Positions 1-64,000 of a stretch of DNA of 64,000 nucleotides are shown here, piece after piece. A model generated the notes under the pieces. That model was given only the letters and a program-made list of their open reading frames with translations. It made no database searches and had not been told where the DNA came from. Within the stretch, counting starts at the first letter, position 1. Each line of letters begins with the position of its first letter. Source of the DNA: Halorhabdus tiamatea SARL4B (GTDB lineage: Archaea > Halobacteriota > Halobacteria > Halobacteriales > Haloarculaceae); contig NC_021921.1 of the NCBI RefSeq assembly GCF_000470655.1, forward strand, positions 868,001-932,000. Direction: 5' to 3'. The position numbers and the translations under genes are program-made.

Positions 1-227
1 TGGAGGTTCTCGACGGCGGTCGGCGGCGTCAGGAACTCGTGTTGGCTCGCGTTGATGTCACCGTGAAGTTTCGGCGTGATCGCCGACATGATCCCGGCCT
101 CGTTGACCAGCGGGAAATACAGGTAACTCGACCGCTGGGGGTCAGCCAGTCGAAACGTCCCCACGTCGTCGACGAACGCCCAGGGATCGACGTTCGTATC
201 GATATCGTGTAAGTGTCGCTTCGCCAT
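1..227 (-). CDS. GH94-like glycoside phosphorylase, N-terminal part (runs off the window)
   Basis: The reading frame starts at an ATG whose last base is 227 and stays open to the window edge, giving the first 75 residues only. The visible piece has the motif SSYLYFPLVNEAGIMS followed by SAITPKLHGD, which is the usual start of the cellobiose-phosphorylase-like (former glycosyltransferase 36, GH94) family. Family members split beta-glucosides such as cellobiose with phosphate in the cytoplasm. There is no signal peptide. The gene is divergent from the GH3 beta-glucosidase at 471, which fits shared use of beta-glucosides. Substrate cannot be decided from this fragment; family assignment is from recall of the N-terminal block. 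Confidence 0.7.
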   Translation of the reverse strand, partial: MAKRHLHDIDTNVDPWAFVDDVGTFRLADPQRSSYLYFPLVNEAGIMSAITPKLHGDINASQHEFLTPPTAVENL

Positions 228-470
228 ACATCGAATGACGGAAACGGGACTTGAATAACTTTCTAACGCGTTTCCCCGGGACGCCAAATATTTGATACGA
301 GACGTGTCGTCCCCAACTTAACGGATTTCGTATGTATAGACGAACCGACGTTTTTTCGCATAGCCGGGGGTTTGAGCGGCTGATCGGGCCAGCATCCGGC
401 ATCGTGGCTGCTTTTGGGATGAAATTATTCTGCAAAGATTAAATGGGCACGGGGTGTAGCGGTGGGTATC
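228..470. promoter_or_regulatory. Divergent promoter region between GH94-like and GH3 genes
   Basis: This 243-base gap separates two divergent sugar genes and is AT-richer than the genes. It contains a perfect 10-bp palindrome CAAATATTTG at 285-294, a plausible operator, and an AT-rich stretch GATTAAATG about 30 bases before the GH3 start that could serve as its TATA element. No TrmB site can be assigned with certainty. Confidence 0.4.
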
Positions 471-2696
471 ATGGAACTCTCAGACGAACGGCTCGACCAG
501 TACGTCGACGACGACCGCCGCGCGGAGATCGACGAACGTGTCGAATCGTCACTCGAAGAAATGACTGTCGAGGAGAAAGTCGGCCAGCTCAACCAGCGCT
601 CAGTACACTTCATCACGGGGACCGAAGACGAGGGAGACGAACTCGAGGGCGCAATCGCCGACGGCGAGGTCGGGTCGTTGCTGAACGTCACCGACCTCGA
701 GACGAAACGCCGGCTGCAGGAACGCGCCGTCGAGGAGAGTCGCCTCGGGATCCCACTCCTGATCGGCTACGACGTTATCCACGGGTATCGGACCGTCTTC
801 CCGACGCCGCTGGCACAGGCCGCCTCCTGGAACCCCGAACTGGCGGAGCGAGCCGAGCGGATCGCCGCCACGGAAGCCAGCGCCGACGGACACAACTGGA
901 CGTTCGCGCCGATGGTCGACGTCTCGCGTGACCCACGGTGGGGCCGAGTCATGGAAGGGGCCGGTGAGAGCCCGGTACTCGGGAGTGCCTTCGCCAGGGC
1001 GCGCGTCCGGGGCTTCCAGGGCGAGGACCTGAGCGCGCCGGATACGGTTCTGGCGTGTGCGAAACACTTCGCCGGCTACGGCGCTGTCGAGGGCGGCCGG
1101 GAGTACAACACCGTCAACGTCTCGGAGACGGCCCTCCGCGAGCGCCACCTCCCGCCGTTCGCGGCCAGCGTCGAGGAAGGCGTCGGGTCGGTGATGAACG
1201 CCTTCAACGTCCACGAGCGGATCCCGGCGAGCGGCAACGAATCGCTCGTCGACGGAATCCTCAAAGGCGAGTGGGACTTCCCGGGGCTGGTGGTCTCGGA
1301 CTGGGCGTCCTTCCGCGAGCAGATCCAGCACGGGACCGCGAGTGACCGCCGTGAGGCCGCGCGCAAGGCGATCCAGGCCGGCTCCGACATCGACATGGCG
1401 AGCGAGGTCGTCGTCGACGAACTCGCCGATCTCGTCCGCGACGGAGACGTAAGCGAGGACCGACTCGACGACGCCGTCCGTCGCGTTTTGACCGTCAAGG
1501 GGTTGCTCGGCCTCTTCGAGGATCCCTACCGATACTTCGACGAGCAACGTCGCGAGGAGGCGATGCTCACAGCGCAGCACCGTGACGCCGCCCGCGAGGC
1601 CGCCCGGCAGTCCTTCGTCCTGCTGGAAAACGAGGACGACCGGCTCCCGCTTGACCCGGCCGACGACGTCGCCGTGATCGGCGCGCTGGCCGACAGCGCC
1701 GAGGACGCCCTCGGAGCCTGGAGTTTCGAGGGGCGGTCCGAGGACGTCATCACGATCCGGGACGGACTCGAATCGTTCCTCGATCGCGAGGTCGCGTACG
1801 CGCCCGGATACAGCCTCCCCAGCGAAGTGACAGACGAATCGATGCCTGGCGAAGTGACGGACGAATCGCTCGAGGCGGCGGTCGACGCGGCGACCGACGC
1901 CGACGTGGCCGTCGCCGTCGTGGGTGAACCGGCCGACATCACGGGCGAAGCCGCGAGCCGGAGCCAGATCGACCTGCCGGGCGACCAGCGGCGACTGCTC
2001 GAGGCACTCGGAGAGACCGACACGCCCGTCGTGGCCGTGCTCATGAACGGCCGGCCGCTCGCGATCGAGTGGCTGGCCGAGTCGGTGCCGGCGATCCTCG
2101 ACGTCTGGCATCCCGGCGTCGAGGGCGGCCCGGCCGTCGCCGAGACGCTGTTCGGCGAGGCCGTCCCGGGCGGCCATCTGCCGATGAGCGTCCCCTACAA
2201 CGAGGGCCAGATCCCGGTCGCCCACGACCGGCTGCCGACGGGCCGGCCGCCGGGAGACGGCGTGAGAGACTACGCGTCGAAGTACCTCGACGTGCCCAAC
2301 GAACCGCTGTACGCCTTCGGCCACGGCGAAAGCTACACCGACTTCGCCTACACCGATCTGACGCTCTCTTCGAACGCGCTCTCGCCCGGCGAGACGCTCG
2401 AGGCGACCGTCACGGTCGAGAACATCGGCGACATCGCCGGCCGCGACGTCGTCCAGCTGTACGTCCAGGATCTCGTGGGGAGCCGGTCGCGACCGGAGAA
2501 GGAACTGGTCGGCTTCGAAACCGTCGATCTGGAGCCGGGCGAAACGGCGACCGTGACCGTCGAACTCGGCGAACGCGACCTGGCGTTCTGGACCGCCGAC
2601 GAGGAGTGGGCAGCCGAACCCGGCGAATTCGAGCTCATGGTGGGCCACGCCGCCGACGACATCGTCCACACCGAGCGGTTCGAACTCCGAGAGTAG
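471..2696 (+). CDS. bglX: GH3 beta-glucosidase
   Basis: A 741-residue family 3 glycoside hydrolase that removes beta-linked glucose from the non-reducing end of oligosaccharides. The nucleophile Asp lies in VVSDWAS (D277). The KHF..Y motif at about 198-203 and the C-terminal FnIII-like domain (about 630-735) are present, so the three-domain layout is complete. The ATG at 471 was preferred over an in-frame GTG at 462 because the family N-terminus begins close to it. There is no signal peptide, so it should be cytoplasmic, unlike the periplasmic BglX of bacteria. It is divergent from the GH94-like gene, and a sugar nucleotidyltransferase follows after about 70 bases. Whether cellobiose, laminaribiose or xylobiose is the true substrate is not visible. 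Confidence 0.9.
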   Translation: MELSDERLDQYVDDDRRAEIDERVESSLEEMTVEEKVGQLNQRSVHFITGTEDEGDELEGAIADGEVGSLLNVTDLETKRRLQERAVEESRLGIPLLIGYDVIHGYRTVFPTPLAQAASWNPELAERAERIAATEASADGHNWTFAPMVDVSRDPRWGRVMEGAGESPVLGSAFARARVRGFQGEDLSAPDTVLACAKHFAGYGAVEGGREYNTVNVSETALRERHLPPFAASVEEGVGSVMNAFNVHERIPASGNESLVDGILKGEWDFPGLVVSDWASFREQIQHGTASDRREAARKAIQAGSDIDMASEVVVDELADLVRDGDVSEDRLDDAVRRVLTVKGLLGLFEDPYRYFDEQRREEAMLTAQHRDAAREAARQSFVLLENEDDRLPLDPADDVAVIGALADSAEDALGAWSFEGRSEDVITIRDGLESFLDREVAYAPGYSLPSEVTDESMPGEVTDESLEAAVDAATDADVAVAVVGEPADITGEAASRSQIDLPGDQRRLLEALGETDTPVVAVLMNGRPLAIEWLAESVPAILDVWHPGVEGGPAVAETLFGEAVPGGHLPMSVPYNEGQIPVAHDRLPTGRPPGDGVRDYASKYLDVPNEPLYAFGHGESYTDFAYTDLTLSSNALSPGETLEATVTVENIGDIAGRDVVQLYVQDLVGSRSRPEKELVGFETVDLEPGETATVTVELGERDLAFWTADEEWAAEPGEFELMVGHAADDIVHTERFELRE

Positions 2697-2765
2697 GCCG
2701 AGATCGCCGACCGAGACGTTGCGTCCACCGGCACATCAAAGTAAGTGGCTTGCGTCTGGCAATCT

Positions 2766-3773
2766 ATGGACGCTATTGTCCTGGCAGGCGGGTTCGCGAC
2801 GCGACTGTGGCCGATCACTCGCAACCGGCCGAAGATGTTCCTGCCGATCGGGGACACCACAGTGATCGACCGCATCTTCCGTGAACTCGAAGCCGACGAC
2901 CGGATCGAGGACGTCTACGTCTCGACCAACCAGGAGTTCGCCTCGGAGTTCCGCAAACACCTCGCGGACTCACCCTTCGAGAAACCGACCGTCTCCGTCG
3001 AGGAGGCCCGCGCGGAGGACGAGAAGTTCGGGGTCGTCGGCGCGCTGGGTGAACTCGTCGAGCGCGAGGGCGTCGACGACGATACGATCGTTATCGCCGG
3101 GGACAATCTGATCAGCTTCGATCTCTCGTCGTTCATCGACGCCTTCGAGGACAACGGCGGGCCGACCATCGCCGCCTACGACGTCGGCGACCTCGAGAGT
3201 GCGACCCAGTACGGCGTGATCGACGTCGAGGACAACCGCGTCGTCGCTTTCGAGGAGAAACCTGACGACCCACCGAGCACGCTCGTCTCGATCGCGTGTT
3301 ATGCCTTCCCGGCCGAGACCGTCGGCCTCTTCGATACGTACCTCTCCGGGGAGAACAACCCCGACGAACCCGGCTGGTTCATCGAGTGGCTCATCGACCG
3401 CGAGCCGGTCTACGCCTTCCCCTTCGAGGGGGCCTGGTTCGACATCGGGACCCCGGACGGCTACCTCGACGCCGTCTCGTGGTACCTCGACGGCGGGACG
3501 CTCGTCGCCCCCGGCGCGACCGTCGAGGAGTCGGAGCTCGGCGAGAACGTCCACGTCATGGACGGCGCAACCGTAACTGATTCGAAACTCGAACGGTCGG
3601 TCGTGTTCCCGGACGCGACCCTCGAACGCTGTCGGATCGTCTCCTCGCTCGTCGACGAAGAGACCGAACTCGAAGACGTGAGCCTCTCGAACGCCCAGAT
3701 CGGGGCCCACACCTCCCTCACACAGACGCCACCGGACGACTGGGTGTGGGAGCAACACCGCGACTCCGAGTAA
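2766..3773 (+). CDS. Sugar-phosphate nucleotidyltransferase with left-handed beta-helix tail
   Basis: A 335-residue enzyme that activates a sugar 1-phosphate to an NDP-sugar. It begins with the nucleotide-binding signature AIVLAGGFATRLWPIT and the motif RPKMFLPIG (G-G-x-x-T-R-L and P-K family residues); the metal-binding Asp is in AGDN. The last 90 residues have repeating hexapeptides typical of a left-handed beta-helix (for example LGENVHVMDGATV). ATG 2766 places the signature at the N-terminus; an earlier GTG at 2745 would add seven unneeded residues. The next gene is a GT4 glycosyltransferase, so the pair may supply NDP-glucose for a glycogen-like glucan. Base and sugar specificity (glucose or mannose) are not resolved. 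Confidence 0.88.
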   Translation: MDAIVLAGGFATRLWPITRNRPKMFLPIGDTTVIDRIFRELEADDRIEDVYVSTNQEFASEFRKHLADSPFEKPTVSVEEARAEDEKFGVVGALGELVEREGVDDDTIVIAGDNLISFDLSSFIDAFEDNGGPTIAAYDVGDLESATQYGVIDVEDNRVVAFEEKPDDPPSTLVSIACYAFPAETVGLFDTYLSGENNPDEPGWFIEWLIDREPVYAFPFEGAWFDIGTPDGYLDAVSWYLDGGTLVAPGATVEESELGENVHVMDGATVTDSKLERSVVFPDATLERCRIVSSLVDEETELEDVSLSNAQIGAHTSLTQTPPDDWVWEQHRDSE

Positions 3774-3856
3774 GGGCTCGACGCCATTTTCGAGACGGAC
3801 ACCCCAATCGCCGGAGCCAACAGTGAAGTACGGGCCCGTCCAATCGCAGACGACGA

Positions 3857-4906
3857 ATGGTACCAAAGGTTCTGATGCTCGGCTGGGGGTTCCCGCCAAA
3901 CGTGAGTGGCGGTCTCGATACCGCCGTCGGCGAGATGTTCGAACAGTTCGACGCCCGCGAGGACGTCGAGATCGAACTCGTGTTGCCGGCCGAGTACGCC
4001 CCGGATCGAGCGGGCATTTACGGCGTCCCGACGGGCGAAGGGAGCGTTGCCGATCGCATCAACCGGCTGGCCGACGAGTTCGTCGAGTACGCCGCCGACG
4101 CCGATATCGTCCACACCCACGACTGGTTCGGCTACGGGCCAGGCAAGGCGGCACAGGACGCCCACGACATCGAGTGGGTGACGACGTTTCACTCGCTGAC
4201 CAGCGACCGCAATCGCATCCCTCCCGAGCGCGAGTTACAGACCGAACAACGAGTCGTCGACCGGTCTGATCACCTGATCGCCGTGAGCGAACTCACCCGC
4301 CGTGAAGTACAGGAACACTACGGCGGCGATTCCCGAGTCATCCACAACGGCTTCTCCAGCGTCGAGACCACCGGACGGGACGTCAAAGCGGAGCTAGATA
4401 TCGACGGCGAGATGCTGTTTTTCGTCGGGCGACACACCCACCAGAAGGGAATCGAACACCTCGTCTACGCGCTGGATCGCCTCGACGCCGAGGACGTCAC
4501 GCTCGTGGTCGGCGGAACCGGCCACCTCACCGAGCGACTGGAGCGCTTCGTCGAACTGCTGGGGGTCGAGGACATGGTCGAGTTCGTCGGCTACGTCCCC
4601 GAAGCGGAGCTGGGCGATTACTACGCCAGTGCCGACGCGTTCGTCTCGCCGTCGCTATCGGAACCGTTTGGCATCACGATCGTCGAAGCGCTGTCGGTCG
4701 GGACGCGAGTGGTCGCCTGTGAGTCTGGCGCGGCCGAAGTCCTGCCAGAGGGCTGCATCGTCGAGGTCGAACCGGACTCGCGGTCGATCGCGAACGGGAT
4801 CAGACGCGCACTCGCGGCCGGCCCGTTACCCGATTACGAGGAGCGGACCTGGGAGACCGTCGCCGACGAACACGTCACGTTCTACCGCGAGATCCTCGCG
4901 GACTGA
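3857..4906 (+). CDS. GT4 glycosyltransferase, candidate glycogen synthase-like
   Basis: A 349-residue two-Rossmann-domain (GT-B) retaining glycosyltransferase. The N-terminal acceptor loop WGFPPNVSGGLD contains the conserved glycines, HTHDWFGYGP is the interdomain region, and the C-terminal donor site has EPFGITIVEA, the E-x7-E motif of family GT4. It lacks signal and membrane segments. Its place after an NDP-sugar pyrophosphorylase and near a glucan phosphorylase and MalQ makes glycogen or another alpha-glucan the most likely product. The shorter length than bacterial GlgA (about 470) and the opening FPPNVSGGL resemble archaeal glycogen synthases. Trehalose or compatible-solute synthesis is the main alternative. 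Confidence 0.82.
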   Translation: MVPKVLMLGWGFPPNVSGGLDTAVGEMFEQFDAREDVEIELVLPAEYAPDRAGIYGVPTGEGSVADRINRLADEFVEYAADADIVHTHDWFGYGPGKAAQDAHDIEWVTTFHSLTSDRNRIPPERELQTEQRVVDRSDHLIAVSELTRREVQEHYGGDSRVIHNGFSSVETTGRDVKAELDIDGEMLFFVGRHTHQKGIEHLVYALDRLDAEDVTLVVGGTGHLTERLERFVELLGVEDMVEFVGYVPEAELGDYYASADAFVSPSLSEPFGITIVEALSVGTRVVACESGAAEVLPEGCIVEVEPDSRSIANGIRRALAAGPLPDYEERTWETVADEHVTFYREILAD

Positions 4907-4928
4907 CCTACCGGACAGGGAGGAGTGA

Positions 4929-5423
4929 TCAGCGCAGGAACCGCACGTCGGTCGCGGGTTCTGGATGGACGAGCCGAAAGCCGTCGTCGGTCGGCACGAT
5001 ACCGTACGCCTCCGAACGCCGAGTTGTGCCATTGTCGTCGTCGGAAAGTCCGTCGTAGGGGCTGTCAGTGGCCATCCCCTCGTAGGGACTGTCGGTAGAA
5101 ATGCCCTCGTAGGGACTGTCGGTGGCCATCCCTGCGTAGGGACTCTCAGTGGCGATGCCTTCGTACGGGTTGTCGGTCGTGATCCCCTCGTAGGGACTCT
5201 CAGTCGGAATGCCCGCGTAGGGACTGTCGTCGTGGGCTTTCGACCCCACATCGGCCTCGCCAGTGGCCGTCTCGGGCGGGAGATAGACACGTTCGCCCGA
5301 GGCGGAGTTGACGACGACCGCCGCGTCGTGGGTCCCCTCGACGACGACGACCGTTCGATCGGTCTCGATCGTCGTCGTGACGCGAACGTCGGGCGCGTCC
5401 CCGCCTGCAGGTTTCGAAGTCAT
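4929..5423 (-). CDS. Haloarchaeal repeat protein with seven SPYxG nonapeptides
   Basis: A 164-residue protein of unknown function. Residues about 10-55 look like a small beta-domain (TTTIETDRTVVVVEGTHDAA and SGERVYLPPE). The middle carries seven tandem 9-residue units of the type SPYEGIATD (variants SPYAGMATD, NPYEGIATE), encoded by 27-bp DNA repeats at about 5052-5240. The last 30 residues form a different tail ending VRFLR. ATG 5423 was chosen over an upstream in-frame start at 5474 because the added residues are basic and not halophilic in character. It converges with the GT4 gene and has no signal peptide. I do not know its role; the repeats may be a binding or phosphorylation array. Confidence 0.7.
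   Translation of the reverse strand: MTSKPAGGDAPDVRVTTTIETDRTVVVVEGTHDAAVVVNSASGERVYLPPETATGEADVGSKAHDDSPYAGIPTESPYEGITTDNPYEGIATESPYAGMATDSPYEGISTDSPYEGMATDSPYDGLSDDDNGTTRRSEAYGIVPTDDGFRLVHPEPATDVRFLR
5052..5240. repeat. Seven tandem 27-bp coding repeats
   Basis: The core CGTAGGGACT recurs at exact 27-base spacing (5054, 5081, 5108, 5135, 5162, 5189, 5216), each unit coding one nonapeptide on the minus strand. Differences between units are mostly at third codon positions, so the peptide is under selection. Confidence 0.9.
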
Positions 5424-5513
5424 ACGTGCACGTCCGGCGAGTCCGGACTTAAGGGTTCGGACGAATGAGGCCACAGAGACGAAAAACGGGGCGAGTGTGC
5501 GTCGACGACAGTC

Positions 5514-6578
5514 TCACTCGACGGACTCGACGACGATCCGATGGGCCTCGACGTCCTCGACGAGTGCGCCCCAGCCGCCGACGTCGACCGTGCCATCGTC
5601 GGTTTCGAGGACGATCGCGACGCGATTACCGTAGGAACTGATCGGCGTCGTCTCGAGGTTGACGTGATCGGGACCCACGATGACGTCCTTGACCGTCCCC
5701 TCGATGACGCGCCGATCGCCCGTCTCGGTGTCGGCCCCGTCGACGCGAAGCCGAACCGTCTTGCCGTCGTCGATCAGCGGCGCGATGTCGCGGATGCAGT
5801 ACCGGATCTCTAAGTACTCCTGGGTGTCGTCCTCGGCGGCGACGACCGGCTCCCAGTTGTCCCACTGCGTCGTCAGGAAGAACCAGTAGAAGACGTAGGC
5901 GTGAGTCTGGTCGTCGACGATGAGGCCGTACTCGTTGGTCGAACCCTCGTGGGGCGCGAAGTAGGCCTTCTTCCGGTCGACGATCGCCACGAACGGCGAG
6001 GAGAGTTCCCGGTGACGCGCCTCGGTACAGACGTCGGCGACCGTCTCGGGGTCCGGGACCGATTCAGACTCGCCGTCGGTGGTGATCGCGAGATTGACGG
6101 CCACGCCGTTGTCCGTCGCCGCTCGCAGCGCCGGCCGCAGCACCTCGAAGGTGTCGGGATTGACGGTGAGCTGGATCTGGTTTTCGGCGTTCTCGATCGC
6201 CTCGGCCGCACTCTCCAGGACCGTCTCGAAGCGCGTGACGACGTTGACGACGCTCTCCTCCATCCGGGGTTTCTCCCAGCGGCGTTCGATCTCATCGACG
6301 GCCCGCGAAAAGCGGGTCGCACGGTCGTCTAAACTCTCCTGGAGCGCCTCGAAGTCGTGGACACGCGCCCGGAGGGAATCCTGCTCGTAGGTCTCGACGT
6401 AGCCCGCTTTCTCGAGGTCGCGCAACACGTCGTAGATCCGGGGGTCGGGGACGTCGCTCTCCTCCGCGAGGTCGGTCGCGGTCGCCGACCCGAGTTCGAG
6501 CAACGCGACGTAGGCGTCGGCCTGGTACGGCGAGAAGCCCGCCTCCTCGAGGATCGAAGTGAGTTCCGACTCGTTCAT
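5514..6578 (-). CDS. trmB: TrmB-family sugar-sensing transcriptional regulator
   Basis: A 354-residue regulator with an N-terminal winged helix (about 5-70, containing GFSPYQADAYVALLELG and PRIYDVLRDLEKAGYV), a coiled-coil stretch (about 75-115) and a C-terminal TrmB sugar-binding domain (about 115-350). TrmB proteins repress or activate sugar transport and central sugar genes and release or bind DNA on contact with maltose, glucose or sucrose. ATG 6578 gives the normal N-terminus; the ORF could extend five codons further to 6593. It lies directly downstream of the CUT1 ABC transporter genes on the same strand but has its own promoter (TATA at 6686-6691), as in other archaeal TrmB loci. The natural effector is unknown. 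Confidence 0.92.
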   Translation of the reverse strand: MNESELTSILEEAGFSPYQADAYVALLELGSATATDLAEESDVPDPRIYDVLRDLEKAGYVETYEQDSLRARVHDFEALQESLDDRATRFSRAVDEIERRWEKPRMEESVVNVVTRFETVLESAAEAIENAENQIQLTVNPDTFEVLRPALRAATDNGVAVNLAITTDGESESVPDPETVADVCTEARHRELSSPFVAIVDRKKAYFAPHEGSTNEYGLIVDDQTHAYVFYWFFLTTQWDNWEPVVAAEDDTQEYLEIRYCIRDIAPLIDDGKTVRLRVDGADTETGDRRVIEGTVKDVIVGPDHVNLETTPISSYGNRVAIVLETDDGTVDVGGWGALVEDVEAHRIVVESVE

Positions 6579-6660
6579 GAGCGATACCTCCAACGGGGAC
6601 AGCGTGACTCGCCGAGAGCGTGACGCTGTCGCTCGCCCCCGACGAGTCGACGTCGGTTCA

Positions 6661-6691
6661 TGTACATACCAATGTGTAATGGTCGATATAA
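6661..6691 (-). promoter_or_regulatory. Promoter and possible operator of trmB (5514-6578)
   Basis: Read on the minus strand, TTATAT at 6686-6691 is a good archaeal TATA box. Between it and the expected start of transcription lies an imperfect inverted repeat, plus-strand TACAT-ACCA-ATGTGTA (6663-6678), the usual position for a repressor site. Autoregulation is inferred from position only. Confidence 0.4.
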
Positions 6692-6832
6692 GGACGTTGA
6701 CTTCTGACAGGAGACGGCGTCGACGGGTCTCGATCGGCGGCGCTCGGACCGCCGTCTCGCGGTTCGAGATATCGCCAGCGTGGCTCCAGCGTGGGTTGTC
6801 ATCCGTGGGCCTCCAGTTTCTCGGGCGGACAG

Positions 6833-7030
6833 TCAGTACAGCCCCTCTCTGTCCTCGGGCTGGTCCGATTGCTGCTCCGGTGGGTGCTCGTTCCGGCCGC
6901 GACGATACGCCCGCAGCCCGGGGATGATCTTGTTCTTTACGTCCAGGGCGAACGAGACGATCCCGTAGATCCAGAAGAAAAACAGGATCGTGAACCCGCC
7001 GTAATACAGGACCGGGACGAGACTACTCAT
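6833..7030 (-). CDS. Small single-span membrane protein of the sugar transporter operon
   Basis: A 65-residue protein with one hydrophobic segment (about residues 7-28, VLYYGGFTILFFFWIYGIVSFAL) cut here for length, followed by a basic stretch RAYRRGRNEH and an acidic tail. It starts six bases after the stop of the ABC ATPase, so it is almost certainly co-transcribed with the transporter. I do not recognise the family. It could stabilise the permease complex or be a regulatory micro-protein; its conservation at other haloarchaeal CUT1 loci would settle whether it is a true gene. Confidence 0.6.
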   Translation of the reverse strand: MSSLVPVLYYGGFTILFFFWIYGIVSFALDVKNKIIPGLRAYRRGRNEHPPEQQSDQPEDREGLY

Positions 7031-7036
7031 CGGAGA

Positions 7037-8218
7037 TCAGTCCGCTGTACTCCCCGTAGGGTCCGAGGTAGATTCCGCCGGGGCCGTGACGTCGTGAACG
7101 ATGGCATTCCCCGAGGCGGTGTCGAAGAGGTGGACTTTCGTCCGGTCCATCACGACGGAGACGGACTCGCCGATATCGAGATCGACGTCCGGGTCGACGC
7201 TCATCAGGAGCTGGTCCGAGGCGGTCGCGACCGCGTCGCTGGTGCGCAACTCGCCGGTCTGCTCCGAGAGCGTGAGGTAGACGAAGATCTCGTCACCCAT
7301 CGGCTCGGTCACGTCGACCGTCGCCTCGATCACGTCGGTGGTCGAGACGCCCGGTGCGTTCTCGACCTGGTAGATGTCCTCCGGACGGACACCCATCGTC
7401 ACCTCGTCGCCGACGTCGAGGTCGGCGGCCGCGTCGTCGACGGCGACGTCGAAGTGCTCGGTCTGGATGCCTGTCTGGGTCATCTCGCCCTCGACGAAGT
7501 TCATCGACGGCGACCCGATGAACCCGGCGACGAAGAGGTTCGCCGGCTCGTTGTAACAAGTCAGCGGAGGGTCGATCTGCTGGAGATGCCCGTCGTTGAT
7601 GACGGCGATGCGATCGGACATCGTCATCGCCTCGGCCTGGTCGTGGGTGACGTAGATGATCGTCGTATCCAGCTCGTTGTGCAGGCGCTGGAGCTCGGTC
7701 CGCATGTGGACCCGGAGTTTCGCGTCCAAGTTCGCCAGTGGCTCGTCCATCAGGAACACCTCGGGATCGCGGACGATCGCACGCGCGATCGCGACACGCT
7801 GTTGTTGGCCACCCGAGAGTTCACTGGGTTGGCGTTCGAGGAGCCCCTCGAGCTGGACGATGTCGGCCGCCTGCTCGACGCGGCGGTCGATCTCGTCTTG
7901 CTCGAAGTTCCGGAGCCGGAGCCCGAAGGAGATGTTCTTATAGACGTTCATGTGCGGGAACAGCGCGATGTTCTGAAAGACCATCGCGATCCCGCGGTCC
8001 TTCGGGGGCAAGCGCGTGACGTCGCGGTCGCCGATGTGGACCGTCCCCTCCGTGGGCTTCTCGAGGCCGGCGATCGTCTCGAGGGTGGTGGATTTCCCAC
8101 ACCCCGAGGGGCCGACGAGACAGACGAACTCGCCGTCTCTGATGTCGAGGTTCATGTCCTCGACCGCGATTTCGTCCCCGTACTGTTTCGTGACGCCGTC
8201 TAGTTTGACTCGTGCCAT
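7037..8218 (-). CDS. CUT1 sugar ABC transporter ATPase (MalK/UgpC type)
   Basis: A 393-residue ATPase that drives sugar uptake. It has Walker A GPSGCGKS (36-43), a Q-loop in MVFQN, the ABC signature LSGGQQQR, Walker B VFLMDEPLANLD and the switch His in VTHDQ. The C-terminal 150 residues form the TOBE/regulatory domain characteristic of MalK and UgpC. It is the fourth gene of the operon: lipoprotein, permease F, permease G, ATPase, small membrane protein. The cargo is likely an alpha-glucoside such as maltodextrin or sucrose because the gene sits among GH13, MalQ and phosphorylase genes next to TrmB; direct evidence for the substrate is lacking. Confidence 0.95.
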   Translation of the reverse strand: MARVKLDGVTKQYGDEIAVEDMNLDIRDGEFVCLVGPSGCGKSTTLETIAGLEKPTEGTVHIGDRDVTRLPPKDRGIAMVFQNIALFPHMNVYKNISFGLRLRNFEQDEIDRRVEQAADIVQLEGLLERQPSELSGGQQQRVAIARAIVRDPEVFLMDEPLANLDAKLRVHMRTELQRLHNELDTTIIYVTHDQAEAMTMSDRIAVINDGHLQQIDPPLTCYNEPANLFVAGFIGSPSMNFVEGEMTQTGIQTEHFDVAVDDAAADLDVGDEVTMGVRPEDIYQVENAPGVSTTDVIEATVDVTEPMGDEIFVYLTLSEQTGELRTSDAVATASDQLLMSVDPDVDLDIGESVSVVMDRTKVHLFDTASGNAIVHDVTAPAESTSDPTGSTAD

Positions 8219-8282
8219 AGCTCGTAGTCAGTCCGTGTGATCGTCTGTGACGTGAGTGTGATCGTTCGTCGAGTGGTTGTGC

Positions 8283-9278
8283 TCATTCTTTGAGTGCTCC
8301 CTGTGTCAGCCCGCTCACGATGCGTTCCTGTGCGACGATGACGAGCAGGACGACGGGGAGGACCCCGACGATGCTCGCCGCCGCCATCAGGTTGAACGAC
8401 GTGGTGTACTGGGTCTGGTAGCTCAGGATCCCGCCGACGAGCGGCGACCAGTTCCCCGGCGTGTTCTCCAGTGCCATCAGCGAACTGAAGAAGTACTCGT
8501 TGTAGACGCTGATAAACGTCAACACGGCGGCCGTCGCCAGCCCGGGGGCCGAAAGCGGCATGATGACCCGGACGAGCGCGCCCAGCCGCGTCGTCCCTTC
8601 GACCCTGGCGGCGTCCTCGAGGCCGTCCGGAATCTGGCCGTAGAACGTCGTCAGGATGAAGATCGACAGCGGCAAGAACAGCGCGCTGAACGGCGTGATC
8701 ATCGCCCACGGCGTGTTGACGATCCGTGGGATCGAGAACAGCTCGATCCCGAGGAACGGGACGACGATAGCGTTCCCGAGGAACGCGTCGAACAGCGGGA
8801 TGAGGAACGCCGCTGGCGGGAAATACGAGATGGCCAGCACGATCAACATCAACGCCCCACGACCGGGGAACTCCAGGCGACCGAAGACGTACCCGGCCAG
8901 TGACGCGATGATGAGGACGAAGATCGTCGTCACCGTCGCGAGGACGAAGCTGTTGAACACGTAGAGGTGGAACGGGATCTGCTGGAACACCTCGACGAAC
9001 GCCCCGATATTGAATCCCTTCGGATGGGGGAAGTCGATGCCGATCACCGGCAGCGACCAGTCGCCGGCCAGGATCTCCGAGTTCGGCGTCAGCGCGAGGA
9101 CGAACAGCCAGTAGAAGGGGAACAACGTCGTGATGAGGAAGAACGCTGCGGCGACGTAAAACAGCGCCCGGTAGAACCGCTCGCGGACGTCCTCGTCGTG
9201 GATCACCCGACGGACGTAATTGGCGATCCCGCCGCCCGATTCAGTCGTCTCGGAATCGCTCTGTGGTGTGACTGACAT
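8283..9278 (-). CDS. CUT1 sugar ABC transporter permease (MalG type)
   Basis: A 331-residue inner-membrane permease with about six transmembrane segments, the first at about 40-65. The EAA loop that docks onto the ATPase is ARVEGTTRLGALVRVIMPLSA. A 30-residue acidic cytoplasmic N-terminus precedes the first helix. It starts one base after the stop codon of the MalF-type partner (9280-10296), consistent with translation coupling. Together the two form the substrate channel of the importer. Confidence 0.94.
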   Translation of the reverse strand: MSVTPQSDSETTESGGGIANYVRRVIHDEDVRERFYRALFYVAAAFFLITTLFPFYWLFVLALTPNSEILAGDWSLPVIGIDFPHPKGFNIGAFVEVFQQIPFHLYVFNSFVLATVTTIFVLIIASLAGYVFGRLEFPGRGALMLIVLAISYFPPAAFLIPLFDAFLGNAIVVPFLGIELFSIPRIVNTPWAMITPFSALFLPLSIFILTTFYGQIPDGLEDAARVEGTTRLGALVRVIMPLSAPGLATAAVLTFISVYNEYFFSSLMALENTPGNWSPLVGGILSYQTQYTTSFNLMAAASIVGVLPVVLLVIVAQERIVSGLTQGALKE

Positions 9279-9279
9279 G

Positions 9280-10296
9280 TTAGATACTCCCCTCCTTGTA
9301 CTGCTGGTAGATGATGCCTGAGACGGCGATCGCGATGATCGCGGCCGTCACGAACGCGATCGCCGAGGACAACCCGCGGTGGGTGTTGAACGTCTCGACG
9401 ACCATACACGAAAGCGACGGGACCGTCGTACACGTCGAGACGGAGTCGATCAGCCCGTAGACCCGGAGTGCACCGACCATTCGGAAGAGGACGGCGATGC
9501 CGAGTGCGGGCAAGACGAGCGGGAAGGTGATGTACCGGAACTGTTGCCAGCGGGTCGCGCCGGCGACCTTCGCGACGTCGTAGAGGTTCCGGTCGATGCT
9601 CTGGAGGCCGGCGAGGATCAACAGCGCCATGAACGCCGTCGTCTTCCAGATGTCACCGACGGTAATGATGAGGAACGCGCTCGTCGGGTCGTTGAGCGTG
9701 TTCCGGGCCGCGACGATCCCGTAGGGGGCCAGCCAGTCGGTCATGAAGCCGGCGCTGGGGTGGAACATCAGGAAGAAGATGATCCCCTGGATGACGACCG
9801 GGATCGCCCACGGGATGATGATCGCGGCGCGAACCCAGCGTCGCCCGCGGTACTCCTTATCGAGGATGAGCGCCTGGCCGAACCCGATGATCGTCTCGAA
9901 GAAGACGCTGATGAACGCGAACAAAAGCGTCACGACCAGCGCGCTCCGGTAGATGCCGGCGGCGTGGACGAACGGGAACTCGCCGTTGACGGTGATGTCC
10001 GGCAGGAACGTCACCTCGCCGGCGAGTTGACTGTCGGCCGCGCCCGTAAACAGGTTCACGTAGTGGTCGATCCCGACGAACTCGGGGGGCGACTGTCCGA
10101 ACCAGTCGGTGAACAGCGAGAACTCGAACGTCCGCAGGAGCGGGTACAGCGCGATCGCACTCAAGATGAGCAGGAGGGGTATCAACAGCAGGTACGCGAA
10201 CGTCGTCTCGCCCAGGTTCTCGAGCCACCGCGTGGCTGCCACGAGTGGCCCCGAGCGCCTGGTTTCGCGTTCGAACCCTGTCTCGTCCCCGCTCAT
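9280..10296 (-). CDS. CUT1 sugar ABC transporter permease (MalF type)
   Basis: A 338-residue permease with about six transmembrane helices and the EAA loop in AKVAGATRWQQFRYITFPL. A large external loop between the first two helices (about 70-130) is typical of MalF-type subunits. Its start lies two bases after the stop of the lipoprotein gene. It pairs with the MalG-type protein and the ATPase downstream. Confidence 0.94.
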   Translation of the reverse strand: MSGDETGFERETRRSGPLVAATRWLENLGETTFAYLLLIPLLLILSAIALYPLLRTFEFSLFTDWFGQSPPEFVGIDHYVNLFTGAADSQLAGEVTFLPDITVNGEFPFVHAAGIYRSALVVTLLFAFISVFFETIIGFGQALILDKEYRGRRWVRAAIIIPWAIPVVIQGIIFFLMFHPSAGFMTDWLAPYGIVAARNTLNDPTSAFLIITVGDIWKTTAFMALLILAGLQSIDRNLYDVAKVAGATRWQQFRYITFPLVLPALGIAVLFRMVGALRVYGLIDSVSTCTTVPSLSCMVVETFNTHRGLSSAIAFVTAAIIAIAVSGIIYQQYKEGSI

Positions 10297-10298
10297 CG

Positions 10299-11783
10299 TT
10301 AGGCGGACTCTTCGATGTCTTCGATGGCGCTCTGGAGGTCAGCGGCGGCGGCTTCGGGCGTCTTCTCGCCGGCGACCGCCCGGTTGACCTGCTCTGCGAT
10401 CGTCGTCGACTGCGTCGACCACACGGACGTCGAGGGGCGGGGCATCGCGTTCTGGCCGACCACGCGCAGCGTGTCCATGTGGTTGCCCACGACGCCGACC
10501 TGTTCGGGGTCGGTCGCGGTCTCGGACTCGAACATCGACGGCTTCGGCGGCAGCCATCCCTGGGCCTCCATCATCCCGAGCATGAAGTCCTCCTCGGTCA
10601 TCGCCTCCATGACCTGCACCGCGGCGTCCGTGTTGTCGGTGTAGGGGTTGAGCGCGACGTGCCAGCCACCCTGTGCGGAGTTCGAGCCGCCGGTACCGGG
10701 CTGGTTGCCCTCGCCCCGCTCGACGGCGTAGGGAATCGGCATCGACCCGATCGACCCCGCGCCCTCTGGGAGGGCCTCGTAGTCGTCGCCCTCGGCCTCG
10801 ATGAGCGCGTACGGCCAGTTGCGGTGGAAGGCCGCCTCGCCCTGGAGGAACGGCGACAGCGCCGAGTTCTCGGTGTACTGGATGATGTCCGGGTCCGCCA
10901 GACCCACGGGGTAGTCGTCGTGAGTTATCTCGTCTTCTTCGTCGGTGGCGAAGGTGTACATCATCCGCAGGCCCTCGATGACCTCCGGTTCGTCGATGGT
11001 GATCGGTCGGTCGCCGACCGGACCAAAGAGATTCTCCCGGCCGCCGAAGTACGCGCCGCCGAAGGAGGTCATGACCTCGTTCCAGGTACAACAGGAGGTT
11101 CCGACGTAGATGTCCCACTGGGTGGTAAAGCCGTACTCGGCGTCGGAGGCCTCGGTGATTTCCTGAACGAGGTCGGCCCACTCGCTCCAGGTCATCGGTT
11201 CGGTCGACCACGTCTCGAAGTCCTCGTCAGTGTAGCCGGCCTCCCGGGCGTACTCCTTGTTGTACATCATCGTCGCGAAGTCCGGAAAGAGGGGCACCCC
11301 GTAGAGGTCGCCGTTTTGGCCCCGGACGGTGTCCGAGAACGGACCGAAGTACTCGTCTTCGATCGTGCTCACGACGTCGTCACTCAGCGTCTCGGTGACG
11401 TTTTCGAGGAGCCCCCGGTTGATGAGGATATTCGCCCAGCCGTTGTCCACCATCATCAGATCCGGATTGCCCTCTTCGGCCTGGAGGAGTTGGAGGTACT
11501 GATCGCGCTGTGCGCCACTCGCCTCTTCCTGCTCGTTCCAGTCGATCGTGATGTCGTCGTCGACGCCGTTCTCGTGGAGGAGTTCCGGCATCCGATCTTT
11601 GACGTTATCGATCGACGTCGTCCCCATACCGATGGAGACGGTGGTGCCGTCGGAGTCGCCGCCGTCACCGTAACAGCCTGCGAGCCCCATCGCCACGCCT
11701 GCTCCGCCGGCAGCTTTCACGAACGTTCGTCGGGAAACGTTCCGGTCGACACTGTCGCGGCCAGATGGTTTGTCCCCATCCAT
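10299..11783 (-). CDS. Sugar-binding Tat lipoprotein of the CUT1 transporter
   Basis: A 494-residue solute-binding protein. The N-terminus has the twin-arginine motif SRRTFVK, a short hydrophobic stretch and the lipobox GLAGC, so it is exported folded and anchored by lipid to the outer face of the membrane, as is usual in haloarchaea. The rest fits the extracellular binding-protein family 1 (MalE-like), with WANILINRGLLENVT near the hinge and many acidic residues. It is the first gene of the operon and has a close TATA box (11809-11814), suggesting a leaderless transcript. Ligand not determined; maltodextrin or sucrose is plausible from neighbours. Confidence 0.93.
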   Translation of the reverse strand: MDGDKPSGRDSVDRNVSRRTFVKAAGGAGVAMGLAGCYGDGGDSDGTTVSIGMGTTSIDNVKDRMPELLHENGVDDDITIDWNEQEEASGAQRDQYLQLLQAEEGNPDLMMVDNGWANILINRGLLENVTETLSDDVVSTIEDEYFGPFSDTVRGQNGDLYGVPLFPDFATMMYNKEYAREAGYTDEDFETWSTEPMTWSEWADLVQEITEASDAEYGFTTQWDIYVGTSCCTWNEVMTSFGGAYFGGRENLFGPVGDRPITIDEPEVIEGLRMMYTFATDEEDEITHDDYPVGLADPDIIQYTENSALSPFLQGEAAFHRNWPYALIEAEGDDYEALPEGAGSIGSMPIPYAVERGEGNQPGTGGSNSAQGGWHVALNPYTDNTDAAVQVMEAMTEEDFMLGMMEAQGWLPPKPSMFESETATDPEQVGVVGNHMDTLRVVGQNAMPRPSTSVWSTQSTTIAEQVNRAVAGEKTPEAAAADLQSAIEDIEESA

Positions 11784-12048
11784 AATTGGGGTTTTGCATG
11801 TATAGCCACTTATAGATAACGCCTGGTGTTAATACTTCTACTGTCATTATTTCTTCACAGTTGTTCATTATCGTCTCGTGACCGGTCCATGAGGCGACGA
11901 GAGCCGGGTTCAGACACGTCACACGGTAACAATATCCACGGATACGGAGGGTGTAGGGAAACAGCGGTAATTATGAAATAGTTACAGGAATTGCGGCCTC
12001 AGAGTGGTACTTCCCCCGAGCACTCGGCCGTCGGCAGTCCGAGCCCGG
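11784..12048 (-). promoter_or_regulatory. Promoter region of the CUT1 operon; rest apparently empty
   Basis: The minus-strand TATA box TATAAG (11809-11814) lies 26 bases before the ATG of the lipoprotein gene, so the message probably starts at or next to the ATG. A run TACTTCTACT at 11834-11843 is a possible regulator site. The remainder to the end of the kinase gene at 12049 holds no convincing ORF. Confidence 0.45.
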
Positions 12049-13002
12049 TCAGGACAGTAGCGCCTCGACGGCGTCCCGGTCCGGAAGCGCAGCCATCGCG
12101 CCGGTGTCTGTCGTCGCGAGCGCGCCGACACCGGCGGCGAACTCGACCGCGTCGGCGAGTGTGCCACGCTCCTGGAGTGCGGTGATCGCCCCGGCGAGGA
12201 AGGCGTCGCCCGCGCCCGTGGTCTCGACGACATCGACGTCGAAGGGCGACTGGTCGGCAGTCGCCGCCCCCCACGGAGCCGCTTCGGTCGCCCGGGCGTA
12301 CGCGCCGTCGCCGCCCTGGGTCAACAACACGGTGTGTGGCCCGTACTCGCTGATCGCGGCCGCAGTCGCTTCGACGTCGGCGGGATCGTCGAGCAGGAAG
12401 GCGAGATCCTCGCGGTCGGTCTTGACGACGTCGGCCAGTCTCACCGCTCGCTCGATCGTCTCGATCAGGACGGACTGGTCAGGCCACAGGTCAGCCCGCG
12501 TGTTCGGGTCGAAGGAGACGGTACAGCCGTGATCGTTCGCCCGCTCGACGAGGTCGAACATCGCCGACCGGGCCGGTTCCGCCGAGAGCATCACGCCGCC
12601 GAAGTGGACCCACTCGACCGCGCAGAGTTGCTCGTCGGACACCGTGCCCGGTTCCATCGCGAACGTCGCCGTCCCCTCGTTGAAGAACGTAAACGACTGG
12701 TCGGCGTCGGGATCGTCGGCGACGAGGGTGTGGGCCGTCTTGCGCTCGTCGTCGACGGCGATCAACGAGTCGGGCACGCCGTTGGCATCGAGGACGTCGA
12801 GCAAGTGCTCGCCGAAGGGGTCGTCACCGAGTCGCGTCCACAGCAACGGTGGCGATCCCAGCCGGGCCATCCCGACCGCGACGTTCGCCGGCGCGCCGCC
12901 CGTCGCCCGCCGCAGCGTCTCGACGTCCGCGAGTCGGCCGCTTTCCGTCGGAAACAGGTCGATCAGTGCCTCTCCCGCGACGAGAACGTTCGAATCCGTC
13001 AT
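12049..13002 (-). CDS. PfkB-family carbohydrate kinase, fructokinase-like
   Basis: A 317-residue ribokinase-fold sugar kinase. It begins with NVLVAGEALIDLFP, has the substrate motif GGAPANVAVGMARLG near residue 35, and the anion hole and catalytic base in TTGAGDAFLAG near residue 255. The pattern AGEALIDL...GGAPANVA is typical of fructokinases that make fructose 6-phosphate. That fits nearby enzymes that release fructose from sucrose or fructan (amylosucrase at 29175 and GH32 at 40658). It is divergent from the glucan phosphorylase at 13243. A 2-keto-3-deoxygluconate kinase role is a weaker alternative. Confidence 0.88.
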   Translation of the reverse strand: MTDSNVLVAGEALIDLFPTESGRLADVETLRRATGGAPANVAVGMARLGSPPLLWTRLGDDPFGEHLLDVLDANGVPDSLIAVDDERKTAHTLVADDPDADQSFTFFNEGTATFAMEPGTVSDEQLCAVEWVHFGGVMLSAEPARSAMFDLVERANDHGCTVSFDPNTRADLWPDQSVLIETIERAVRLADVVKTDREDLAFLLDDPADVEATAAAISEYGPHTVLLTQGGDGAYARATEAAPWGAATADQSPFDVDVVETTGAGDAFLAGAITALQERGTLADAVEFAAGVGALATTDTGAMAALPDRDAVEALLS

Positions 13003-13242
13003 GGTACACCGTTGGGCGAACGCACCGAAAGCGTTTGCCTCGGCCCGTCAACTGCCTCTGGGCCAAACGGTCGCCAAAACTGAACGACGCCGACGATCGA
13101 ATAGTAAGGAAGTTTTTGTATACACCTGTAATAATTATTGAGCTCAGTGGCTGTCTAGTGGTTTTCGGGAGTTAGCAGACCTATACGTTCGGAAATAAAG
13201 AAACCAATGCACTTTTGTGCCAGTGCTCGTTATGTACGTCAA
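13003..13242. promoter_or_regulatory. Divergent promoter region, fructokinase-like / glucan phosphorylase
   Basis: The 240-base gap is AT-rich in its middle (13105-13140). It holds a TGTATACA palindrome within TTTTTGTATACACC and, closer to the phosphorylase, GGAAATAAAG about 45 bases before ATG 13243. These are candidate operator and TATA elements; no regulator is assigned. Confidence 0.35.
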
Positions 13243-14949
13243 ATGAATACTCCGACAGCGACTTCCGAGGAACCGGGCCGCATCGCGTATTACACCATGG
13301 AGATCGGGATTCAGAACGATCTTCACACGTACAGTGGCGGGCTGGGCGTGCTCGCGGGCGACACGATCCGGTCGTTCGCCGACCTGGGCGTCGAGGGAGT
13401 CTGTGTCACGCCACTCAACGAGGAGGGCTACTGCAAGCAGACCCTAGAGGAAGACGGCTCCCAGATCAGCGACGCGGACCCCTGGCCGGTCGAGGAGTAC
13501 GCCGAGCCCCTCGACGTCGAGGTGACCGTCGAGATCTACGGCCGCGACGTTCGCGTGACGGCCTGGCGCTACGATGTCGTCTCCGAGCAGAGCGGCGAGA
13601 CCGTCCCCGTGATCTTCCTCGATACGGACGTCGAGGGTAACGACGACGACGCGCGACGCTACACCAAGCGGCTGTACGCGCCGGGCCACGGCGACGACTT
13701 CACGCTCGCCCAGGAACTCGTCCTCGGAGTCGGTGGAACCCGGATTCTCGACGAACTGGGCTACGACGTCGACACCTACCACATGAACGAGGGCCACGCC
13801 GCCTTCCTCACCGCCGAGTTGCTCGCCCGCAACGACATGGACGAAGCGGCGGTCCGCGAACAATGTGTCTTCACGACGCATACGCCCGTCGAGGCCGGCC
13901 ACGACGAGTTCGACTGGGGGCTCGTCGAGGAGATGGTCACCGATCCCGTCGCGCCCGACGACTTGCGGCCGTTCAGCCACGACGCGGGGCTGAACATGTC
14001 GCTGCTGGCCCTGAACCTCTCGTCGTACGCCAACAGCGTCGCCAAGAAGCACCAGGAGGTCTCACAGAACATGTTCCCCAAGTTCGAGATCGACGCCATC
14101 ACCAACGGGGTCCACGTCCCCCACTGGATCGGCGACGCCTTCGGGGACCTCTACGACGAGCACATCACGGGCTGGCGGTCGAACCCCTACAAGTTCAAAC
14201 ACGCGACAGTACTGCCGAGCGAGGGGCTCTGGGACGCCCACCAGGCCCAAAAGCGCGAGACCATCGAGTTCATCAACGAGCGCGAGGGGTCGGATCTCGA
14301 CCCCGAGACGCTGACGATCGGTTTCGCCCGGCGGGCGGCCCCCTACAAGCGGGCGAACCTCATCTTCTACAACAACGATCGGCTCCGACACATCGCCGAG
14401 AACGTCGGGGACATCCAGCTGGTCTTCGCGGGCAAGGCCTTCCCCGGCGACGAGAACGGCGAGCAGAAGATCCGGGACATCTTCCACAACGCCTGGCAGC
14501 TCAACGACGTCATCGAGACCCAGTACGTCGAGGACTACGACATGGAAGTCGGCGCGAAGCTGACCGAAGGCGTCGACGTCTGGCTCAACAACCCCCGTCG
14601 GCCGCTGGAAGCCTGTGGCACCTCCGGCATGAAGGCTGCCTACAACGGGATCCCGCAACTTGGAACCCTCGACGGCTGGTGGGTCGAGGGCCACATCGAG
14701 GGCGAGACGGGCTGGAAGATCGGCCCCGATCCAGAGGAGAGCACGCCCGACCAGACGACCGACGAGGAGGAGACCCGCCAGGACGCGATGGCGCTGTACA
14801 ACCAACTCGAGAACGAGGTCATCCCCACCTACTACGACGACCGCGAGCGCTGGATCAAGATGATGCGCCAGACGATCGCGTTCAACGGTCCGTACTACCA
14901 CACCCGCCGGATGGTCCGGGAGTACCTGCTGGACGCGTACACGAACTAG
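13243..14949 (+). CDS. glgP: Alpha-glucan (glycogen/maltodextrin) phosphorylase, short GT35 type
   Basis: A 568-residue phosphorylase that releases glucose 1-phosphate from alpha-1,4-glucan. The N-terminal active-site block reads IAYYTMEIGIQ and YSGGLGVLAGD, and the pyridoxal-phosphate lysine lies in EACGTSGMKAAYNG (about residue 463). It is much shorter than the 800-residue bacterial GlgP and matches the compact archaeal/Thermus type. ATG 13243 was chosen because the family signature follows directly; an in-frame ATG at 13207 adds twelve residues without family character. MalQ follows after 79 bases, the classic pair for maltodextrin use, and the GT4 upstream could make the substrate. Confidence 0.92.
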   Translation: MNTPTATSEEPGRIAYYTMEIGIQNDLHTYSGGLGVLAGDTIRSFADLGVEGVCVTPLNEEGYCKQTLEEDGSQISDADPWPVEEYAEPLDVEVTVEIYGRDVRVTAWRYDVVSEQSGETVPVIFLDTDVEGNDDDARRYTKRLYAPGHGDDFTLAQELVLGVGGTRILDELGYDVDTYHMNEGHAAFLTAELLARNDMDEAAVREQCVFTTHTPVEAGHDEFDWGLVEEMVTDPVAPDDLRPFSHDAGLNMSLLALNLSSYANSVAKKHQEVSQNMFPKFEIDAITNGVHVPHWIGDAFGDLYDEHITGWRSNPYKFKHATVLPSEGLWDAHQAQKRETIEFINEREGSDLDPETLTIGFARRAAPYKRANLIFYNNDRLRHIAENVGDIQLVFAGKAFPGDENGEQKIRDIFHNAWQLNDVIETQYVEDYDMEVGAKLTEGVDVWLNNPRRPLEACGTSGMKAAYNGIPQLGTLDGWWVEGHIEGETGWKIGPDPEESTPDQTTDEEETRQDAMALYNQLENEVIPTYYDDRERWIKMMRQTIAFNGPYYHTRRMVREYLLDAYTN

Positions 14950-15028
14950 CGTCCTCGCGTCGGCGTCGGTCGCTCCGTTCCTGGCACAATCGCACACTTT
15001 CAAGCCGCTCCACCTCGAACCCCCGGCC

Positions 15029-16516
15029 ATGTCCTTCGAGAGACAGAGCGGTGTTTTCCTGCACGTGTCGTCGCTGCCCGGTCCTGACGGGATCGGCACG
15101 CTGGGCCAGCCGGCCCGGGAGTTCGTCGACTTTCTAGTCGAGAGCGACCAGTCCCTCTGGCAGACCTGCCCGATCGGTCCGACCGACGCGGGCCAGGGCA
15201 ACTCACCGTATTCGGCGTATTCGGCACGCGCCGGCAATCCGCTGTTTATCGAACTCGACCCGCTCGTCGAGGCGGGCTGGCTCGACGAGCCGGATCGCCC
15301 CGACTTCGACGACCGCGAAGTCGAATTCGGGCGCGTTCGCCCGTTCAAGCAGGGCGCGCTCCGGAACGCCTTCGCGGGCTTCGAGGAGCGCGCCGACGAG
15401 GACGCTCGGGCGGCCTTCGAGACCTTCCGAACCGAGAACGCCGAGTGGCTCGACGATTACGCCCTCTTCCGGGCGTTAGACGCGCACTTCGAGGCCGATA
15501 CCTGGATGGACTGGCCCGACGACGCGAAGTTCCGCGACCCGGAGACCCTGGATCGCTACCGCGAGGAACTCGCCGAGGACGTTCGCTTCCGGCAGTTCTG
15601 CCAGTGGCGCTTCGAGCGCCAGTGGGCAGACCTGCGGGCTTACGCCCACGAGCGCGGGATCGACCTGGTCGGCGACATGCCGATCTACGTCGGGGCCAAC
15701 AGCGTCGACGTCTGGGCCAACCCTGAGATATTCAAACTCGACGACGACCGCGAGCCGATCTACGTCGCGGGCGTGCCGCCCGATGACTTCTCCGACACCG
15801 GACAGCTCTGGGGGATGCCGGTCTACGACTGGGAGACCCTGGCCGAGCGGGACTACGACTGGTGGGTACAGCGCTTTGCGGGCCTGCTCGATCGCTTCGA
15901 CGTCTTCCGGATCGACCACTTCAAAGGCTTCGAGAGTTACTACCAGGTCCCCGCCGAGGAGGACACCGCGATGAACGGCGAGTGGGTCTCGGGACCGGGC
16001 CGGGACTTCTTCGCGGCCGTCCGCGACCAGCTCGGCGAGTTGCCGATCGTCGTCGAAGACCTGGGTGCCATCACCGACGCGACGCGGGAACTCCGGGACG
16101 CCTTCGGGTTCCCCGGGATGCGCGTCGCGGGGATGGCCGACTGGTGTGACGCCGAGTCCACCCACCATCCCGCGAGCTACGACGAGCCCTCCGTCGCCTA
16201 CACCTCGACCCACGACACGAGTACGACGGTCGGGTGGGTCAAGGACCTCTCGAAGAAACAACGGGAGTGTCTGTACTTCGCGGTCGATCACGAGGGCGGG
16301 CCGATCAACTGGGACGTCATCGAGACTGTCTGGGAGACGCCGGCGGTCATCACGTTCGCGCAGTTCCAGGACTTCCACGGCCTCGGCGACGAGCACCGCT
16401 TCAACCTGCCCGGGACCGCCACGGGCAACTGGAAGTGGCGGATGCTCGACTCGGAACTCGACTCCGCGGTCGCGGACCGACTCGCCGACGTGACCCGGAA
16501 GGCCGACCGGACTTGA
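15029..16516 (+). CDS. malQ: 4-alpha-glucanotransferase (MalQ, GH77)
   Basis: A 495-residue amylomaltase that moves maltosyl and longer units between alpha-1,4-glucans. The GH77 start SGVFLHVSSLPGPDGIGTLG is present. The catalytic nucleophile lies in FRIDHFKGF (about residue 296), the acid/base Glu in VVEDLGAIT, and the transition-state Asp in STHDTST. It follows the glucan phosphorylase on the same strand, so the two likely act together to convert maltodextrins to glucose 1-phosphate and glucose. Cytoplasmic; no signal peptide. Confidence 0.95.
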   Translation: MSFERQSGVFLHVSSLPGPDGIGTLGQPAREFVDFLVESDQSLWQTCPIGPTDAGQGNSPYSAYSARAGNPLFIELDPLVEAGWLDEPDRPDFDDREVEFGRVRPFKQGALRNAFAGFEERADEDARAAFETFRTENAEWLDDYALFRALDAHFEADTWMDWPDDAKFRDPETLDRYREELAEDVRFRQFCQWRFERQWADLRAYAHERGIDLVGDMPIYVGANSVDVWANPEIFKLDDDREPIYVAGVPPDDFSDTGQLWGMPVYDWETLAERDYDWWVQRFAGLLDRFDVFRIDHFKGFESYYQVPAEEDTAMNGEWVSGPGRDFFAAVRDQLGELPIVVEDLGAITDATRELRDAFGFPGMRVAGMADWCDAESTHHPASYDEPSVAYTSTHDTSTTVGWVKDLSKKQRECLYFAVDHEGGPINWDVIETVWETPAVITFAQFQDFHGLGDEHRFNLPGTATGNWKWRMLDSELDSAVADRLADVTRKADRT

Positions 16517-16550
16517 CCACTTCGGGGCTTCCACGGCCAGACTGGTCTGG

Positions 16551-16578
16551 GTAGTGTATGCGCACACTACGATTTATC
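16551..16578 (+). promoter_or_regulatory. Palindromic operator and TATA box of vapBC
   Basis: A perfect 7-bp inverted repeat with a 6-base spacer, GTAGTGT-ATGCGC-ACACTAC, occupies 16551-16570. A TATA-like GATTTATC follows at 16571-16578, 25 bases before the vapB ATG. Antitoxins of this type bind such palindromes to repress their own operon. It could also act as a weak terminator of malQ, but there is no T-run after it. Confidence 0.65.
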
Positions 16579-16602
16579 AGTGAGTGAGTCATACGTTCGT
16601 CT

Positions 16603-16848
16603 ATGAGTAGCGATCGCGTCGATTCGGAGAGCAAGGTGTCGGGGAATCAGGCGAACATCCCCGCGTCCATCCGCGACGAACTCGACATCGACGACGGCGA
16701 CAGGCTTCGCTGGCGCGTCGAAGACGACGGGACGCTCCGAGTGAGCGTCGTCCAGCAACGCCATGGGACGTTCTCGGAGTTCGACGGCTACGATGGCGAG
16801 GAGACGACGGACGTCGAAGCGGAACACGACACGTGGGGCCTCCCGTAG
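16603..16848 (+). CDS. vapB: AbrB-type antitoxin (VapB)
   Basis: An 81-residue SpoVT/AbrB swapped-hairpin protein. The DNA-binding fold spans about residues 8-52 with VSGNQANIPASIRDELDI and GDRLRWRVEDDG; the acidic C-terminal part (about 55-81) would wrap the toxin. Its stop codon TAG abuts the ATG of the PIN-domain gene, the standard arrangement of a VapBC operon. It likely represses the operon through the palindrome at 16551-16570. Confidence 0.88.
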   Translation: MSSDRVDSESKVSGNQANIPASIRDELDIDDGDRLRWRVEDDGTLRVSVVQQRHGTFSEFDGYDGEETTDVEAEHDTWGLP

Positions 16849-17283
16849 ATGCCACGCACGGTCGTCGATACGACTGTTCTGTTCGGAGCGGCCTACCGCC
16901 GCGACAGTGCCCACGACGACGCACTTCCCATCGTTCGAGGGGTCGACACGGCAACACTACCGGAAGCAGTTGTCCTCGATTACGTGCTCGCAGAGACGTT
17001 GAACGGCCTCACGACTCACGCTGGACACGATGCCGCGACAGACTTTCTCGACCGGATCGAGGAGAACACGCGCTTTCACGTCGTGTCGCTGACTGCCGAA
17101 GCATTCGCCACGGCGAAGGCACTCTTCAGACGATACGAGGGCTTCTCGTTCGTCGACGCCGCTATCGTCGCCTACATGCGTGCGGAGGGGCTGGAATACC
17201 TCTACGCGTTCGACGACGATTTCGACGCCGCCGAAGACGTCCGTCGCCTCGATACGGCCACCAATCCCTACCAGCCGGAATAG
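16849..17283 (+). CDS. vapC: PIN-domain ribonuclease toxin (VapC)
   Basis: A 144-residue PIN nuclease. The four acidic active-site residues can be placed: D7 in VVDTTV, E49 in VLAETLNGL, D103 in SFVDAAIVAYM, and D122-124 in AFDDDFD. VapC toxins cut tRNA or rRNA when the antitoxin is lost. The module sits between malQ and a GH13 gene, which it does not appear to interrupt. The active site is complete, so the toxin should be active. Confidence 0.9.
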   Translation: MPRTVVDTTVLFGAAYRRDSAHDDALPIVRGVDTATLPEAVVLDYVLAETLNGLTTHAGHDAATDFLDRIEENTRFHVVSLTAEAFATAKALFRRYEGFSFVDAAIVAYMRAEGLEYLYAFDDDFDAAEDVRRLDTATNPYQPE

Positions 17284-17320
17284 CGAACGTGCGTGACGCC
17301 TCGGAAATGCGTCGTCGCTC

Positions 17321-19240
17321 TTACTCCGCCGCCAGGATCACGGCGTCCTCGACGGAAACGCCACCTTCTGCGGCCACGTTCTCGTCGCCGAGTTCGTCGA
17401 CCGGTTCGACGGTCTCCCCGGGAAGGCCGACATCCTTGGCCTCGTGGCCGAAGTTCAACACGACGACGTAGCGGTCGTCGTCGTTCTCGCGGGCGTAGGC
17501 CACGACCTGCTCGGCGTCGCTTTCGACATCGACGGGTTCGAAGTCGGCCCCAGAGCCGAGCGCGTCGATCTCCTCGCGCGTTCCACTCAGCCGCTGGTAG
17601 AAGGCGAGCAACCCCTCGTCGGTGTGGCCCCAGTGGGTCGCCCCGCGACGTTGGCGCTCGCCGATCTCCTGGCCGGCGTAGATCATCGGCGACCCGGGCA
17701 GCGTGAACGTCGCCGTTGCGGCGGCCTTGACGGCGTGAGTGCCGACCTCCGAGACGTAACGTTCCTCGTCGTGGTTCTCGATGTACGTCAGGAAGCCGGC
17801 GTGATCCGGGAAGCCGATCTGATAGCGACTCTCCAGGGAGCCATAGAGCTGGTCGGCCGGCTGGTCGCCGTGGCCGATCTGCAGCAGATCGAAGTACAGC
17901 CCGGCGTCGAAGTGGATGTCGAAACAGAGGTCCTGGAAGTCAGCGACGTAGGGGATCGTCTCGTCCATCAGGAGGAAGTCGTCGTCGATGGTCTTGACCG
18001 TCTCGCGGATCTCCTGCCAGAAGGGCTTGGGCACGGCCCAGGCCATGTCACACCGGAAGCCGTCGACGACGCCGGCCCACTTCTCGACCGCGTCGAGCAG
18101 GTGTCGACGGACTTCGAGGTTCTCGTAGTCGAAGTTCGCGATGAGTTCCCAGTCGAAGTACGTCTCCGGTTCGCGGGCCTCGCGGTCTTCCCAGTCGTAC
18201 CACTCGAGGTACTGCTCGTCGCCGGCCAGCGCGCGCTGGTAGAACTCGTGATCGCGTGCGGAGTGATTGAGCACGAGGTCGAAGAGCACGCGCATGTCCC
18301 GGTCGTGGGCCTCGGCGACGAACTCCCGGAAGGCCGCCTCGCCGCCGAGGTCCTCGGCGATCGAGAAGAAGTCCGTGATGTTGTAGCCGTGGTCGTTGCC
18401 GTCGTGCTGGAGGACGGGCGTAAACCACAGCGTATCGACGCCGAGGCTCTGGATGTGATCGAGTTTCTCGGCGATGGCCTCGAAGACGGTCTGGCCGGGA
18501 TCGGGATCGACGTACCCCCGGACGTAAATCTCGTAGAGCGTCATCTCCGTGCTCCAGGCCGGCGGGTCGTTGAGTCGCTCGATCGTGCCGTCGCCGTGAA
18601 TCTCGACGGAGTCAGGCACGCTATACTGGTCACCGACCGCGATAGCGTGGACGCGGGCGGCGTCGTCGATCGCCTCGAGCGGGAACCGAAACTCCCGGCT
18701 CTCGACCGTGTGTCCCGGGAGTTCGTCACGGTCGTCGACGTAGAACTCGACGTCGAGGTCGGCAGGCGGTGCGCCCCGTCGCGGTTCGGTCTGGGGGCGA
18801 GCCCGCAGGACGAACTCGTCGTCGACTGCCTCGCCGTCGAGTGTGAGCCGCGGGCGTGCCTCGCCGGGTTCGGGCCGACCCACTCCGGAGCCGGAACCCG
18901 AGCGAGCGCCGACGCCGCTACCCGAGCGACCACTGCGTCCGCTTCCCCCGCTGACGCCGCTCGTGGCGGGCTGGGCTACCTCGTCGTCGATCGCCAATTC
19001 GGCGGGGAACGCCCGGATCGTGAGTTCGTGAGTCCCGTCCGGTGCCCCGAGCGCGACAGTATAGACGCCGGGAACGTCGGGCGCGAAGGTCTCGACGGGA
19101 TCGTCGCCGAGCACGGCGTGACTCCCGTCCGGTGCGTCGTCGATACGCCAGGTGTAGGTGCCCGAGGGGTCGGGATCTCGGGGGGCGAGTTCGGTCGATT
19201 CCCCGACTGCGAGGAATCTGGGTGGGCCGGGATGGTGCAT
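17321..19240 (-). CDS. GH13 alpha-amylase-family enzyme with N-terminal beta-domain
   Basis: A 639-residue intracellular GH13 enzyme. An N-terminal beta-rich region (1-90, ending DGTHELTIRAFPAE) is joined by a Gly/Ser/Arg linker (about 94-120) to a second small domain, then the (beta/alpha)8 barrel begins near 235. Catalytic residues are D398 in GFRCDMAW, E427 in LLMDETIP and D491 in ENHDEER. It is divergent from a longer paralogue (19399-21681) with the same N-terminal design (HPGPPRFL) and the same RCD-x-AW pocket. The low-complexity linker is unusual in a cytoplasmic enzyme. Family members include alpha-amylases and maltogenic enzymes; exact specificity is unclear. Confidence 0.88.
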   Translation of the reverse strand: MHHPGPPRFLAVGESTELAPRDPDPSGTYTWRIDDAPDGSHAVLGDDPVETFAPDVPGVYTVALGAPDGTHELTIRAFPAELAIDDEVAQPATSGVSGGSGRSGRSGSGVGARSGSGSGVGRPEPGEARPRLTLDGEAVDDEFVLRARPQTEPRRGAPPADLDVEFYVDDRDELPGHTVESREFRFPLEAIDDAARVHAIAVGDQYSVPDSVEIHGDGTIERLNDPPAWSTEMTLYEIYVRGYVDPDPGQTVFEAIAEKLDHIQSLGVDTLWFTPVLQHDGNDHGYNITDFFSIAEDLGGEAAFREFVAEAHDRDMRVLFDLVLNHSARDHEFYQRALAGDEQYLEWYDWEDREAREPETYFDWELIANFDYENLEVRRHLLDAVEKWAGVVDGFRCDMAWAVPKPFWQEIRETVKTIDDDFLLMDETIPYVADFQDLCFDIHFDAGLYFDLLQIGHGDQPADQLYGSLESRYQIGFPDHAGFLTYIENHDEERYVSEVGTHAVKAAATATFTLPGSPMIYAGQEIGERQRRGATHWGHTDEGLLAFYQRLSGTREEIDALGSGADFEPVDVESDAEQVVAYARENDDDRYVVVLNFGHEAKDVGLPGETVEPVDELGDENVAAEGGVSVEDAVILAAE

Positions 19241-19398
19241 GTCTATCGTCTATTTGTTCGCTACGGGTGTTAAAAATATCTGTGCCGCAGTCGTCCCCAG
19301 AGCTGTCAGCCGTGATGGTGGTCCTGGATAAAAGTTAACACTGTTCCGGGCGCTAGGACTGGTTATCGACACCTGTTGTCGTCTATTTGGTGAGTAAT
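19241..19398. promoter_or_regulatory. Divergent promoter region of two GH13 genes
   Basis: For the minus gene, a TATA-like TTTTTAA lies around 19270-19276. For the plus gene, GGATAAAAGTTAA lies around 19326-19338. An 11-base direct repeat TCGTCTATTTG occurs at 19246-19256 and 19379-19389, close to each start codon. Shared control by a TrmB-type regulator is possible but not shown. Confidence 0.45.
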
Positions 19399-21681
19399 AT
19401 GACAGGAAATCATACGTCCGACAGCTACCATCCTGGCCCGCCGCGGTTCCTCCAGTTGGGGGAGAGTATCGTCGACCCGATCTTCGTCGACATGGCCCAC
19501 GGCTACGACAGGGACAACCTCGCGCCGACGATCGCCGGAACGCCCGAACGTGATCCACCCCCCTACGAGAAGGGGGATTTCGTCTGGCGACTCGCCGAGA
19601 AGCCCGACGGGAGCAAGGCCGGCATCGAGTACGCGCCGACGCCCTTCGAGGACGACGCCGAGCAGTACGACGAGGGGAACCACAACACAGCCGATTTCGA
19701 ACCGGACGTGCCGGGCACCTACGTCTTCGAACTCGACGCGCCCGACGGCACCCACGAGTTGACGATCAAGGTGTTCCCGCCGCCCGTCACCGAAGACGGA
19801 ACCGAGGTGTACGACATCGAGGGGGAACTCCCGACCGACGCCCGCGAGACCACCGGCGGGCCGCCACGGATCGAACTCGAGGGACACTACGACGCAGAAA
19901 CCGGCGAGTTCGTGATCGAATCGAACCCCGAACTCGCACCCGATAGTTACGCCGTCCTCGAGGACCTCGACGTGTCGTTTCGGCCGCACGACGCGGCGGC
20001 GCTCGATCGTGAGGACATCGTCGTCGAGGGGACGACTGCCCGCGTGCCGGTCGAGGCTCTCGAGGGGCCGACCCGGCTGTTCGGGGCCCCCTACGACGGG
20101 GTCCGACTGGGCACGACCGACGAGATCGTCCTCGATCCGGACACAGAGGCGGTCGAGTTGCCCAATCGCCCGCCGGAGTGGATCGAAGACGCCGTCGTCT
20201 ACGAGATCTTCACGCGGTCGTTCGCCGGCGATGAGCGGGCGACCGACTTCGAGTTCCTCACTGGGAAGGTCGAGTATCTCGACGAGTTGGGCGTCGACCT
20301 CGTCTGGCTGACGCCGATCGTGCCCGCCTGGAGCGGCCGGATCGATACCCCACCGGGCGGTCCCCACGCCTACGACACCAGCGACTACTTCGCCGTCGCA
20401 GAAGACCTGGGCACGATCGAAGGCTTCGAGCGCTTCGTCGATGCGTGTCACGACCACGATATCAAGGTCGCCTTCGATCTGGTGGTCAACCACGCCGGCT
20501 GGGAACACGACGCCTGGCAGGACACCATCGCCCAACTGGGCGACGATCCCGAGGACCCCCACGAGTTCCCCGAGGTCGATTCGTGGGACACCGACTCGCC
20601 GTACTTCGACTGGTTCGATCGGCAGTCCCGGACGAACGGCATCGACGCCACGCCGCCCCAGACGAGTTTCTTCGACGTCAGGCTGCACCCGAACCTCAAC
20701 TACGGTAACCTCGCGCTCCGGGAGCACATCCTCGCAGTCGTGGACTTCTGGTCGGACACCGTCGACGCGTTCCGGTGTGACATCGCCTGGGGCGTCCCCC
20801 ACTCCTTCTGGAAGGAGGCCCGGCGGTTGACCCGCAAGAAGGACGACGCCTTCCTGTGGCTCGACGAGTCGATCCCGCGCATCCCGGAGATGGCTGAATC
20901 CGAGTTCGATCTGCACTTCGACTCGACGGAGTTCATGCGGACCGCTCACGCCGTCGCCCGCGGCGAACGGCCGCCCCGGGACCTCATCGCCGCGGTCGAG
21001 ACGCGCCAAAACGACGGGTTCCCGGCCTACACCCGCGTCATCAACTCCACGGAGAATCACGACGAGTCCCGACTCTACTACGAGGCCAAGGAGAAGGGCC
21101 ACCGCGAAGATCCCGCCCAGGCGCAACGCGGGGCGCTGGCGGCCGCGTTCACGCTCCCGGGCGTCCCGTTCATCTACTACGGCCAGGAGCGACTGGTCTC
21201 CGAGTACGGGGAGCGCCGGGAGAGTCCCTACTTCGGCCGCGAGGATCAGACGGGCGACATCAAGGCCGACCCGTACAAGCGCGCGTTCATGAACTGGGAG
21301 GAGTACGACGAAGAACACCTCGCGTTCGTCTCGGGCCTGATCGACTTCTATCACGACTCGCCGGTCATGGGGCCCGAAGCGGACCTCGTGCGGGAGGCCC
21401 ACCGCGCCGAGGCCGGCAACGACGTGCTGGTGTTCGGTCGGGACGCGGGCGAGGAGAAACGTGTCGTCGTGATCAACTTCGCCGACCACCCCCACTGGGT
21501 CGACCTCCGACTGCCGGTCGAGACCCAGGATCTGTTCACCGGCGAGGACTTACTCGTCGATCGCGCCGACGACGCGGTCACCGTCGAGGTCGAGACGCTG
21601 GCGGTCTTCGAGACGCCGACGCTGTTCGATCAGGGCCACAACCACTGGCACGCGGACGAACCGTTGCCGAACGATGGCTGA
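19399..21681 (+). CDS. GH13 alpha-amylase-family enzyme, long paralogue
   Basis: A 760-residue intracellular GH13 enzyme. It opens with SYHPGPPRFLQLGES, has an N-terminal beta-domain (about 8-130) and a second one (about 155-255), then the catalytic barrel from about 262. Catalytic residues are D461 in AFRCDIAWGVP, E490 in LWLDESIP and D555 in TENHDESR. It shares layout with the divergent gene at 17321 but carries inserts and no Gly/Ser linker, so the two come from an old duplication. ATG 19399 is preferred over a GTG at 19387. Likely an alpha-glucan hydrolase or transferase acting on imported or stored maltodextrin. Confidence 0.88.
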   Translation: MTGNHTSDSYHPGPPRFLQLGESIVDPIFVDMAHGYDRDNLAPTIAGTPERDPPPYEKGDFVWRLAEKPDGSKAGIEYAPTPFEDDAEQYDEGNHNTADFEPDVPGTYVFELDAPDGTHELTIKVFPPPVTEDGTEVYDIEGELPTDARETTGGPPRIELEGHYDAETGEFVIESNPELAPDSYAVLEDLDVSFRPHDAAALDREDIVVEGTTARVPVEALEGPTRLFGAPYDGVRLGTTDEIVLDPDTEAVELPNRPPEWIEDAVVYEIFTRSFAGDERATDFEFLTGKVEYLDELGVDLVWLTPIVPAWSGRIDTPPGGPHAYDTSDYFAVAEDLGTIEGFERFVDACHDHDIKVAFDLVVNHAGWEHDAWQDTIAQLGDDPEDPHEFPEVDSWDTDSPYFDWFDRQSRTNGIDATPPQTSFFDVRLHPNLNYGNLALREHILAVVDFWSDTVDAFRCDIAWGVPHSFWKEARRLTRKKDDAFLWLDESIPRIPEMAESEFDLHFDSTEFMRTAHAVARGERPPRDLIAAVETRQNDGFPAYTRVINSTENHDESRLYYEAKEKGHREDPAQAQRGALAAAFTLPGVPFIYYGQERLVSEYGERRESPYFGREDQTGDIKADPYKRAFMNWEEYDEEHLAFVSGLIDFYHDSPVMGPEADLVREAHRAEAGNDVLVFGRDAGEEKRVVVINFADHPHWVDLRLPVETQDLFTGEDLLVDRADDAVTVEVETLAVFETPTLFDQGHNHWHADEPLPNDG

Positions 21682-21768
21682 CGGGATGTCCTTCGACAGA
21701 AGGGGCTGAAACACCTGTTTTCTAGCGTCTAAACGAGGCCCAACAATCAAACAGAGACACAGGAGGGA

Positions 21769-22428
21769 TTATTCTTCGTCATCTGGAATTGCAAGCGGGT
21801 TTCCGTTCCACTCGAGCAAATCATTTTGATCAAGTTCTGTCAGGATGTCGCCGAAGGAAGACTGTCGAAACGTAATCCGGCGAGTCAGCGAGAGACTCCG
21901 GAGGTCACGGGCTGTCTCAGGATCGATGGATTGGTCAGCTGCATCTGCGAGATGAGCGATATATTTCGAACTTTGATAGAATTCGTTCTCATTGGCCCAC
22001 GCCATGACCAGATCTAGCTTACTGGCTGCCTCTACCGATTCATAATACTGCATGGCCGTTTGATACGCGTTCGGATCGTCTAGCCCTGCGATCCGTCGCA
22101 GATCGCCGATATGTTCGTGGGCAAGGCCAGACCAGGCTTGCCGTTCCACGTCGTCGCCGTCGATACGATCCGCGAGAACGTCTTCACAGATCAATATCCC
22201 CTGTCGAGCAATGTTTTCACACCGCTCGTCGTTTCCCGCGACTCTATAGCAGACGACAGCGTATTTGAGGTTCGTAAGGCTCGATAGCATGCCAACATGA
22301 TGCATGTTGGATTTGACAATCCCAAGATAGGTGAGCTGGAGGTATTTGTCTCCAGATTCGATCAGATCTCCAGCTCTACGAGCGTTTTCCGCCTCGCGAT
22401 AAATCTCGGACCGATTGTTATGTGTCAT
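21769..22428 (-). CDS. Helical-repeat (TPR-like) protein of unknown function
   Basis: A 219-residue, probably all-helical protein. Pairs of helices such as SEIYREAENARRAGDLIESG and ERCENIARQGILICEDVLA resemble TPR-type repeats; the last 60 residues (LTRRITFRQSSFGDILTEL) look like a separate C-terminal domain. ATG 22428 lies two bases after the stop of a preceding reading frame (ending at 22431), suggesting an operon that the IS630 element later split. Base composition is clearly lower in GC than in the sugar genes, a sign of transfer. Not recognised as a named family. Confidence 0.65.
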   Translation of the reverse strand: MTHNNRSEIYREAENARRAGDLIESGDKYLQLTYLGIVKSNMHHVGMLSSLTNLKYAVVCYRVAGNDERCENIARQGILICEDVLADRIDGDDVERQAWSGLAHEHIGDLRRIAGLDDPNAYQTAMQYYESVEAASKLDLVMAWANENEFYQSSKYIAHLADAADQSIDPETARDLRSLSLTRRITFRQSSFGDILTELDQNDLLEWNGNPLAIPDDEE

Positions 22429-22430
22429 AG

Positions 22431-22525
22431 TCAGCAATCATATTTACGATACCCGTCTTCATCCAGGTGATCTTGTACATCCTCTAAGTCATCCCAATCA
22501 AACTCTTCCCCGATATCCGTTAAGC
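22431..22525 (-). pseudogene. 3' remnant of an acidic protein gene cut by the IS630 insertion
   Basis: Upstream of the helical-repeat gene a minus-strand frame reads SLTDIGEEFDWDDLEDVQ, then DHLDEDGYRKYDC and stop (22431-22433). It is typical halophilic acidic sequence and is cut at 22526 by the left inverted repeat of the IS. Across the empty site the frame stays open for about 26 codons, but those residues are not acidic and contain no ATG, so more than a simple insertion may have happened. Confidence 0.4.
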
Positions 22526-22608
22526 TAGTGCCGCTTCAGACCTGAACTACTAGATTTATCTACTCAGAGCGCGTCCTAGTGGTATTCAGAAATATTCTGA
22601 AGCCCGTC

Positions 22609-23076
22609 ATGCCACGAACTCAAAAGTACGTTGTCGATCTGTCTGCCGATGAACGAGCCGAACTGAACGCATTGCTTGCCTCTGGAACGCACAAGACGCG
22701 TGTTCTCACGCGTGCACGGTGTCTCTTGCACGCTGACGACGGCTTGACTGATGACGAAGTCAGTCAAGCCGTCGGATGTCACCCCGGCACTGTCGGTCGT
22801 CACCGCAAACGCTACACCGAAGACGGCCTCGCGGCGATTAATCGCCGCAAGGCCGACCGCGTCTACGAGCGCAAACTCGACGGACGTGAAGAAGCCCACC
22901 TTATCGCGTTGGCGTGTAGCGATCCACCAGAAGGACGCTCTCGCTGGTCACTGCACCTCCTTGCTGAGCATCTTGTTGGTCTTACCGAGATCGACGTTGA
23001 GTCGATCTCTCACGAAACCGTTCGACAGGTTCTAAAAAAACACGACTGCACCCTCACCGATCCAAATCCTGGGTGA
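22609..23076 (+). CDS. IS630 transposase, N-terminal part (ORF A)
   Basis: This 155-residue frame holds the DNA-binding half: a helix-turn-helix (DDEVSQAVGCHPGTVGRHRKRY, shown here in two pieces in the protein, about 45-70) and the linker with SRWSLHLLAEHLVG. It ends at TGA 23074-23076 shortly after an A7 run (23034-23040). In the -1 frame the reading is open from that run into ORF B and restores the family sequence VLKKTRLHPHRSKSW. The start ATG 22609 gives MPRTQKYVVDLS, the usual family opening. Confidence 0.85.
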   Translation: MPRTQKYVVDLSADERAELNALLASGTHKTRVLTRARCLLHADDGLTDDEVSQAVGCHPGTVGRHRKRYTEDGLAAINRRKADRVYERKLDGREEAHLIALACSDPPEGRSRWSLHLLAEHLVGLTEIDVESISHETVRQVLKKHDCTLTDPNPG

Positions 23077-23738
23077 TCGAATCCGGAGAGAGTGCGTCGT
23101 TCGTCTGCAAAATGGAGGATGTTCTCGATCTTTACCACGAACCCTACGACGAAAAGCGTCCAGTCGTCTGTTTTGACGAGTCCAACAAGGAACTGCACAA
23201 GGAAGTCCGCGACCCGCTCCCGGCGCGACCGGGAGCGGTCGCTCGGTATGACTACACCTACGAACGCAACGGGACGCGCAACCTCTTCGTGATGAGCGAG
23301 CCGCTGACTGGCTGGCGACATATCGAGGTAACCGAGCGACGACGCAAGGAGGAATTCGTCGCTCAGATGCAGTCGCTGGTGGATGATCATTACCCGGATG
23401 CGGACTGCATCCGGGTGGTGATGGATAATCTGAATACGCACCAACGGTACGCCTTCTACGAACATCTACCGCCAGCAGAAGCTCGTCGGTTGCTCAGGAA
23501 GCTCGAATTTCACTTCACGCCAGAACACGGCAGTTGGCTGAACATGGCGGAAATCGAGTTTAGCGCCCTGTGGACGGAGTGCCTTGACCGCCGCATTCCT
23601 GACGCAGCGACACTCCGTGCGGAGGTCGCTGCGTGGGAACGCACTCGAAACGAGGACGAATCCGAGATTGATTGGCAGTTCACGGCCGATGACGCTCGCA
23701 TCAAACTCCGCCAGCTATATCCAGCAAATCACGATTGA
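23073..23738 (+). CDS. IS630 transposase, DDE catalytic part (ORF B)
   Basis: The -1 frame encodes the catalytic domain with the three acidic residues in VVCFDES, RVVMDNLNTH and NMAEIEFSA. The GTG at 23073 is only the first start-like codon in the frame; the natural protein is most likely made by -1 frameshifting at A-AAA-AAA (23034-23040) from ORF A, or the gene has lost one A. The stop codon lies inside the right inverted repeat. Confidence 0.85.
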   Translation: MIESGESASFVCKMEDVLDLYHEPYDEKRPVVCFDESNKELHKEVRDPLPARPGAVARYDYTYERNGTRNLFVMSEPLTGWRHIEVTERRRKEEFVAQMQSLVDDHYPDADCIRVVMDNLNTHQRYAFYEHLPPAEARRLLRKLEFHFTPEHGSWLNMAEIEFSALWTECLDRRIPDAATLRAEVAAWERTRNEDESEIDWQFTADDARIKLRQLYPANHD

Positions 23739-23823
23739 AGCCGCACTAGCAGAACGACTACGACCGCTAGATATCGGCGCCGGGTTTCTGAGACCTGTGC
23801 ACCCAATGATTCCCCGGACATAG

Positions 23824-24249
23824 TTAGGTCACTGGTAGTTCGGATCGTGACGATGCGTATTCGACCCCATATTCTGAATCCATCTTGACATAGTATTCGG
23901 CGACCATTTTCTCGTTCCAGAAGTCCGGAGATTCTATCGTTACGTAGGTAGGTAATTCGCCGTCTCGAATTGCAATCTCGAACGGATCGCTAGATCCGTC
24001 AAGATCACCGAGGAATTTCGAATCAATCATCTCTCCGTCGGAATTATACAACCGAATCGATACGTTATGGTAGACATCTCGATCCGGAATACCTCCACTC
24101 ATCGATACGTAGCCATCCATATGAAATTCGGATGGAGTAGCGTTGATCGAGCCCGAAAACCCAAACTTCACTTCGTCCCCACTCGGCACGCAACCCGCGA
24201 GTGGCACCAGCAACGCGATAGCAAGCAGGAGGCTGATTTTTCGGCTCAT
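23824..24249 (-). CDS. Small lipoprotein, partner of the large VWA/protease protein
   Basis: A 141-residue protein with a Sec-type lipoprotein signal, hydrophobic LLLAIALLVPLAGC with the lipidated Cys at about residue 20. The mature part is about 120 residues and probably beta-sandwich (NVSIRLYNSDGEMIDS). Its ATG overlaps the stop of the 1478-residue upstream gene by four bases (ATGA), so the two are translationally coupled. It may anchor or assist the large secreted protein. Family not recognised. Confidence 0.75.
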   Translation of the reverse strand: MSRKISLLLAIALLVPLAGCVPSGDEVKFGFSGSINATPSEFHMDGYVSMSGGIPDRDVYHNVSIRLYNSDGEMIDSKFLGDLDGSSDPFEIAIRDGELPTYVTIESPDFWNEKMVAEYYVKMDSEYGVEYASSRSELPVT

Positions 24250-27200
24250 GGAGTTGCTATCGTGGTCAATTCTTCAATAGAAAATGCATAATACTTTCCG
24301 TTCATTGGGTGGTGGAGTAGATCTGGTCCCCATCCGGACCTCATGACGCTCCAGTACTCGGTTTGGCGTTTGTCTATCTCTTCAATCGTAGGATCATCTG
24401 AAGATCCACTATAGACCTCTCCCGCCCGGAACGGGTGGTTGAGGAAATCGTCATCGGCTGCACCGAGATTGAACGAGTGACCGATCTCGTGAATCAGCGT
24501 TTTTGCAGTCGTCATCCCCATTCCATTTCGATAAGGAGAACGGTGCAATGTACCCTGATGTTTGTTTTCGACATCGCTGGTCCAGCTATTGTGTCCCTCT
24601 GTGAAGATCCCTATATAGGGCATTGTGAGGTGATTGAATCCACTCTGCGTTCGACCGCCCGGTATGAGAGGAGAATTACAGTAGGTCAGCACCTGGGAGT
24701 AGACGTCAGCGTCCTCGCTATTGTAACTCTGATGGGCGTACATGTGTTCCATTTCCGTAAGACCGAAGCCATTGTTCGGGTTCACGGCCCAGAGACTCTC
24801 AGCAGCGAACGTTTCGTCACGGATTACGTTCACGTCGATCCCGTAGAGAGCGAAGTTCCGTTCGATCCCATTTTCCCAGGTCTGACTATCTATCGACGTA
24901 TTCGCCCCTTTGTAGAAGTCTACCTCGACTGAGAGGGAGGGTGATGGAATCTCACGATCCGAATCGTCGGTCGGATCCGTCCCCCACTGTAGCTCTCCGA
25001 CGTGGAGGCTCGCGTGTTCGTCGCCGTTCCAGACGTGAGTTCCAGCCTGCTCAGGGACGACTTCATCCCCTTCAACTCCGTCTCCCGTTTGCAAGTGCTC
25101 CCGATAGAGTATCCCGTCATCACTATAGCCGACACCGTGAACGCCAATCCAGCCGTCCCAGTAGCTGTCGTCGTCAGTATCGGGGTGCAACGGATCAGTC
25201 GGTTCTTCTAGTATGTTCGCCTCTCTAACGTTGAAATATGTGAACGATGCTATACCACCGGTAGTCCCTTGGGTGGCTTTCGTGATCCCTTTCAGTTCTT
25301 GTCCGTCGGTCAATCCATCGTCGTCAAAGTCTGGATCCCATGGGTCCGTTCCCTCCTCCAATTCACGAGTGTTTGACAGCCAGGTGTCCGTCCGCTTGGT
25401 TCCATCGAGGGCCTTGAATGAAATACGGTTGAATAGTTCACGATTACGTGAGGCGTAGTTCGAATCGAGCGAGTCGACAGTGACGAAATCAAAGTCACTC
25501 GTCGCATCGTTCAACCCGCTTGGCCCGACCGTAATTTCTTCTGTCGCTAATTGTTCTGGAATGCCGAGAGCGTCTGCACCGAATCGGAATCGAAAAACCT
25601 CTCCATCTGCTTCGATCAGTTCGATCATTTCGGCTTGCTCTGCAGTAATCCCGTACGTCACGGGCTCGCGCGGATCCGTATGCGTGTATTCCTTCTCCTC
25701 GGTATCATTCAGTCCGTCGCCGTCCGTATCTTTCAGCATGGGGTTGGACGTGACGGTGATATTGGCGTCCGGATTCTCATCGACACTGCCAGCCCACCGG
25801 TAGGGCTGGCCGCTCTCGTTGATCACCGAGATGTTCCAGCCGTCGGCCTTCGAGTTGTTCTCCAGAGAGACTTCCTCGTGATCTTCGAGGCCATCACCGT
25901 CCGAATCGGCGCGCGTCGGATTGGATCGCAGTTCGAAGTACGAGACGATGTACTCGTGCTCGAGGTCGTTGACGACGAAGTCGATCGGGTACTCTCGGTA
26001 TTCCTTGGCCTCTTCGCCGTCCGTGAGCTCGTCGCCATCAGTGTGCTTGTCGGTTGCGTTGGTCGGAAGCCGGCGGAGGTCCGAGCCAGTGTGACCAATC
26101 GGCAGTCCGTTTTCTTCGAGGACGTCCGGCAGTCCGTCGCCGTCGGTGTCTTTCGGTTCGACCTCTTCGGCGACACGCGAGAAGACATTCGGCAAGTCCG
26201 AGGCGTCCTCGACGTAATTGTACGTCCCATTGGTGATCGATGCGATATCCGAGAGTTTGTTCCCGTCGGCACCGCCGAACCCGATCGTGTGGATCGTGAT
26301 ATTCCGGTCGGCGGCCGTCCGTGCCTGAGCCCGGCCGCCCGAGCCCTGGCCGTCAGTCAATAGGATCGCAACCTTTGCGCGAGAGTTGTTGCTCGCACTC
26401 GCGAAGTGCTGGTTTGCCCGCGCGACACCGCTGCCGATGTCCGTCCCGCCACTCGCGTCCAGACTCTCGATCGTGACGTTGACCGCGCCGAAGTCCGTCG
26501 TCAACTCCTGAGCGACGTGGGCAGTGTGATCGAAGTCCACCACGCCCGCCCGGTCGCCCGGAATGAGCGCGCCGACGAACTCTTTGGCTGCTTGCTTTCG
26601 GAATTCCTGAGGATCGTTCCAGCCCATCGAGCCCGAGGAGTCGATGATGAACTGGACGTCCACGGGTTGGATCGTCTCCTCGCCGCCCGTCCCGTTCGAC
26701 GGTCGCTCGGTGGTGACGTCGGTCGCCCAGTTCGAGATCGAGAAGACGGCGAATGTCGAGAAGTGCTCTGTTTCGGCCGTCACCGTGTTGTTCTCGGCGT
26801 CGATCGTCGAATTGATCGGGACGTAGAGTTGCTTCTCGGGGTCGTAGGTGACTACCGCCAGATCCGACTCATTGCTCGCGGCCTGCAATGAATCGTCGTA
26901 TGAGATGGTGACGTTCGCCGACTCGAACTCGCGCGTGGATTCGATCTCGACGATCTCCGAGACACTCATGTTCTCGACGCGGTCGCCCCCTGCGAAGCGC
27001 TCGGTCTCCTCGCCGACGGACACACCACCAGCCACGTTCCCTTCCCCGGTCAACTTGACGTCGACGCCCAGACTCTCGTTGCCTGCCGTGGTCGTATACG
27101 TCTCGTTGCCATCTTTGATACCGTCTTCGTCGGTGTCGGGATCGAGCGGATCCGTGTTGAACGGGTCGGTCGGTTCGACGCCATCGTCGAGGCCGTCGTC

Positions 27201-28682
27201 GTCAGTGTCGGCCTGCCACGGGTCCGTCCCATTGGCGAGTTCCTGGGGATCGGTCAGCCCATCGCCGTCGATATCGGCGTACTGTGGCGAAGTCTCAGCG
27301 TCGTACTCTTCGGCGTTGGTCAACCCGTCACCGTCGAGGTCTTCTTCACCGTCAGGTATGCCGTCATCATCAGTGTCAGTGTCGAGTGGATCCGTCCCGA
27401 TCACGAACTTCTCGAAACCATCGGGCAGGCCGTCACCATCTGTATCAGCGTAGAGTGGATCCGTCCCAAGTTCGCGTTCTCGGATCGTCGAGAGATGATC
27501 TCCGTCGAAGTCCTCGTTGCCGTCGATCGTGCCGTTGTCGGCCTCGTTCACCTCGGTCGACGGTGCGTCACTGTCAGGATCCAGCGGATCCGTGCCCGTC
27601 ACGTTCTCTTCGTAGGTGTCCGGCAGGCCGTCACCGTCCAGGCGAAGCACGACCGTGTTCGCCTGGCTCTGCCCGGACGACGCGCCACCGTTTCCGTTGT
27701 TTCCCTTCTTCTTGGATTTCTGCTTGCCGTTTTTCGACTGCTGGCCGTCGTCACTCTCGACGGCTGTAATTTCGATCGTATTCACCCGCTCGGTGAGGTT
27801 GATGGTTCCCGCGAAGGTGCCGTTGGAATAGCCACGGCGAAGCGGGAGAGCGACCGTCCGGTCGTCGTTGATCGTCGCGGTGACGTTCGTCCCATCCAAC
27901 CCGGTCGGATTCGTCACATTCCCAACGAGCGTGTACTGTGCCCGCTCGCTTCCATTGCGGATCGGATCCGTCCGCCGTGTCAACGACTCCTCCGGACCGA
28001 CCTCGCCATCGATCATTCCCAAGGCAGTGTGCGCTTGGTTGACCGCCTGGCCGTACGTCCGGACGGCACGTGCGGTCGTGCGAATCGACTGCGCACCAGA
28101 TTTCTCGGCAGCGCGATCCTGAATTTGCTCGGCTCGAGCAAGTTGTCGTCGGGCGTTGTCGATGTGCGCTTCGACACTGTTGGTCATTCCAGGGCCGAGA
28201 TCCGCTTCAGTCGCCGCGAAGGCGTACTCGGCGTCACGAATCACCTGCCGGGCGGACTGGTTGTCCGCTGTCGCCACCAACTCGACGATCTGGGCGAGTC
28301 GCTTGCTTTGATTCGTCCCGTCGAAGTCAGTCAGCGCGCGGAGTGCTTCTGCATCGCGAATGAACGCGTGCTGGTCGTCGACGCGTTTCGAATCCTGGTA
28401 ATACACAAGGGACTCGTTCAACCGCGACTGGGCGCGCTCCTTGGCCGATTCGAGTTGGTTCGAGGGAACCGAGAGGTTCCCAATCCGCTCCATGGCCTGG
28501 GCTTTCAACACCACCGGCGGCCCGTCCAGGGATACGTCTGGGACAGTATCAACCGGCGCTGTATTCCCTGAGGGTTCTGAAATTGTCCCGGCAGACACCG
28601 TTCCCACCGGCAACATTGAGACGATCATGAGAAGCGAGGCGATCACCGCGAACAATTCCCGCCGCCCACCACTTGCGGACAT
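24246..28682 (-). CDS. Giant secreted protein: Ca-binding repeats, VWA domain, zinc metalloprotease
   Basis: A 1478-residue surface or secreted protein. After a signal peptide (1-31, ending VGTVSAG) comes a helical region (50-220), then many DxDxDG-type calcium motifs (about 355-520, again about 855-1000 and 1120-1290, for example DTDGDGLPDGFE). A von Willebrand A domain with the MIDAS motif DSSGSMG sits near residue 680 and runs to about 850. Near residue 1397 is HEIGHSFNLGA, an H-E-x-x-H zinc site with a possible third ligand downstream. There is no C-terminal sorting signal or membrane helix, so it may be held by the coupled lipoprotein or released. Combined adhesion and proteolysis, perhaps against other cells, is inference. 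Confidence 0.85.
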   Translation of the reverse strand: MSASGGRRELFAVIASLLMIVSMLPVGTVSAGTISEPSGNTAPVDTVPDVSLDGPPVVLKAQAMERIGNLSVPSNQLESAKERAQSRLNESLVYYQDSKRVDDQHAFIRDAEALRALTDFDGTNQSKRLAQIVELVATADNQSARQVIRDAEYAFAATEADLGPGMTNSVEAHIDNARRQLARAEQIQDRAAEKSGAQSIRTTARAVRTYGQAVNQAHTALGMIDGEVGPEESLTRRTDPIRNGSERAQYTLVGNVTNPTGLDGTNVTATINDDRTVALPLRRGYSNGTFAGTINLTERVNTIEITAVESDDGQQSKNGKQKSKKKGNNGNGGASSGQSQANTVVLRLDGDGLPDTYEENVTGTDPLDPDSDAPSTEVNEADNGTIDGNEDFDGDHLSTIRERELGTDPLYADTDGDGLPDGFEKFVIGTDPLDTDTDDDGIPDGEEDLDGDGLTNAEEYDAETSPQYADIDGDGLTDPQELANGTDPWQADTDDDGLDDGVEPTDPFNTDPLDPDTDEDGIKDGNETYTTTAGNESLGVDVKLTGEGNVAGGVSVGEETERFAGGDRVENMSVSEIVEIESTREFESANVTISYDDSLQAASNESDLAVVTYDPEKQLYVPINSTIDAENNTVTAETEHFSTFAVFSISNWATDVTTERPSNGTGGEETIQPVDVQFIIDSSGSMGWNDPQEFRKQAAKEFVGALIPGDRAGVVDFDHTAHVAQELTTDFGAVNVTIESLDASGGTDIGSGVARANQHFASASNNSRAKVAILLTDGQGSGGRAQARTAADRNITIHTIGFGGADGNKLSDIASITNGTYNYVEDASDLPNVFSRVAEEVEPKDTDGDGLPDVLEENGLPIGHTGSDLRRLPTNATDKHTDGDELTDGEEAKEYREYPIDFVVNDLEHEYIVSYFELRSNPTRADSDGDGLEDHEEVSLENNSKADGWNISVINESGQPYRWAGSVDENPDANITVTSNPMLKDTDGDGLNDTEEKEYTHTDPREPVTYGITAEQAEMIELIEADGEVFRFRFGADALGIPEQLATEEITVGPSGLNDATSDFDFVTVDSLDSNYASRNRELFNRISFKALDGTKRTDTWLSNTRELEEGTDPWDPDFDDDGLTDGQELKGITKATQGTTGGIASFTYFNVREANILEEPTDPLHPDTDDDSYWDGWIGVHGVGYSDDGILYREHLQTGDGVEGDEVVPEQAGTHVWNGDEHASLHVGELQWGTDPTDDSDREIPSPSLSVEVDFYKGANTSIDSQTWENGIERNFALYGIDVNVIRDETFAAESLWAVNPNNGFGLTEMEHMYAHQSYNSEDADVYSQVLTYCNSPLIPGGRTQSGFNHLTMPYIGIFTEGHNSWTSDVENKHQGTLHRSPYRNGMGMTTAKTLIHEIGHSFNLGAADDDFLNHPFRAGEVYSGSSDDPTIEEIDKRQTEYWSVMRSGWGPDLLHHPMNGKYYAFSIEELTTIATP

Positions 28683-29174
28683 GTTTTCCGCAGATACGTA
28701 CCAATTAAATTTACGTTTCGGCCTGAAGCTCTTCAGAGTGACAAAAGCGAGTGACGGAAGCTCAGCAGCGCCAAGCTGGCGGCGGTGGTGTGATATCGTC
28801 TACAGGGGTAGGCCACTCAATGGGTGCCGAATGTATTCTGGGATCGTGATCATTCCACTCGTTGAGTCGGGCGATCACGTCGGCCGCCCAGCCGGGTTCC
28901 TCGGGATTCTGTCGGCCACCATCCCGACAACTGGTAGCAAATTCGATCTGTAGCGAGATTCCTGCCCGGTGTATTCTACACAAGTCGTGACGAGATTTGG
29001 ACAGAGCAAGTACGACGGGTTCGATGACACATATTGGAACATTTGGACCTATCCACCCTGTGGAGCGGAGTCCACCATCGTGAGTTGCGGAAGCGTCACA
29101 AACAGTCGAGAGCATACAACTACGAAAACAGCTGCCACCGGCCCCGGTCGAACGAGACACGATCCGAACACAGC
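28683..29174. other. 492-base gene-free stretch with a possible degraded coding relic
   Basis: No convincing gene is present. The promoter of the large VWA protein should lie in the first 60 bases (AT-rich around 28690-28720). On the minus strand 28762-28960 reads as protein-like sequence (for example DGGRQNPEEPGWAADV and a Pro-rich end PPPPAWRC) without a start codon, which may be the remains of a gene at the edge of the island. Confidence 0.4.
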
Positions 29175-31451
29175 CTACGGCCGATCCAGGCCGGAGAGAA
29201 CCGTCCCCACGCCGGCTTTCGCGCCGTAGCGGCCCGGCGACCACTCGATCACCTCGCCGTCGCGCTTCTTGAGCCACTCGAACTCGAAGTACGTGCTTTC
29301 GGGGACCTCGACCTCAGCCGTCCAGGTAGGATACTCCTCGGCGTCCATCGGGACCGCCTCGTCGGGGTCGAACCCGCCGAGGGCGTCGAGACTGCCCGTG
29401 AGGTAGACCTCCTCGCCCCACTCCGTCTCGACGTCGACCGCGACGGTCGTCGAGACGGGCTCGCCAGGTTCGAACTCGGGATCGGGCTGGAACCACCGGT
29501 AGCCGTAGGGGGCCAAGGGGACCCGCCGGTCGGCGAAGGTGACCGTCTCGTCGTCGAGGACGTCGACCAGTCCGCCGCGAGTCCAGACGTCCGCGAGCGC
29601 GCTCAGTGACACTGCCAGGGCCTCGCCGGAGAAGTTCGCGAGCGCCAGCAATCGCTCACCCTCGAAGACGCGCTCGACGGCGAAGACCGCGTCCGGACCG
29701 ACGTCGAGGACCCGCTCCTCGGCCTGGGCGTGGACCGGCGTCAGGCCCTTGCGGGCGTCAGACAGGGTGGCGATCCCGTCGAAGAGTCGCTGCTCGACAG
29801 TGCCGTCTTCCTTGCGGCGTTCGGCCCGGTCGCCGTCGAAGGCCGGGCGGTGGACCCAGCGGTTGTCGTCGGCTTTGAGTGAATCGGCGAGATACGAGAA
29901 GTCGTTGAGCTGGCCGAGTTCGATCCCGCTGTACAACAGTGGCATGCCCTTCATCGCGTAGACGACACTGTGGAGGAGAAGACCGCGTTGAATAGCCGTC
30001 TCGACGTCCGCTTCGTCGCCTTCGATCCGAGCGTTCTGGAGGCCGGTCAGGGCCGCCATCGTCCCGGAGGTGCGGGCTTCGCCGGTCGCCTCCTCGACCT
30101 GGAAGCGATAGCCCTCGGCGTAACTGTCGGGAGTGTCGCCGGCGTAGAAGTCCGCACAGAAGCGGCGTTCGGCGGTCGGATCGCGGCCCAGAGCGGCCCG
30201 GACGTCGCCGTCGTCGAGTCCCCAGCCGATGTCGTCGTGACACCGGACGTAGTTGAGCCAGGTGGCCGAGCCGGGCGTCGCCGGGAGTTCGTCCATCGCG
30301 TGAGAGAGCAGGCTTGCGTCCTCCCGGGCCAGCGCGTGCCAGGCGTGGGCCATCAGCGGCGCGCCGTAGGCGATCTCACACTCCTCGCCCTCGTGGCCGC
30401 CGGTCCCGAGGTACTTGATCGTCTCCTCGGGCGAGACGATCGCCTCGGCCTTGAACAGGACGCCCGGCGCGGCGATCCGGACGAGGGCGCGGTAGGCCCG
30501 GAGGAGCCAGTGGGCCTCGGGCAAGTTCCGGCAGTCAGTCCCGAGTTCCTTCCAGAGGAAGGGGACCGCGTCGAGTCGCAGCGAGTCCGTCCCGACGTTC
30601 GCGAGGAACAACATCTCCCGAAGCATCCCGACGAAGACGTCCGGGTTCGCGTAATCGAGGTCCCACTGGAAGTCGTAGAAACTCGTCCAGACCCACCGGT
30701 CCATCGCCTCGCTGTAAGTGAAATTGCCCGGCGCGAAATCGGGGAAGACCTCCGGGACAGTCTCCTCGAAGCGGTCGGGTTTCGTCCGGTCCTCGAAGGT
30801 GAGATAGAAGTCCGAAAAGCGGTCGTCGCCCTCCCGGGCGGCCTCGGCCCACTCGTGCTCGCGAGCGGTGTGGTTCATCACGAAGTCGAGCGACAGCAGA
30901 ATGTCTTCCTCCCGGAGGTCCGCGGCCAGTTTTCGGAGGTCTTCCATGGTCCCGAGGTCGGGGTCGACTGATCGGTAGTCCTTGACTGCATAGCCACCGT
31001 CCGACCGTCCCTCCCGGGGTTCGAGCAGGGGCATGAGATGGAGGTAGGTCACGCCGAGTTCCTTCAGGTACGGGATCTTCTCGCGGACGCCCTGGAGATC
31101 GCCGGCGAACAGATCGACGTAGGCCATGTAGGCGACGTGATCGGGGCGCTGGAACCAGTCGGGTTCGCTGGCACGCTCGCGGTCGAGCGCGCGGAGGTCG
31201 TCGTCGCGGTCGCCGTAGCCCTCGACAGCTGCGTCGACGGCCCGGATCGCCCACTCGGCCGCCTCGTGGTCCTCGCCGTAGACCGCCGAAAACGCGTCCC
31301 AGAACGTCGGGAGGTGTTCGTTGATGCGATCGAGCAGCACCTCGGCGTCGGAGTGGTCGGCATAGCGCTCCGCGAGACGATCGCGCAGGAACGCCACCGG
31401 CTCGCTCTCGTCCCACGCCGTCGCCGTGATCGTCGGGTCGGGTCGGGCCAT
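29175..31451 (-). CDS. Amylosucrase (GH13_4-like) with C-terminal CBM20
   Basis: A 758-residue enzyme expected to use sucrose as glucosyl donor to lengthen alpha-glucan, freeing fructose. An N-terminal helical domain (1-100) precedes a barrel whose blocks YVDLFAGDLQGVREKIPYL, THLMPL-like YLHLMPLLEP and SDGGYAVKDYRSVDP match amylosucrases. Catalytic residues are D294 in LRLDAVPFLW, E336 in FKAEAIV and D406 in RCHDDIGW. Residues about 660-758 form a starch-binding CBM20 (YLTGSLDALGGFD). ATG 31451 gives MARPDP; the ORF could start at 31469. It starts two bases after the stop of another GH13 gene. Amylosucrases rarely carry a CBM20. A sucrose hydrolase role is the alternative. Confidence 0.85.
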   Translation of the reverse strand: MARPDPTITATAWDESEPVAFLRDRLAERYADHSDAEVLLDRINEHLPTFWDAFSAVYGEDHEAAEWAIRAVDAAVEGYGDRDDDLRALDRERASEPDWFQRPDHVAYMAYVDLFAGDLQGVREKIPYLKELGVTYLHLMPLLEPREGRSDGGYAVKDYRSVDPDLGTMEDLRKLAADLREEDILLSLDFVMNHTAREHEWAEAAREGDDRFSDFYLTFEDRTKPDRFEETVPEVFPDFAPGNFTYSEAMDRWVWTSFYDFQWDLDYANPDVFVGMLREMLFLANVGTDSLRLDAVPFLWKELGTDCRNLPEAHWLLRAYRALVRIAAPGVLFKAEAIVSPEETIKYLGTGGHEGEECEIAYGAPLMAHAWHALAREDASLLSHAMDELPATPGSATWLNYVRCHDDIGWGLDDGDVRAALGRDPTAERRFCADFYAGDTPDSYAEGYRFQVEEATGEARTSGTMAALTGLQNARIEGDEADVETAIQRGLLLHSVVYAMKGMPLLYSGIELGQLNDFSYLADSLKADDNRWVHRPAFDGDRAERRKEDGTVEQRLFDGIATLSDARKGLTPVHAQAEERVLDVGPDAVFAVERVFEGERLLALANFSGEALAVSLSALADVWTRGGLVDVLDDETVTFADRRVPLAPYGYRWFQPDPEFEPGEPVSTTVAVDVETEWGEEVYLTGSLDALGGFDPDEAVPMDAEEYPTWTAEVEVPESTYFEFEWLKKRDGEVIEWSPGRYGAKAGVGTVLSGLDRP

Positions 31452-31453
31452 CG

Positions 31454-33058
31454 TTATTCGAGCACCCACGCGTAGTCGAAGCCGTCGAGTTCGACCCCGT
31501 CGACCGTTCGCGGTTCGGGTGTGACGTTGTTGTAGATCGACAGCCGGCGGCCCGCGGTCTCACGGGTCGAGACGAAGACGCCGTTCTCGGCGCGGTAGGT
31601 CGGCGTCGCCGTGAACAGGTCGGGGTTGTCGGTCCGCGTCTCGATCATCTCGCCGAGACCGGTCCAGATCGCGTGGGCGTCGCTACCTTCCTCGGTCATC
31701 GCCGCACGCTTGCGGTCCTCGTCGAAGGGACCGCGATGGAGGTAGCGGCTGTCGTCGTAGCCGAGGCGCTCGTTCATCTCGGCGTGGAAGGCCTCGTCGT
31801 TTTCCATGCCGACCTCGTCACCGTAGTAGACGATGGGCGTCCCCTCGACCGAAAACAGCATCGAGTACGCCAGCAGTACCCGGTCAGGGTCCTCGTCCAG
31901 CAGGTTGTACAGCCGCCCGGAGATGCCCTCGCCCTCGCGGAAGGACCACCGTTCGTCCTCGAGGTAGGCGTCGTTGAGCAGCTGTCGCTCCGCCGGGCTG
32001 ACGAACTCTAAGGTCAACTCGTCGTGGACGCGCAGGAACGTGAACCACTGCGCGCTCGCGGGCACGTCGAGAGACTCCAGGCTCGCGAGTTCGTCGGTGA
32101 CGTACGTGGGATCGTTCTCGGCGAGCGCGAGGAAAAAGGTCGGCATCAGCGGGAAGTTGTACGCGACGTGGCACTCGTCGCCGTCGCCGAAGTACTCGAC
32201 GACGTCGTCGGGTTCGAGGTTGGCCTCGGCGATCATCACCGTCCCCTCGGCGACGTACTCGAAGGCGGCCCGGAAGAGCTTCAGGATGGCGTGGGTTTCG
32301 GGTAAGTTCTCGCAGTTGGTCCCCTCGCGCTTCCAGAGGAAGGGGGCGGCGTCCAGCCGGAAGCCGTCGACGCCCTGGACCCGCCAGCGGGTGAGGATCC
32401 GGAGCATCTCGAGGAGGACGTCGGGGTTCTCGTAGTTCAGATCGGGCTGGACGTCGTAGAAGCGATGGAAGTAGTAGTCGTCGGTGGGTTCGTTTTCCGT
32501 CCAGTTGGAGTCCGAGACGCCCTTCAGCAGGAGGCGGGCCTCCTCGTAGCGGTCGGTGTCGTCGTTCCAGATGTAGTAGTCGCGGTACTCGGCCGACTGG
32601 CTCTGTCGGGCGTTCTGGAACCAGCGGTGCTGGTCGGAGGAGTGGTTGATCGGCACGTCGAAGACGACCTTGATCCCGCGGTCGTGGGCCGCCTCGACGA
32701 ATTCGAGGAAGGCGTCGTTGCCGCCGAGTTCCTCGCGGACGCGCGTGAAGTCCGAGACGTCGAAGCCCTGGTCGACCATCGGCGACTCCAGGACGGGGAG
32801 CAGCCAGACGACAGTCACACCCAGGTCTTCGAGGTAGTCGAGTTTCTCGACCAGTCCGTCGAAATCGTCGGCGAACAGATCGACGTACAGCGAGTAGACG
32901 ACGCCGGTCTGATACCAGTCGGTTTCGTCGGGTGTGTACGCGACGTTCTCGCGACGCTCCTCGAGGAGGTCGAGGAGTTCCGCGCGTTTCTCGGGGTGGT
33001 CGGTGCCGTAGACGTCAGTCCACAGTCGTTCGATTCGGTCGTGGGGTGTTTCGGTCAT
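31454..33058 (-). CDS. GH13 enzyme, amylosucrase/trehalose-synthase-like
   Basis: A 534-residue intracellular GH13 enzyme. A short helical N-terminus (1-45) precedes YSLYVDLFADDFDGLVEKLD. Catalytic residues are D236 in GFRLDAAPFLW, E278 in MIAEANLEP and D346 in LRVHDELTL. The block FLWKREGTNCENLPETH is close to the same region of the amylosucrase downstream (FLWKELGTDCRNLPEAH), while the YDVQPDLNYENP block and the HDEL motif recall trehalose synthases. The two genes are only two bases apart and should share a transcript. Donor (sucrose, maltose or trehalose) cannot be decided from sequence alone. Confidence 0.82.
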   Translation of the reverse strand: MTETPHDRIERLWTDVYGTDHPEKRAELLDLLEERRENVAYTPDETDWYQTGVVYSLYVDLFADDFDGLVEKLDYLEDLGVTVVWLLPVLESPMVDQGFDVSDFTRVREELGGNDAFLEFVEAAHDRGIKVVFDVPINHSSDQHRWFQNARQSQSAEYRDYYIWNDDTDRYEEARLLLKGVSDSNWTENEPTDDYYFHRFYDVQPDLNYENPDVLLEMLRILTRWRVQGVDGFRLDAAPFLWKREGTNCENLPETHAILKLFRAAFEYVAEGTVMIAEANLEPDDVVEYFGDGDECHVAYNFPLMPTFFLALAENDPTYVTDELASLESLDVPASAQWFTFLRVHDELTLEFVSPAERQLLNDAYLEDERWSFREGEGISGRLYNLLDEDPDRVLLAYSMLFSVEGTPIVYYGDEVGMENDEAFHAEMNERLGYDDSRYLHRGPFDEDRKRAAMTEEGSDAHAIWTGLGEMIETRTDNPDLFTATPTYRAENGVFVSTRETAGRRLSIYNNVTPEPRTVDGVELDGFDYAWVLE

Positions 33059-33185
33059 GGTAGATCGCTCCTGGTTGGTGTCTGCGGTCTTCGGCTTGGG
33101 TCCGTCGCCATGCTCTTGGTCACACTACACGCGGGGGGACCGTAATTCATTCCCGATATCACGTCAGCTCAGTCCTGACGTCAGG

Positions 33186-34899
33186 TCAGGTAGACGCGGC
33201 CGTCCCAGGGCTCGAGCGCGAGTCGTTCGTCGAGCGTCGTCGGGACGTCCGTTCGATTCGCCAGCGTGAGGCCGAACTCGTCGACTGGCACGCCCGGCGG
33301 GACGTCGATCGTCGTCGGGTCGTCACTCCAGTTGAGGACGACCAGCGCGCGGTCGTCGCCGAGCGTCCGCGTGTAGGCGAGCACTGACTCGTGGTCGGGA
33401 CAGTGCATCTCGAAGTCGCCGTAGACGAGCACCTCCGCGTCGTGGCGGAGGGCGATGAGTTCCTGATAGTACGCCCGGACCGAATCCGGGTCGCCACGTT
33501 GGGCCGCGGCGTTGATCTCGGGATAGTTTTCGTTGACCTTCAGCCAGGGCTCGCCGTCGGTGAACCCGGCGTTCGCGTCGGCCGACCACTGCATCGGCGT
33601 TCTAGCGTGGTCGCGACTCGTCAGGTTGATCACTCGCTTGGCGTCCGCAAAGCTCTCGACGTCGCCGTTGGCGATCGCGTTCTCGACGCGATGTTTCGTC
33701 GCCGGATCGCCGAGTTCCTCGAGACTCTCGAAGTCGGTGTTGGTCATCCCGAGTTCCTGGCCCTGGTAGACGAACGGGGTGCCCCGCATCGTCAGCAGGA
33801 AGGTGGCGAGCATCGTCGCCGACTCGCGACGGGCGGCCTCGCTGCCCCACCACGAGACGCTCCGGGGCTGGTCGTGGTTCTCCAGGACCGGCGCGACCCA
33901 GGCCTCACCGGCGAGTCCCGTCTGCCAGTCGGTGACGATCGAGGTCAGTTCTGGAAGCGTCCACTCGAGCGGTTCCCACGCCGGGTCGTCCTCGCCGCCC
34001 AACTCGTCGCGGAGGAACTGAAAGACCATGTCGATGCCGTCGCCGTCCTCGCCGCAGTACGCGAGGGCGTGCTCGTGGGTAATCCCGCCCATCTCGGCGA
34101 CAGTCATCGCGTCGTATCGGTCGACGGTCCGGTCGTGGAGTTCGCCGAGGTACGTGTGGATCGCCGGCCCGTTGAAGAAGTGTTCGCGACCGGTGATGCC
34201 CTTCGCCGGGTCGCCGTCCGGGAGTCCCTCGGCCTTCGAGAGGAGATTGACGGCGTCCAACCGGAAGCCGTCGATACCCTTCTCGAGCCACCAGTTCACC
34301 ATGTCGTAGACGGCTTCCCGGACGGCTGGATTGCGCCAGTTGAGGTCAGGCTGTTTCTCGTGGAAAAGGTGGAGGTACCACGCCTCGCGCTCGTCGTCGT
34401 AGGACCACGCCGACCCGCCGAAGATCGACTCCCAGTTGTTCGGCGGGGTTTCGGGGTCGCCCTCGCGCCAGTAGTAATACTCGTCGTAGGGTTCTTCGCC
34501 GCGGCGTGAACGCTTGAACCACTCGTGTTCGTCGGAGGTATGGTTGACGACGAGGTCCATGACGAGCCGGATATCCCGGTCGTGCAACGCCGAAAGCAGT
34601 TCGTCGAAGTCGGCCATCGACCCGTACTGGTCGTCGATAGCGCGGTAGTCGCTGATGTCGTAGCCGTTGTCGGCCTGCGGCGACTGATAGACGGGCGACA
34701 GCCAGACGGCGTCGACGCCCAGCTCGTCGAGATAGTCGACTTTCTCGACGATCCCGGGGATGTCGCCGATCCCATCGCCGTCGGAATCGCTGAAGCTCTT
34801 CGGGTATATCTGGTAGACGACGGCTTCTTTCCACCACTCACGGTCGATGCGTTCGTTGGTCGTTCGGACGGACGCGCCCGGTGAGTCTTCCGTATTCAT
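33186..34899 (-). CDS. GH13 alpha-glucosidase, paralogue with Ala after the nucleophile
   Basis: A 572-residue alpha-glucosidase/oligo-1,6-glucosidase family enzyme (the stop lies at about 33181-33186). It has a calcium loop SDGDGIGDIPG, the barrel block NGYDISDYRAID, nucleophile D215 in GFRLDAVN, acid/base E269 in TVAEMGG and D343 in ENHDQPRS. The residue after the nucleophile is Ala (A216), a feature linked in this family to alpha-1,4 preference. Its ATG overlaps the stop of the upstream paralogue by four bases (34896-34899), so the pair is one operon. Cytoplasmic. It likely cleaves maltose, sucrose or short maltodextrins. Confidence 0.9.
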
Positions 34900-36623
34900 T
34901 GGCTTTCAGTGAGGTAAACGCGGGCGTCCCAGGGTTGGAGTTCGAACTGTGCGTTCACGCCGGTCGAGACGTCCTGGTTCGCGATGGCGAGTTCGAGGTC
35001 GTCAGTCGGGATGTCATCGGGGATGTCGACCGTTGTCGGCTCGTCGCTCCAGTTGAGGACGATCAGCGCACGGTCCTCGCCGAGGGTCCGCGTGTAGGCG
35101 AACACTGACTCGTGATCCGGGTAATGCAATTCGAAGTCACCGTAGATCAGGACGTCGTTGTCGTGTCTAAGGTCGATCAGCCGCCGGTAATACTGGAAGA
35201 TCGAGTCCCGACTTTCACGTTCGCTGGCGACGTTGATATCGGCGTAGTTGTCGGTGACTTTCAGCCAGGGCTCGCCGTCGGTGAACCCGGCGTTCGCGTC
35301 GGCCGACCACTGCATCGGCGTCCGGGCGTTGTCGCGTGCGACGGCTTCGATCGCGTCGCGGACGTCGTCATAGTCCTCAGCATCGCCGTCCTGGATGGCC
35401 TCCTCGACGAAGTTGATCGCCTCGACGTCGCGTAGCTCGTCGATCGACTCGAAACTCGCGTTCGTCATCCCGAGTTCCTCGCCCTGATAGACGAACGGCG
35501 TGCCGTGAAGCGTGTGAGTGAACGTCCCCAGAAGCTTCGCCGACTCCTGTCGGTACTCGCCGTCGTTGCCGAACTGCGAGACCGACCGTGGCTGATCGTG
35601 ATTCGAGAGGTAGACGCTGTTCCAGCCGTCCGCGGCGAGCCCGGTCTGCCACCGCTCGAAGATCTGCTTGAACTCGACGAGGTCGAACTCACCGGCGTCC
35701 CACTTGCTGTCGCCGTCGCCGACGCCCATGTGCTCGAACTGGAACACCATCGAGAGGCCGTCGCCGTCCTCGCCGACGTACTCTCGGGCGTCTTCGACGG
35801 AGACACCCGGCGTCTCGCCGACGGTCATGATCTCACGATCGACAGTATCGATGGTCTGCCCAATCATCTCCGAGAAGTACTCGTGGACTCGCGGACCGTT
35901 CATGAAGTGCTCGGCCCCGACCAGGCCGCCGTGGGGGTCGCCGTCGGGAAGTCCCTCTGTCTTGGAGATGAGGTTGATGACGTCCATCCGGAAGCCGTCG
36001 ATCCCGCGGTCGAGCCACCAGTTCATCATGTCGTAGACGTCCTCGCGGACGGCAGGGTTACGCCAGTTGAGATCGGGCTGTTTCTCGTCGAAGAGGTGGA
36101 GATACCACGCTTCGCGCTCGTCGTCGTAGGACCACGCCGACCCGCCGAAGAAGGAGTCCCAGTTGTTCGGCGGGGTTTCGGGGTCGCCCTCACGCCAGTA
36201 GTAATAGTCGTCGTAGGGTTCCTCGCCGCGCCGGGAGCGCTTGAACCACTCGTGTTCGTCCGAGGTGTGGTTGACGACCAGGTCCATGATGAGACGGATG
36301 TCACGGTCGTGGAGTTCTGCCAGCAACTGCCCCCAGTCCTCGAGGTCGCCGTACTGGTCGTCGATGGCGCGGTAGTCGCTGATGTCGTAGCCGTTGTCGG
36401 CCTGGGGGGACTGATAGACGGGCGACAGCCAGACGGCGTCGACGCCCAGTTCGTCGAGGTAGTCGACCTTCTCGACGATGCCGGGGATGTCACCGATCCC
36501 GTCGGCGTCGGTGTCGTTGAAACTCTTCGGGTAGATCTGGTAGACGACCGCCTCTTTCCACCAGGGAGTACCGTCCGTTTCCGTCGCGAGTACGTTCGAG
36601 GGGGGAGAGTGGCGCTGACTCAT
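34896..36623 (-). CDS. GH13 oligo-1,6-glucosidase-like paralogue with Val after the nucleophile
   Basis: A 575-residue homologue of the next gene, with the same blocks WWKEAVVYQIYPKSF, DADGIGDIPG and NGYDISDYRAID. Catalytic residues are D214 in GFRMDVINLIS, E270 in TVGETPG and D343 in SNHDQPRS. The residue after the nucleophile is Val (V215), the marker of alpha-1,6-acting isomaltases and dextran glucosidases. ATG 36623 was preferred over an extension to 36656 that adds non-family residues. Preceded by a palindromic promoter element (36693-36708) shared with the divergent TrmB gene. Likely acts on isomaltose-type sugars. Confidence 0.9.
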   Translation of the reverse strand: MSQRHSPPSNVLATETDGTPWWKEAVVYQIYPKSFNDTDADGIGDIPGIVEKVDYLDELGVDAVWLSPVYQSPQADNGYDISDYRAIDDQYGDLEDWGQLLAELHDRDIRLIMDLVVNHTSDEHEWFKRSRRGEEPYDDYYYWREGDPETPPNNWDSFFGGSAWSYDDEREAWYLHLFDEKQPDLNWRNPAVREDVYDMMNWWLDRGIDGFRMDVINLISKTEGLPDGDPHGGLVGAEHFMNGPRVHEYFSEMIGQTIDTVDREIMTVGETPGVSVEDAREYVGEDGDGLSMVFQFEHMGVGDGDSKWDAGEFDLVEFKQIFERWQTGLAADGWNSVYLSNHDQPRSVSQFGNDGEYRQESAKLLGTFTHTLHGTPFVYQGEELGMTNASFESIDELRDVEAINFVEEAIQDGDAEDYDDVRDAIEAVARDNARTPMQWSADANAGFTDGEPWLKVTDNYADINVASERESRDSIFQYYRRLIDLRHDNDVLIYGDFELHYPDHESVFAYTRTLGEDRALIVLNWSDEPTTVDIPDDIPTDDLELAIANQDVSTGVNAQFELQPWDARVYLTESQ

Positions 36624-36692
36624 CGGTGTTCCCGTGAGACAACGCAGGACGGCCACTTAACAGTATCCTAAATCTTGAAGAAGACATTCTAC

Positions 36693-36708
36693 GACTAATT
36701 TTATAGTC
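36693..36708. promoter_or_regulatory. Palindrome overlapping the divergent TATA region (GH13 / trmB2)
   Basis: GACTA-ATTTTA-TAGTC is a perfect 5-bp inverted repeat with a 6-base AT spacer. On the minus strand it reads as TATA box TATAAAA for the alpha-glucosidase operon, on the plus strand as TTTTATAG. A regulator bound here would block TATA-binding protein; the adjacent TrmB is the natural candidate, by inference. Confidence 0.45.
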
Positions 36709-36841
36709 CTGGGTCACGTGAGTTCGGAAGACGAGCGACGCAGACGACACAGCGGACGACCTGTCACGACGACAGCGAACCGCGGCATCACGCGGGACGC
36801 GACCGACGGACAGACAACGCAGACACGAAAACCAACCGCCA

Positions 36842-37897
36842 ATGACCGACAACTCGCAGGGTGAGGACGCGAACGTCAGGGAGGAACTCGCCGTCTTCGG
36901 GCTCTCGGAGACGGAGATCGAGACGTATCTCGCGGTCCTCTCGGGCAACGAGACGACTCGGGAGATCGCCGAGCGGGCGGACGTCACCCAGCGGGCGGTG
37001 TACGACCTCGCCGAGCGGCTGGCCGACCGTGGCCTGGTCCGGGTCGACGAGCACGCCTCGCCGACGACGATCCGGGCGGTCCCGCCGGGGAAAGCGATCG
37101 AGCGGCTTTCCGAACGCCTCGAATCAGTCCGGCCGACCCTGGAGGACGTCTACACCGAGACGAGCGTCGACCAGCCGGAGATCCAGGTCGTCCGCTCGCG
37201 CGCGACGGCGATCGACCGTCTCCGGGAGGGCATCGAGGCGGCCGAACGCGAGATCGCGGTCGCGATCCCGGCCGACGCCTATCCGGAGATCGAATCGGCC
37301 CTCGCCGCAGCACACGATCGCGGCGTGTTCGTCCTGTTGCTCGTCGGCGGCACTGACGACGAGGCGGTGGCGGAGCGTGAGTTCGCGGCCGTCGCGGACG
37401 TCGTCCGGCACTGGGAGGCGCACCCGCAGTTCATGTACGTCGTCGACGACGCCGACGCGATGATCGGCGACAGCGCGATCGTCGATCGTGGCCACTCCGA
37501 CGAACACGCCGTCTACGTGGCCGAGCGCAACCTCGCCGGCTCGATCTTCAGCGCCTTCCTGGGGGCGTACTGGCCCGCCTCGACGGAGCTGTTCGTCGCC
37601 GACCCGAGTCCGCTCCCCCGGACGTTCACGTGGTTCCGGGAGGCGGCCTTCCAGGCGGCCGTCCACGACCGCGCGGGGACTGCCCTCCACGCAGCGGTCG
37701 AGACCGCCGACGGCGAGCACCTCGCCGGCCCCGTGACGGCGATCAACCAGCAGTTCGTCGACCCGCCGAGCGGGGCGTTTCCCCTGCAGCACAGCCTCGT
37801 CGTCGCGACGGACGAGGGCGAGGTGAGCCTCGGGGGCCGAGGGTCGTTCCTGGAAGACCACGAGGTCGCCTCGATCACCCTCACGCCCGAGCGCTGA
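36842..37897 (+). CDS. Second TrmB-family transcriptional regulator
   Basis: A 351-residue regulator with an N-terminal winged helix (about 12-75: LSETEIETYLAVLSGNETT, AVYDLAERLADRGLV), a linker helix (80-110) and a C-terminal TrmB-like domain that starts with a PLD-like fold (about 115-240, EIAVAIPADAYPEIES). It is only distantly similar to the TrmB at 5514. It is divergent from the GH13 alpha-glucosidase pair and runs 33 bases before the GH31 gene on the same strand, so it probably controls both. Effector unknown; an isomalto-oligosaccharide or sucrose is a reasonable guess from context. Confidence 0.9.
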   Translation: MTDNSQGEDANVREELAVFGLSETEIETYLAVLSGNETTREIAERADVTQRAVYDLAERLADRGLVRVDEHASPTTIRAVPPGKAIERLSERLESVRPTLEDVYTETSVDQPEIQVVRSRATAIDRLREGIEAAEREIAVAIPADAYPEIESALAAAHDRGVFVLLLVGGTDDEAVAEREFAAVADVVRHWEAHPQFMYVVDDADAMIGDSAIVDRGHSDEHAVYVAERNLAGSIFSAFLGAYWPASTELFVADPSPLPRTFTWFREAAFQAAVHDRAGTALHAAVETADGEHLAGPVTAINQQFVDPPSGAFPLQHSLVVATDEGEVSLGGRGSFLEDHEVASITLTPER

Positions 37898-37930
37898 GAC
37901 ACGCGAAACCCACGAGACCACTACCCTACC

Positions 37931-40618
37931 ATGACACCCACCCACGACGACCGACCCGACGCACTGGCCGACAGACACGTGCCGGACTTCGATCCGGTCG
38001 CCGCCGACGACGCGACGGTCACGGGCCCGAACGTCCGCATCACGGTCCTCTCGGCCCGCGTCCTCCGACTGGAATACGATCCGACGGAGACCTTCGAGGA
38101 CCGCCCGAGCCAGCTGGTGTGGTATCGCGACCGGCCGGTCCCGGACTTCGCGGTCACCCGAGGCGACGACCGACTCGTCGTCGAGACCGACGCACTCACG
38201 CTCGAATACGACCACGGGATCGAGGCGGCGTTCACCGCCGAGACGCTGTCGATCGAACTCGAAGACGGCACCGTCTGGACTTACGGCGACGAGAACGAGG
38301 GCAACCTCGGCGGCGCGCTCCGGACGGTCGACGAGGTCGACGGGGCCGCCCCCTTGGAGGACGGCCTGGTCTCGACCGACGGGTGGGCCGTCGTCGACGA
38401 TACTGACCGACTGGTCTTCGGCGAGGACGGCTGGGTCGAGCCTCGCGACGCGCCCGAGTCCTCCGAGGACCTGTATTTCTTCGGTGACGGGCAGGACTAC
38501 GAGACGCGCCTGGCGGACTTCCGGGCGATCACGGGCGAAGTCCCGATGATCCCGCGGTGGGCGCTTGGCAACTGGTGGAGTCGGTACTGGGAGTACACCC
38601 AGGACGAACTCCGGGGCGTCGTCGAGGGATTCGACGAGCGGGACATCCCGCTGTCGGTCGCCGTCATCGACATGGACTGGCACGTCGTCGACAACGCGTA
38701 TCACGACGGCTGGACCGGCTGGACGTGGAACGACGAGTACTTCCCCGACCCCGCGGGCTTCGTCGAGTGGCTCCACGACAACGACATCAAGACGACGCTC
38801 AACCTCCACCCCGCCGAGGGCGTCCATCCCCACGAGACCCAGTACGCGGACTTCGCCGAGTTCATGGGGATCGACCCGGACAGCGAGGAGCCGGTCGAGT
38901 TCGACGCCGCCGACCCACAGTTCCTCCGTGGATACTTCGAGCACCTCATCAATCCGATGGAGGACGAGGAGGGGGTTGACTTCTGGTGGATCGACTGGCA
39001 GCAGTGGGAGCAGTCCCCGGAGATGGACGGGCTCGACCCGCTGTGGGCGCTGAACCACCTCCACTCCCTCGACCGGACGCGGACGGGCAAGCGGCCGTTC
39101 ATCTTCTCGCGGTGGCCCGGCCTGGGCGGCCATCGGTATCCGATCGGGTTCTCCGGGGATTCGTACATCTCCTGGCCGTCGCTGCGCTTCCAGCCTCACC
39201 TCACGGCCACCTCGGCCAACGTCGCCTACGGCTGGTGGAGTCACGACATCGGGGGCCACATGGGCGGGGAAGGCGACCCACAGGCCTTCGGCGAGTTGTA
39301 CGCCCGGTGGACCCAGTTCGGCGCGCTCTCGCCGATCAACCGCATCCACACGACCAAACACCCCTTCGTCGACAAACGGCCCTGGGAGTTCGACGGCGCG
39401 ATCACCGAGACGCTCGAAGACGCACTCAGCCTGCGCCACGAACTGATCCCCTATCTCTACACGATGGCGTGGCGCGACCACACCGAGGGCGTCCCGCTCG
39501 TCCGGCCGATGTACTACCACCATCCCGAGGCCGAGGCGGCCGAGGAGAGCGTCCACCAGTACTACTTCGGCAGCGAGTTGCTCGCCGCACCACACTTGAG
39601 CGAGCGCGACGACGAGACCAACCTCGCCCGCCGGTCGGTCTGGCTGCCCGAGGGCGAGTGGTTCGACTTCGTCACCGGCGAGTACCACGAGGGCGGGCGC
39701 TGGCTGGCCCGTTACGGCGACCTCGCGGACCTGCCGGTCTACGCGAAAGCCGGTGCGATCGTCCCGATGGACGCCGACGCGCGGGCGGACACCGAGAACC
39801 CCGAGCGCCTCCGGATCGTCGCGTTCCCGGGTGCGGACAACACCTTCGACCTCTACGAGGACGACGGCACGACGACGGCCCACCGCGACGGCGCGTACGC
39901 AACGACCGAATTCGCCCAGACGTTCGACGGCGATCGGCTGACCTTTGAGATCGGCGGGGCCGAGGGCGATCTCTCGGAGATTCCCGACGAGCGCGCGTAC
40001 GAACTTCAGTTCCGCGGCGTGACCGAACCGGCGGACGTCGACGTCGAAGCCCCGGTCGAGGCCGAGACGACCTACGCGGCCGAGGAGGCCACCCTCACGG
40101 TCGCCTTCGACGCCGTCGCAGTCGAGGAAGGGCTGACGGTCTCGGTTACAGCGGCGGGCGAGTCGCTCCTCGACCGACGTGACCGGACGCGGAGCCACGT
40201 CGAGACACTCCTGGAGTCGTTCCGGACGCACGTCACCGTGAAGGACCACCTCCTGGCGGACTTCGAGCCCGACGGCGTCGCGTGGCTCGCGGAGTACGTC
40301 CGCGTGCTCTCGACCGTCCAGTTGCGGGCGCTGGCCGAGACCATCACCGGGGCCGGCGTCGACGTGCTCGACCACGACGACGCGGACCGACTCGTGGTCT
40401 GGAACCCCGAGGACGCCCCCGTCACCTACCAGTTCAGCGCGTTCGACTGGACGGAGGACCCCTTCAGAATGGAACACACCGCCGACCGCGGGGACGCACC
40501 GGCGTTCACGGCGTTCGACGTCCACGAGGCGGCCGTCGAAGGGGAGGTGCGCCTCGAGTACGACGGCGTCTTCGCGGTGACCGCCGAGAGCGAGGCCGAA
40601 GAGAAACCCGAGCACTAA
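37931..40618 (+). CDS. GH31 alpha-glucosidase with C-terminal extension
   Basis: An 895-residue GH31 enzyme that removes alpha-linked sugars from non-reducing ends. An N-terminal beta-sandwich (1-200) is followed by the barrel with MIPRWALGNWWSRYW, nucleophile D355 in FWWIDWQQWE and acid/base D410 in GFSGDSYISW. The proximal and distal C-terminal beta-domains end near residue 680. About 200 further residues, rich in helices (for example HVETLLESFRTHVTVKDHL) and ending in a beta-like part, are not standard for the family. No signal peptide. It follows a TrmB gene. Substrate could be maltose, isomaltose or nigerose type; alpha-xyloside is less likely here. Confidence 0.9.
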   Translation: MTPTHDDRPDALADRHVPDFDPVAADDATVTGPNVRITVLSARVLRLEYDPTETFEDRPSQLVWYRDRPVPDFAVTRGDDRLVVETDALTLEYDHGIEAAFTAETLSIELEDGTVWTYGDENEGNLGGALRTVDEVDGAAPLEDGLVSTDGWAVVDDTDRLVFGEDGWVEPRDAPESSEDLYFFGDGQDYETRLADFRAITGEVPMIPRWALGNWWSRYWEYTQDELRGVVEGFDERDIPLSVAVIDMDWHVVDNAYHDGWTGWTWNDEYFPDPAGFVEWLHDNDIKTTLNLHPAEGVHPHETQYADFAEFMGIDPDSEEPVEFDAADPQFLRGYFEHLINPMEDEEGVDFWWIDWQQWEQSPEMDGLDPLWALNHLHSLDRTRTGKRPFIFSRWPGLGGHRYPIGFSGDSYISWPSLRFQPHLTATSANVAYGWWSHDIGGHMGGEGDPQAFGELYARWTQFGALSPINRIHTTKHPFVDKRPWEFDGAITETLEDALSLRHELIPYLYTMAWRDHTEGVPLVRPMYYHHPEAEAAEESVHQYYFGSELLAAPHLSERDDETNLARRSVWLPEGEWFDFVTGEYHEGGRWLARYGDLADLPVYAKAGAIVPMDADARADTENPERLRIVAFPGADNTFDLYEDDGTTTAHRDGAYATTEFAQTFDGDRLTFEIGGAEGDLSEIPDERAYELQFRGVTEPADVDVEAPVEAETTYAAEEATLTVAFDAVAVEEGLTVSVTAAGESLLDRRDRTRSHVETLLESFRTHVTVKDHLLADFEPDGVAWLAEYVRVLSTVQLRALAETITGAGVDVLDHDDADRLVVWNPEDAPVTYQFSAFDWTEDPFRMEHTADRGDAPAFTAFDVHEAAVEGEVRLEYDGVFAVTAESEAEEKPEH

Positions 40619-40657
40619 AAGACAGCCGTCTTCTTCTGGTTGTGACCCGCGCCAGGC

Positions 40658-42817
40658 TCACATCGCCGAGTCGAGCGTCCAGACGTCGAGTGAGTGAACC
40701 TGGACGCGCCCGCCGCGGGCCCGGACGGAGACGCCGAGGCTGTCGGATCGCGTCGGGTAGATCCGGCTACTCAGCGCAGTGCGGTCGTTCACGAAGAGTT
40801 CGAGCACCGACGCGTCCACCAGCACGCGGAGTCGAATCCGGTCCGGATCCGAGCCGGGCACGTCCGGGATCGACTGGGGTTCGGTCGCGACGGCGTCCGA
40901 CTGGCTCGAGTCGCGGCGATCGAGCGTCAGCGTCCCGTCGGCCTCGTACCGGACCACGGTACGTTCCGCACCGTCCGGCGACGCCCGGACCACGAGGTCG
41001 AACGCGTCGGCACTCTCGAGGGTCACGTCGAGGTCGAACTCGAGGTGTGCCCCCTCGACGTCGGCGAGTGGGTTGTCGTCGTCCGGGTCGAGCGACCGCT
41101 CGTCGACGCTTTCGTGGTCCGATCGGAGCGCCGAGAGTTCCGGAGCGGGCCGAATCGAGAGTTCGTCGTCGAGGCTGATCTCCCGGGGGACCGACAGCGC
41201 GCCCGACCAGCCGGCGTCCCACTGGGCTGACTCCTCGCGATCCTCGCGGATCCAGCCCCACGAGAGGTAGCGATCGCCGTCCGGGATCGACTGGCTCGCA
41301 TAGAAGTTGCCGTGGTCGAACGTGACCTGCCGATCGACGTCGAAGGTGTCGCCGTCGAAGCTGCCACGAAACCCGATCACGCTATCGAGATTCGAGACGG
41401 CGAGCACCTGCTCGCCCCCGAAGTCCATGAAGTCGGGACACTCCCAGATCCCGCCAGTCTCGTCGCGCTCGCCGACGAGGGGGGTCCCGGCGTACGTCCA
41501 CTCGGTGAGATCCGGGGAACGATAGAGAAAGACCGTCCCGCCCTCGTCGACGATGCCGGAGCCGACGAGGTGATACCAGGTCCCGTCCTCGCGCCAGACC
41601 TCGTGATCCCGGAACTCGGCGTCCCACTCCTCGGTCGCGTAGAGATTCGCGTCGGGCGGCGATTCGATCACCGGATTTCCGGGGTGTTTCTCGAAGGCCG
41701 CCAGATCGTCGTCGCGCGCCCGGGCGATACAGGGCAACTGTTTGCGGCCGTCAGCACCCGTATAGACGACCGTCGGCTGGCCGTCGTCGACAACCATACA
41801 CCCCGACCAGCAGCCGTCGCGGTCCGGCCCCTCGAGCGAGGGAGTGAGGGCAACAGAGCGGTCCGTCCAGTGGACCAGGTCGTCGCTTTCGGCGTGGCCC
41901 CAGTGGATCGTGCCGTGGTAGGGGCCGCCGGGGTTGTACTGATAGAAGAGGTGATACCGGTCGTTCCAGTAGACGAGGCCGTTGGGGTCGTTGAGCCAGT
42001 TGGCCGGCGGGCTGAAGTGATAGGTCGGACGGTGTGGGTCCGGGGCCGTCTCGGCTCGCAGTTCGGTCAGCGCTTCCGCCGTGTACGGCCGTCGGCCGAA
42101 CCGGACGTCCGCAGCGAAAAAGCGGTCGATCCCGGCGAGCAGCGTCCGCAGTTCCGTCTCGAAGGTGTCGATGCCGGCCTCGAAGTTGACGTCGCGACCG
42201 ATGCCGAGGACGCGGCCCTCGCCGTGTTCCCAGGCGATCACGCTGTTGTGATTCGGTCGATCTTCCTCGCCGACGACGGTACTCGCGAGGACGACGCCGT
42301 GTTCGGGGAGGCGTCGGTCGTAGGCGACCCGGGGGACAGACTCGCGCTCGCAGGGCTGGGTGTGGATTCGGAGGGCGTCGAAGCCGTCGAACGGCGGCCG
42401 GTCCGCGAGGCGGGACGTCACGAGGAAGCCACTCGGGCGGTGTTCCCAGGTGTGGACCGGCCGGTAGTCGTCGTCGATCCGATCCGGCGGGTGCGGATCG
42501 ACACCGAGGTCGTCGACGGCCGTCATGGCGTAGAGACTCACCAGGAGATCGCCGCCCTGCGTGACGTAACTTTCGAGCGCGCCAGCGAGCCCTGGCGTCA
42601 GTTCGTCCCCGATCGGCTCCGCGCGGTGCCACCAGAGCCGGTCGTGGCGCTCACTTGCGTCCCCGTGGGCGAGTGCGTCCGCGTCCAGGACGTCGATCTG
42701 CGTGTCCCAGACCTCGCTGGCGACCTCACGAGCGAGTCGCTGTTCGTCGGTCAGGTCGCCGAGCGAGAGGAATCCGACGGTTCCCGGTCCGTGCTGGGTC
42801 TCCGGACGGTCGTCCAT
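40658..42817 (-). CDS. GH32 fructan/sucrose hydrolase with N-terminal amidotransferase-like domain
   Basis: A 719-residue enzyme. Residues about 270-560 form the five-bladed GH32 domain: nucleophile D277 in NWLNDPNG, transition-state Asp in EFRDHEVW and acid/base Glu in GIWECPDF; the C-terminal beta-sandwich ends near 719. About 260 residues precede it, beginning VGFLSLGD with a GGDLLVSLYA block and IAWEHGEGRVLGIGRD, which resemble class-I amidotransferase/ThuA-like folds with no obvious catalytic Cys. ATG 42817 was chosen over 42844. No signal peptide, so it acts on imported sucrose, levan or inulin oligosaccharides. Fructose released could enter through the PfkB kinases in this window. Confidence 0.9.
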   Translation of the reverse strand: MDDRPETQHGPGTVGFLSLGDLTDEQRLAREVASEVWDTQIDVLDADALAHGDASERHDRLWWHRAEPIGDELTPGLAGALESYVTQGGDLLVSLYAMTAVDDLGVDPHPPDRIDDDYRPVHTWEHRPSGFLVTSRLADRPPFDGFDALRIHTQPCERESVPRVAYDRRLPEHGVVLASTVVGEEDRPNHNSVIAWEHGEGRVLGIGRDVNFEAGIDTFETELRTLLAGIDRFFAADVRFGRRPYTAEALTELRAETAPDPHRPTYHFSPPANWLNDPNGLVYWNDRYHLFYQYNPGGPYHGTIHWGHAESDDLVHWTDRSVALTPSLEGPDRDGCWSGCMVVDDGQPTVVYTGADGRKQLPCIARARDDDLAAFEKHPGNPVIESPPDANLYATEEWDAEFRDHEVWREDGTWYHLVGSGIVDEGGTVFLYRSPDLTEWTYAGTPLVGERDETGGIWECPDFMDFGGEQVLAVSNLDSVIGFRGSFDGDTFDVDRQVTFDHGNFYASQSIPDGDRYLSWGWIREDREESAQWDAGWSGALSVPREISLDDELSIRPAPELSALRSDHESVDERSLDPDDDNPLADVEGAHLEFDLDVTLESADAFDLVVRASPDGAERTVVRYEADGTLTLDRRDSSQSDAVATEPQSIPDVPGSDPDRIRLRVLVDASVLELFVNDRTALSSRIYPTRSDSLGVSVRARGGRVQVHSLDVWTLDSAM

Positions 42818-42920
42818 ACCTGTCCGGAGGGAAATCGCGGCCAAAAAACTACGGGAGAGCGGACGGCGAGTTGCGGCGTGGACAACACACTCAAGTCAGG
42901 ACCGACCCAACGTTGCGGGC

Positions 42921-43757
42921 ATGAACTCGCTGCTGGAGAAACTCCGCCGACCGGAGTATACCGGCGACAACCGGTGTTGGCCGTGTACGATCACGAACAC
43001 TGCGTTGCTCGCTGGCGTGACCGGCCTGCTGTGGCTGCGAGGCAAGCGTCGAACCGCGACGGCCCTGGCGGTCGGCGGCCTCGCGGCGATCGGGCTCCGT
43101 GGCTATCTGGTTCCGTACACGCCGTCGTTCGCGCCGGAACTCACCGCGAAACTCCCCGTCGACCCCTTCGATCACGGCGAGTCGCCGACGGCGACCGGAT
43201 CGCTCGCTGACGTCGGCGAATCGGCGTCGCCGGATCGGGACGACGCCGGGGAACAGCCACCCGACGGCGAGGAGGTGCTCGCCCAGCTTGGCGAGGCGGG
43301 CGTCGTCGAGTTCGACGGCGAAGACGTCCGACTCGACGAGGACTTCCGGGCCGACTGGCGACGCGAGATCGAAGCGCTACGGGAGCGGGATCTCGAGGGG
43401 CTGGCGGCCGTCGCCGACGGCGCGACGCCACCGGCAGTCGACGTCTCGGCGACTCGCGAGGCGGTCGAACCCGGGATCGTCCTCGACTCGAAGGCGGGGT
43501 CGCCGACCCACATGCGGCGGGCCTACGCGATCCCCGAACTCGCGGCCACACGGGCGCTCGCCGGGCGCGTCGACGACGATGTCGCGCGTGCTGCGGGGCG
43601 GCCGCTCCGGTCGTTGCTCCAGACGTGTCCGCTCTGTGACGAGGAGCTGATCGTCACCGACGCCAAGTGCTGTGGCGAGACCGTGCCGACGGGCGGGTCG
43701 CCCGCGGAGAAACTGATGTGTCCGTCGTGCAACGCGCGCTTCTTTACGTTCGAGTGA
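42921..43757 (+). CDS. Haloarchaeal membrane protein with C-terminal zinc ribbon
   Basis: A 278-residue protein. Two hydrophobic segments lie in the first 70 residues (TNTALLAGVTGLLWL and ATALAVGGLAAIGLRGYLV), the middle is acidic and helical, and the end has four cysteines in CPLCDEEL and CPSCNARF plus one CC pair, a likely zinc ribbon. ATG 42921 follows a gap after the divergent GH32 gene; a longer frame from 42702 overlaps GH32 and is rejected. Function unknown; similar two-helix plus ribbon proteins occur in haloarchaea by my recollection. Confidence 0.7.
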   Translation: MNSLLEKLRRPEYTGDNRCWPCTITNTALLAGVTGLLWLRGKRRTATALAVGGLAAIGLRGYLVPYTPSFAPELTAKLPVDPFDHGESPTATGSLADVGESASPDRDDAGEQPPDGEEVLAQLGEAGVVEFDGEDVRLDEDFRADWRREIEALRERDLEGLAAVADGATPPAVDVSATREAVEPGIVLDSKAGSPTHMRRAYAIPELAATRALAGRVDDDVARAAGRPLRSLLQTCPLCDEELIVTDAKCCGETVPTGGSPAEKLMCPSCNARFFTFE

Positions 43758-43758
43758 G

Positions 43759-44208
43759 TCAGGCCCCTTTGACGAACGTTACCGGGCAGGGTGATTCGAG
43801 CATGACGTCCTGGGCGATACTCCCGAAGACAGCCTTCCCGCTCGGTGAGCGTTTCCGCCCGCCGACGACCACCCGATCGGCGTCGAGTTCACCCGCGAGC
43901 TCGACGATCTTCTCGGCGTGATCGCCGACGCGACCGTGGACCGCATACTCGATGCCGGCGTCCTCGAGTGCACCGATCAGCGCTCGGATCGTCTCGTGGC
44001 GCTGTGCGACGGCGTCCGGGTCCGCAGTCGTCGAACTCTCGAAGTTTAACCGGTCGGTCGCCTCCTCGAACTCCCCCGGCGTGAAGACGTGCGTGAGGTG
44101 GACTGTCGCGGCGGCCGGTTGGGCGACCTCGAGGACTGCCTCGGCGAGTTCGTCGGCGCGCTCGCTGTCTTTGGGCCCGACTGCGACGAGTATGTTTTGC
44201 AGCGTCAT
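43759..44208 (-). CDS. Universal stress protein (UspA family)
   Basis: A 149-residue single-domain UspA protein. It starts ILVAVGPKDSERADELAE and ends with the ATP-binding pattern VVVGGRKRSPSGKAVFGS (G-x2-R...G-x-x-x-G-S type) and SIAQDVMLESPCPVTFVK. It lies tail to tail with the preceding membrane protein. UspA proteins bind ATP and modulate stress survival; target not known. Confidence 0.92.
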   Translation of the reverse strand: MTLQNILVAVGPKDSERADELAEAVLEVAQPAAATVHLTHVFTPGEFEEATDRLNFESSTTADPDAVAQRHETIRALIGALEDAGIEYAVHGRVGDHAEKIVELAGELDADRVVVGGRKRSPSGKAVFGSIAQDVMLESPCPVTFVKGA

Positions 44209-44365
44209 GCCGTCGAATTGGTCGGCCAGGGTTACAAAACTATGTGTTCAGCCGGATGCCCTCGCGAAAGTCCGAAGAGGTCGGTTCCGGGTTCGCCGAC
44301 ACGCCTGGCCAGCCATGAGGGACTGTCCACGGCAGGTATATACCCACGCCGCCTGAAGTGTCAGT

Positions 44366-44653
44366 ATGGTACTCGATAAGCTGACGCTGTTCGAGGTGCA
44401 TCTGGAAGACGCGTCGATCGGCCCGAATCTGGGGCCAGACGAAAGCGAGGCCGAGGACGAACCGCCCGTCGAGGACGAAGCGGACGACGACGGGTGTGGG
44501 ATCTCGGTCGGTCGGCTCGTCGTCGCGAGCGTCGTCCTCTCGGTGATCGTCTCGATTCTGGCCTGGAAACTCGCCGGTGACGACGAACAGCCCGACGTCG
44601 CCATCGACGCGCCCGAGGAGGGCGACGCCGTCGACGTGACCGTCGAAGACTGA
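44366..44653 (+). CDS. Small haloarchaeal membrane protein
   Basis: A 95-residue acidic protein with one transmembrane helix (about 49-66, LVVASVVLSVIVSILAWKL) between two strongly acidic tails. The first 25 residues (LTLFEVHLEDASIGPNLG) look like a conserved head. It is convergent with the Orc1/Cdc6 gene. Not recognised as a characterised family. Confidence 0.65.
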   Translation: MVLDKLTLFEVHLEDASIGPNLGPDESEAEDEPPVEDEADDDGCGISVGRLVVASVVLSVIVSILAWKLAGDDEQPDVAIDAPEEGDAVDVTVED

Positions 44654-44702
44654 GGACAGGACACCGCCGGGAGCAGCCAGCGACGCCCCGGCCGCGTCCG
44701 GA

Positions 44703-45830
44703 TCACAACCGATCGGTGATCGCTTCGGGATCGTACTCCAGGGAGAGTTGTCGTGAACGACCCCGGCCATCGACGCTGGTGTAGGTCGTCTCGAGCAACC
44801 CGAGTTGCTCGAGTTTGTTGACGATCTCCGAGTAGCGGGTGTACCCGAGGTCGGTTTCGGCCTGGAAGTGCTCGTAGATGTCGCCGGCGAGTTGCCCCTC
44901 GTGGTCGGCGAGGACTTCGAGGAGGGCACGTTCGCTCTCGGAGAGCCCATCGAGGTGTCTCGAGAGGTGGACGTGTTTGGACTTCTCGAAGGCCGCCTCG
45001 ACGTCTTCGGGTTCGACGTGTTTGCTCGCGCGCATCTCGGCGTTGAGGCCGGCCCGGCGCAGCAGGTCGATCCCGACCCGGAGATCGCCGCCCTGGTCTG
45101 CGGTGCGTTCGGCGACACGGTCTAAGATCGGGGCGTCGACGACGCCCTCGTGGAACCCGCGCTCGACGCGCTCTTCGAGGATGTCGACGATCTCGGGTTC
45201 GTCGTACTTCGGGAAGTAGACTTCCTCGGGTCGGAACACACTCTGGACGCGGCCGTCCAGCGATTCGATGACGTCGAGTTCGAGGTCCGAGGAGACCACG
45301 ACCACGCCGATCTTGGCCCCGGAGTGGGCCTCGTGGGCCCTGAGGAGCGAGTAGAGCGTGTCGCTGGCTTCGCCCTCGTAGAAGAGGTAGTTGACGTCGT
45401 CTAAGGCGACCGCGAGCACCTCTTCTTCCTCGACGAGTTTCTCGGTGATCTGGCCGAACAGTTTCTTGAAGGAGATCCCGCTGGCCGGCGGTTCGTACTC
45501 GAAGACTTCCTCGAAGAGCCGCGAGAACACGGCATAGCGCGTCGAGTCGACCTGGCAGTTGACCCGGGCGACTCGGACGTCCGTCTGGGATCCGAGTTCG
45601 CCGTAGAGTTTCTGGATCGCGGTCGTCTTGCCCGTCCCGGGCGGCCCGCGGGCGATGACGTTCAGCGGTCGGGAACCACGCACCGCGGGCCGGAGGGCGT
45701 ACTTCAACGTCTCCATCTGGCTCTCGCGGTGGCGAAACGTCTCGGGGACGTAGTCGATCTCGAAGACGTGCTCGTCCCGGAAGACGGACTCGTCCCAGGA
45801 GAGCATCCCCTCCTCGGGGTCGTCTGTCAT
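44703..45830 (-). CDS. Orc1/Cdc6-family AAA+ replication initiator homologue
   Basis: A 375-residue AAA+ protein. Walker A is GPPGTGKT (62-69) and the Walker B strand is LAVALDDVNYLF, where the usual acidic pair is DD rather than DE. The C-terminal 80 residues form a winged helix (LLEVLADHEGQLAGDIYEHF and YSEIVNKLEQLGLL). ATG 45830 is used; a GTG one codon earlier is possible. Haloarchaea carry many orc/cdc6 copies and only some sit at origins. I see no origin-recognition box (TTTCCA...TGGAAAC type) in the 480-base gap upstream, so this copy may not mark an active origin. Confidence 0.9.
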   Translation of the reverse strand: MTDDPEEGMLSWDESVFRDEHVFEIDYVPETFRHRESQMETLKYALRPAVRGSRPLNVIARGPPGTGKTTAIQKLYGELGSQTDVRVARVNCQVDSTRYAVFSRLFEEVFEYEPPASGISFKKLFGQITEKLVEEEEVLAVALDDVNYLFYEGEASDTLYSLLRAHEAHSGAKIGVVVVSSDLELDVIESLDGRVQSVFRPEEVYFPKYDEPEIVDILEERVERGFHEGVVDAPILDRVAERTADQGGDLRVGIDLLRRAGLNAEMRASKHVEPEDVEAAFEKSKHVHLSRHLDGLSESERALLEVLADHEGQLAGDIYEHFQAETDLGYTRYSEIVNKLEQLGLLETTYTSVDGRGRSRQLSLEYDPEAITDRL

Positions 45831-45833
45831 CAC

Positions 45834-45913
45834 TCTGAGGACGCTCCGGACGCTACTTAACTCTTGGCGGGTGGTTTCCGGGTATGTTTAGTTACGCGAA
45901 TTCGGCTGCGAAT
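45834..45913 (-). promoter_or_regulatory. Upstream region of the Orc1/Cdc6 gene
   Basis: The minus strand has AAGTTAAGTAG (around 45853-45863), about 25-30 bases from the start codon, which fits a promoter for a leaderless transcript. A 7-base TGTTTAG at 45885-45891 has its inverted copy CTAAACA at 46234-46240, outside the cloverleaf element. Confidence 0.4.
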
Positions 45914-46216
45914 AGCCAGAAAGCCCCCGCGTTCTCAGCTCCCGCGACTCTCACGGCTCACTCCGTTCGCCGTTCGAGCGGACCGAGACGCTCACTCTGT
46001 TCGCGTCTCGCGCTCGCTGCGCTCCAGTGGGTGCTTGCGTCGTCGGGATTCGCTGAGAACGCGGCCCCTTTCAGTCCCACCCAGGCCGGCTGGGCAACCG
46101 GCTTCGGGGGGACTGAAAGGGGCGAGTGGCTCCGGGAAGACGGCCGACGCTGGCACCGCAACGCAGTGAGGAGCGCAGCAAGGGCTTCGACCGGAGCCAC
46201 TCGGGGCTTTCTGGCT
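45914..46216. repeat. Cloverleaf-forming palindromic element (four-way junction)
   Basis: A 303-bp intergenic unit whose parts are all paired by perfect inverted repeats that abut each other. The outer stem is AGCCAGAAAGCCCC (45914-45927) with GGGGCTTTCTGGCT (46203-46216). Arm A is closed by CGCGTTCTCAGC (45928-45939) and GCTGAGAACGCG (46052-46063). Arm B is closed by CCCCTTTCAGTCCC (46065-46078) and GGGACTGAAAGGGG (46109-46122). Arm C is closed by CGAGTGGCTCCGG (46123-46135) and CCGGAGCCACTCG (46191-46203). Only one base separates the arms. No ORF on either strand looks real. It could be a non-autonomous mobile element, a structured RNA, or a replication or recombination site. Confidence 0.85.
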
Positions 46217-46315
46217 CTCAGACTCCATTCCTGCTAAACACGACCGGACTTCCGGAAGGGTAGGATTTGTCGACCGAAGAGAAGCAACGACGTCGGTGAA
46301 CGTGGCTGTTCGTCT

Positions 46316-48889
46316 CTAGGAACCGCGCCGGATTCGTGTTTTCAGCGTCTCGAAGGCACCACGCCTGTCGGCGAAAATCACCGCGACGAGCACGAGACCG
46401 AGAACGGCAAGCACGACCGATTGCATCGTCAGCGTGTTGAACAGTCCATCGATGAGACTGCGAATCGCCTCGACGACGCCGGTCCCGGCCAGTTCGTCCG
46501 ATGAGGATTCGAGTGCGGTATCGACGAGGTCGACCACCGGATCGCTCGCGAGGGAGCCGACCGCTGCGCCGACGATGCCGGCGACGAGCAGCGAGTAGCC
46601 CGTCGTCGCGACCGTGCGGTGGACCGACCGGGTGATGGCGTAGACGACGCCGATCAGCGCCAGGAAGAGCAGTGGGAGGACGAGCGCGAGAGTCCCGAGC
46701 AAGCCGACCCCGGTCCGGACGGTGTCCAGAGCGTCGGCCCCTTCGCCGGTGACGTTCCCGACTTCGATCCGATCGTCGACCTGCTCGTCGATCCGGTCGG
46801 TGAGTTCCGCGACGAGTGAGGCCGCCAGCGCGGCCTCGGCATCCTCGCGCTGGCTCGCGTACGCCTCGTAGGTGAGATTGGGGGCAACGAGTCCATCGAC
46901 GACCGTGTTCTGGAGGGCGACGACGTCCTCGATGGTATCCGCAGAGACCTGATCGCCGTACTCGCTTCGGATTCTGTCGGCAGCGTCGGCTTTGACCTCG
47001 GTGCCAGCCTCGCTGAGCCTGGTGGTGAGTTCCCGATCGAAAGAGTGCGCCAGGGTGGCTTCGGCGTCGTCCCGACGAGTGGCGTACTCGTCGTACTCGG
47101 TGAGGTCGGGGTGAGTCAGCCCGTCGATGACGGTGTTCTGCAAGGCAATGATGTCCGTCATGGTCTCCTCAGAGACGTCCTCGCTGTACTCGCGTCGAGC
47201 CTGCTCGGCGGCGTCGGCTTTGATCTCCTCGTTGACGCCCCGGAGTCGATCCGCGAGTTCGGCAGTGAGAGACTCCTCCAGGGCGGCTTCGGCGTCGTCG
47301 CGTCGCGTCGCGTACTCGTCGTAGTCGGTGAGGTCGGGATCGGTCAGGCCGTCGGCGGTCGTGTTCTGCAGCGCGATGACGTCGTCGACGGACTCGTTGG
47401 TGAGGTCCTCGCTGTACTCGCGTCGAGCCTGCTCGGCGGCGTCAGCTTTGATCTCCTCGTTGACGTCCCGGAGTCGATCCGCGAGTTCGGCAGTGAGAGA
47501 CTCCTCCAGGGCTGCCTCGTTGGCATCGCGTCGCGTCGCGTACTCGTCGTAGTCAGTGAGGTCGGGATCGGTCAGGCCGTCGATAGTCGTGTTCTGCAGA
47601 GAGACGATGTCATCGAGGGTCGCCGCGGAGACGTTCTCGCCGTAGTCGGCCCGCGCCTGGCTGGTCGCGTTGTCTTTGAGGCCGGCGTTGATCTCCTCGA
47701 GGGTGGTGTCGACCTGCGCAGACGTCGCCATCGGTGGCAGTCCCGCACGAACCTGCTCGCGGATGTCAGATCGGACCGCCGCGTAGCCGTCCGACCCGTT
47801 GTTCATCCGGACGAGCATGTCGTCGGTGATGTTGACGTCGTCGCTCGCGGACGCGAAGTCGATCTCCTGGGCGACGTCGGCAGTCTCGACGACGACCTCG
47901 CCGTTCTCGTCGACGTCGATGGGAAACGGTTCGAGGATCTGCGATCGGATATCGGTCCGAACGCCCGTATAGCCGGACTCGTTGGCGTTCAGCAAAGCAA
48001 TCGTTTCGTCGTCGACCGTCACGTTACCCCGGTCGTAAGAGACGTTGTTCTCTCGGGCGAGGGCGACCGTGTCCACGTCGATCGTGCCGTCGTCGGTGAC
48101 GGTGAGCGGGACCGCCGTCGTCTCGAGTCCCTGGGAACGAATGTCAGCCCGGGTGTCCGCGTAGCCGGAGCGGTTTGCGTTCATCCGGACGAGCATGGCG
48201 GTGTCGACCCTGACCCCGTCCCGTTCGGCCGCGAAGTCCGTCTCCCGGAGGAACCGCTCCGTCTCGACCACGGCGGAGCCGTTGGCACCGATGTCGACTG
48301 GAACGTCCGCGCCCTCGATGGCCTGCGTTCGGAGCCGGATGCGTGTCTCCTCGTACCCCTCTCGGTTTTCGTTCAGCCGGACGAGCATCTCGCTGTCGAC
48401 GGTCACGCCGGCGGTCGTCACGTTGATTTCCCGTTCGTTCGCCAGGGCGACCGTGTCGACAGTGATCGTGTCGTTCGCGACGTACTCGTCCAGCGACTCT
48501 TTGACGGGCACGAGGTCGACCTGAAGGGCGAGTTCCTCGGCGTCGCCCTCCAGATAGGCGAGCAGTTGCTCGACGTTGGTCGAGAACGCCTCGGCGACGT
48601 ACTCCTCGGTGAGTGCCGCCTCGGCGGCGGCCCGGCTGTCGACGTCGAGGGTGATCCCCGCCGGGATCTCGTCGGCGCGACCCTCGAGTGCCGTCTCGAG
48701 GTCCCCGGCGATACGATCCTGGCCCTCGGAGGCGACGCTCTCGTAGACGCCCGCGTCCTCGAAAGACCCGGTGACGTGATCGCTATCGAGGATGGTTCCG
48801 TTGACCGCGAACGCGGCGCTCGCGCCGGCGATCGAGAGCACCATCAGGATCGCCACGAGCGCGACCGCGATCTGTTTGAGCACGCTCAT
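46316..48889 (-). CDS. Large membrane protein built of two kinds of tandem repeat
   Basis: An 857-residue protein. It has a signal/anchor helix at the start (IAVALVAILMVLSIAGASAA), about 660 external residues, and three or four C-terminal helices (LGTLALVLPLLFLALIGVVY; TTGYSLLVAGIVGAAVG; VVLAVLGLVLVAVIF). The external part has four units of about 63 residues (motif ARENNVSY...LLNANESGY...DIRSQ; about 135-385) followed by four units of 76 residues (motif EQARREYSED...ALQNTTADGL...YDEYATRRDDAEAALEE; about 395-690). Units 2 and 3 of the second type are nearly identical in DNA (228-bp period, 47311 to 47539). ATG 48889 is preferred to a GTG at 48898. Function unknown; a stalk or surface sensor is possible. 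Confidence 0.75.
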   Translation of the reverse strand: MSVLKQIAVALVAILMVLSIAGASAAFAVNGTILDSDHVTGSFEDAGVYESVASEGQDRIAGDLETALEGRADEIPAGITLDVDSRAAAEAALTEEYVAEAFSTNVEQLLAYLEGDAEELALQVDLVPVKESLDEYVANDTITVDTVALANEREINVTTAGVTVDSEMLVRLNENREGYEETRIRLRTQAIEGADVPVDIGANGSAVVETERFLRETDFAAERDGVRVDTAMLVRMNANRSGYADTRADIRSQGLETTAVPLTVTDDGTIDVDTVALARENNVSYDRGNVTVDDETIALLNANESGYTGVRTDIRSQILEPFPIDVDENGEVVVETADVAQEIDFASASDDVNITDDMLVRMNNGSDGYAAVRSDIREQVRAGLPPMATSAQVDTTLEEINAGLKDNATSQARADYGENVSAATLDDIVSLQNTTIDGLTDPDLTDYDEYATRRDANEAALEESLTAELADRLRDVNEEIKADAAEQARREYSEDLTNESVDDVIALQNTTADGLTDPDLTDYDEYATRRDDAEAALEESLTAELADRLRGVNEEIKADAAEQARREYSEDVSEETMTDIIALQNTVIDGLTHPDLTEYDEYATRRDDAEATLAHSFDRELTTRLSEAGTEVKADAADRIRSEYGDQVSADTIEDVVALQNTVVDGLVAPNLTYEAYASQREDAEAALAASLVAELTDRIDEQVDDRIEVGNVTGEGADALDTVRTGVGLLGTLALVLPLLFLALIGVVYAITRSVHRTVATTGYSLLVAGIVGAAVGSLASDPVVDLVDTALESSSDELAGTGVVEAIRSLIDGLFNTLTMQSVVLAVLGLVLVAVIFADRRGAFETLKTRIRRGS
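46960..47700. repeat. 228-bp tandem coding repeats in the large membrane protein
   Basis: Four copies of a 76-codon unit. The DNA phrase CGTACTCGTCGTA recurs near 47083, 47311 and 47539, exactly 228 bases apart, and the copies at 47200-47310 and 47430-47540 are almost identical. Recent expansion or gene conversion is likely. Confidence 0.85.
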
Positions 48890-49049
48890 GGACGACACTC
48901 CTCGGTCGGGTACGGCACGGGATGGTGTAGCCTCGTCATACTGTTCTGAGTATTGATTCGCAGGCTTTCTGTCAACATACGCATTGTGCTAGGAGGTGGT
49001 CGCCAACGCCAGTACTTCGATCTCTGTGTACCGGAACACCATCGGTGAC

Positions 49050-49260
49050 ATCCTCCGCGCCGTGAACGGCGCGGCTTCCCTGCATGGGAATACCGGCTAA
49101 CTACCGGCAGAGGGTTCCGACCCGACCTCTCCGAGCGTCATCTGCCGTGGTTGGCTCTGCTCGGTGGGGGTCGGGGCGCTGTCACAGGCACTCCCATCCC
49201 GTGGGATGTCATCGCCCGCCGGTTTCAGCGGCAGGCTCTCACCCCACGGGTCGTGGCGGT
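49050..49260 (-). ncRNA. Candidate TnpB guide RNA (reRNA/omega RNA, sotRNA)
   Basis: In IS605 elements a structured RNA is made from the 3' end of tnpB and the element end next to it. Here that is the minus-strand region from inside the last codons of tnpB to the hairpin at 49055-49074. Sense-overlapping RNAs in tnpB genes have been described in Halobacterium. Boundaries are inferred, not seen. Confidence 0.4.
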
Positions 49261-50353
49261 CAGTGATGTTGACCGCCGCGTTGATGTCCGCGTGGTACTC
49301 TGTCACCCAACACTCGTCGTTCGTACACCGGAACTCGTCGCCGTCCCGATACCCGACGTGGCCGCACTCGTGACACGTCTGCGACGTGTAGGACGGCTCG
49401 ACGTATTCGACCGGGATGCCAGACTCTCGCGCTTTGTCCTCAATGCGCTCCTGCAAGCGAGCGAACGCCCATGCGTGGAGGCGGCGATTCATCCACTCGC
49501 CGTAATCGAGGTCTTCGCGGATGTACGAGAGGTCTTCTAGCACGACGACAGGCTTCTCGAATCGGCAGGCGTACTCGATTGCCTGCCGAGACGCCTTCTC
49601 GATGATGTCTGTGAGTGCGTTCTGGTAGTGGTCGAACCGTTCGTCAATCCGCCACTCGGCGGCCTCGCGCTCTTGGAGTCGCTTGAGCGTCGTGAACATC
49701 TCTTTGCGAAGGTGACGTGCGCGACCACCGTTGATGAGTAGTGGGTCAGTCGGAGTGCCCTGCTCGCAGGCACAGCCCGCGAGCAGGTGTGCTTCGCCAA
49801 TGTCGAAGCCGACTGGTGTTACATGGTTGTCTGTCGGTTCATAGCCCGGTTCTTTAACCGGGAACTCGACGGTGACGTGAAGCGTCCACGACGTGCGGTG
49901 ACGTTGCAGGCGGAGTTGCCCTGCCGACGCTTCACCGTGTACGAGGTCGTGCCACAGTTCTTCTTGAGCGGGGTTGATACGGAGTGGTATCCAGAAGTTG
50001 GTGCCGCGACCGGGCTGTGGTACCCACCACGTAAACTCGTAGTCGCGTTCCGCCGAGTGGTCGAACTCAGCGGCTTGGTTGGTGAGTCGAACCGGGTGGT
50101 CGTCGTCCAACTCCTGTGCATCGTAGGTTCCGTGCAGTTGCGGAACGTAGTTACACAGGGCCGCCTTCGCCTGATACGGCAGGTCGTAGGGCGTCACCAC
50201 GTCACTGGTGGCGGTCATCGTCTCGCACCCGGCCTCGAACGCCTCATGGAGTCCTGCGCGGTAGGTGTCGAGCAGGTCGCACAGTTTGCGCTCTTTGTGG
50301 GCTGTCGGCGGGGCGAGCGTGGCCTCCAGCGTTTTCGTGGTTGTTGCGGTCAT
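49097..50353 (-). CDS. tnpB: TnpB RNA-guided nuclease-like protein of the IS605 element
   Basis: A 418-residue TnpB. The RuvC-type catalytic residues are all present: D184 in VGFDIGEAHLL, E273 in VVLEDLSYI and D356 in YHADINAAVN. The zinc ribbon has CHECGH and CTNDEC. The protein begins one base after the stop of tnpA. TnpB proteins cut DNA next to a short motif with a guide RNA from the element end and help keep the element after excision. With an intact active site it should be active. The C-terminal tail after residue 365 is acidic and disordered. Confidence 0.92.
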   Translation of the reverse strand: MTATTTKTLEATLAPPTAHKERKLCDLLDTYRAGLHEAFEAGCETMTATSDVVTPYDLPYQAKAALCNYVPQLHGTYDAQELDDDHPVRLTNQAAEFDHSAERDYEFTWWVPQPGRGTNFWIPLRINPAQEELWHDLVHGEASAGQLRLQRHRTSWTLHVTVEFPVKEPGYEPTDNHVTPVGFDIGEAHLLAGCACEQGTPTDPLLINGGRARHLRKEMFTTLKRLQEREAAEWRIDERFDHYQNALTDIIEKASRQAIEYACRFEKPVVVLEDLSYIREDLDYGEWMNRRLHAWAFARLQERIEDKARESGIPVEYVEPSYTSQTCHECGHVGYRDGDEFRCTNDECWVTEYHADINAAVNITDRHDPWGESLPLKPAGDDIPRDGSACDSAPTPTEQSQPRQMTLGEVGSEPSAGS

Positions 50354-50354
50354 G

Positions 50355-50747
50355 CTACTGGTTTTCCACGTAGTCCATCAGCACGTCGATGCTCACTTGA
50401 CCGGTCGTGACGAGGAAATATCCCGGTTGCCAGAACGCATCTTCGAGCGTCTGTTTCACCTCAGGGTACTCCTGCCGAATCCGGCGGGATGTGACGCCCT
50501 TGAGCGAGTTGATGAACTTCGTGAGGTCGGTGGTGGGTTTGGTCGTGAACAGGATGTGAACGTGGTCGGTGCCCCCGTCCACGTTCTTGATGTCGGCCTC
50601 GAAGTCCTCTGCAATCTCGTGAGCGACTTCAGCCACGCGCTCCAGCCGCTCATCGGTGAGAATATCGGCACGGTACTTCGTGACAGTCACGAAGTGATAC
50701 TGAAGCGCGTACACTGTGTGCGACCCGGTTTGCAGGTGATACTCCAT
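50355..50747 (-). CDS. tnpA: IS200-type Y1 (HUH) transposase TnpA
   Basis: A 130-residue single-strand transposase. It has the HUH metal motif DHVHILF (H62, H64) and the catalytic tyrosine Y126 in VLMDYVENQ. The length is normal for the family, so the element should be mobile. Directly followed by tnpB. Confidence 0.93.
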   Translation of the reverse strand: MEYHLQTGSHTVYALQYHFVTVTKYRADILTDERLERVAEVAHEIAEDFEADIKNVDGGTDHVHILFTTKPTTDLTKFINSLKGVTSRRIRQEYPEVKQTLEDAFWQPGYFLVTTGQVSIDVLMDYVENQ

Positions 50748-50872
50748 TTGGCCTTAGCAGATACAAGACACCCAATCTCAATAACTCTTGTGCCGTTGGG
50801 TATTCGGTCGGGCAGAACCGCGTGGACTGTCAAACCGCGCTTACGCGATTCACGCCCGCCGTGAACGGCGGG

Positions 50873-51104
50873 ATTCTCTCGCGGACTCGATAGACGCTCC
50901 CACAATCACAGCAGTTCGATTACCCACGTACCCCCCGCTACGTTAGGACACATTGCTATTAAATTCAGTAATGATAACGTATATGTATATCAGCTTTAAA
51001 CTGGATTTCTGTGGAGAAATATGCAGTTGAGCAGTTATAGTTATCAATATCTATAATGGAATGGTGGTGTTTTTGGTCGATCACGGTCCGCGTTCAGATA
51101 GGGT
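50873..51104. other. AT-rich gap after the IS605 element
   Basis: The stretch is much lower in GC than the genome average (for example AATGATAACGTATATGTATA near 50970) and has no convincing ORF. It probably holds the promoter of the small membrane protein at 51105; the rest may be transferred DNA around the insertion site. Confidence 0.4.
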
Positions 51105-51422
51105 ATGATCGAACTCCTCGCGGAAATCCTCAGCAACTACGCCAAGGTACACGCGGTCGAGATGGGGCTGCTCCTCGGGTTGTTCGTCGCGTTCGCCTAC
51201 AGGGACCACGAGGGGGTCGCCTACGCGTTGCTGTTTTTCGGCGTGTTCTTCGCGTTCTTCAACGCCGCCCACATCGGGTGGGAAGAGATCAATAGATATC
51301 CGCTGTACTTCCTGAGTGGCGTCTACGTCACGACCGTCCTCGGCATGGTTGGGGTGCCGATCTTCGGTCGGCTCCGGGATCGACTCGTTCGGGACCTCCC
51401 GCGACGACCAGTTGAATCCTGA
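51105..51422 (+). CDS. Small three-helix membrane protein
   Basis: A 105-residue protein with three predicted transmembrane segments (about 15-32, 37-56 and 64-85; for example VEMGLLLGLFVAFAY and YALLFFGVFFAFFNAA) and a basic tail RLRDRLVRDLPRR. It stands alone on the plus strand between the IS605 element and a toxin-antitoxin pair. Not recognised as a named family. Confidence 0.55.
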   Translation: MIELLAEILSNYAKVHAVEMGLLLGLFVAFAYRDHEGVAYALLFFGVFFAFFNAAHIGWEEINRYPLYFLSGVYVTTVLGMVGVPIFGRLRDRLVRDLPRRPVES

Positions 51423-51623
51423 CGGGATGGGAGAAGGTGGTTGACTACGCGAGTGAGGACGTTCTCGAGATCTCACTCTCGAACGTGAATGCACACACGT
51501 TCGTGTCATTCTTCATGAGTATTTCGATGGTTGATTTCGGCCGTTTGCAAGCTGTAACGGTCAGCTGTGAATCAGTGAGAGACGATCTGCGTGCGGAGAT
51601 CGATGACGGGTGAATCCCGTCAC
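51423..51623. other. 201-base gap, no gene seen
   Basis: Between the membrane protein and the antitoxin end I find no ORF with halophilic composition. A sequence ACACACGTTCGTGT (51491-51504) is a short palindrome and could be a terminator or binding site. Confidence 0.3.
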
Positions 51624-52145
51624 TCACGCGGGTACAGTGTCGTCGGCCGCGGCCGGGGTCGAGATCTCGAGACTGATCTCGATGGAGTCGTAGGGAACGA
51701 ACGGGCGCTTGGCCCGCCCAGCCTGTTCGAAATGAACGATGTCGTAGTCCGCGAGGACCTGGAGGTCAGTGTGGACGCTCTTGACGTCGCGGCCGAGACG
51801 CTCGGCCAACTGGCGAATGCTGTCCGGGCGCGCGGTCATGATACTCCGGAGGAGCTCGACACGACGGTCGGTGAGCAGCGCCCGGAGATCGCTCGGGTGC
51901 TGGAAGTTGATGACGTGCGGGACCGCCTCGCCGGCTTCCCAGCGATCGAGGCGATCGAGCGCATCCTGGCGGTGGGCCTCCTCGGACTCGGATGTGACCC
52001 GCAGCACTGACGGGTAGTCCGCAGGGTCGCGGTCTTCGAGGAAGTCCGCCTCGGCTTCGACGTCGTTCATCACGATTTCCTCGGTCTCGGAGTCGGTGGT
52101 GGTGCCGTCGTCGGTGTCGTCGGGTGTGTCGGATTTGTCAGCCAT
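51624..52145 (-). CDS. Winged-helix antitoxin-like regulator (HVO_A0114 / TumA type)
   Basis: A 173-residue DNA-binding protein. The first 50 residues are acidic and probably disordered; a winged helix follows (about 88-150: DRRVELLRSIMTARPDSIRQ and DVKSVHTDLQVLADYDIVHFE). The gene starts six bases after the stop of a TumE-like gene, so the two form a toxin-antitoxin operon in which this protein neutralises the toxin and represses the promoter. Two tandem inverted repeats upstream of the operon are its likely operators. Confidence 0.8.
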   Translation of the reverse strand: MADKSDTPDDTDDGTTTDSETEEIVMNDVEAEADFLEDRDPADYPSVLRVTSESEEAHRQDALDRLDRWEAGEAVPHVINFQHPSDLRALLTDRRVELLRSIMTARPDSIRQLAERLGRDVKSVHTDLQVLADYDIVHFEQAGRAKRPFVPYDSIEISLEISTPAAADDTVPA

Positions 52146-52151
52146 TGTGGG

Positions 52152-52451
52152 TTACCTCTCGCGGCGGTCGTCCATTTCGTCGTAGAACGTCTGGACGTGG
52201 GCTTCGAAATCGGGATATTCGATGTCGTCGTAGACGCCGGTGGGCGTGTGGCAGTGGTGACGGTCAACTCCCGGGTGGTCCGGGAAGTTGTCGAACCGGA
52301 GCAGGGTTCGACCGTCTTCGGCCATGTACTGGAAGCGGTACTTGACGCCCTCGGGGTAGTCGTCGCTTTTCGGGATGGCGGTCGCGATCATCTCGTACCT
52401 GGAGCCGTCGTCGAACGTCCCCTGGTCTTCATAGATGACCGTCGATCCCAT
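52152..52451 (-). CDS. TumE-like toxin (DUF6516 family)
   Basis: A 99-residue protein. It reads ...ALIVYEDQG-type opening TVIYEDQGTFDDGSRYEM, a core KYRFQYMAEDGRTLLRFDN and a HHCHTP motif after DHPGVDR, matching the pattern of TumE proteins (strand, strand, YDN/FDN, then a basic-His motif DHRHY-type). It is the first gene of the pair with a winged-helix regulator downstream. TumE toxins block growth by a mechanism that is still not settled, as far as I know. The start codon follows directly the double operator. Confidence 0.75.
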   Translation of the reverse strand: MGSTVIYEDQGTFDDGSRYEMIATAIPKSDDYPEGVKYRFQYMAEDGRTLLRFDNFPDHPGVDRHHCHTPTGVYDDIEYPDFEAHVQTFYDEMDDRRER

Positions 52452-52459
52452 CTGTGCTC

Positions 52460-52523
52460 CCTATGTTGGTGTACTAAGCCAACATAGGTAAGCCTTTCCG
52501 TTGGTGGATGACGCCAACATAGG
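52460..52523 (-). promoter_or_regulatory. Two tandem operators of the TumE/TumA-like operon
   Basis: A perfect inverted repeat CCTATGTTGG (52460-52469) and CCAACATAGG (52479-52488) with a 9-base spacer lies just before the toxin gene. A second site repeats the pattern 35 bases further: TTGG (52501-52504), 9 bases, CCAACATAGG (52514-52523), with a decayed outer left half. The first site covers the expected TATA position, so binding would block transcription. Confidence 0.75.
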
Positions 52524-52561
52524 ATGGGCCACACTGCGACCGGGAGTGTTTAGATACGGGC

Positions 52562-52852
52562 TCAAACTGAGTGGGACTGCTCTGAAAGCCCTCGCCAGTT
52601 CCGGTCCCGCGCCTTGCTGTCGCTGACGATGATCTCAGCGGTTACGTCCATCGTCTCGACTGCGTCTTTGATCTGCTCGATGCAAACCTCGATGCCGCGT
52701 TCCTCGTTCAACGTCGGCAGCACGACGCTCAAAGCCGGATCGACATCGCTGCCCGGACCGAGTAAGTTGCCTTCCCCTTGATACCCCGTCGACTCGCCAC
52801 CGAGGTCCCCCTCAGTCCCCGGTTGATTGCTTCTTGTGTACTCCGTGGCCAT
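52562..52852 (-). pseudogene. Truncated GT2 glycosyltransferase (AglJ/dolichol-phosphate type)
   Basis: The frame from ATG 52852 encodes a 40-residue leader followed by DPALSVVLPTLNEERGIEVC, the start of a family 2 glycosyltransferase, and goes on to AEIIVSDS. A complete enzyme would continue with a metal-binding DGS/DxD block and 150 or more residues, but here unrelated residues and a stop follow within 20 codons. Family members load sugars on dolichol phosphate for surface glycoproteins. The break indicates a deletion or recombination in this accessory stretch. Confidence 0.75.
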
Positions 52853-53036
52853 GTTGTAGCTCGCCCTCTGCTCCCGCTGACCCGATCGAATTGACTCGCG
52901 ATTCCCCACACTCCACACAGACGTACTCCCCGTCCTGCGTGAGGACGGCTGGAGCGTTACAAGCGATACACTTGATCGATGCTGGTCGGACAGACTGTGG
53001 ATACCCACCCAATTTGCTCACCACTGTGACAACCAA
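52812..53036 (-). CDS. Possible small zinc-finger protein
   Basis: A frame of up to 74 residues with paired cysteines in IKCIACNAPA and YVCVECGES, the C-x2-C ... C-x2-C layout of haloarchaeal small zinc-ribbon proteins. No ATG is present; a TTG at 53036 or GTGs at 53024/53021 would have to start it. It overlaps the start of the truncated GT2 by 41 bases. Real coding is likely but not certain. Confidence 0.45.
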   Translation of the reverse strand: MVVTVVSKLGGYPQSVRPASIKCIACNAPAVLTQDGEYVCVECGESRVNSIGSAGAEGELQHGHGVHKKQSTGD

Positions 53037-53249
53037 GGAATCACAAGAGAATGCAAAAATCTTTTTGGTTAAATATTAATAAATCTATAATTTCACACTT
53101 GGCATCGCGACCCGTCAGCCGCCTGGGACAATTTCACAGGTGCGAGCACCTTGACGTACAGCCGAATGAATGCACTGCGAATACCTCCGCATATCATACT
53201 TGATAATATTAGGCGAACGCTTAAACAAGATGTTGCACAATGATCTTGC
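53037..53249. other. AT-rich gap with promoter-like sequences
   Basis: The segment 53055-53090 (AAATATTAATAAATCTATAA) is extremely AT-rich and could drive the minus-strand zinc-finger gene. TGATAATATTAGG near 53202 could drive the plus-strand small protein at 53250. No ORF of note. Confidence 0.4.
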
Positions 53250-53435
53250 ATGGCTGGGAAACGTTCGCTGGTCCGCAATTTCGGCGGAGCAGTTCAGATT
53301 CTGATTCTCGGATTCGTGTACGTCGTGTTGTTGTCGCTCGGAACGGCGTTCACATGGGTGAAGAGCATAGCACAGGCGATTCACGCAAAGCCGGCCGCAG
53401 CACTTCGACGTATGCGGCCGGCCGGTCGACAGTAA
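53250..53435 (+). CDS. Possible 61-residue single-span membrane protein
   Basis: The frame has one hydrophobic segment (AVQILILGFVYVVLLSLGTA) flanked by basic ends (MAGKRSLVRN and RRMRPAGRQ). It starts at ATG 53250, about 40 bases after a TATA-like ATAATATTA. The basic character is unlike most proteins here. It may be a genuine small protein or chance coding. Confidence 0.35.
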   Translation: MAGKRSLVRNFGGAVQILILGFVYVVLLSLGTAFTWVKSIAQAIHAKPAAALRRMRPAGRQ

Positions 53436-53620
53436 CGACTGCATTACCTACCTCGGGCGCGAATGCTGCCGTCGGTCGGCCGCCCACCCACGGTGGGGCG
53501 GGAATCCGCTTTGCTATCGGATTTGAACACCCCCGAGTACAGCAGACCAGCTTTTCCGGATTTGGTTTTCCCGTGTCGTGACCCAATCTCAGAGTCTGCA
53601 CTGACGATCGGCTGGCCGAG

Positions 53621-55201
53621 TCAATCCCCGGAGAACGGCGGACGCTCACTGCCAAAGCGTTCAGAAGCTCGCTCTACTGCCGAGGAGAACTGGTCGTCTT
53701 GCTCGGTAATCTCAGCCCAGTCGGCCAGCCCGCGCTCCCTCCGGGTCCCGGGAACCGTGTTGTCCAGAATGAACGCGATGATCCCGCCGACGGCCATGTG
53801 GACGCCGGCAATGATGTAGACCGTCCGGGAGACCATTTCGGTGCCGAGAACGGACCCCACGAGCGGGACATCGGTCAGTCCCTGGCGGAAGAGTTCGAAC
53901 CCGGAAATCTCCATCGAGGTGGCCGCAGCGTCGATGTTCCCCATGTACGCCGGGATCGCCATGCCCGCAAACAGGGCAATGCCGATGATGAAGAGGTTCC
54001 GCGAGGAGTCCAGATCGACGTACTTCAGATTCGAGAGCCCGACGGCGACGATCTGTCCGAACATGGCGATGTAGAGCCCACCGACGATCGGTCCCGGAAT
54101 CGTTGCGATCACGCGACCGAACAGTGGGATCACGCCGACGATCAACATCGCGATCGCGCCGATCTGGACGACAAAGCGCGAGGCGACGCCGGTGAGCCCG
54201 ATCGCCCCGATGTTCTCGGAGTAAGAGGTCGACCCGCCAGTGCCCATCAGCCCGGAGAAGACGTTCGCCAGCCCCTCCATGCCGATGCCGTGGTTGATCC
54301 GACGTTTCGAGGGTGCACCGACCCCCGAGATCCGGGCGACGGCGTGGTAATCTGCGAAGGACTCGATGATCGAGGCGAGCACGCCCGCGAACATCCCGAT
54401 CGCGAAAGAGAGTTCGAACCGGGGCATCCCCCACTGGAACGGATAGGGGACATAGACGAGTTGCTCGGCGGTGAGTTTCGAGAAGTCGATCGCCGCTGGA
54501 TCGCCGGCGGGGATGACCCCGAACCACGAGCCGATCGCGGCGAGCAGCCACGCGCCGACGACCCCCAGCAGGACAGGATAGAGATCGAACACGCGGGAAA
54601 CTCGGTCGAGATACTGCGAGAAGACGACGATCAAAAAGAGGGTGAGCCCGAGCAGGTACCAGTTGTTCGTCGCCGACGTGATGTCGCCCGTCGAGAACAA
54701 CGAGAGGCCGATCAACGCGACGACCGGCGCAACCACGACCGGCGAGAGGTACTCTCTGATCTTCCCGACGAGGCCGAGATACCCGATCACGACCTCCGCG
54801 ATGCCGGCCGTAATGATCGCCCCCTGTAAGAACAGGAGTTTGGCTTCCCAGCCAGCCATTCCCGAGAGCATCGGTGCCGCCGTGAGGATCGCTATGGCGG
54901 GCGCGAGCATCGAGAACGGCGCGCCCTGGACAATCGGGTACCGGTTGCCGAGCGTCGTCTGTGCCAGCGTCGCAATACCGGAGACGACGAAGAACGTCCC
55001 GATAAACTTCGCCTGCGCCGAGGCGGGCATCGAATCCCCACCAAGTGCGGTGATCAGAATAAGTGGGACGGCGATGTTCGCGCCGATCATCGTCAGGTAG
55101 TGCTGAATTCCGAGCAAGATCGAGCGCGACAGCGGCGGCCGATCCTCGATGCCATATTCCACAAGTGCGTCACCTTCGTCCGGGTCTTCGGTTTCGCCCA
55201 T
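53621..55201 (-). CDS. NCS2 nucleobase:cation symporter (xanthine/uracil permease)
   Basis: A 526-residue permease with about 14 transmembrane segments. It has the family blocks LGIQHYLTMIGANIAVPL near the start, the substrate-binding FAIGMFAGVLASIIESFADYHAV (quoted in part: SIIESFADYHAV) and the marker GMEGLANVFSGLMGTGG with TSYSENIGAIGLTGVASR. ATG 55201 (MGETED) is preferred; a longer frame to 55300 adds non-membrane residues. Imports uracil, xanthine or related bases with a cation. No purine or pyrimidine genes lie nearby. Confidence 0.92.
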   Translation of the reverse strand: MGETEDPDEGDALVEYGIEDRPPLSRSILLGIQHYLTMIGANIAVPLILITALGGDSMPASAQAKFIGTFFVVSGIATLAQTTLGNRYPIVQGAPFSMLAPAIAILTAAPMLSGMAGWEAKLLFLQGAIITAGIAEVVIGYLGLVGKIREYLSPVVVAPVVALIGLSLFSTGDITSATNNWYLLGLTLFLIVVFSQYLDRVSRVFDLYPVLLGVVGAWLLAAIGSWFGVIPAGDPAAIDFSKLTAEQLVYVPYPFQWGMPRFELSFAIGMFAGVLASIIESFADYHAVARISGVGAPSKRRINHGIGMEGLANVFSGLMGTGGSTSYSENIGAIGLTGVASRFVVQIGAIAMLIVGVIPLFGRVIATIPGPIVGGLYIAMFGQIVAVGLSNLKYVDLDSSRNLFIIGIALFAGMAIPAYMGNIDAAATSMEISGFELFRQGLTDVPLVGSVLGTEMVSRTVYIIAGVHMAVGGIIAFILDNTVPGTRRERGLADWAEITEQDDQFSSAVERASERFGSERPPFSGD

Positions 55202-55287
55202 GCCTGGCGAGCACCTGCACAGAACAGACCGAAAAACTATCGAAACGCTCGTCTCGACCGGAGCGATCAGCGCAGATATTCCAGTAC

Positions 55288-55296
55288 GTTTATACA
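55288..55296 (+). promoter_or_regulatory. TATA box of the first deacetylase gene
   Basis: GTTTATACA lies about 33 bases before ATG 55325, the right distance for a short-leader transcript. Divergent from the permease gene. Confidence 0.5.
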
Positions 55297-55324
55297 ACAC
55301 GGCGGGGAATCTTGGCGGCGTTGT

Positions 55325-56608
55325 ATGTCAGACACGAACGACGAGTCCGATACTGTCGTCAATCGACGGCAGTTCCTGACAGTCGCCGGGGCATCGGGGA
55401 TCGCGACGCTCGCCGGCTGCGGGGGAGAGACGACGGACGACCAACCGGCAACCACGTCGACGAGTACCGACCGGTCGACCGATACGCCGACGGAACGTTC
55501 ACCGACGGACACGACAACTGAGCTATCGACCGAGGCGGACACAGAGACCGAGACTGAAACGGAAGCGGAGACTGAGGCCGAAACTGAGACCGAGACGGAG
55601 ACGACAACGCCGGACCCGGAAGTCTCCCAGTCGGAGCCGGGACCGCTGGCACCGTTGCCGACGCCGGAGCCCAATGGTGTTTCGAAACCAGACGGCGAAC
55701 CGGGGAATCTCACGGTGCTCGAGTGGGCCGGCTTCGATGGCGCAGTCACCTACACCTTCGACGACGGCCAGCCATCGAACCTCGAACACTACGACGCGCT
55801 CGCGGCGACGGAGATGAACATGACCTTCTTCATCACGAGTAACGTCGGCTTCGACGGATTCGAAGACGGCTGGAAAGCGGTCGCCGCGGACGGCCACGAA
55901 CTCGGCAACCACACGGTCAGCCATCCGTACGCCGACATGACCGGCAGTTCCTTCGGCGACGCCGTCGACGACCCGGCAACCGAGATCGAGCAGTGTTCGT
56001 CCTACATTACCGAGAATCTGGGACAGGAAGGCGTCTGGACGATGGCGGCCCCCTTCGGCGACGACGGGTGGGCCGACCCGGCCGCGGCGTCCGACCTCTT
56101 TCTCAGTCGCGGCGTCGGCGGCGGCGCAGTCGCGCCCGACGGGGACGCCGATCCGTACAATCTGCCGTGTTACATGGCCCAGGAAGGAGACACCGCCGAG
56201 ACGTTCACCGGCCTGATCGACGACGCCCGCGAGGCCGGCACGTGGCAGATTTTCCTGTTCCATACGATTTCGCCGACCGACGAGGTGTGGTACGCCCCAG
56301 TCGACATCGGGGCGATCACCGACAGCGTCGAGCACGCTAAATCCGCCGGCGACGTCTGGATCGACACGTTCGCCACGATCGGCGCGTACTGGCGCGGCCA
56401 GCAGATACTCGAATCCGCCGACGTCACCGAGTCGGACGACGAGACCGTCTGGGAGTGGACGGTGCCGGAGGACTTCCCGGCCGGCCGTCGCGTCCGAGTG
56501 ACCGTCGACGGCGGGACACTCTCCCAGAACGGGGAGGAACTCGAGTGGAATTCCCACGGGTACTACGAGGTTGCACTGGACGAGGAATCCCTGACGCTGT
56601 CGGCGTAG
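55325..56608 (+). CDS. Secreted NodB-type polysaccharide deacetylase (CE4), copy 1
   Basis: A 427-residue lipoprotein. The signal has RRQFLTVAG (Tat) and the lipobox TLAGC (Cys 32). A Thr/Glu/Ala-rich linker follows (about 45-100), then the CE4 domain (about 130-355): base and metal Asp in YTFDDGQ (D146, D147), metal histidines in GNHTVSH (H196, H200), a degenerate third motif MAAPFGD and FLFHTIS as fifth motif. A beta-type C-terminal domain (about 365-427) ends LTLSA. ATG 55325 puts the signal at the start. It likely removes acetyl groups from a surface polysaccharide. A near-copy follows at 56827. Confidence 0.88.
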   Translation: MSDTNDESDTVVNRRQFLTVAGASGIATLAGCGGETTDDQPATTSTSTDRSTDTPTERSPTDTTTELSTEADTETETETEAETEAETETETETTTPDPEVSQSEPGPLAPLPTPEPNGVSKPDGEPGNLTVLEWAGFDGAVTYTFDDGQPSNLEHYDALAATEMNMTFFITSNVGFDGFEDGWKAVAADGHELGNHTVSHPYADMTGSSFGDAVDDPATEIEQCSSYITENLGQEGVWTMAAPFGDDGWADPAAASDLFLSRGVGGGAVAPDGDADPYNLPCYMAQEGDTAETFTGLIDDAREAGTWQIFLFHTISPTDEVWYAPVDIGAITDSVEHAKSAGDVWIDTFATIGAYWRGQQILESADVTESDDETVWEWTVPEDFPAGRRVRVTVDGGTLSQNGEELEWNSHGYYEVALDEESLTLSA

Positions 56609-56671
56609 GGGATCCGAACCGACGGTTCAGATTAGCTGGCGGCCCGGGTCGAACCGTTACCCGTTGGCCGG

Positions 56672-56780
56672 TCCTATAGAGACATCTCATCGACTTCGAC
56701 GAGGAGGTCGAACGCGAGCGCTTCGCGAACAGTTCGAGCAGGATCGAAAGAAACGGGGCCGACCGACCAACGATGAGCAC
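56672..56780 (+). pseudogene. Relic of the 5' end of the SSSCA1-family gene
   Basis: Between the two deacetylase copies lies sequence matching the start of the gene at 58177: GACTTCGACGAGGAGG, then TCGAACGCGAGCGCTTCGCG and CAGTTCGAGCAGGATCGAAAG, with small insertions, deletions and base changes. It has no usable start (the ATG is lost) and stops after about 85 bases. It marks the right end of the duplicated unit. Confidence 0.8.
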
Positions 56781-56826
56781 AAATACTAAAGACCATGTAT
56801 TTTGAGTCTAAAATATCAGCCGGTAC

Positions 56827-58098
56827 ATGACAGATCAGGATGAGGGGGCACGAACCCGGATCGATCGTCGTCGATTTCTGACGATTGCCGGTGTATCTGG
56901 ACTCAGTACACTCGCCGGCTGTGGGGACGATAGTTCATCTAACGGAGAGAGTCCGACGGATACGTCGAACACTCCGGAACAGTCGGGAATGGTAGACCTC
57001 GGCGGCGAAACGCCAACCGAGACGGAGACCGAAACAGAGACTGAAACGGAAACTGAAACGGAGACAGAGACTGAAACGGAGACTGAAACGGAACTGGATC
57101 CAGAGGTCCCGCAGTCGGCGAACGGGCCGTTGGCTCCATTGCCGACGCCCGACCGAAACGAGATCCCGAAACCGACAGGCGACCCTGGGGGCCTCGAGGT
57201 GCTCGACTGGGCCGGTTTCGAAGGAGCCGTCACCTATACGTACAACAACGGCCAACCCGCCCAGCTCGAACACTACGACGCACTCGCAGAGACCGAGATG
57301 AACATGTCGTTTTATCTTTCCGTCAACGTCAAGGACGACGTCACGGGGTTCGAGGAGGGCTGGACGCAGGCCGGCCAGGACGGCCACGAACTCGGCAACC
57401 AAACTGTCAGCCATCCGTACGTCGATATGACCGAGAGCTCCTTCGGCGAGGCGCTTTCGGACCCAGCAACCGAGATTGAGCAGTGTAGCAAATACATCAC
57501 CGAGAATCTGGGACAGGAAGACGTCTGGACGATGGCAGGACCCTACGGCGACAGCGGCTGGAGCGTGCCGGCCGAGCGGTCCGATCTCTTCCTCAACCGC
57601 AAGCTCGGTGGCGGTACCGTTGGCCCGAACGACAACACCGACCCGTACGACTTGCCGTGTTACGTGGCCGAGGAGGGCGACACCGCCGAGACCTTCATCG
57701 ATCTGATCGACAACGCTCGGGCGAACGGTGAGTGGCAGATATTGACCTTCCACTCGATTACGCCGACCGACCAGGAGTGGTACGCCCCAGTCGACATCGG
57801 GGCGATCACCGACAGTGTCGAACACGCCAAATCCGTCGGTGACGTCTGGATCGACACGCTCGCCACGATCGGCGCGTACTGGCGGGGCCAACAGCTGCTT
57901 GCATCCGCCGACGTCTCCGAGTCGGGCGAGGAGACCGTCTGGAACTGGACGGTACCCGAGGACTTCCCGGCCGGACGCCACGTCCGGGTGACCGTCGACG
58001 GCGGTACGCTTTCACAGAATGGGGAAGAACTCGAGTGGAACTCCCACGGGTACTACGAGGTCGCACTGGACGAGGAATCCCTGACGCTGTCGGCGTAG
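56827..58098 (+). CDS. Secreted CE4-fold lipoprotein, copy 2, catalytically dead
   Basis: A 423-residue paralogue of the gene at 55325, with Tat signal RRRFLTIAG, lipobox TLAGC and a linker made of about a dozen Thr-Glu pairs (about 62-89). The fold is retained and the C-terminal 70 residues are almost identical to copy 1, but the active site is not: YTYNNGQ replaces YTFDDGQ (N140, N141) and GNQTVSH replaces GNHTVSH (Q192), so the base and two of the three metal ligands are gone while H196 remains. It can hardly be a deacetylase. A sugar-binding or scaffolding role is possible. Confidence 0.88.
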   Translation: MTDQDEGARTRIDRRRFLTIAGVSGLSTLAGCGDDSSSNGESPTDTSNTPEQSGMVDLGGETPTETETETETETETETETETETETETELDPEVPQSANGPLAPLPTPDRNEIPKPTGDPGGLEVLDWAGFEGAVTYTYNNGQPAQLEHYDALAETEMNMSFYLSVNVKDDVTGFEEGWTQAGQDGHELGNQTVSHPYVDMTESSFGEALSDPATEIEQCSKYITENLGQEDVWTMAGPYGDSGWSVPAERSDLFLNRKLGGGTVGPNDNTDPYDLPCYVAEEGDTAETFIDLIDNARANGEWQILTFHSITPTDQEWYAPVDIGAITDSVEHAKSVGDVWIDTLATIGAYWRGQQLLASADVSESGEETVWNWTVPEDFPAGRHVRVTVDGGTLSQNGEELEWNSHGYYEVALDEESLTLSA

Positions 58099-58176
58099 GG
58101 ATTTCGAGTCGATCGATTGCTGAATGGCGTGACAGGTCGCAACGTCTATGCCTGTTGACCGGGCCTAGATACACAT

Positions 58177-58815
58177 ATGAGCGACTTCGACGAGGAGGCC
58201 GAACGCGAACGCCTCCGCGAGCAGTTCGAGAAGGATCGAAAGAAGCGCGAGGCGACCGAGCAGATGAGCGAGTTGCTGTTGCAGGGCGCGACGATGACCG
58301 ACGCCCACTGTGAGACGTGTGGGGACCCAATCTTCCGGTACGACGGCCAGGAGTTCTGTCCGACCTGTCAGGGAGCGGGCGGCGAGGACGCGGGCGGCGA
58401 GACGCCCGAAGCTGACGAGACGCCCACCTCGGAAGCGTCGTCAGCGGACGCGACGACCGAGCCAGACAGCGAGACGACAGCCGAATCGTCCGCACAGACA
58501 GTCGCATCACCGGACACGCCGGCAACAGCGCCAACCAAGCAGACCGAGCGCGAAGCATCCCCACGTTCGGAGAGCCCCTCGCCGGAGGTCCAGCGCGAGC
58601 AGCGCGTCGACGTGCCGGCACTCGATCCTGACCAACAGCAGTCGACCGCACGCGGGACCGGGGACCTCCAGGACGCCCGCGAATCACTCGTCGCGACGCT
58701 GTCCTCGTTTGCCCGACAGGCCGAGGCGACCGACGACCCCCGACGGGCCAGCGACGCCCTCGAAGCCGCCCGCGAGGCCGCCGAGACGCTGGCTGCACTC
58801 GATCGGCTCCGCTGA
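58177..58815 (+). CDS. SSSCA1 (Sjogren/scleroderma autoantigen 1)-family zinc protein
   Basis: A 212-residue protein. The N-terminal helix DEEAERERLREQFEKDRKKRE, shown in the DNA at 58180-58245, is followed by EQMSELLLQGATM and the zinc ribbon CETCGDPIFRYDGQEFCPTC (about 47-66). A long acidic, Thr/Ser/Pro-rich middle (70-150) leads to a C-terminal helical part (about 160-212). Family members are small archaeal zinc proteins of unclear role; the eukaryotic relatives are ZNRD2. A broken copy of its 5' end lies at 56672-56780. Confidence 0.88.
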   Translation: MSDFDEEAERERLREQFEKDRKKREATEQMSELLLQGATMTDAHCETCGDPIFRYDGQEFCPTCQGAGGEDAGGETPEADETPTSEASSADATTEPDSETTAESSAQTVASPDTPATAPTKQTEREASPRSESPSPEVQREQRVDVPALDPDQQQSTARGTGDLQDARESLVATLSSFARQAEATDDPRRASDALEAAREAAETLAALDRLR

Positions 58816-58960
58816 CGTCGAGTGGGCAAGCGCCAATTCAGGCTATTCGACGCTATCTAGCTACTGTCTTACCTCCCCGCGTCGAGAACGACGAACGACG
58901 ACAGTCACCGAGTTGGACATCGAACGGTCTGACTCTTGACTCATTCCGAAATGATGAAAA

Positions 58961-58970
58961 ATTATTATAC
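58961..58970 (+). promoter_or_regulatory. TATA box of the CUT2 transporter operon
   Basis: ATTATTATAC lies about 26-35 bases before ATG 58996 in an otherwise GC-rich area, implying a leaderless message for the binding protein. Confidence 0.55.
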
Positions 58971-58995
58971 TGCTGGAGTATGAACGCCATTTTGT

Positions 58996-60159
58996 ATGGG
59001 AGACAATGACAATCGATTCAGCGTACGAGTCGGCAAGGGCGTCTCGCGTCGGGACGTGATGAAACAGCTCGGGGCACTCACGGCAGTCGGGGGACTGGCC
59101 GGTTGCCTCCAACAGGACGAGACGACGACGGAAGGTAACGGCGGCGGGGACGACAACGGCGACGGGGGAAGTGCGCCGTCGTATCAGCGCGTCGACCTGG
59201 TGCCGCCGCCGACGGAGCTGGACTTCTCATCCGAGCCACCCGAACGGGACGTACGGGTGGTGTGTCACAACGGGGCGATCTCGTTCTGGAATCCGGCGAT
59301 CGGCGGGCTCCACGACGCCGCGAGCCAACTCGGCTGGAACGCCAGCTTCACGGGACCGTCAGGTGGGTTCAGCATCGAGGAACAGGTCAATATCCTCGAG
59401 AACATCGTCACCTCGAATCCGGACGTCATCATCACGACGGTCGCGGACTCGAGCGCGTACAACCAGGTCATCAACGACGCACTGGACAACGACATCGTCG
59501 TATTGACCTTCAACACGAACAGTCTCCGTGGAGAGGGACGCCAGTACATGCGCGAGGAGTTCGGTCGCGCTTTGCCGTTCGTTGGCCAGGATCAGTACTC
59601 TTCGGGGTACGCCAACGGAATGGCCCTGCTGGACAAACTGCCCGACGACGCCAGCAAAGTCACCGTGGGGCTCGCCGACCCCGGCCACGCCGGACAGGCC
59701 GCGCGTGCGAGCGGCGCAGAAGACGCCATCAAGCAGAATTCCGACATCGAGATCACCGAGCGGGTCAACTACACCGATGCGGCGAGCGATGGCGTGACCC
59801 GTATCACGAACCATCTCCAGTCGAATCCCGAGCTGGACGGGATGATCGGAAGCGACGTCTACTCGTGGTTCATCGGCCAGGCTGCCGAGCAGGAGGGGAG
59901 AGAAGACATGATTCTCGGTGGATTCGACCTGAACCAGAACACACTGGATTACATCGAGCAGGGTGTGATGAACTACACCACCGGCCAGGACCCCTACAGC
60001 CAGGGATACTTCCCCGTCCATCAGGCCTTCGCGTACATGGAGCGGGGGATGCCCCCCAAGGAGTACCTGACGGGCGCGGAGATCATCGATCAGGAGTCGA
60101 TCGACTTCGCCCTCAAGCGGCGTAACTGGGGCGAGCTCCTGAGCTACCACGGCGTCTAA
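58996..60159 (+). CDS. CUT2 sugar-binding Tat lipoprotein (RbsB/FrcB type)
   Basis: A 387-residue periplasmic-binding-protein family 4 member. It has Tat motif SRRDVMK, lipobox GLAGC and a Gly/Asp-rich linker to about residue 55. The two-lobe ribose-type fold shows VRVVCHNGAISFWNPAIGGL, ILENIVTSNPDVIITTVADS and ILGGFDLNQNTLDYIEQG. It delivers a monosaccharide, ribose, xylose or fructose type, to the permease encoded two genes later. First gene of a three-gene operon. Confidence 0.92.
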   Translation: MGDNDNRFSVRVGKGVSRRDVMKQLGALTAVGGLAGCLQQDETTTEGNGGGDDNGDGGSAPSYQRVDLVPPPTELDFSSEPPERDVRVVCHNGAISFWNPAIGGLHDAASQLGWNASFTGPSGGFSIEEQVNILENIVTSNPDVIITTVADSSAYNQVINDALDNDIVVLTFNTNSLRGEGRQYMREEFGRALPFVGQDQYSSGYANGMALLDKLPDDASKVTVGLADPGHAGQAARASGAEDAIKQNSDIEITERVNYTDAASDGVTRITNHLQSNPELDGMIGSDVYSWFIGQAAEQEGREDMILGGFDLNQNTLDYIEQGVMNYTTGQDPYSQGYFPVHQAFAYMERGMPPKEYLTGAEIIDQESIDFALKRRNWGELLSYHGV

Positions 60160-60189
60160 ACGCCGAAAAACACGATCCAAAAGACAACT

Positions 60190-60999
60190 ATGTCGGAAGA
60201 CGACTCGATACTGCGGACAGTCGGGCTCACGAAACACTTCGGGAACATCGTCGCAGTCGAGGACGTCGACTTCTCCCTGCGTGAAGGTGAAGTCATGGCA
60301 CTGGTCGGCGACAACGGCGCCGGTAAGTCGACGCTCATCAAGGCGCTCTGTGGCGTCCACCAGCCCACGAGCGGGGACATATACGTTCGTGGGGAGGCCG
60401 TCTCCTTCGAGGACTACGGCGACGCCCGCCAGAAGGGCATCGAAACCGTCTATCAGGATCTCGCACTGGCCGAACAGCAGACGGTCGCGGCGAACGTCTT
60501 CCTCGGACACGAACCGATCCGTTCGGATTTTCTCGGCCGATACCTCGGCATCGTCGACAAGGCTGCGATGCGCGAGCGGGCGACGGAGAGTCTCGATCGC
60601 GTCCAGATCCCGGTCGATCCGGGCGCGAAAGTCCGGGATCTCTCGGGCGGCCAGCAACAGGCGGTCGCGGTCGCCCGGGCGTTACAGTCCGACCCGGACA
60701 TCCTCATCCTCGACGAGCCGACCAGCGCCCTCTCGATCGAGGGGGCGCGCAACGTCCTGCGGGTCATCGACGACCTCCGCGAACAGGGGTTGTCGATCAT
60801 CCTCATCAGCCACAACATCAGACAGGTTCTCGCGATCGCCGACCGCATCTCGGTACTCGCCCAGGGTCGGCTGACGGGCGTCCGGGACGCCGACTCGGCG
60901 AGCCGTGACGAGATCATCTCGCTGATGATGGGCGCGGACGACGAGGAGGACGTCGAGGAGTTCGACCTCTCGACTTCCGAGGAGGGGGCTCCCGCATGA
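60190..60999 (+). CDS. CUT2 sugar ABC transporter ATPase, single-domain (FrcA type)
   Basis: A 269-residue ATPase with one nucleotide-binding domain: Walker A GDNGAGKS, signature LSGGQQQAVA, Walker B ILILDEPTSAL and switch His in LISHNI. Most CUT2 systems (RbsA, XylG, AraG) have two fused domains of about 500 residues; the single-domain form is known from FrcA, the fructose transporter ATPase. It overlaps the permease gene by four bases. Confidence 0.93.
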   Translation: MSEDDSILRTVGLTKHFGNIVAVEDVDFSLREGEVMALVGDNGAGKSTLIKALCGVHQPTSGDIYVRGEAVSFEDYGDARQKGIETVYQDLALAEQQTVAANVFLGHEPIRSDFLGRYLGIVDKAAMRERATESLDRVQIPVDPGAKVRDLSGGQQQAVAVARALQSDPDILILDEPTSALSIEGARNVLRVIDDLREQGLSIILISHNIRQVLAIADRISVLAQGRLTGVRDADSASRDEIISLMMGADDEEDVEEFDLSTSEEGAPA

Positions 61000-62051
61000 G
61001 CGTCGAAACGGAAGGGGACGGATCCGAGGAGACGGCCGTCAGTCGCGGCGCGGATTCACGGCTCAGACGGCTCCTCCAGCGACGCCAGATCGGCGTCTTC
61101 ATCGGCTTTTTTCTCCTGTTCGGACTCATCGCGGTGACGCGGCCGGACCTTATCTTCGACTTCGATAGCGTCAGCACGCTGTTTCTCAACTGGGACGACT
61201 TCAGCGGGATCCTCTCGCAGTTGCTCCGGCAGGCGGCTCCCTACGTGATCATCGGGATCGGGATGACCTACCTGATGATCGGCGGCGAGTTCGACCTCTC
61301 GGTCGGGTCGATGTACGCCGTCGCTGGACTCACGTTCGCGATGTTGCTGACCGACTTCCGGCTGACCGTCACGGCAGCACTGGCGGTGGTCCTCCTCCTC
61401 GGGGCGGTCGTCGGGCTGGCCAACGGCGTCATCGTGACCAAGGTCGGCATCCCGTCGCTCATCACGACGATCGGGATGATGAGCGTCCTGCGCGGGTTCG
61501 CCTACTGGCTCACGACCGGCGGTTCGCGACAGCTCCCGGACGATCTGGGCTTGATCGACCTGTTTGGCGGGTCGATCACGGTCGCAGGGGTCGAGATCGC
61601 TTACATGGTGTTCTGGATGCTCGCCCTGATCGTCGTCTTCGGACTCGTCCTCCAGCAGACCCGCTTCGGTCACCACGTCTACGCGACGGGTGACGACGAG
61701 TCGGCCGCCGACCGGAGCGGCATCAACACCGATCGCGTCAAGGTCACGAACTTCGTCATCACGGGCGTCGTTACCGCCATCGCCGGCGTGCTCTCGATCG
61801 CGTACTTCGGCTCGATGTTCGGCTCCGCCGGACGTGGCTTCGAGCTGTTGATCATCGCCGCCGTCGTCATCGGCGGGACGAACCTCTTTGGCGGCGAGGG
61901 GAGCATCTCCGGGATGTTCCTCGGCTCACTCGTCATCGCCGTCATCCCCGTCCTCCTCGTGTTGAACGGGGTGTCCGTCGCGTTCCAGGAGACGTTGACC
62001 GGCGCGGTCATCATCGGCGCCGTGATGGTCGACATCTACCTCCGGGACTGA
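60996..62051 (+). CDS. CUT2 sugar ABC transporter permease (RbsC/FrcC type)
   Basis: A 351-residue permease with about 8-10 transmembrane segments. The block GMTYLMIGGEFDLSVGSMYAVAG (quoted in part: GGEFDLSVGSM) is diagnostic of the family, and FGHHVYATGDDESAADRSGI matches the cytoplasmic loop. Overlaps the ATPase stop by four bases (60996-60999), so translation is coupled. Confidence 0.94.
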   Translation: MSVETEGDGSEETAVSRGADSRLRRLLQRRQIGVFIGFFLLFGLIAVTRPDLIFDFDSVSTLFLNWDDFSGILSQLLRQAAPYVIIGIGMTYLMIGGEFDLSVGSMYAVAGLTFAMLLTDFRLTVTAALAVVLLLGAVVGLANGVIVTKVGIPSLITTIGMMSVLRGFAYWLTTGGSRQLPDDLGLIDLFGGSITVAGVEIAYMVFWMLALIVVFGLVLQQTRFGHHVYATGDDESAADRSGINTDRVKVTNFVITGVVTAIAGVLSIAYFGSMFGSAGRGFELLIIAAVVIGGTNLFGGEGSISGMFLGSLVIAVIPVLLVLNGVSVAFQETLTGAVIIGAVMVDIYLRD

Positions 62052-62279
62052 CTCCCGGTCCCGCTTTCAGGACACGTTGCGTGGAAACGGTCAGTCGGGT
62101 TCGATCCGGACGCGTTCCCGATATCGGCGATGACGACGCCGTTTTCGTGGGGCAACGACTATCGAGATGCATGCCAGATACGGGGGCCCCCCGTTCCCGG
62201 CATCAGTGGTTAGCGCTTCCGGGAGCGCTCCCTGGGATCAACAGGACAGCCTTTTCGCCCCCGACAGGGTAGAGAGGGT
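62052..62279. other. 228-base gap upstream of the EngB-like gene
   Basis: No gene is seen. The inverted pair GGTTAGCGCTTCC / GGGAGCGCTCCC around 62208-62230 makes a hairpin-prone run that could be a terminator of the transporter operon or regulatory. The EngB promoter is not clear. Confidence 0.3.
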
Positions 62280-62897
62280 ATGTTCGAGACGCGGCCGGAT
62301 CGGGGCGCAGAGGTCGTCCTCGCTGGACGGTCGAACGTGGGCAAGTCGACGCTGATGCGCGAACTCACCGGCCACACCTTCGACACCGGTCAACGCCCCG
62401 GCGTCACCAGAGAGCCCAACCACTACGACTGGACGGGGCCGGACTTCGTGCTGACGGATCTCCCCGGCTTTGGCTACATGAAAGGCGTCCCCGACGAGGT
62501 CCGCGAACAGATCAAGACCGACGTCGTCCGGTACATCGAGGCCAACGCCGACGCGATCCTCGTCGGAATCCTCGTCGTCGACGGCAAGAGTGTCATCGAC
62601 ATCATCGACCGCCACTCCGGCCCAGACGAGATTCCCCACGACGTCGAACTGTTTCACTTCCTGCGAGACGTTGGGATCCCGCCCGTGGTGGCCGTCAACA
62701 AGATGGACAAGGTCGACGATCGTGACGAACGATTGAACGAACTCTGTGATCGGCTGGGACTCCATCCACCCTGGCAGCAGTGGCAGGAGACCATCGCGCC
62801 GATCAGCGCCAAACGCGGCTCGATCGGTCCGCTGACAGAAGCCGTCCGTGAGCACCTCCACGAAGCCGAACGTGACGACCTGTTTCAGTTCTTCTGA
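62280..62897 (+). CDS. engB: EngB/YihA-type GTP-binding protein
   Basis: A 205-residue Ras-like GTPase: G1 [10 protein letters not shown]2 Thr in GVTREPNH, G3 DLPGFGYM, G4 NKMD and G5 SAKRG. It matches the EngB family, whose bacterial members help assemble the large ribosomal subunit. In archaea the role is less clear. It stands alone between a sugar transporter and a kinase gene, convergent with the latter. Confidence 0.93.
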
Positions 62898-62923
62898 GCA
62901 GCGGGGGTCGGCGGAACTGACAG

Positions 62924-63835
62924 TCAACTGTCCATCGCCCAGATACGAACCTCGTCGAGCCGCGGTTCCGGGTCGAGTTCGCGAACGCTAGAGCCCATCA
63001 CGCCGACGAGTTGGGCCGAGGCAACCACGCCGGCCCGGAGCGCGCGTTCGGCGTCCCAGCCCTGCTCGAAGGCCCACAGGACCGCGGCGAGCATCGAGTC
63101 GCCGGCCCCCAGCGTGTCCACGACCTCGACGTCGAGCGCCGGGGCGTACAGCGTCTCCTCCGGGGTCACCATCACCGCGCCGTCGCTCCCCATCGAGGCG
63201 ATCACGCACTCGAAGCCCCGTTCCTGGAGGGTCTTCGCGGCGTCGACGCACTCGGTGACGGACTCTATTTCCCGTCCGGTCGCGGCCGCCAGTTCCTTGC
63301 GGTTCGGTTTGCAGTACTCGTATTCAGCGTCGAGTTCGGCCAGCACTTCGCCTGGCACCTCGACGGCGGTGTCCCAGTCGCCGGCCGTCGCGATCCGATC
63401 GACGTCGGCCGCGTCCATCCCCGGCAGCAGGCTCCCGCCGATGTTGAGCGTGTCCGGCTCGTACTGGGAAACGATCTCGATCAGTTCGTCGATCACGTCG
63501 CTGTCGACGGTCGGTCCCGTCTGATTGAGCTGGTACTTCTTCCGGGGCGTCAGGATCGTGGTGTTGATGCGGGTCACGCCCGCAACCCAGACGAAGTCCG
63601 TCGGCACGTCGTACGTGTCGAGGTCCTCTTCGATGAAATAGCCCGTGAAACCCCCGATCAGCCCCGTCGCAGCCGTCTCGGAGCCCAGGGCCTGGAGGAA
63701 CTGGGAGACGTTGACGCCGTTGCCACCCGAGGTGAACTGTGCCTCGACGCTGCGCTGGACGCTCTCGGATTCGAGCCCCGTGTTCATCTTGATCGTCTGA
63801 TCGACGGCGGGGTTCAGGGTGACAGTCACTATCAT
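62924..63835 (-). CDS. 1-phosphofructokinase-like PfkB kinase
   Basis: A 303-residue kinase of the 1-phosphofructokinase/tagatose-6-phosphate kinase group: start MIVTVTLNPAVDQTIKM, the GGNGVNVSQFLQALG substrate motif near 38, and the catalytic TLGAGDSMLAAVL near 243. FruK usually has GGKGxNV; Asn replaces Lys here. It could phosphorylate fructose 1-phosphate or another sugar phosphate. It is convergent with engB and close to the CUT2 transporter, but a sugar brought by an ABC system is not phosphorylated at position 1 during uptake, so the substrate is open. Confidence 0.88.
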   Translation of the reverse strand: MIVTVTLNPAVDQTIKMNTGLESESVQRSVEAQFTSGGNGVNVSQFLQALGSETAATGLIGGFTGYFIEEDLDTYDVPTDFVWVAGVTRINTTILTPRKKYQLNQTGPTVDSDVIDELIEIVSQYEPDTLNIGGSLLPGMDAADVDRIATAGDWDTAVEVPGEVLAELDAEYEYCKPNRKELAAATGREIESVTECVDAAKTLQERGFECVIASMGSDGAVMVTPEETLYAPALDVEVVDTLGAGDSMLAAVLWAFEQGWDAERALRAGVVASAQLVGVMGSSVRELDPEPRLDEVRIWAMDS

Positions 63836-64000
63836 GTACCTGAGTCCAGTAGGAGTGGTCTCCTGAATCTTCCGCTCTTCTCAATTCTTCGGCCGTGGTC
63901 TCCCAGACTCGCCACCTCGATCGGCGAGACGCCTCGCTGCGCCCGAAAGATATTTACTACTGGCTCCAAATTTAGTTACTAAGGATCTGAGTAACACATG
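63836..64000. promoter_or_regulatory. Promoter region before the kinase; possible next gene start at the edge
   Basis: The region is AT-rich near 63950-63975 (AAATTTAGTTACTAAGGATC). The minus-strand TATA of the kinase is not obvious. The window ends in ATG at 63998-64000, which could be the start codon of a plus-strand gene. Confidence 0.3.

Follow-up and report, generated by a model that had tools for sequence, protein, structure and literature searches.

A non-autonomous IS6-type element upstream of orc1/cdc6 in Halorhabdus tiamatea and the paired structured unit that forms its body

The window analysed here, a 64,000-nucleotide stretch of the Halorhabdus tiamatea SARL4B genome, contains an intergenic sequence upstream of an orc1/cdc6 gene whose inverted repeats form one outer stem enclosing three side-by-side arms. 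An earlier note, made from the letters of the window, had proposed a structured non-coding RNA, a miniature mobile element (MITE-like) moved by a transposase encoded elsewhere, or a cruciform used in recombination or replication next to an orc/cdc6 gene. These proposals are weighed below, and the parts of the element are as follows.

44703-45833, minus strand: orc1/cdc6 (Pfam Cdc6_lid, AAA_16 and AAA_22); the element lies 46 bp upstream of the gene start
45872-45879: left target-site duplication TGGTTTCC, decayed relative to the right copy and to the empty sites
45880-46245: the whole MITE, 366 bp, non-autonomous, with a body of two tail-to-tail structured units
45880-45898, plus strand: left terminal inverted repeat GGGTATGTTTAGTTACGCG of IS6 type, 14/19 identical to the left end of the IS6-type element L219
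45914-45927, plus strand: 5' side of the outer stem, AGCCAGAAAGCCCC, half of a perfect 14-bp inverted repeat
45919-46082, plus strand: structured unit 1, GAAAGCCCC ... CCCCTTTCAGTCCCACCC (covariance model R1, match G000:C2:913919-914082, plus strand, E = 4e-16)
45928-46063, plus strand: arm A, a 12-bp stem (45928-45939/46052-46063) with additional inner hairpins in its loop
46064-46123, plus strand: arm B, in which the 3' ends of the two units pair over 14 bp (46064-46077/46110-46123)
46105-46211, minus strand: structured unit 2, in opposite orientation (R1, match G000:C2:914105-914211, minus strand, E = 1.9e-22)
46124-46202, plus strand: arm C, a 12-bp stem (46124-46135/46191-46202)
46203-46216, plus strand: 3' side of the outer stem, GGGGCTTTCTGGCT, completing the perfect 14-bp inverted repeat
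46227-46245, minus strand: right terminal inverted repeat GGTCGTGTTTAGCAGGAAT, starting GGTCGTGTTTAG like IS6-type ends, 10/19 identical to the right end of L219
46246-46253: right target-site duplication GGACTTCC, decayed

The cloverleaf and the transposon that carries it

The cloverleaf is the minimum RNA fold of positions 45880-46245 (-217.4 kcal/mol, z = -11.3); none of 100 dinucleotide shuffles of this sequence folded as well as RNA, and single-stranded DNA parameters returned the same cloverleaf (z = -11.4). The four inverted repeats of the earlier note (14, 12 and 14 bp, and arm C) are present and perfect at their positions, with an overlap in arm C corrected: this arm has 12 pairs of its own, and a 13th pair (46123 with 46203) borrows one base from arm B and one from the outer stem, a shared C and a shared G in all. 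The single unpaired base placed between the arms is absent, and the junction is fully paired. The cloverleaf arises because the two members of an inverted unit pair can pair head to head and tail to tail. The unit heads (5' ends) form the outer stem and the tails (3' ends) form arm B, while arms A and C are each unit folded on itself. An open reading frame spans the element (45884-46237) and has no Pfam match; together with arms that vary by indels and whole-stem replacement, this supports the earlier view that the element carries no gene. Elsewhere in the window, 3 kb from the element, an IS200/IS605-type pair occupies 49097-50747 on the minus strand and consists of a TnpB-like gene (Cas12f1-like TNB domain) and a Y1 transposase gene.

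The window's own genome, which comprises two contigs of 2,815,791 and 330,369 bp, contains 23 matches to the element, and the congeners G005 and G006 contain dozens. Aligned copies retain the outer stem and three arms with divergent arm sequences; one copy (L003) has whole stems swapped for other perfect stems, and two (L029 and L032) have additional hairpins inserted into loops. In the copies the cloverleaf is flanked by terminal inverted repeats, GGNNGTGTTTAG...CTAAACNNCC, and seven related copies (L025, L028, L029, L033, L036, L067 and L074) are bounded by perfect 8-bp direct repeats (TCCTCGAT, CACCGGAT, GAAAGAAT, ATCGAGGA, ATATCATC, ACCCGAAC and GCTGATCG). The pair TGTTTAG/CTAAACA, which the earlier note took to enclose the cloverleaf, does exist, and it is the inner part of these IS6-type terminal repeats. 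By pattern search, elements of ~695 bp with the same ends were identified in the congeners G001-G003. The one reading frame tested among them has a match to the IS6/IS240 transposase domain (PF13610), and in some of these elements the frame is broken. Perfect 8-bp duplications surround the IS6-type elements L216 and L219, and autonomous L219 and MITE L036 are identical at 19 of 19 bases at both ends.

The earlier note had suggested comparing occupied with empty loci, and two congeners proved empty at the orthologous orc1/cdc6 locus. There the uninterrupted target reads TGACTTCC-GGAA in G006 and GGGTTCC-GGAA in G005. The flanks are conserved, and the stretch between them measures about 86 bp instead of the roughly 480 of the window. 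The shared ends with autonomous IS6-type elements and the 8-bp duplications establish the element as a MITE mobilisable by an IS6-type transposase, inserted upstream of orc1/cdc6 in a lineage-specific manner. The earlier idea of a MITE-like unit dependent on a transposase from another locus is thereby borne out by terminal repeats, duplications around sister copies, empty sites in congeners and autonomous relatives. We are highly confident of this identification and of the paired-unit composition of the body. The same upstream region holds a single unit in G001 (L258, 2183-2298) and a truncated unit in G002 (L262), both of which seemingly arrived independently of the window element.

No IS6 transposase above threshold was found in the window's own genome, and given its decayed ends and duplications the window copy is probably a fossil, a dead insertion. 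At its right end one of two TTTAG repeats has apparently been lost. A truncated remnant of an IS6-type element (L213, G000:C2:2156669) is present in the same genome.

As a MITE, the window element is of an ordinary, known kind. MITEHarch3 (ISfinder) has been named as a haloarchaeal IS6-family MITE (PMC6807381), and PMC7986276 mentions two IS6 MITEs, 227 and 336 bp long. Such IS6-derived haloarchaeal MITEs likewise lack a transposase, have IS6-type terminal repeats starting with GG and 8-bp duplications, and measure a few hundred bp. Set against the published descriptions of these MITEs, the distinguishing feature here is a body made of a paired structured unit, one that is widespread without IS6 ends. 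The window's genus also contains a second IS6-type MITE family (L395, L396, L398, L400 and L409-L412), in which one unit variant, GAAAGCCCT...CGCCCTTTCATTCCACCAGGATT, lies between GTGTTCAGATAAG ends.

The structured unit, its distribution and its compensatory changes

The unit is ~110 nt long and reads GAAAGCCCC, a variable stem usually of 13 bp, a loop, the matching stem and GCCCCTTTCAGTCCC(A/G)CCC, with GAAAG/GGGACTGAAAGGGGC ends. Of 146 genomes of the order, 57 contain the 16-mer of arm B, GTGGGACTGAAAGGGG, in up to 62 copies per genome, against one occurrence of its reversed control; in other genera the 16-mer closes a single unit. The earlier note had recommended a covariance-model search of this and other haloarchaeal genomes. 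A model of the single unit (R1) was built and used for the searches, and it recovered units across the order: in 6 of 7 genomes of the window's genus, and in at least 78 of 117 genomes and at least 34 of 48 genera of the haloarchaeal order. Of 197 genomes sampled across the phylum, 29 had matches, every one of them a member of the order. Plasmids carry units in Natrinema, Natribaculum, Halobaculum, Halobiforma, Haladaptatus, Halorientalis, Haloplanus, Haloarcula, Halorussus and Halopiger, and paired copies in Haloarcula rara came from a contig scan with the outer-stem 14-mer, a query too unspecific by itself. Phage records yielded no unit, and two viral contigs with the tail motif gave no R1 match.

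Searches of Rfam 15 at a relaxed threshold with the window element and eight other unit loci returned only chance matches, none above the gathering score. The open papers searched contain no description of the unit, and their two literal 13-mer matches are unrelated, neither concerning haloarchaea. The family looks new relative to Rfam and these papers, in agreement with the earlier note, which knew of no named element with this cloverleaf plan. One sequence, GTGGGACTGAAAG, has an apparent resemblance to a CRISPR repeat; its copies are dispersed and form no arrays.

This distribution bears on the idea of a cruciform specific to orc1/cdc6, a Holliday-junction mimic serving recombination or replication. 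A four-way junction that is fully paired, and whose unlike arms prevent branch migration, would suit such a role, and two congeners do have a unit or fragment at the same locus. Against this, the ~20 units of the window's genome are dispersed and usually lie away from orc genes, as do most of the dozens in other genomes, and congeners lack the element at the same origin region. We regard this explanation as extremely improbable.

All 25 adjacent unit pairs found, drawn from at least three families, have the tail-to-tail arrangement, and their commonest spacing is 23 nt. Within a pair the two stems always differ, agreeing at 3-7 of 12 positions, while the loops of the 14 pairs compared share 69-83% identity; no arm can therefore pair with any sequence but its own. 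The stems of random units of the family are likewise unlike, agreeing on average at 5.75 of 12 positions. The sequences just outside the heads are complementary at 5.33 of 8 positions, compared with 3.80 in shuffled pairs (permutation p = 5e-5, a statistic that ignores relatedness), indicating that the outer stem covaries too. In many copies the cloverleaf is maintained as a whole, though in roughly one pair out of two the outer stem is hardly extended or not extended at all.

Compensatory change is pronounced within the single unit. In a 31-unit alignment, RNAalifold predicted 24 pairs, 18 of them with compensatory change. The named structure pairs 94.2% of cells compared with 72.2% when partners are shuffled, and its covariation score is 0.521 against 0.137; neither value was reached in any of 500 shuffles, and structures slid along the alignment pair at most 46% of cells. 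Compensatory changes in both the arm stems and the outer stem keep the fold intact. The earlier note had considered arms varying independently without compensating changes, and the opposite was observed: the arms vary and compensate.

The stems follow a rule, in which length is fixed and sequence is free. Over the first 12 bp, 121 distinct stems (100 distinct 10-mers) are 94.6% Watson-Crick. The commonest length of the perfect run is precisely 13 bp (52/121), with perfect pairing at the arm base and imperfect pairing nearer the tip. Transition mismatches read from GAAAG to CACCC comprise 28 A.C and 6 G.U (p = 2e-4, related stems being partly non-independent). Because these A.C mismatches become G.U or G.T wobbles on the complementary strand, that strand appears to be the relevant one, and selection seems to act on its folded form (GGGTGGGACTGAAAGGGGC-hairpin-GGGGCTTTC), as RNA or single-stranded DNA. 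The A.C bias does not come from the search, since R1 was made from the other strand, on which it would give preference to G.U; a strand-biased mutation process could account for the bias in part. We dropped the idea that the arms are rich in Watson-Crick pairs since they act as DNA: G.U pairs make up ~1.9% of unit stems, and haloarchaeal tRNA acceptor stems are also poor in them (2.9%, 3/105; p = 0.22, on an earlier unit count of 10/730). The low wobble frequency is therefore uninformative.

Long Watson-Crick runs of free sequence could also be produced as a by-product of replication, if template switching or hairpin repair copied one arm side onto the other with no selection for the fold, and the additional perfect triloop hairpins inserted in some arms fit this account. 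It agrees poorly with perfect pairing that sits at the arm base, ends at a sharp 13-bp mode and loosens nearer the tip, with the 28:6 strand bias of the mismatches, and with unit ends, linker length and tail-to-tail order that are the same across families. Such an origin seems rather improbable.

Spread and possible role of the unit

Single units also appear to move. In G080, a Halorussus-like genome, two tested units are missing at the orthologous intergenic loci of congeners, with junctions blurred by divergence, and in many copies of this genome homology stops exactly at CCCACCC. Degenerate ~27-bp tandem repeats (GTGGACTGTGTCACCGGCCGTTTTC) often follow the units there (L265-L284), and ~65-bp repeats with half a unit precede them. 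In the second MITE type of the window's genus one unit lies between GGNNGTGTTCAGATAAG ends, and perfect 8-bp duplications flank L398, L410 and L412. Terminal repeats combined with an 8-bp duplication were found in 6 of 96 elements, all in the window's genus and none in other genera, versus 8 of 951 controls.

Three candidate means of spread were rejected. IS6 as a general mobiliser fails, since unit number does not correlate with the number of IS6 transposase genes (rho 0.17, p = 0.07), and 11 genomes with at least 20 units have no such gene. A RAYT/REP-type system was set aside because Y1 transposases (Y1_Tnp) had no match in 8 of 14 genomes tested, several of them unit-rich, and no unit lay within the flanks of the 11 Y1 genes examined. 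The third, a hairpin inserted in a fixed target GAAAGCCCCTTTCAGTCCC with GCCCC duplication, had no empty target in 1.68 Mb. IS6 and Y1 transposases thus do not explain the spread of the unit outside the window's genus.

Several known systems offer partial parallels. REP/BIME sequences with RAYT (Y1) transposases (PMC2817692) are likewise small palindromic intergenic units, present singly or as inverted pairs in many copies with a conserved foot; several unit-rich genomes here, however, lack Y1, and the stem sequence of the unit is essentially free. Haloquadratum walsbyi has SMR-A and PATE elements (PMC3119063), of which SMR-A resembles the unit in being ~110 nt, transposase-free, dispersed and haloarchaeal, and the mobilisation of SMR elements is enigmatic. 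SMR-A copies are near-identical, with prominent terminal repeats, and lie in near-terminal palindromes of IS605-type elements, whereas the units described here are divergent with conserved structure. Rfam structured RNA families share with it a covariance model with compensatory pairs but, as noted, none matches.

A clue to function comes from Haloarcula megaplasmids (pNG500, pHH126, pHsi139, CBA1115 and that of H. halophila; L413-L417), on which one unit is conserved in place. It lies in a ~1.2-kb conserved structured non-coding region upstream of a gene whose annotation in four of the five is SOSS-B family, an RPA-like single-stranded-DNA-binding protein. When the most distant of the Haloarcula plasmids compared are aligned, few stretches are as well conserved as the unit block. 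This conservation fits function better than a parasite, and the context, a single one, points to a role linked to single-stranded DNA. The plasmids are mostly of type MPF_T.

The main rival explanation holds that the unit is a trans- or cis-acting structured non-coding RNA from the GGGTGGGACTGAAAGGGGC strand, and that the copies are RNA genes or retrocopies, some of them in MITEs. The covariation of the 31-unit alignment is of RNA quality, wobble pairs occur mainly on one strand, the G.U frequency is indistinguishable from that of tRNA acceptor stems, and a copy is syntenic on the Haloarcula plasmids. Conversely, no conserved promoter was found beside the unit: TATA-like motifs seldom occur in the flanks and are nearly absent on the side that would drive the favoured strand. 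Orientation relative to co-directional neighbour genes is even (23 versus 22), unit positions are not conserved between congeners, and loop sequence is only partly conserved. For the earlier non-coding RNA proposal, the compensatory pairs and strand-biased wobbles count in favour and the missing conserved promoter against; we consider this reading unlikely. In another lineage, G115, tandem TATA-like boxes (CTTATAAATGG) lie about 40 nt upstream of two units (L360 and L361) and could drive unit transcripts there; a few other copies also have TATA-like boxes.

The same context data bear on a regulatory insertion, in which the element would be a promoter, a terminator or an insulator serving orc1/cdc6 and other genes nearby. 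Its position close to the gene start, the units in the same upstream region of G001 and G002, and the rarity of units between convergent genes (4/65, from crude gene calls) agree with such a role. The absence of both an orientation preference and a conserved promoter motif does not, nor do G005 and G006, which retain orc1/cdc6 despite the empty site, and we judge it very improbable.

The explanation we favour, which taken whole has somewhat better than an even chance, is that the repeat unit is mobile and is recognised in folded, single-stranded form. An IS6-type MITE inserted upstream of orc1/cdc6 in the window's lineage, its body being an inverted tail-to-tail pair of a ~110-nt unit that occurs order-wide singly or paired. 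The folded single strand of this unit, as single-stranded DNA or RNA, would be recognised by a putative partner protein that spreads or protects it, and the IS6-type terminal repeats in the window's genus would represent a second, captured way of moving. Our searches found no partner protein for the unit.

More tentatively, and with a little less than an even chance, the unit may represent a new order-wide folded nucleic acid with constant ends, a fixed 13-bp stem of free sequence and one active strand (RNA or single-stranded DNA), residing in transposons, plasmids and chromosomes and recurrently forming a tail-to-tail immobile four-way junction with unlike arms. If so, most haloarchaeal genomes would hold an overlooked family of structured repeats, often in dozens of copies, and the rule of fixed length, free sequence and strand-biased wobble would have to reflect recognition of the folded strand by some protein. 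A covariance model would be ready for use, old RNA-seq data could be re-read, and natural immobile four-way junctions would be at hand for asking how archaea handle cruciforms; the window element itself would be explained without a special role at a replication origin.

A further type of insert was observed at several positions in unit loops (L029, L032, L033, L036, L040, L010, L084 and L254). Each consists of two perfect 8-12-bp hairpins with 3-nt loops separated by a 5-8-nt spacer, and these twin-hairpin inserts look like a second mobile layer.

Follow-up and report, generated by a model that had tools for sequence, protein, structure and literature searches.

The window analysed here is a stretch of 64,000 nucleotides (G000:C2:868001-932000) from the genome of Halorhabdus tiamatea SARL4B, which consists of two contigs with 3,146,160 bases. 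The domain family PF01522 occurs four times in this genome, and a pair of paralogous genes on the forward strand of the window is among these occurrences. Copy 1 (c1; 55325..56608, + strand; 427 residues) has all of Asp146, Asp147, His196, His200, and His313 and, judged from its sequence, is probably an acetylxylan esterase-like deacetylase lipoprotein; its residues are numbered here from the ATG at 55325, and the mechanically called ORF runs upstream to 55100. Copy 2 (c2; 56827..58098, + strand; 423 residues) encodes a Tat lipoprotein with a CE4/NodB-type barrel, in which the Asp-Asp pair and the first of the metal His are missing. The two copies have a common layout, i.e., a twin-Arg signal, a lipobox-like LAGC, a Thr/Glu-rich linker, the PF01522 domain, and a C-terminal domain. 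The PF01522 scores of c1 and c2 are 56.4 and 34.5 bits, respectively, both above the gathering cut-off of 23.1, and c1 was aligned to CE4 enzymes by phmmer. For the C-terminal domain, no Pfam match was found at E 1 except a sub-threshold CBM_48 match on c1 (E 0.08, 13.7 bits against a threshold of 22.4). An earlier note on this DNA had described the signal, linker, and C-terminal part of c2 as intact, and all of them were found in frame.

A xanthine/uracil permease family gene (PF00860; 53621..55300, - strand) lies upstream of the pair in divergent orientation. Downstream of c2 are a ZNRD2/autoantigen-p27-like zinc-ribbon gene (PF06677; 58177..58815, + strand), the start of which was copied in the duplication described below, and the genes of a sugar-type ABC transporter (58996..62051, + strand), namely a binding lipoprotein (PF13407), an ATPase (PF00005), and a permease (PF02653). 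A sugar-type ABC transporter is also present downstream of the pair in the congener G005, and none was found in the stretch of the congener G006 that was read.

The most important difference between the two copies is found in the catalytic motifs, which are YNNG and NQTVSHP in c2 vs. FDDG and NHTVSHP in c1. N140 and N141 (AAC AAC; 57244..57249, + strand) replace the Asp-Asp of motif 1 (catalytic base and metal ligand), and Q192 (CAA; 57400..57402, + strand) replaces the first metal His of motif 2, exactly as the earlier note had read them; c1 has D146, D147, and H196 at these places. Each of the changes (GAC GAC vs. AAC AAC and CAC vs. CAA) involves one base per codon. Compared with an active CE4 deacetylase, c2 has thus neither the Asp-Asp of motif 1 nor a complete H(S/T)xxH in motif 2 (Q192 TVS H196), and it still has the second metal His (H196), the Pro of motif 3 (P239), and the catalytic His of motif 5 (H309), the last of which is invariant in 13 of 13 alignment rows. 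The Arg of motif 3 is replaced by Ala in all 13 rows (the column was matched by eye), and because c1 also lacks this Arg, its own deacetylase activity is presumed.

According to one report (PMC4505593), the Asp pair of motif 1 serves as base and metal ligand and the His of motif 2 as metal ligand; an alternative assignment, given in another (PMC10967932), makes the first Asp of motif 1 a metal ligand. Whichever assignment of roles is taken, both Asp belong to the canonical site. A paper on CtAxeA (PMC11713874) states that one MT2 His can be removed without killing the activity, so Q192 alone is weak proof, and the case for a lost activity lies with both Asp.

The pair is present in three of the seven genomes of the genus (G000, i.e., the genome of the window, G005, and G006), and the other four have neither copy. 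In all three carriers, c2 is intact with NN and Q, and c1 has DD and H. A sequencing error was considered as the source of N140, N141, and Q192 and was rejected, because the orthologues in G005 and G006 carry the identical three changes and the c1 copies retain DD and H.

Among the c1 and c2 sequences of the three species, fixed differences between the copies were found in 15 columns. In six of these, c1 and all five tabulated haloarchaeal outgroups share one residue, and the six columns are 140, 141, and 192, plus 161 (T to S), 259 (G to K), and 260 (V to L); the protein from Bacillota departs from the shared residue at 141 (Ala) and 260 (Ile). The homologue of G070 is outside the outgroup table, and has itself DD and H. 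The concentration of fixed c2 changes at 140, 141, and 192 is more than chance. One inserted residue, V172, is fixed in c2 in addition to G259K.

The stretch that separates c1 from c2 contains a fossil (56686..56757, + strand; about 72 bp by alignment) derived from the 5′ end of the ZNRD2-like gene. The same fossil, covering residues 1-30 with an internal stop, was found between the copies in G006 by tblastn (locus L050), and the resemblance in G005 is limited to a short stretch. The pair therefore arose by tandem duplication of a unit that comprised the deacetylase gene and the start of its ZNRD2-like neighbour. In the congeners G001 and G002, which lack the deacetylase, the permease gene directly adjoins the ZNRD2-like gene; G003 and G004 also have the ZNRD2-like gene, with no intact permease gene next to it in the stretches read and with a partial permease match of 87 residues in G003. 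The three carriers cluster apart from the other four genomes with 98% support in a tree of rpoB and gyrA, in which G004 is represented by gyrA only, and with gyrA alone G000 joins G001 at 53%. The simplest reading is a single origin of the pair in the common ancestor of the carriers. The permease and ABC genes of the window (53621-55300 and 58996-60999) match those of G001 at 82-93% and those of G005 at 75-83%; since G000 groups with G005 and G006 by rpoB, the region around the locus seems to have undergone recombination.

To see how far the altered motifs spread, relatives were collected from wider taxonomic samples. ‌Matches were found in 8 of 146 genomes of the family, 10 of 391 genomes of the class (two of them weak, E 3.5e-6 and 3.3e-4), and 8 of 392 genomes of the phylum (six weak, E 4e-4 to 6e-8); these samples overlap, the class and phylum sets are subsets of larger groups, and motifs were read from full-length matches only. 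All six single-copy haloarchaeal homologues (G048, G049, G069, G070, G089, and G311) have DD and H. Within the class to which the Bacillota genome G763 belongs, five full-length bacterial homologues were read: four (L055, L056, L057, and L058) have DD, that of L005/L041 has DA, and the first His of motif 2 is present in all five; L059 holds a partial gene, and its motif 1 is unread. Since neither NN nor Q was found in any of these full-length relatives (six haloarchaeal and five bacterial), NN and Q are, among all proteins examined, restricted to the c2 clade. A scan of genome contigs gave one locus, L005. The protein encoded there (L005:5001-5945, a Bacillota MAG) has FDAG, with the second Asp of motif 1 changed to Ala and both His of motif 2 kept; because its near relative in L055 has FDDG, the DA appears to be an independent substitution of one residue. 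With c1 as query, no relative was found among viruses. Plasmids gave one full-length match, on Halocatena salina NZ_CP096022.1 (apparently the same contig as in G049), and two further partial matches at about 26%. The homologue of G070 (L026:5576-6859) has an apparent frameshift near the C-terminal domain, where the match splits at 6658/6663; since its reading frame is interrupted there, close to the end, this homologue was excluded from both the trees and the codon models.

The codon model for the barrel (192 codons, 12 sequences) gave omega values of 0.515, 0.141, 0.101, and 0.068 for the c2 stem, the c2 crown, c1, and the outgroup, respectively. Fixing the c2 crown at 1 cost 36.9 lnL units, and equating it with c1 cost 0.71. 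Since c1 is paraphyletic on the best barrel tree, omega was refitted on this best nucleotide topology (188 codons), and the corresponding values were 0.354, 0.150, 0.094, and 0.081, with costs of 33.2 and 1.3; the constrained orthologue tree differs from the best tree, yet was unrejected (AU 0.19). The c2 crown thus has an omega of 0.14-0.15, and omega = 1 is strongly rejected for it. On the c2 stem omega = 1 was not rejected, and the test that sets the stem equal to the rest merges the c1 and outgroup branches too, which makes it an impure test of the stem. Pairwise omega values (NG86) were about 0.15, 0.24, and 0.28 for c2 and 0.16, 0.21, and 0.13 for c1, and those of c2 are within or near the range of five flanking genes (0.03-0.31). 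The c2 gene changed fast on its stem and then came under purifying selection that is indistinguishable from that on c1, a pattern of burst followed by constraint. The earlier note had held that c2 was kept rather than decaying, and this is borne out by the intact frames with the same losses in three of three species together with the low omega.

This constraint is not focused on the former active site. In the c2 trio, 9 of 52 sites vary in the motif neighbourhoods vs. 27 of 145 elsewhere in the barrel (p = 1), and the corresponding numbers in the c1 trio are 5 of 52 and 44 of 143 (p = 0.0025). Since the motif neighbourhoods of c2 are no more conserved than the rest, they give no special support for a guarded binding pocket. 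Silent divergence between species is low in the c2 barrel (window 57178-57810), where NG86 dS is 0.28-0.36, compared with 0.52-0.91 for c1 and 0.45-1.14 for the five flanking genes; this low value could stem from exchange between species or from strong constraint on codons.

The C-terminal part has a different history from the barrel. The last 70 residues were noted earlier as nearly identical between the copies, and indeed 63 of 70 match and the final 31 are identical. In a scan of sites over the six sequences, the best break was placed at c2 residue 318, just past motif 5, and 59 of 68 sites fit it; this break was picked after inspection of the sites, and label shuffling gave an equally good one in 0 of 2000 trials. 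Sites that unite orthologues reach alignment column 210, and beyond it sites that unite the copies of the same genome predominate. The barrel groups by orthologue, and pairing within genomes is rejected for it (AU p 5.3e-9); the C-terminal part groups by genome, and orthologue pairing is rejected for it (AU p 5.6e-13). The homogenised part extends in c2 from about residue 318 to the end (57778..58098, + strand; site scan and AU tests), and its counterpart in c1 is at about 56288-56608. A recent duplication, considered as the cause of the identical C-terminus, is rejected by the same AU tests. The near-identity is concerted evolution within each genome, most simply by gene conversion, and is uninformative on recent divergence of c2 or selection on it. 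The view in the earlier note that the rest of c2 had been preserved thus holds for the intactness of its parts and fails for the near-identical C-terminus, which was homogenised in each genome. Nine sites misfit the break model, and four of them are at the very start of the alignment, where a second conversion tract is possible.

AlphaFold2 models (c1 55622-56605 and c2 57112-58095) had mean pLDDT values of 80.0 for c1 and 77.6 for c2; these refer to the single best models, and the five models ranged widely, for c2 from 77.6 down to 49.9. The c2 model has the distorted TIM barrel of the NodB fold. Both models match CE4 structures. Those matched by c2 include two acetylxylan esterases, 7fbw (Z 16.5, rmsd 2.8, 173 residues) and 2c71 (Z 16.1, rmsd 2.9, 176 residues), as well as the pseudoenzymes 4m1b (Z 15.5, rmsd 3.1, 180 residues), 7bkf (Z 15.1, rmsd 3.4, 179 residues), and 2vyo (Z 16.1, rmsd 3.0, 183 residues). 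The claim that the c2 fold is intact is thus supported both by the PF01522 score and, as far as a predicted model can tell, by these matches to CE4 proteins. The top structural match of both copies is the turret protein of Haloferax tailed virus 1 (HFTV1; 8qpg; Z 19.6 and 19.3), above the listed cellular CE4 chains, and the allantoinase PuuE (3cl6; Z 16.6, rmsd 2.9, 206 residues for c2) is tied with several CE4 chains. All these matches are at the level of the predicted fold, with 9-24% identity, and do not imply function.

Information on the possible substrate was obtained from the neighbours of the single-copy homologues; Pfam scans of neighbours covered selected ORFs only (30 proteins). GH10 xylanase genes are near the homologue in three of six haloarchaeal loci (L023, L026, and L028), glucuronate isomerase genes in two (L026 and L028), a mannonate dehydratase gene in at least one (L026), and esterase genes in two (a GDSL type in L028 and a BD-FAE type in L024). 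In L025 and L027 two ORFs each were scanned and none was of xylan type, with a cellulase-like protein (PF12876) in L027. A GDSL esterase gene precedes the bacterial homologue in L055, and by eye also in L056 and L041. The xylanase, glucuronate, and esterase neighbours favour c1 as an esterase on acetylated (glucurono)xylan. No xylan context was found at the locus in the genus of the window, where the neighbours tested were the nucleobase-type permease, the ZNRD2-like gene, and the ABC transporter. The genus Halorhabdus is known for polysaccharide degradation.

With a homologous fold, lost catalytic residues, and retained constraint, c2 would be classed from its sequence as a CE4-fold pseudoenzyme. 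We consider it most likely, with a probability of roughly 0.6, that c2 is such a pseudoenzyme, duplicated, kept by selection, and acting as a lipid-anchored, polymer-binding, non-catalytic protein; the loss of activity and of metal, the substrate, and the binding role are what we infer. The role of binding or competition that the earlier note proposed for c2 seems plausible. The history is read as follows. A lipid-anchored deacetylase gene, the ancestor of c1, was duplicated along with the beginning of the adjoining gene in the common ancestor of the three species; on the c2 stem, Asp, Asp changed to Asn, Asn and His to Gln, by which the site would have lost its base and been left with a single metal ligand out of three; later, c2 was held under purifying selection, and its C-terminal part was repeatedly overwritten from c1 or vice versa. 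Tethered to the membrane, c2 might keep a glycan with O-acetyl groups, probably xylan or glucuronoxylan, at the surface of the cell, c1 would de-esterify the held glycan, and the neighbouring sugar ABC transporter would import the products. The tethered binding partner is suggested by analogy, from the xylan context of the single-copy relatives, the ABC transporter, and the precedent of BA0330/BA0331 of Bacillus anthracis. A more specific form of this reading, which we put forward only tentatively, is that of a domain-split pair, in which conversion unifies the C-terminal domain, selection keeps one barrel catalytic and the other not, and the isosteric amides (Asp to Asn twice and His to Gln) allow c2 to bind acetyl-xylan uncut as a binding module in tandem with c1.

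BA0330/BA0331 are, like c1 and c2, two lipid-anchored CE4-type paralogues. These lipoproteins showed no deacetylase activity in assays and bound polymer, and mutants in the catalytic Asp complemented, according to PMC4505593. They differ in that their Asp-His-His metal triad is complete, an Fn3 domain is present, and their NodB topology is of another class (PMC4505593 and PMC10967932), whereas in c2 the lipobox-like LAGC is present and the triad is lost. An envelope role of this kind, in which c2 links a surface polymer with the membrane or S-layer and aids shape or osmotic stability with no connection to xylan uptake, is a less likely alternative. It would fit the binding of peptidoglycan and the support of salt tolerance and shape by BA0330/BA0331 (PMC4505593). 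The lipobox and long linker of c2 and the lack of special conservation around its motifs agree with such a role, and the family context, which suggests xylan use, does not. Haloarchaea have no peptidoglycan, which counts against a role like that of BA0330/BA0331, and the absence of both copies from four of seven congeners argues against a general envelope part.

The burst on the stem followed by strong constraint would also fit a gain of function, and c2 could have turned into a hydrolase that needs no metal, a route that the PuuE allantoinases took with the same fold; PMC10967932 describes PuuE as functioning without metal, and this ability of the fold also counts against the pseudoenzyme reading of c2. 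The structural match of c2 to PuuE and the G259K fixed in c2 only are in line with this improbable reading. However, c1 matches PuuE equally (Z 16.7), so the likeness appears to be to the fold, Asn, Asn, and Gln are poor bases, and the motif surroundings have no extra conservation. PuuE is an enzyme of purine catabolism, and a nucleobase-type permease gene adjoins the pair, but c2 is a surface lipoprotein. The viral match raises the thought that c2 is a decoy occupying surface glycans against enzymes or viral deacetylase-like turrets. The HFTV1 turret, a virion protein sharing the haloarchaeal surface context, has a deacetylase-like domain with zinc sites and was proposed by its authors to modify host surface glycans (PMC12494034); we regard the decoy as very improbable, because the likeness to 8qpg is one of fold only, the turret chain is absent among the matches listed in the profile search against PDB sequences, and c1 as query gave no viral relative. 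Least credible of all is the view that c2 is a duplicate in decay, or that it serves only in gene conversion and its product has no function. The three lost catalytic groups, the relaxed motif neighbourhoods, and the homogenised C-terminal part might be taken in this way, but c2 is intact in every carrier, omega = 1 is rejected by 33-37 lnL units, and its pairwise omega is like that of the flanking genes.

Returning to the pseudoenzyme reading, c1 and c2 share with the CE4 acetylxylan esterases (PF01522, NodB; 2c71, 7fbw, and 7ax7) the fold, the family model, the order of motifs, and relatives that adjoin xylanases; they differ in the lack of the Asp-Asp pair and first metal His in c2, and in the invariant Ala in place of the motif-3 Arg throughout the c1/c2 subfamily. 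CE4 pseudoenzymes are already known: 4M1B is named as one and 2VYO judged probably inactive in PMC10967932, PDB titles label BA3943 a "CE4 family pseudoenzyme", and motif 1 is altered in BA3943 and BA0150 (PMC6115787). Like c2, BA0150 (4m1b), BA3943 (7bkf), and EcCDA (2vyo) have the NodB fold with catalytic or metal residues lost, and the likeness of c1 and c2 to them is only at fold level (12-16% identity). They are bacterial or microsporidian, whereas c2 is an archaeal lipoprotein beside a complete paralogue. A search of titles and abstracts, with partial coverage of the literature, found no archaeal CE4 pseudoenzyme, and the archaeal setting, the tandem pair of a complete and a dead copy, and the split into homogenised and divergent parts appear to be new. 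Inactive copies of enzymes are common and seldom have a clear history. Here the duplication fossil, the stem burst, the later constraint, and the homogenisation limited to one domain are all readable from three related species, and the complete paralogue next door provides an internal control. Should c2 bind its polymer and leave it uncut, the pair would be a natural test, in an archaeon, of the conversion of a catalytic domain into a binding module.

Two minor observations were made by eye on the far side of the permease gene. A short ORF (window 52562-53008) resembles the beginning of a family-2 glycosyltransferase and is apparently truncated, and two adjoining ORFs on the minus strand (window 49097-50747) look like TnpA and TnpB of the IS200/IS605 type.
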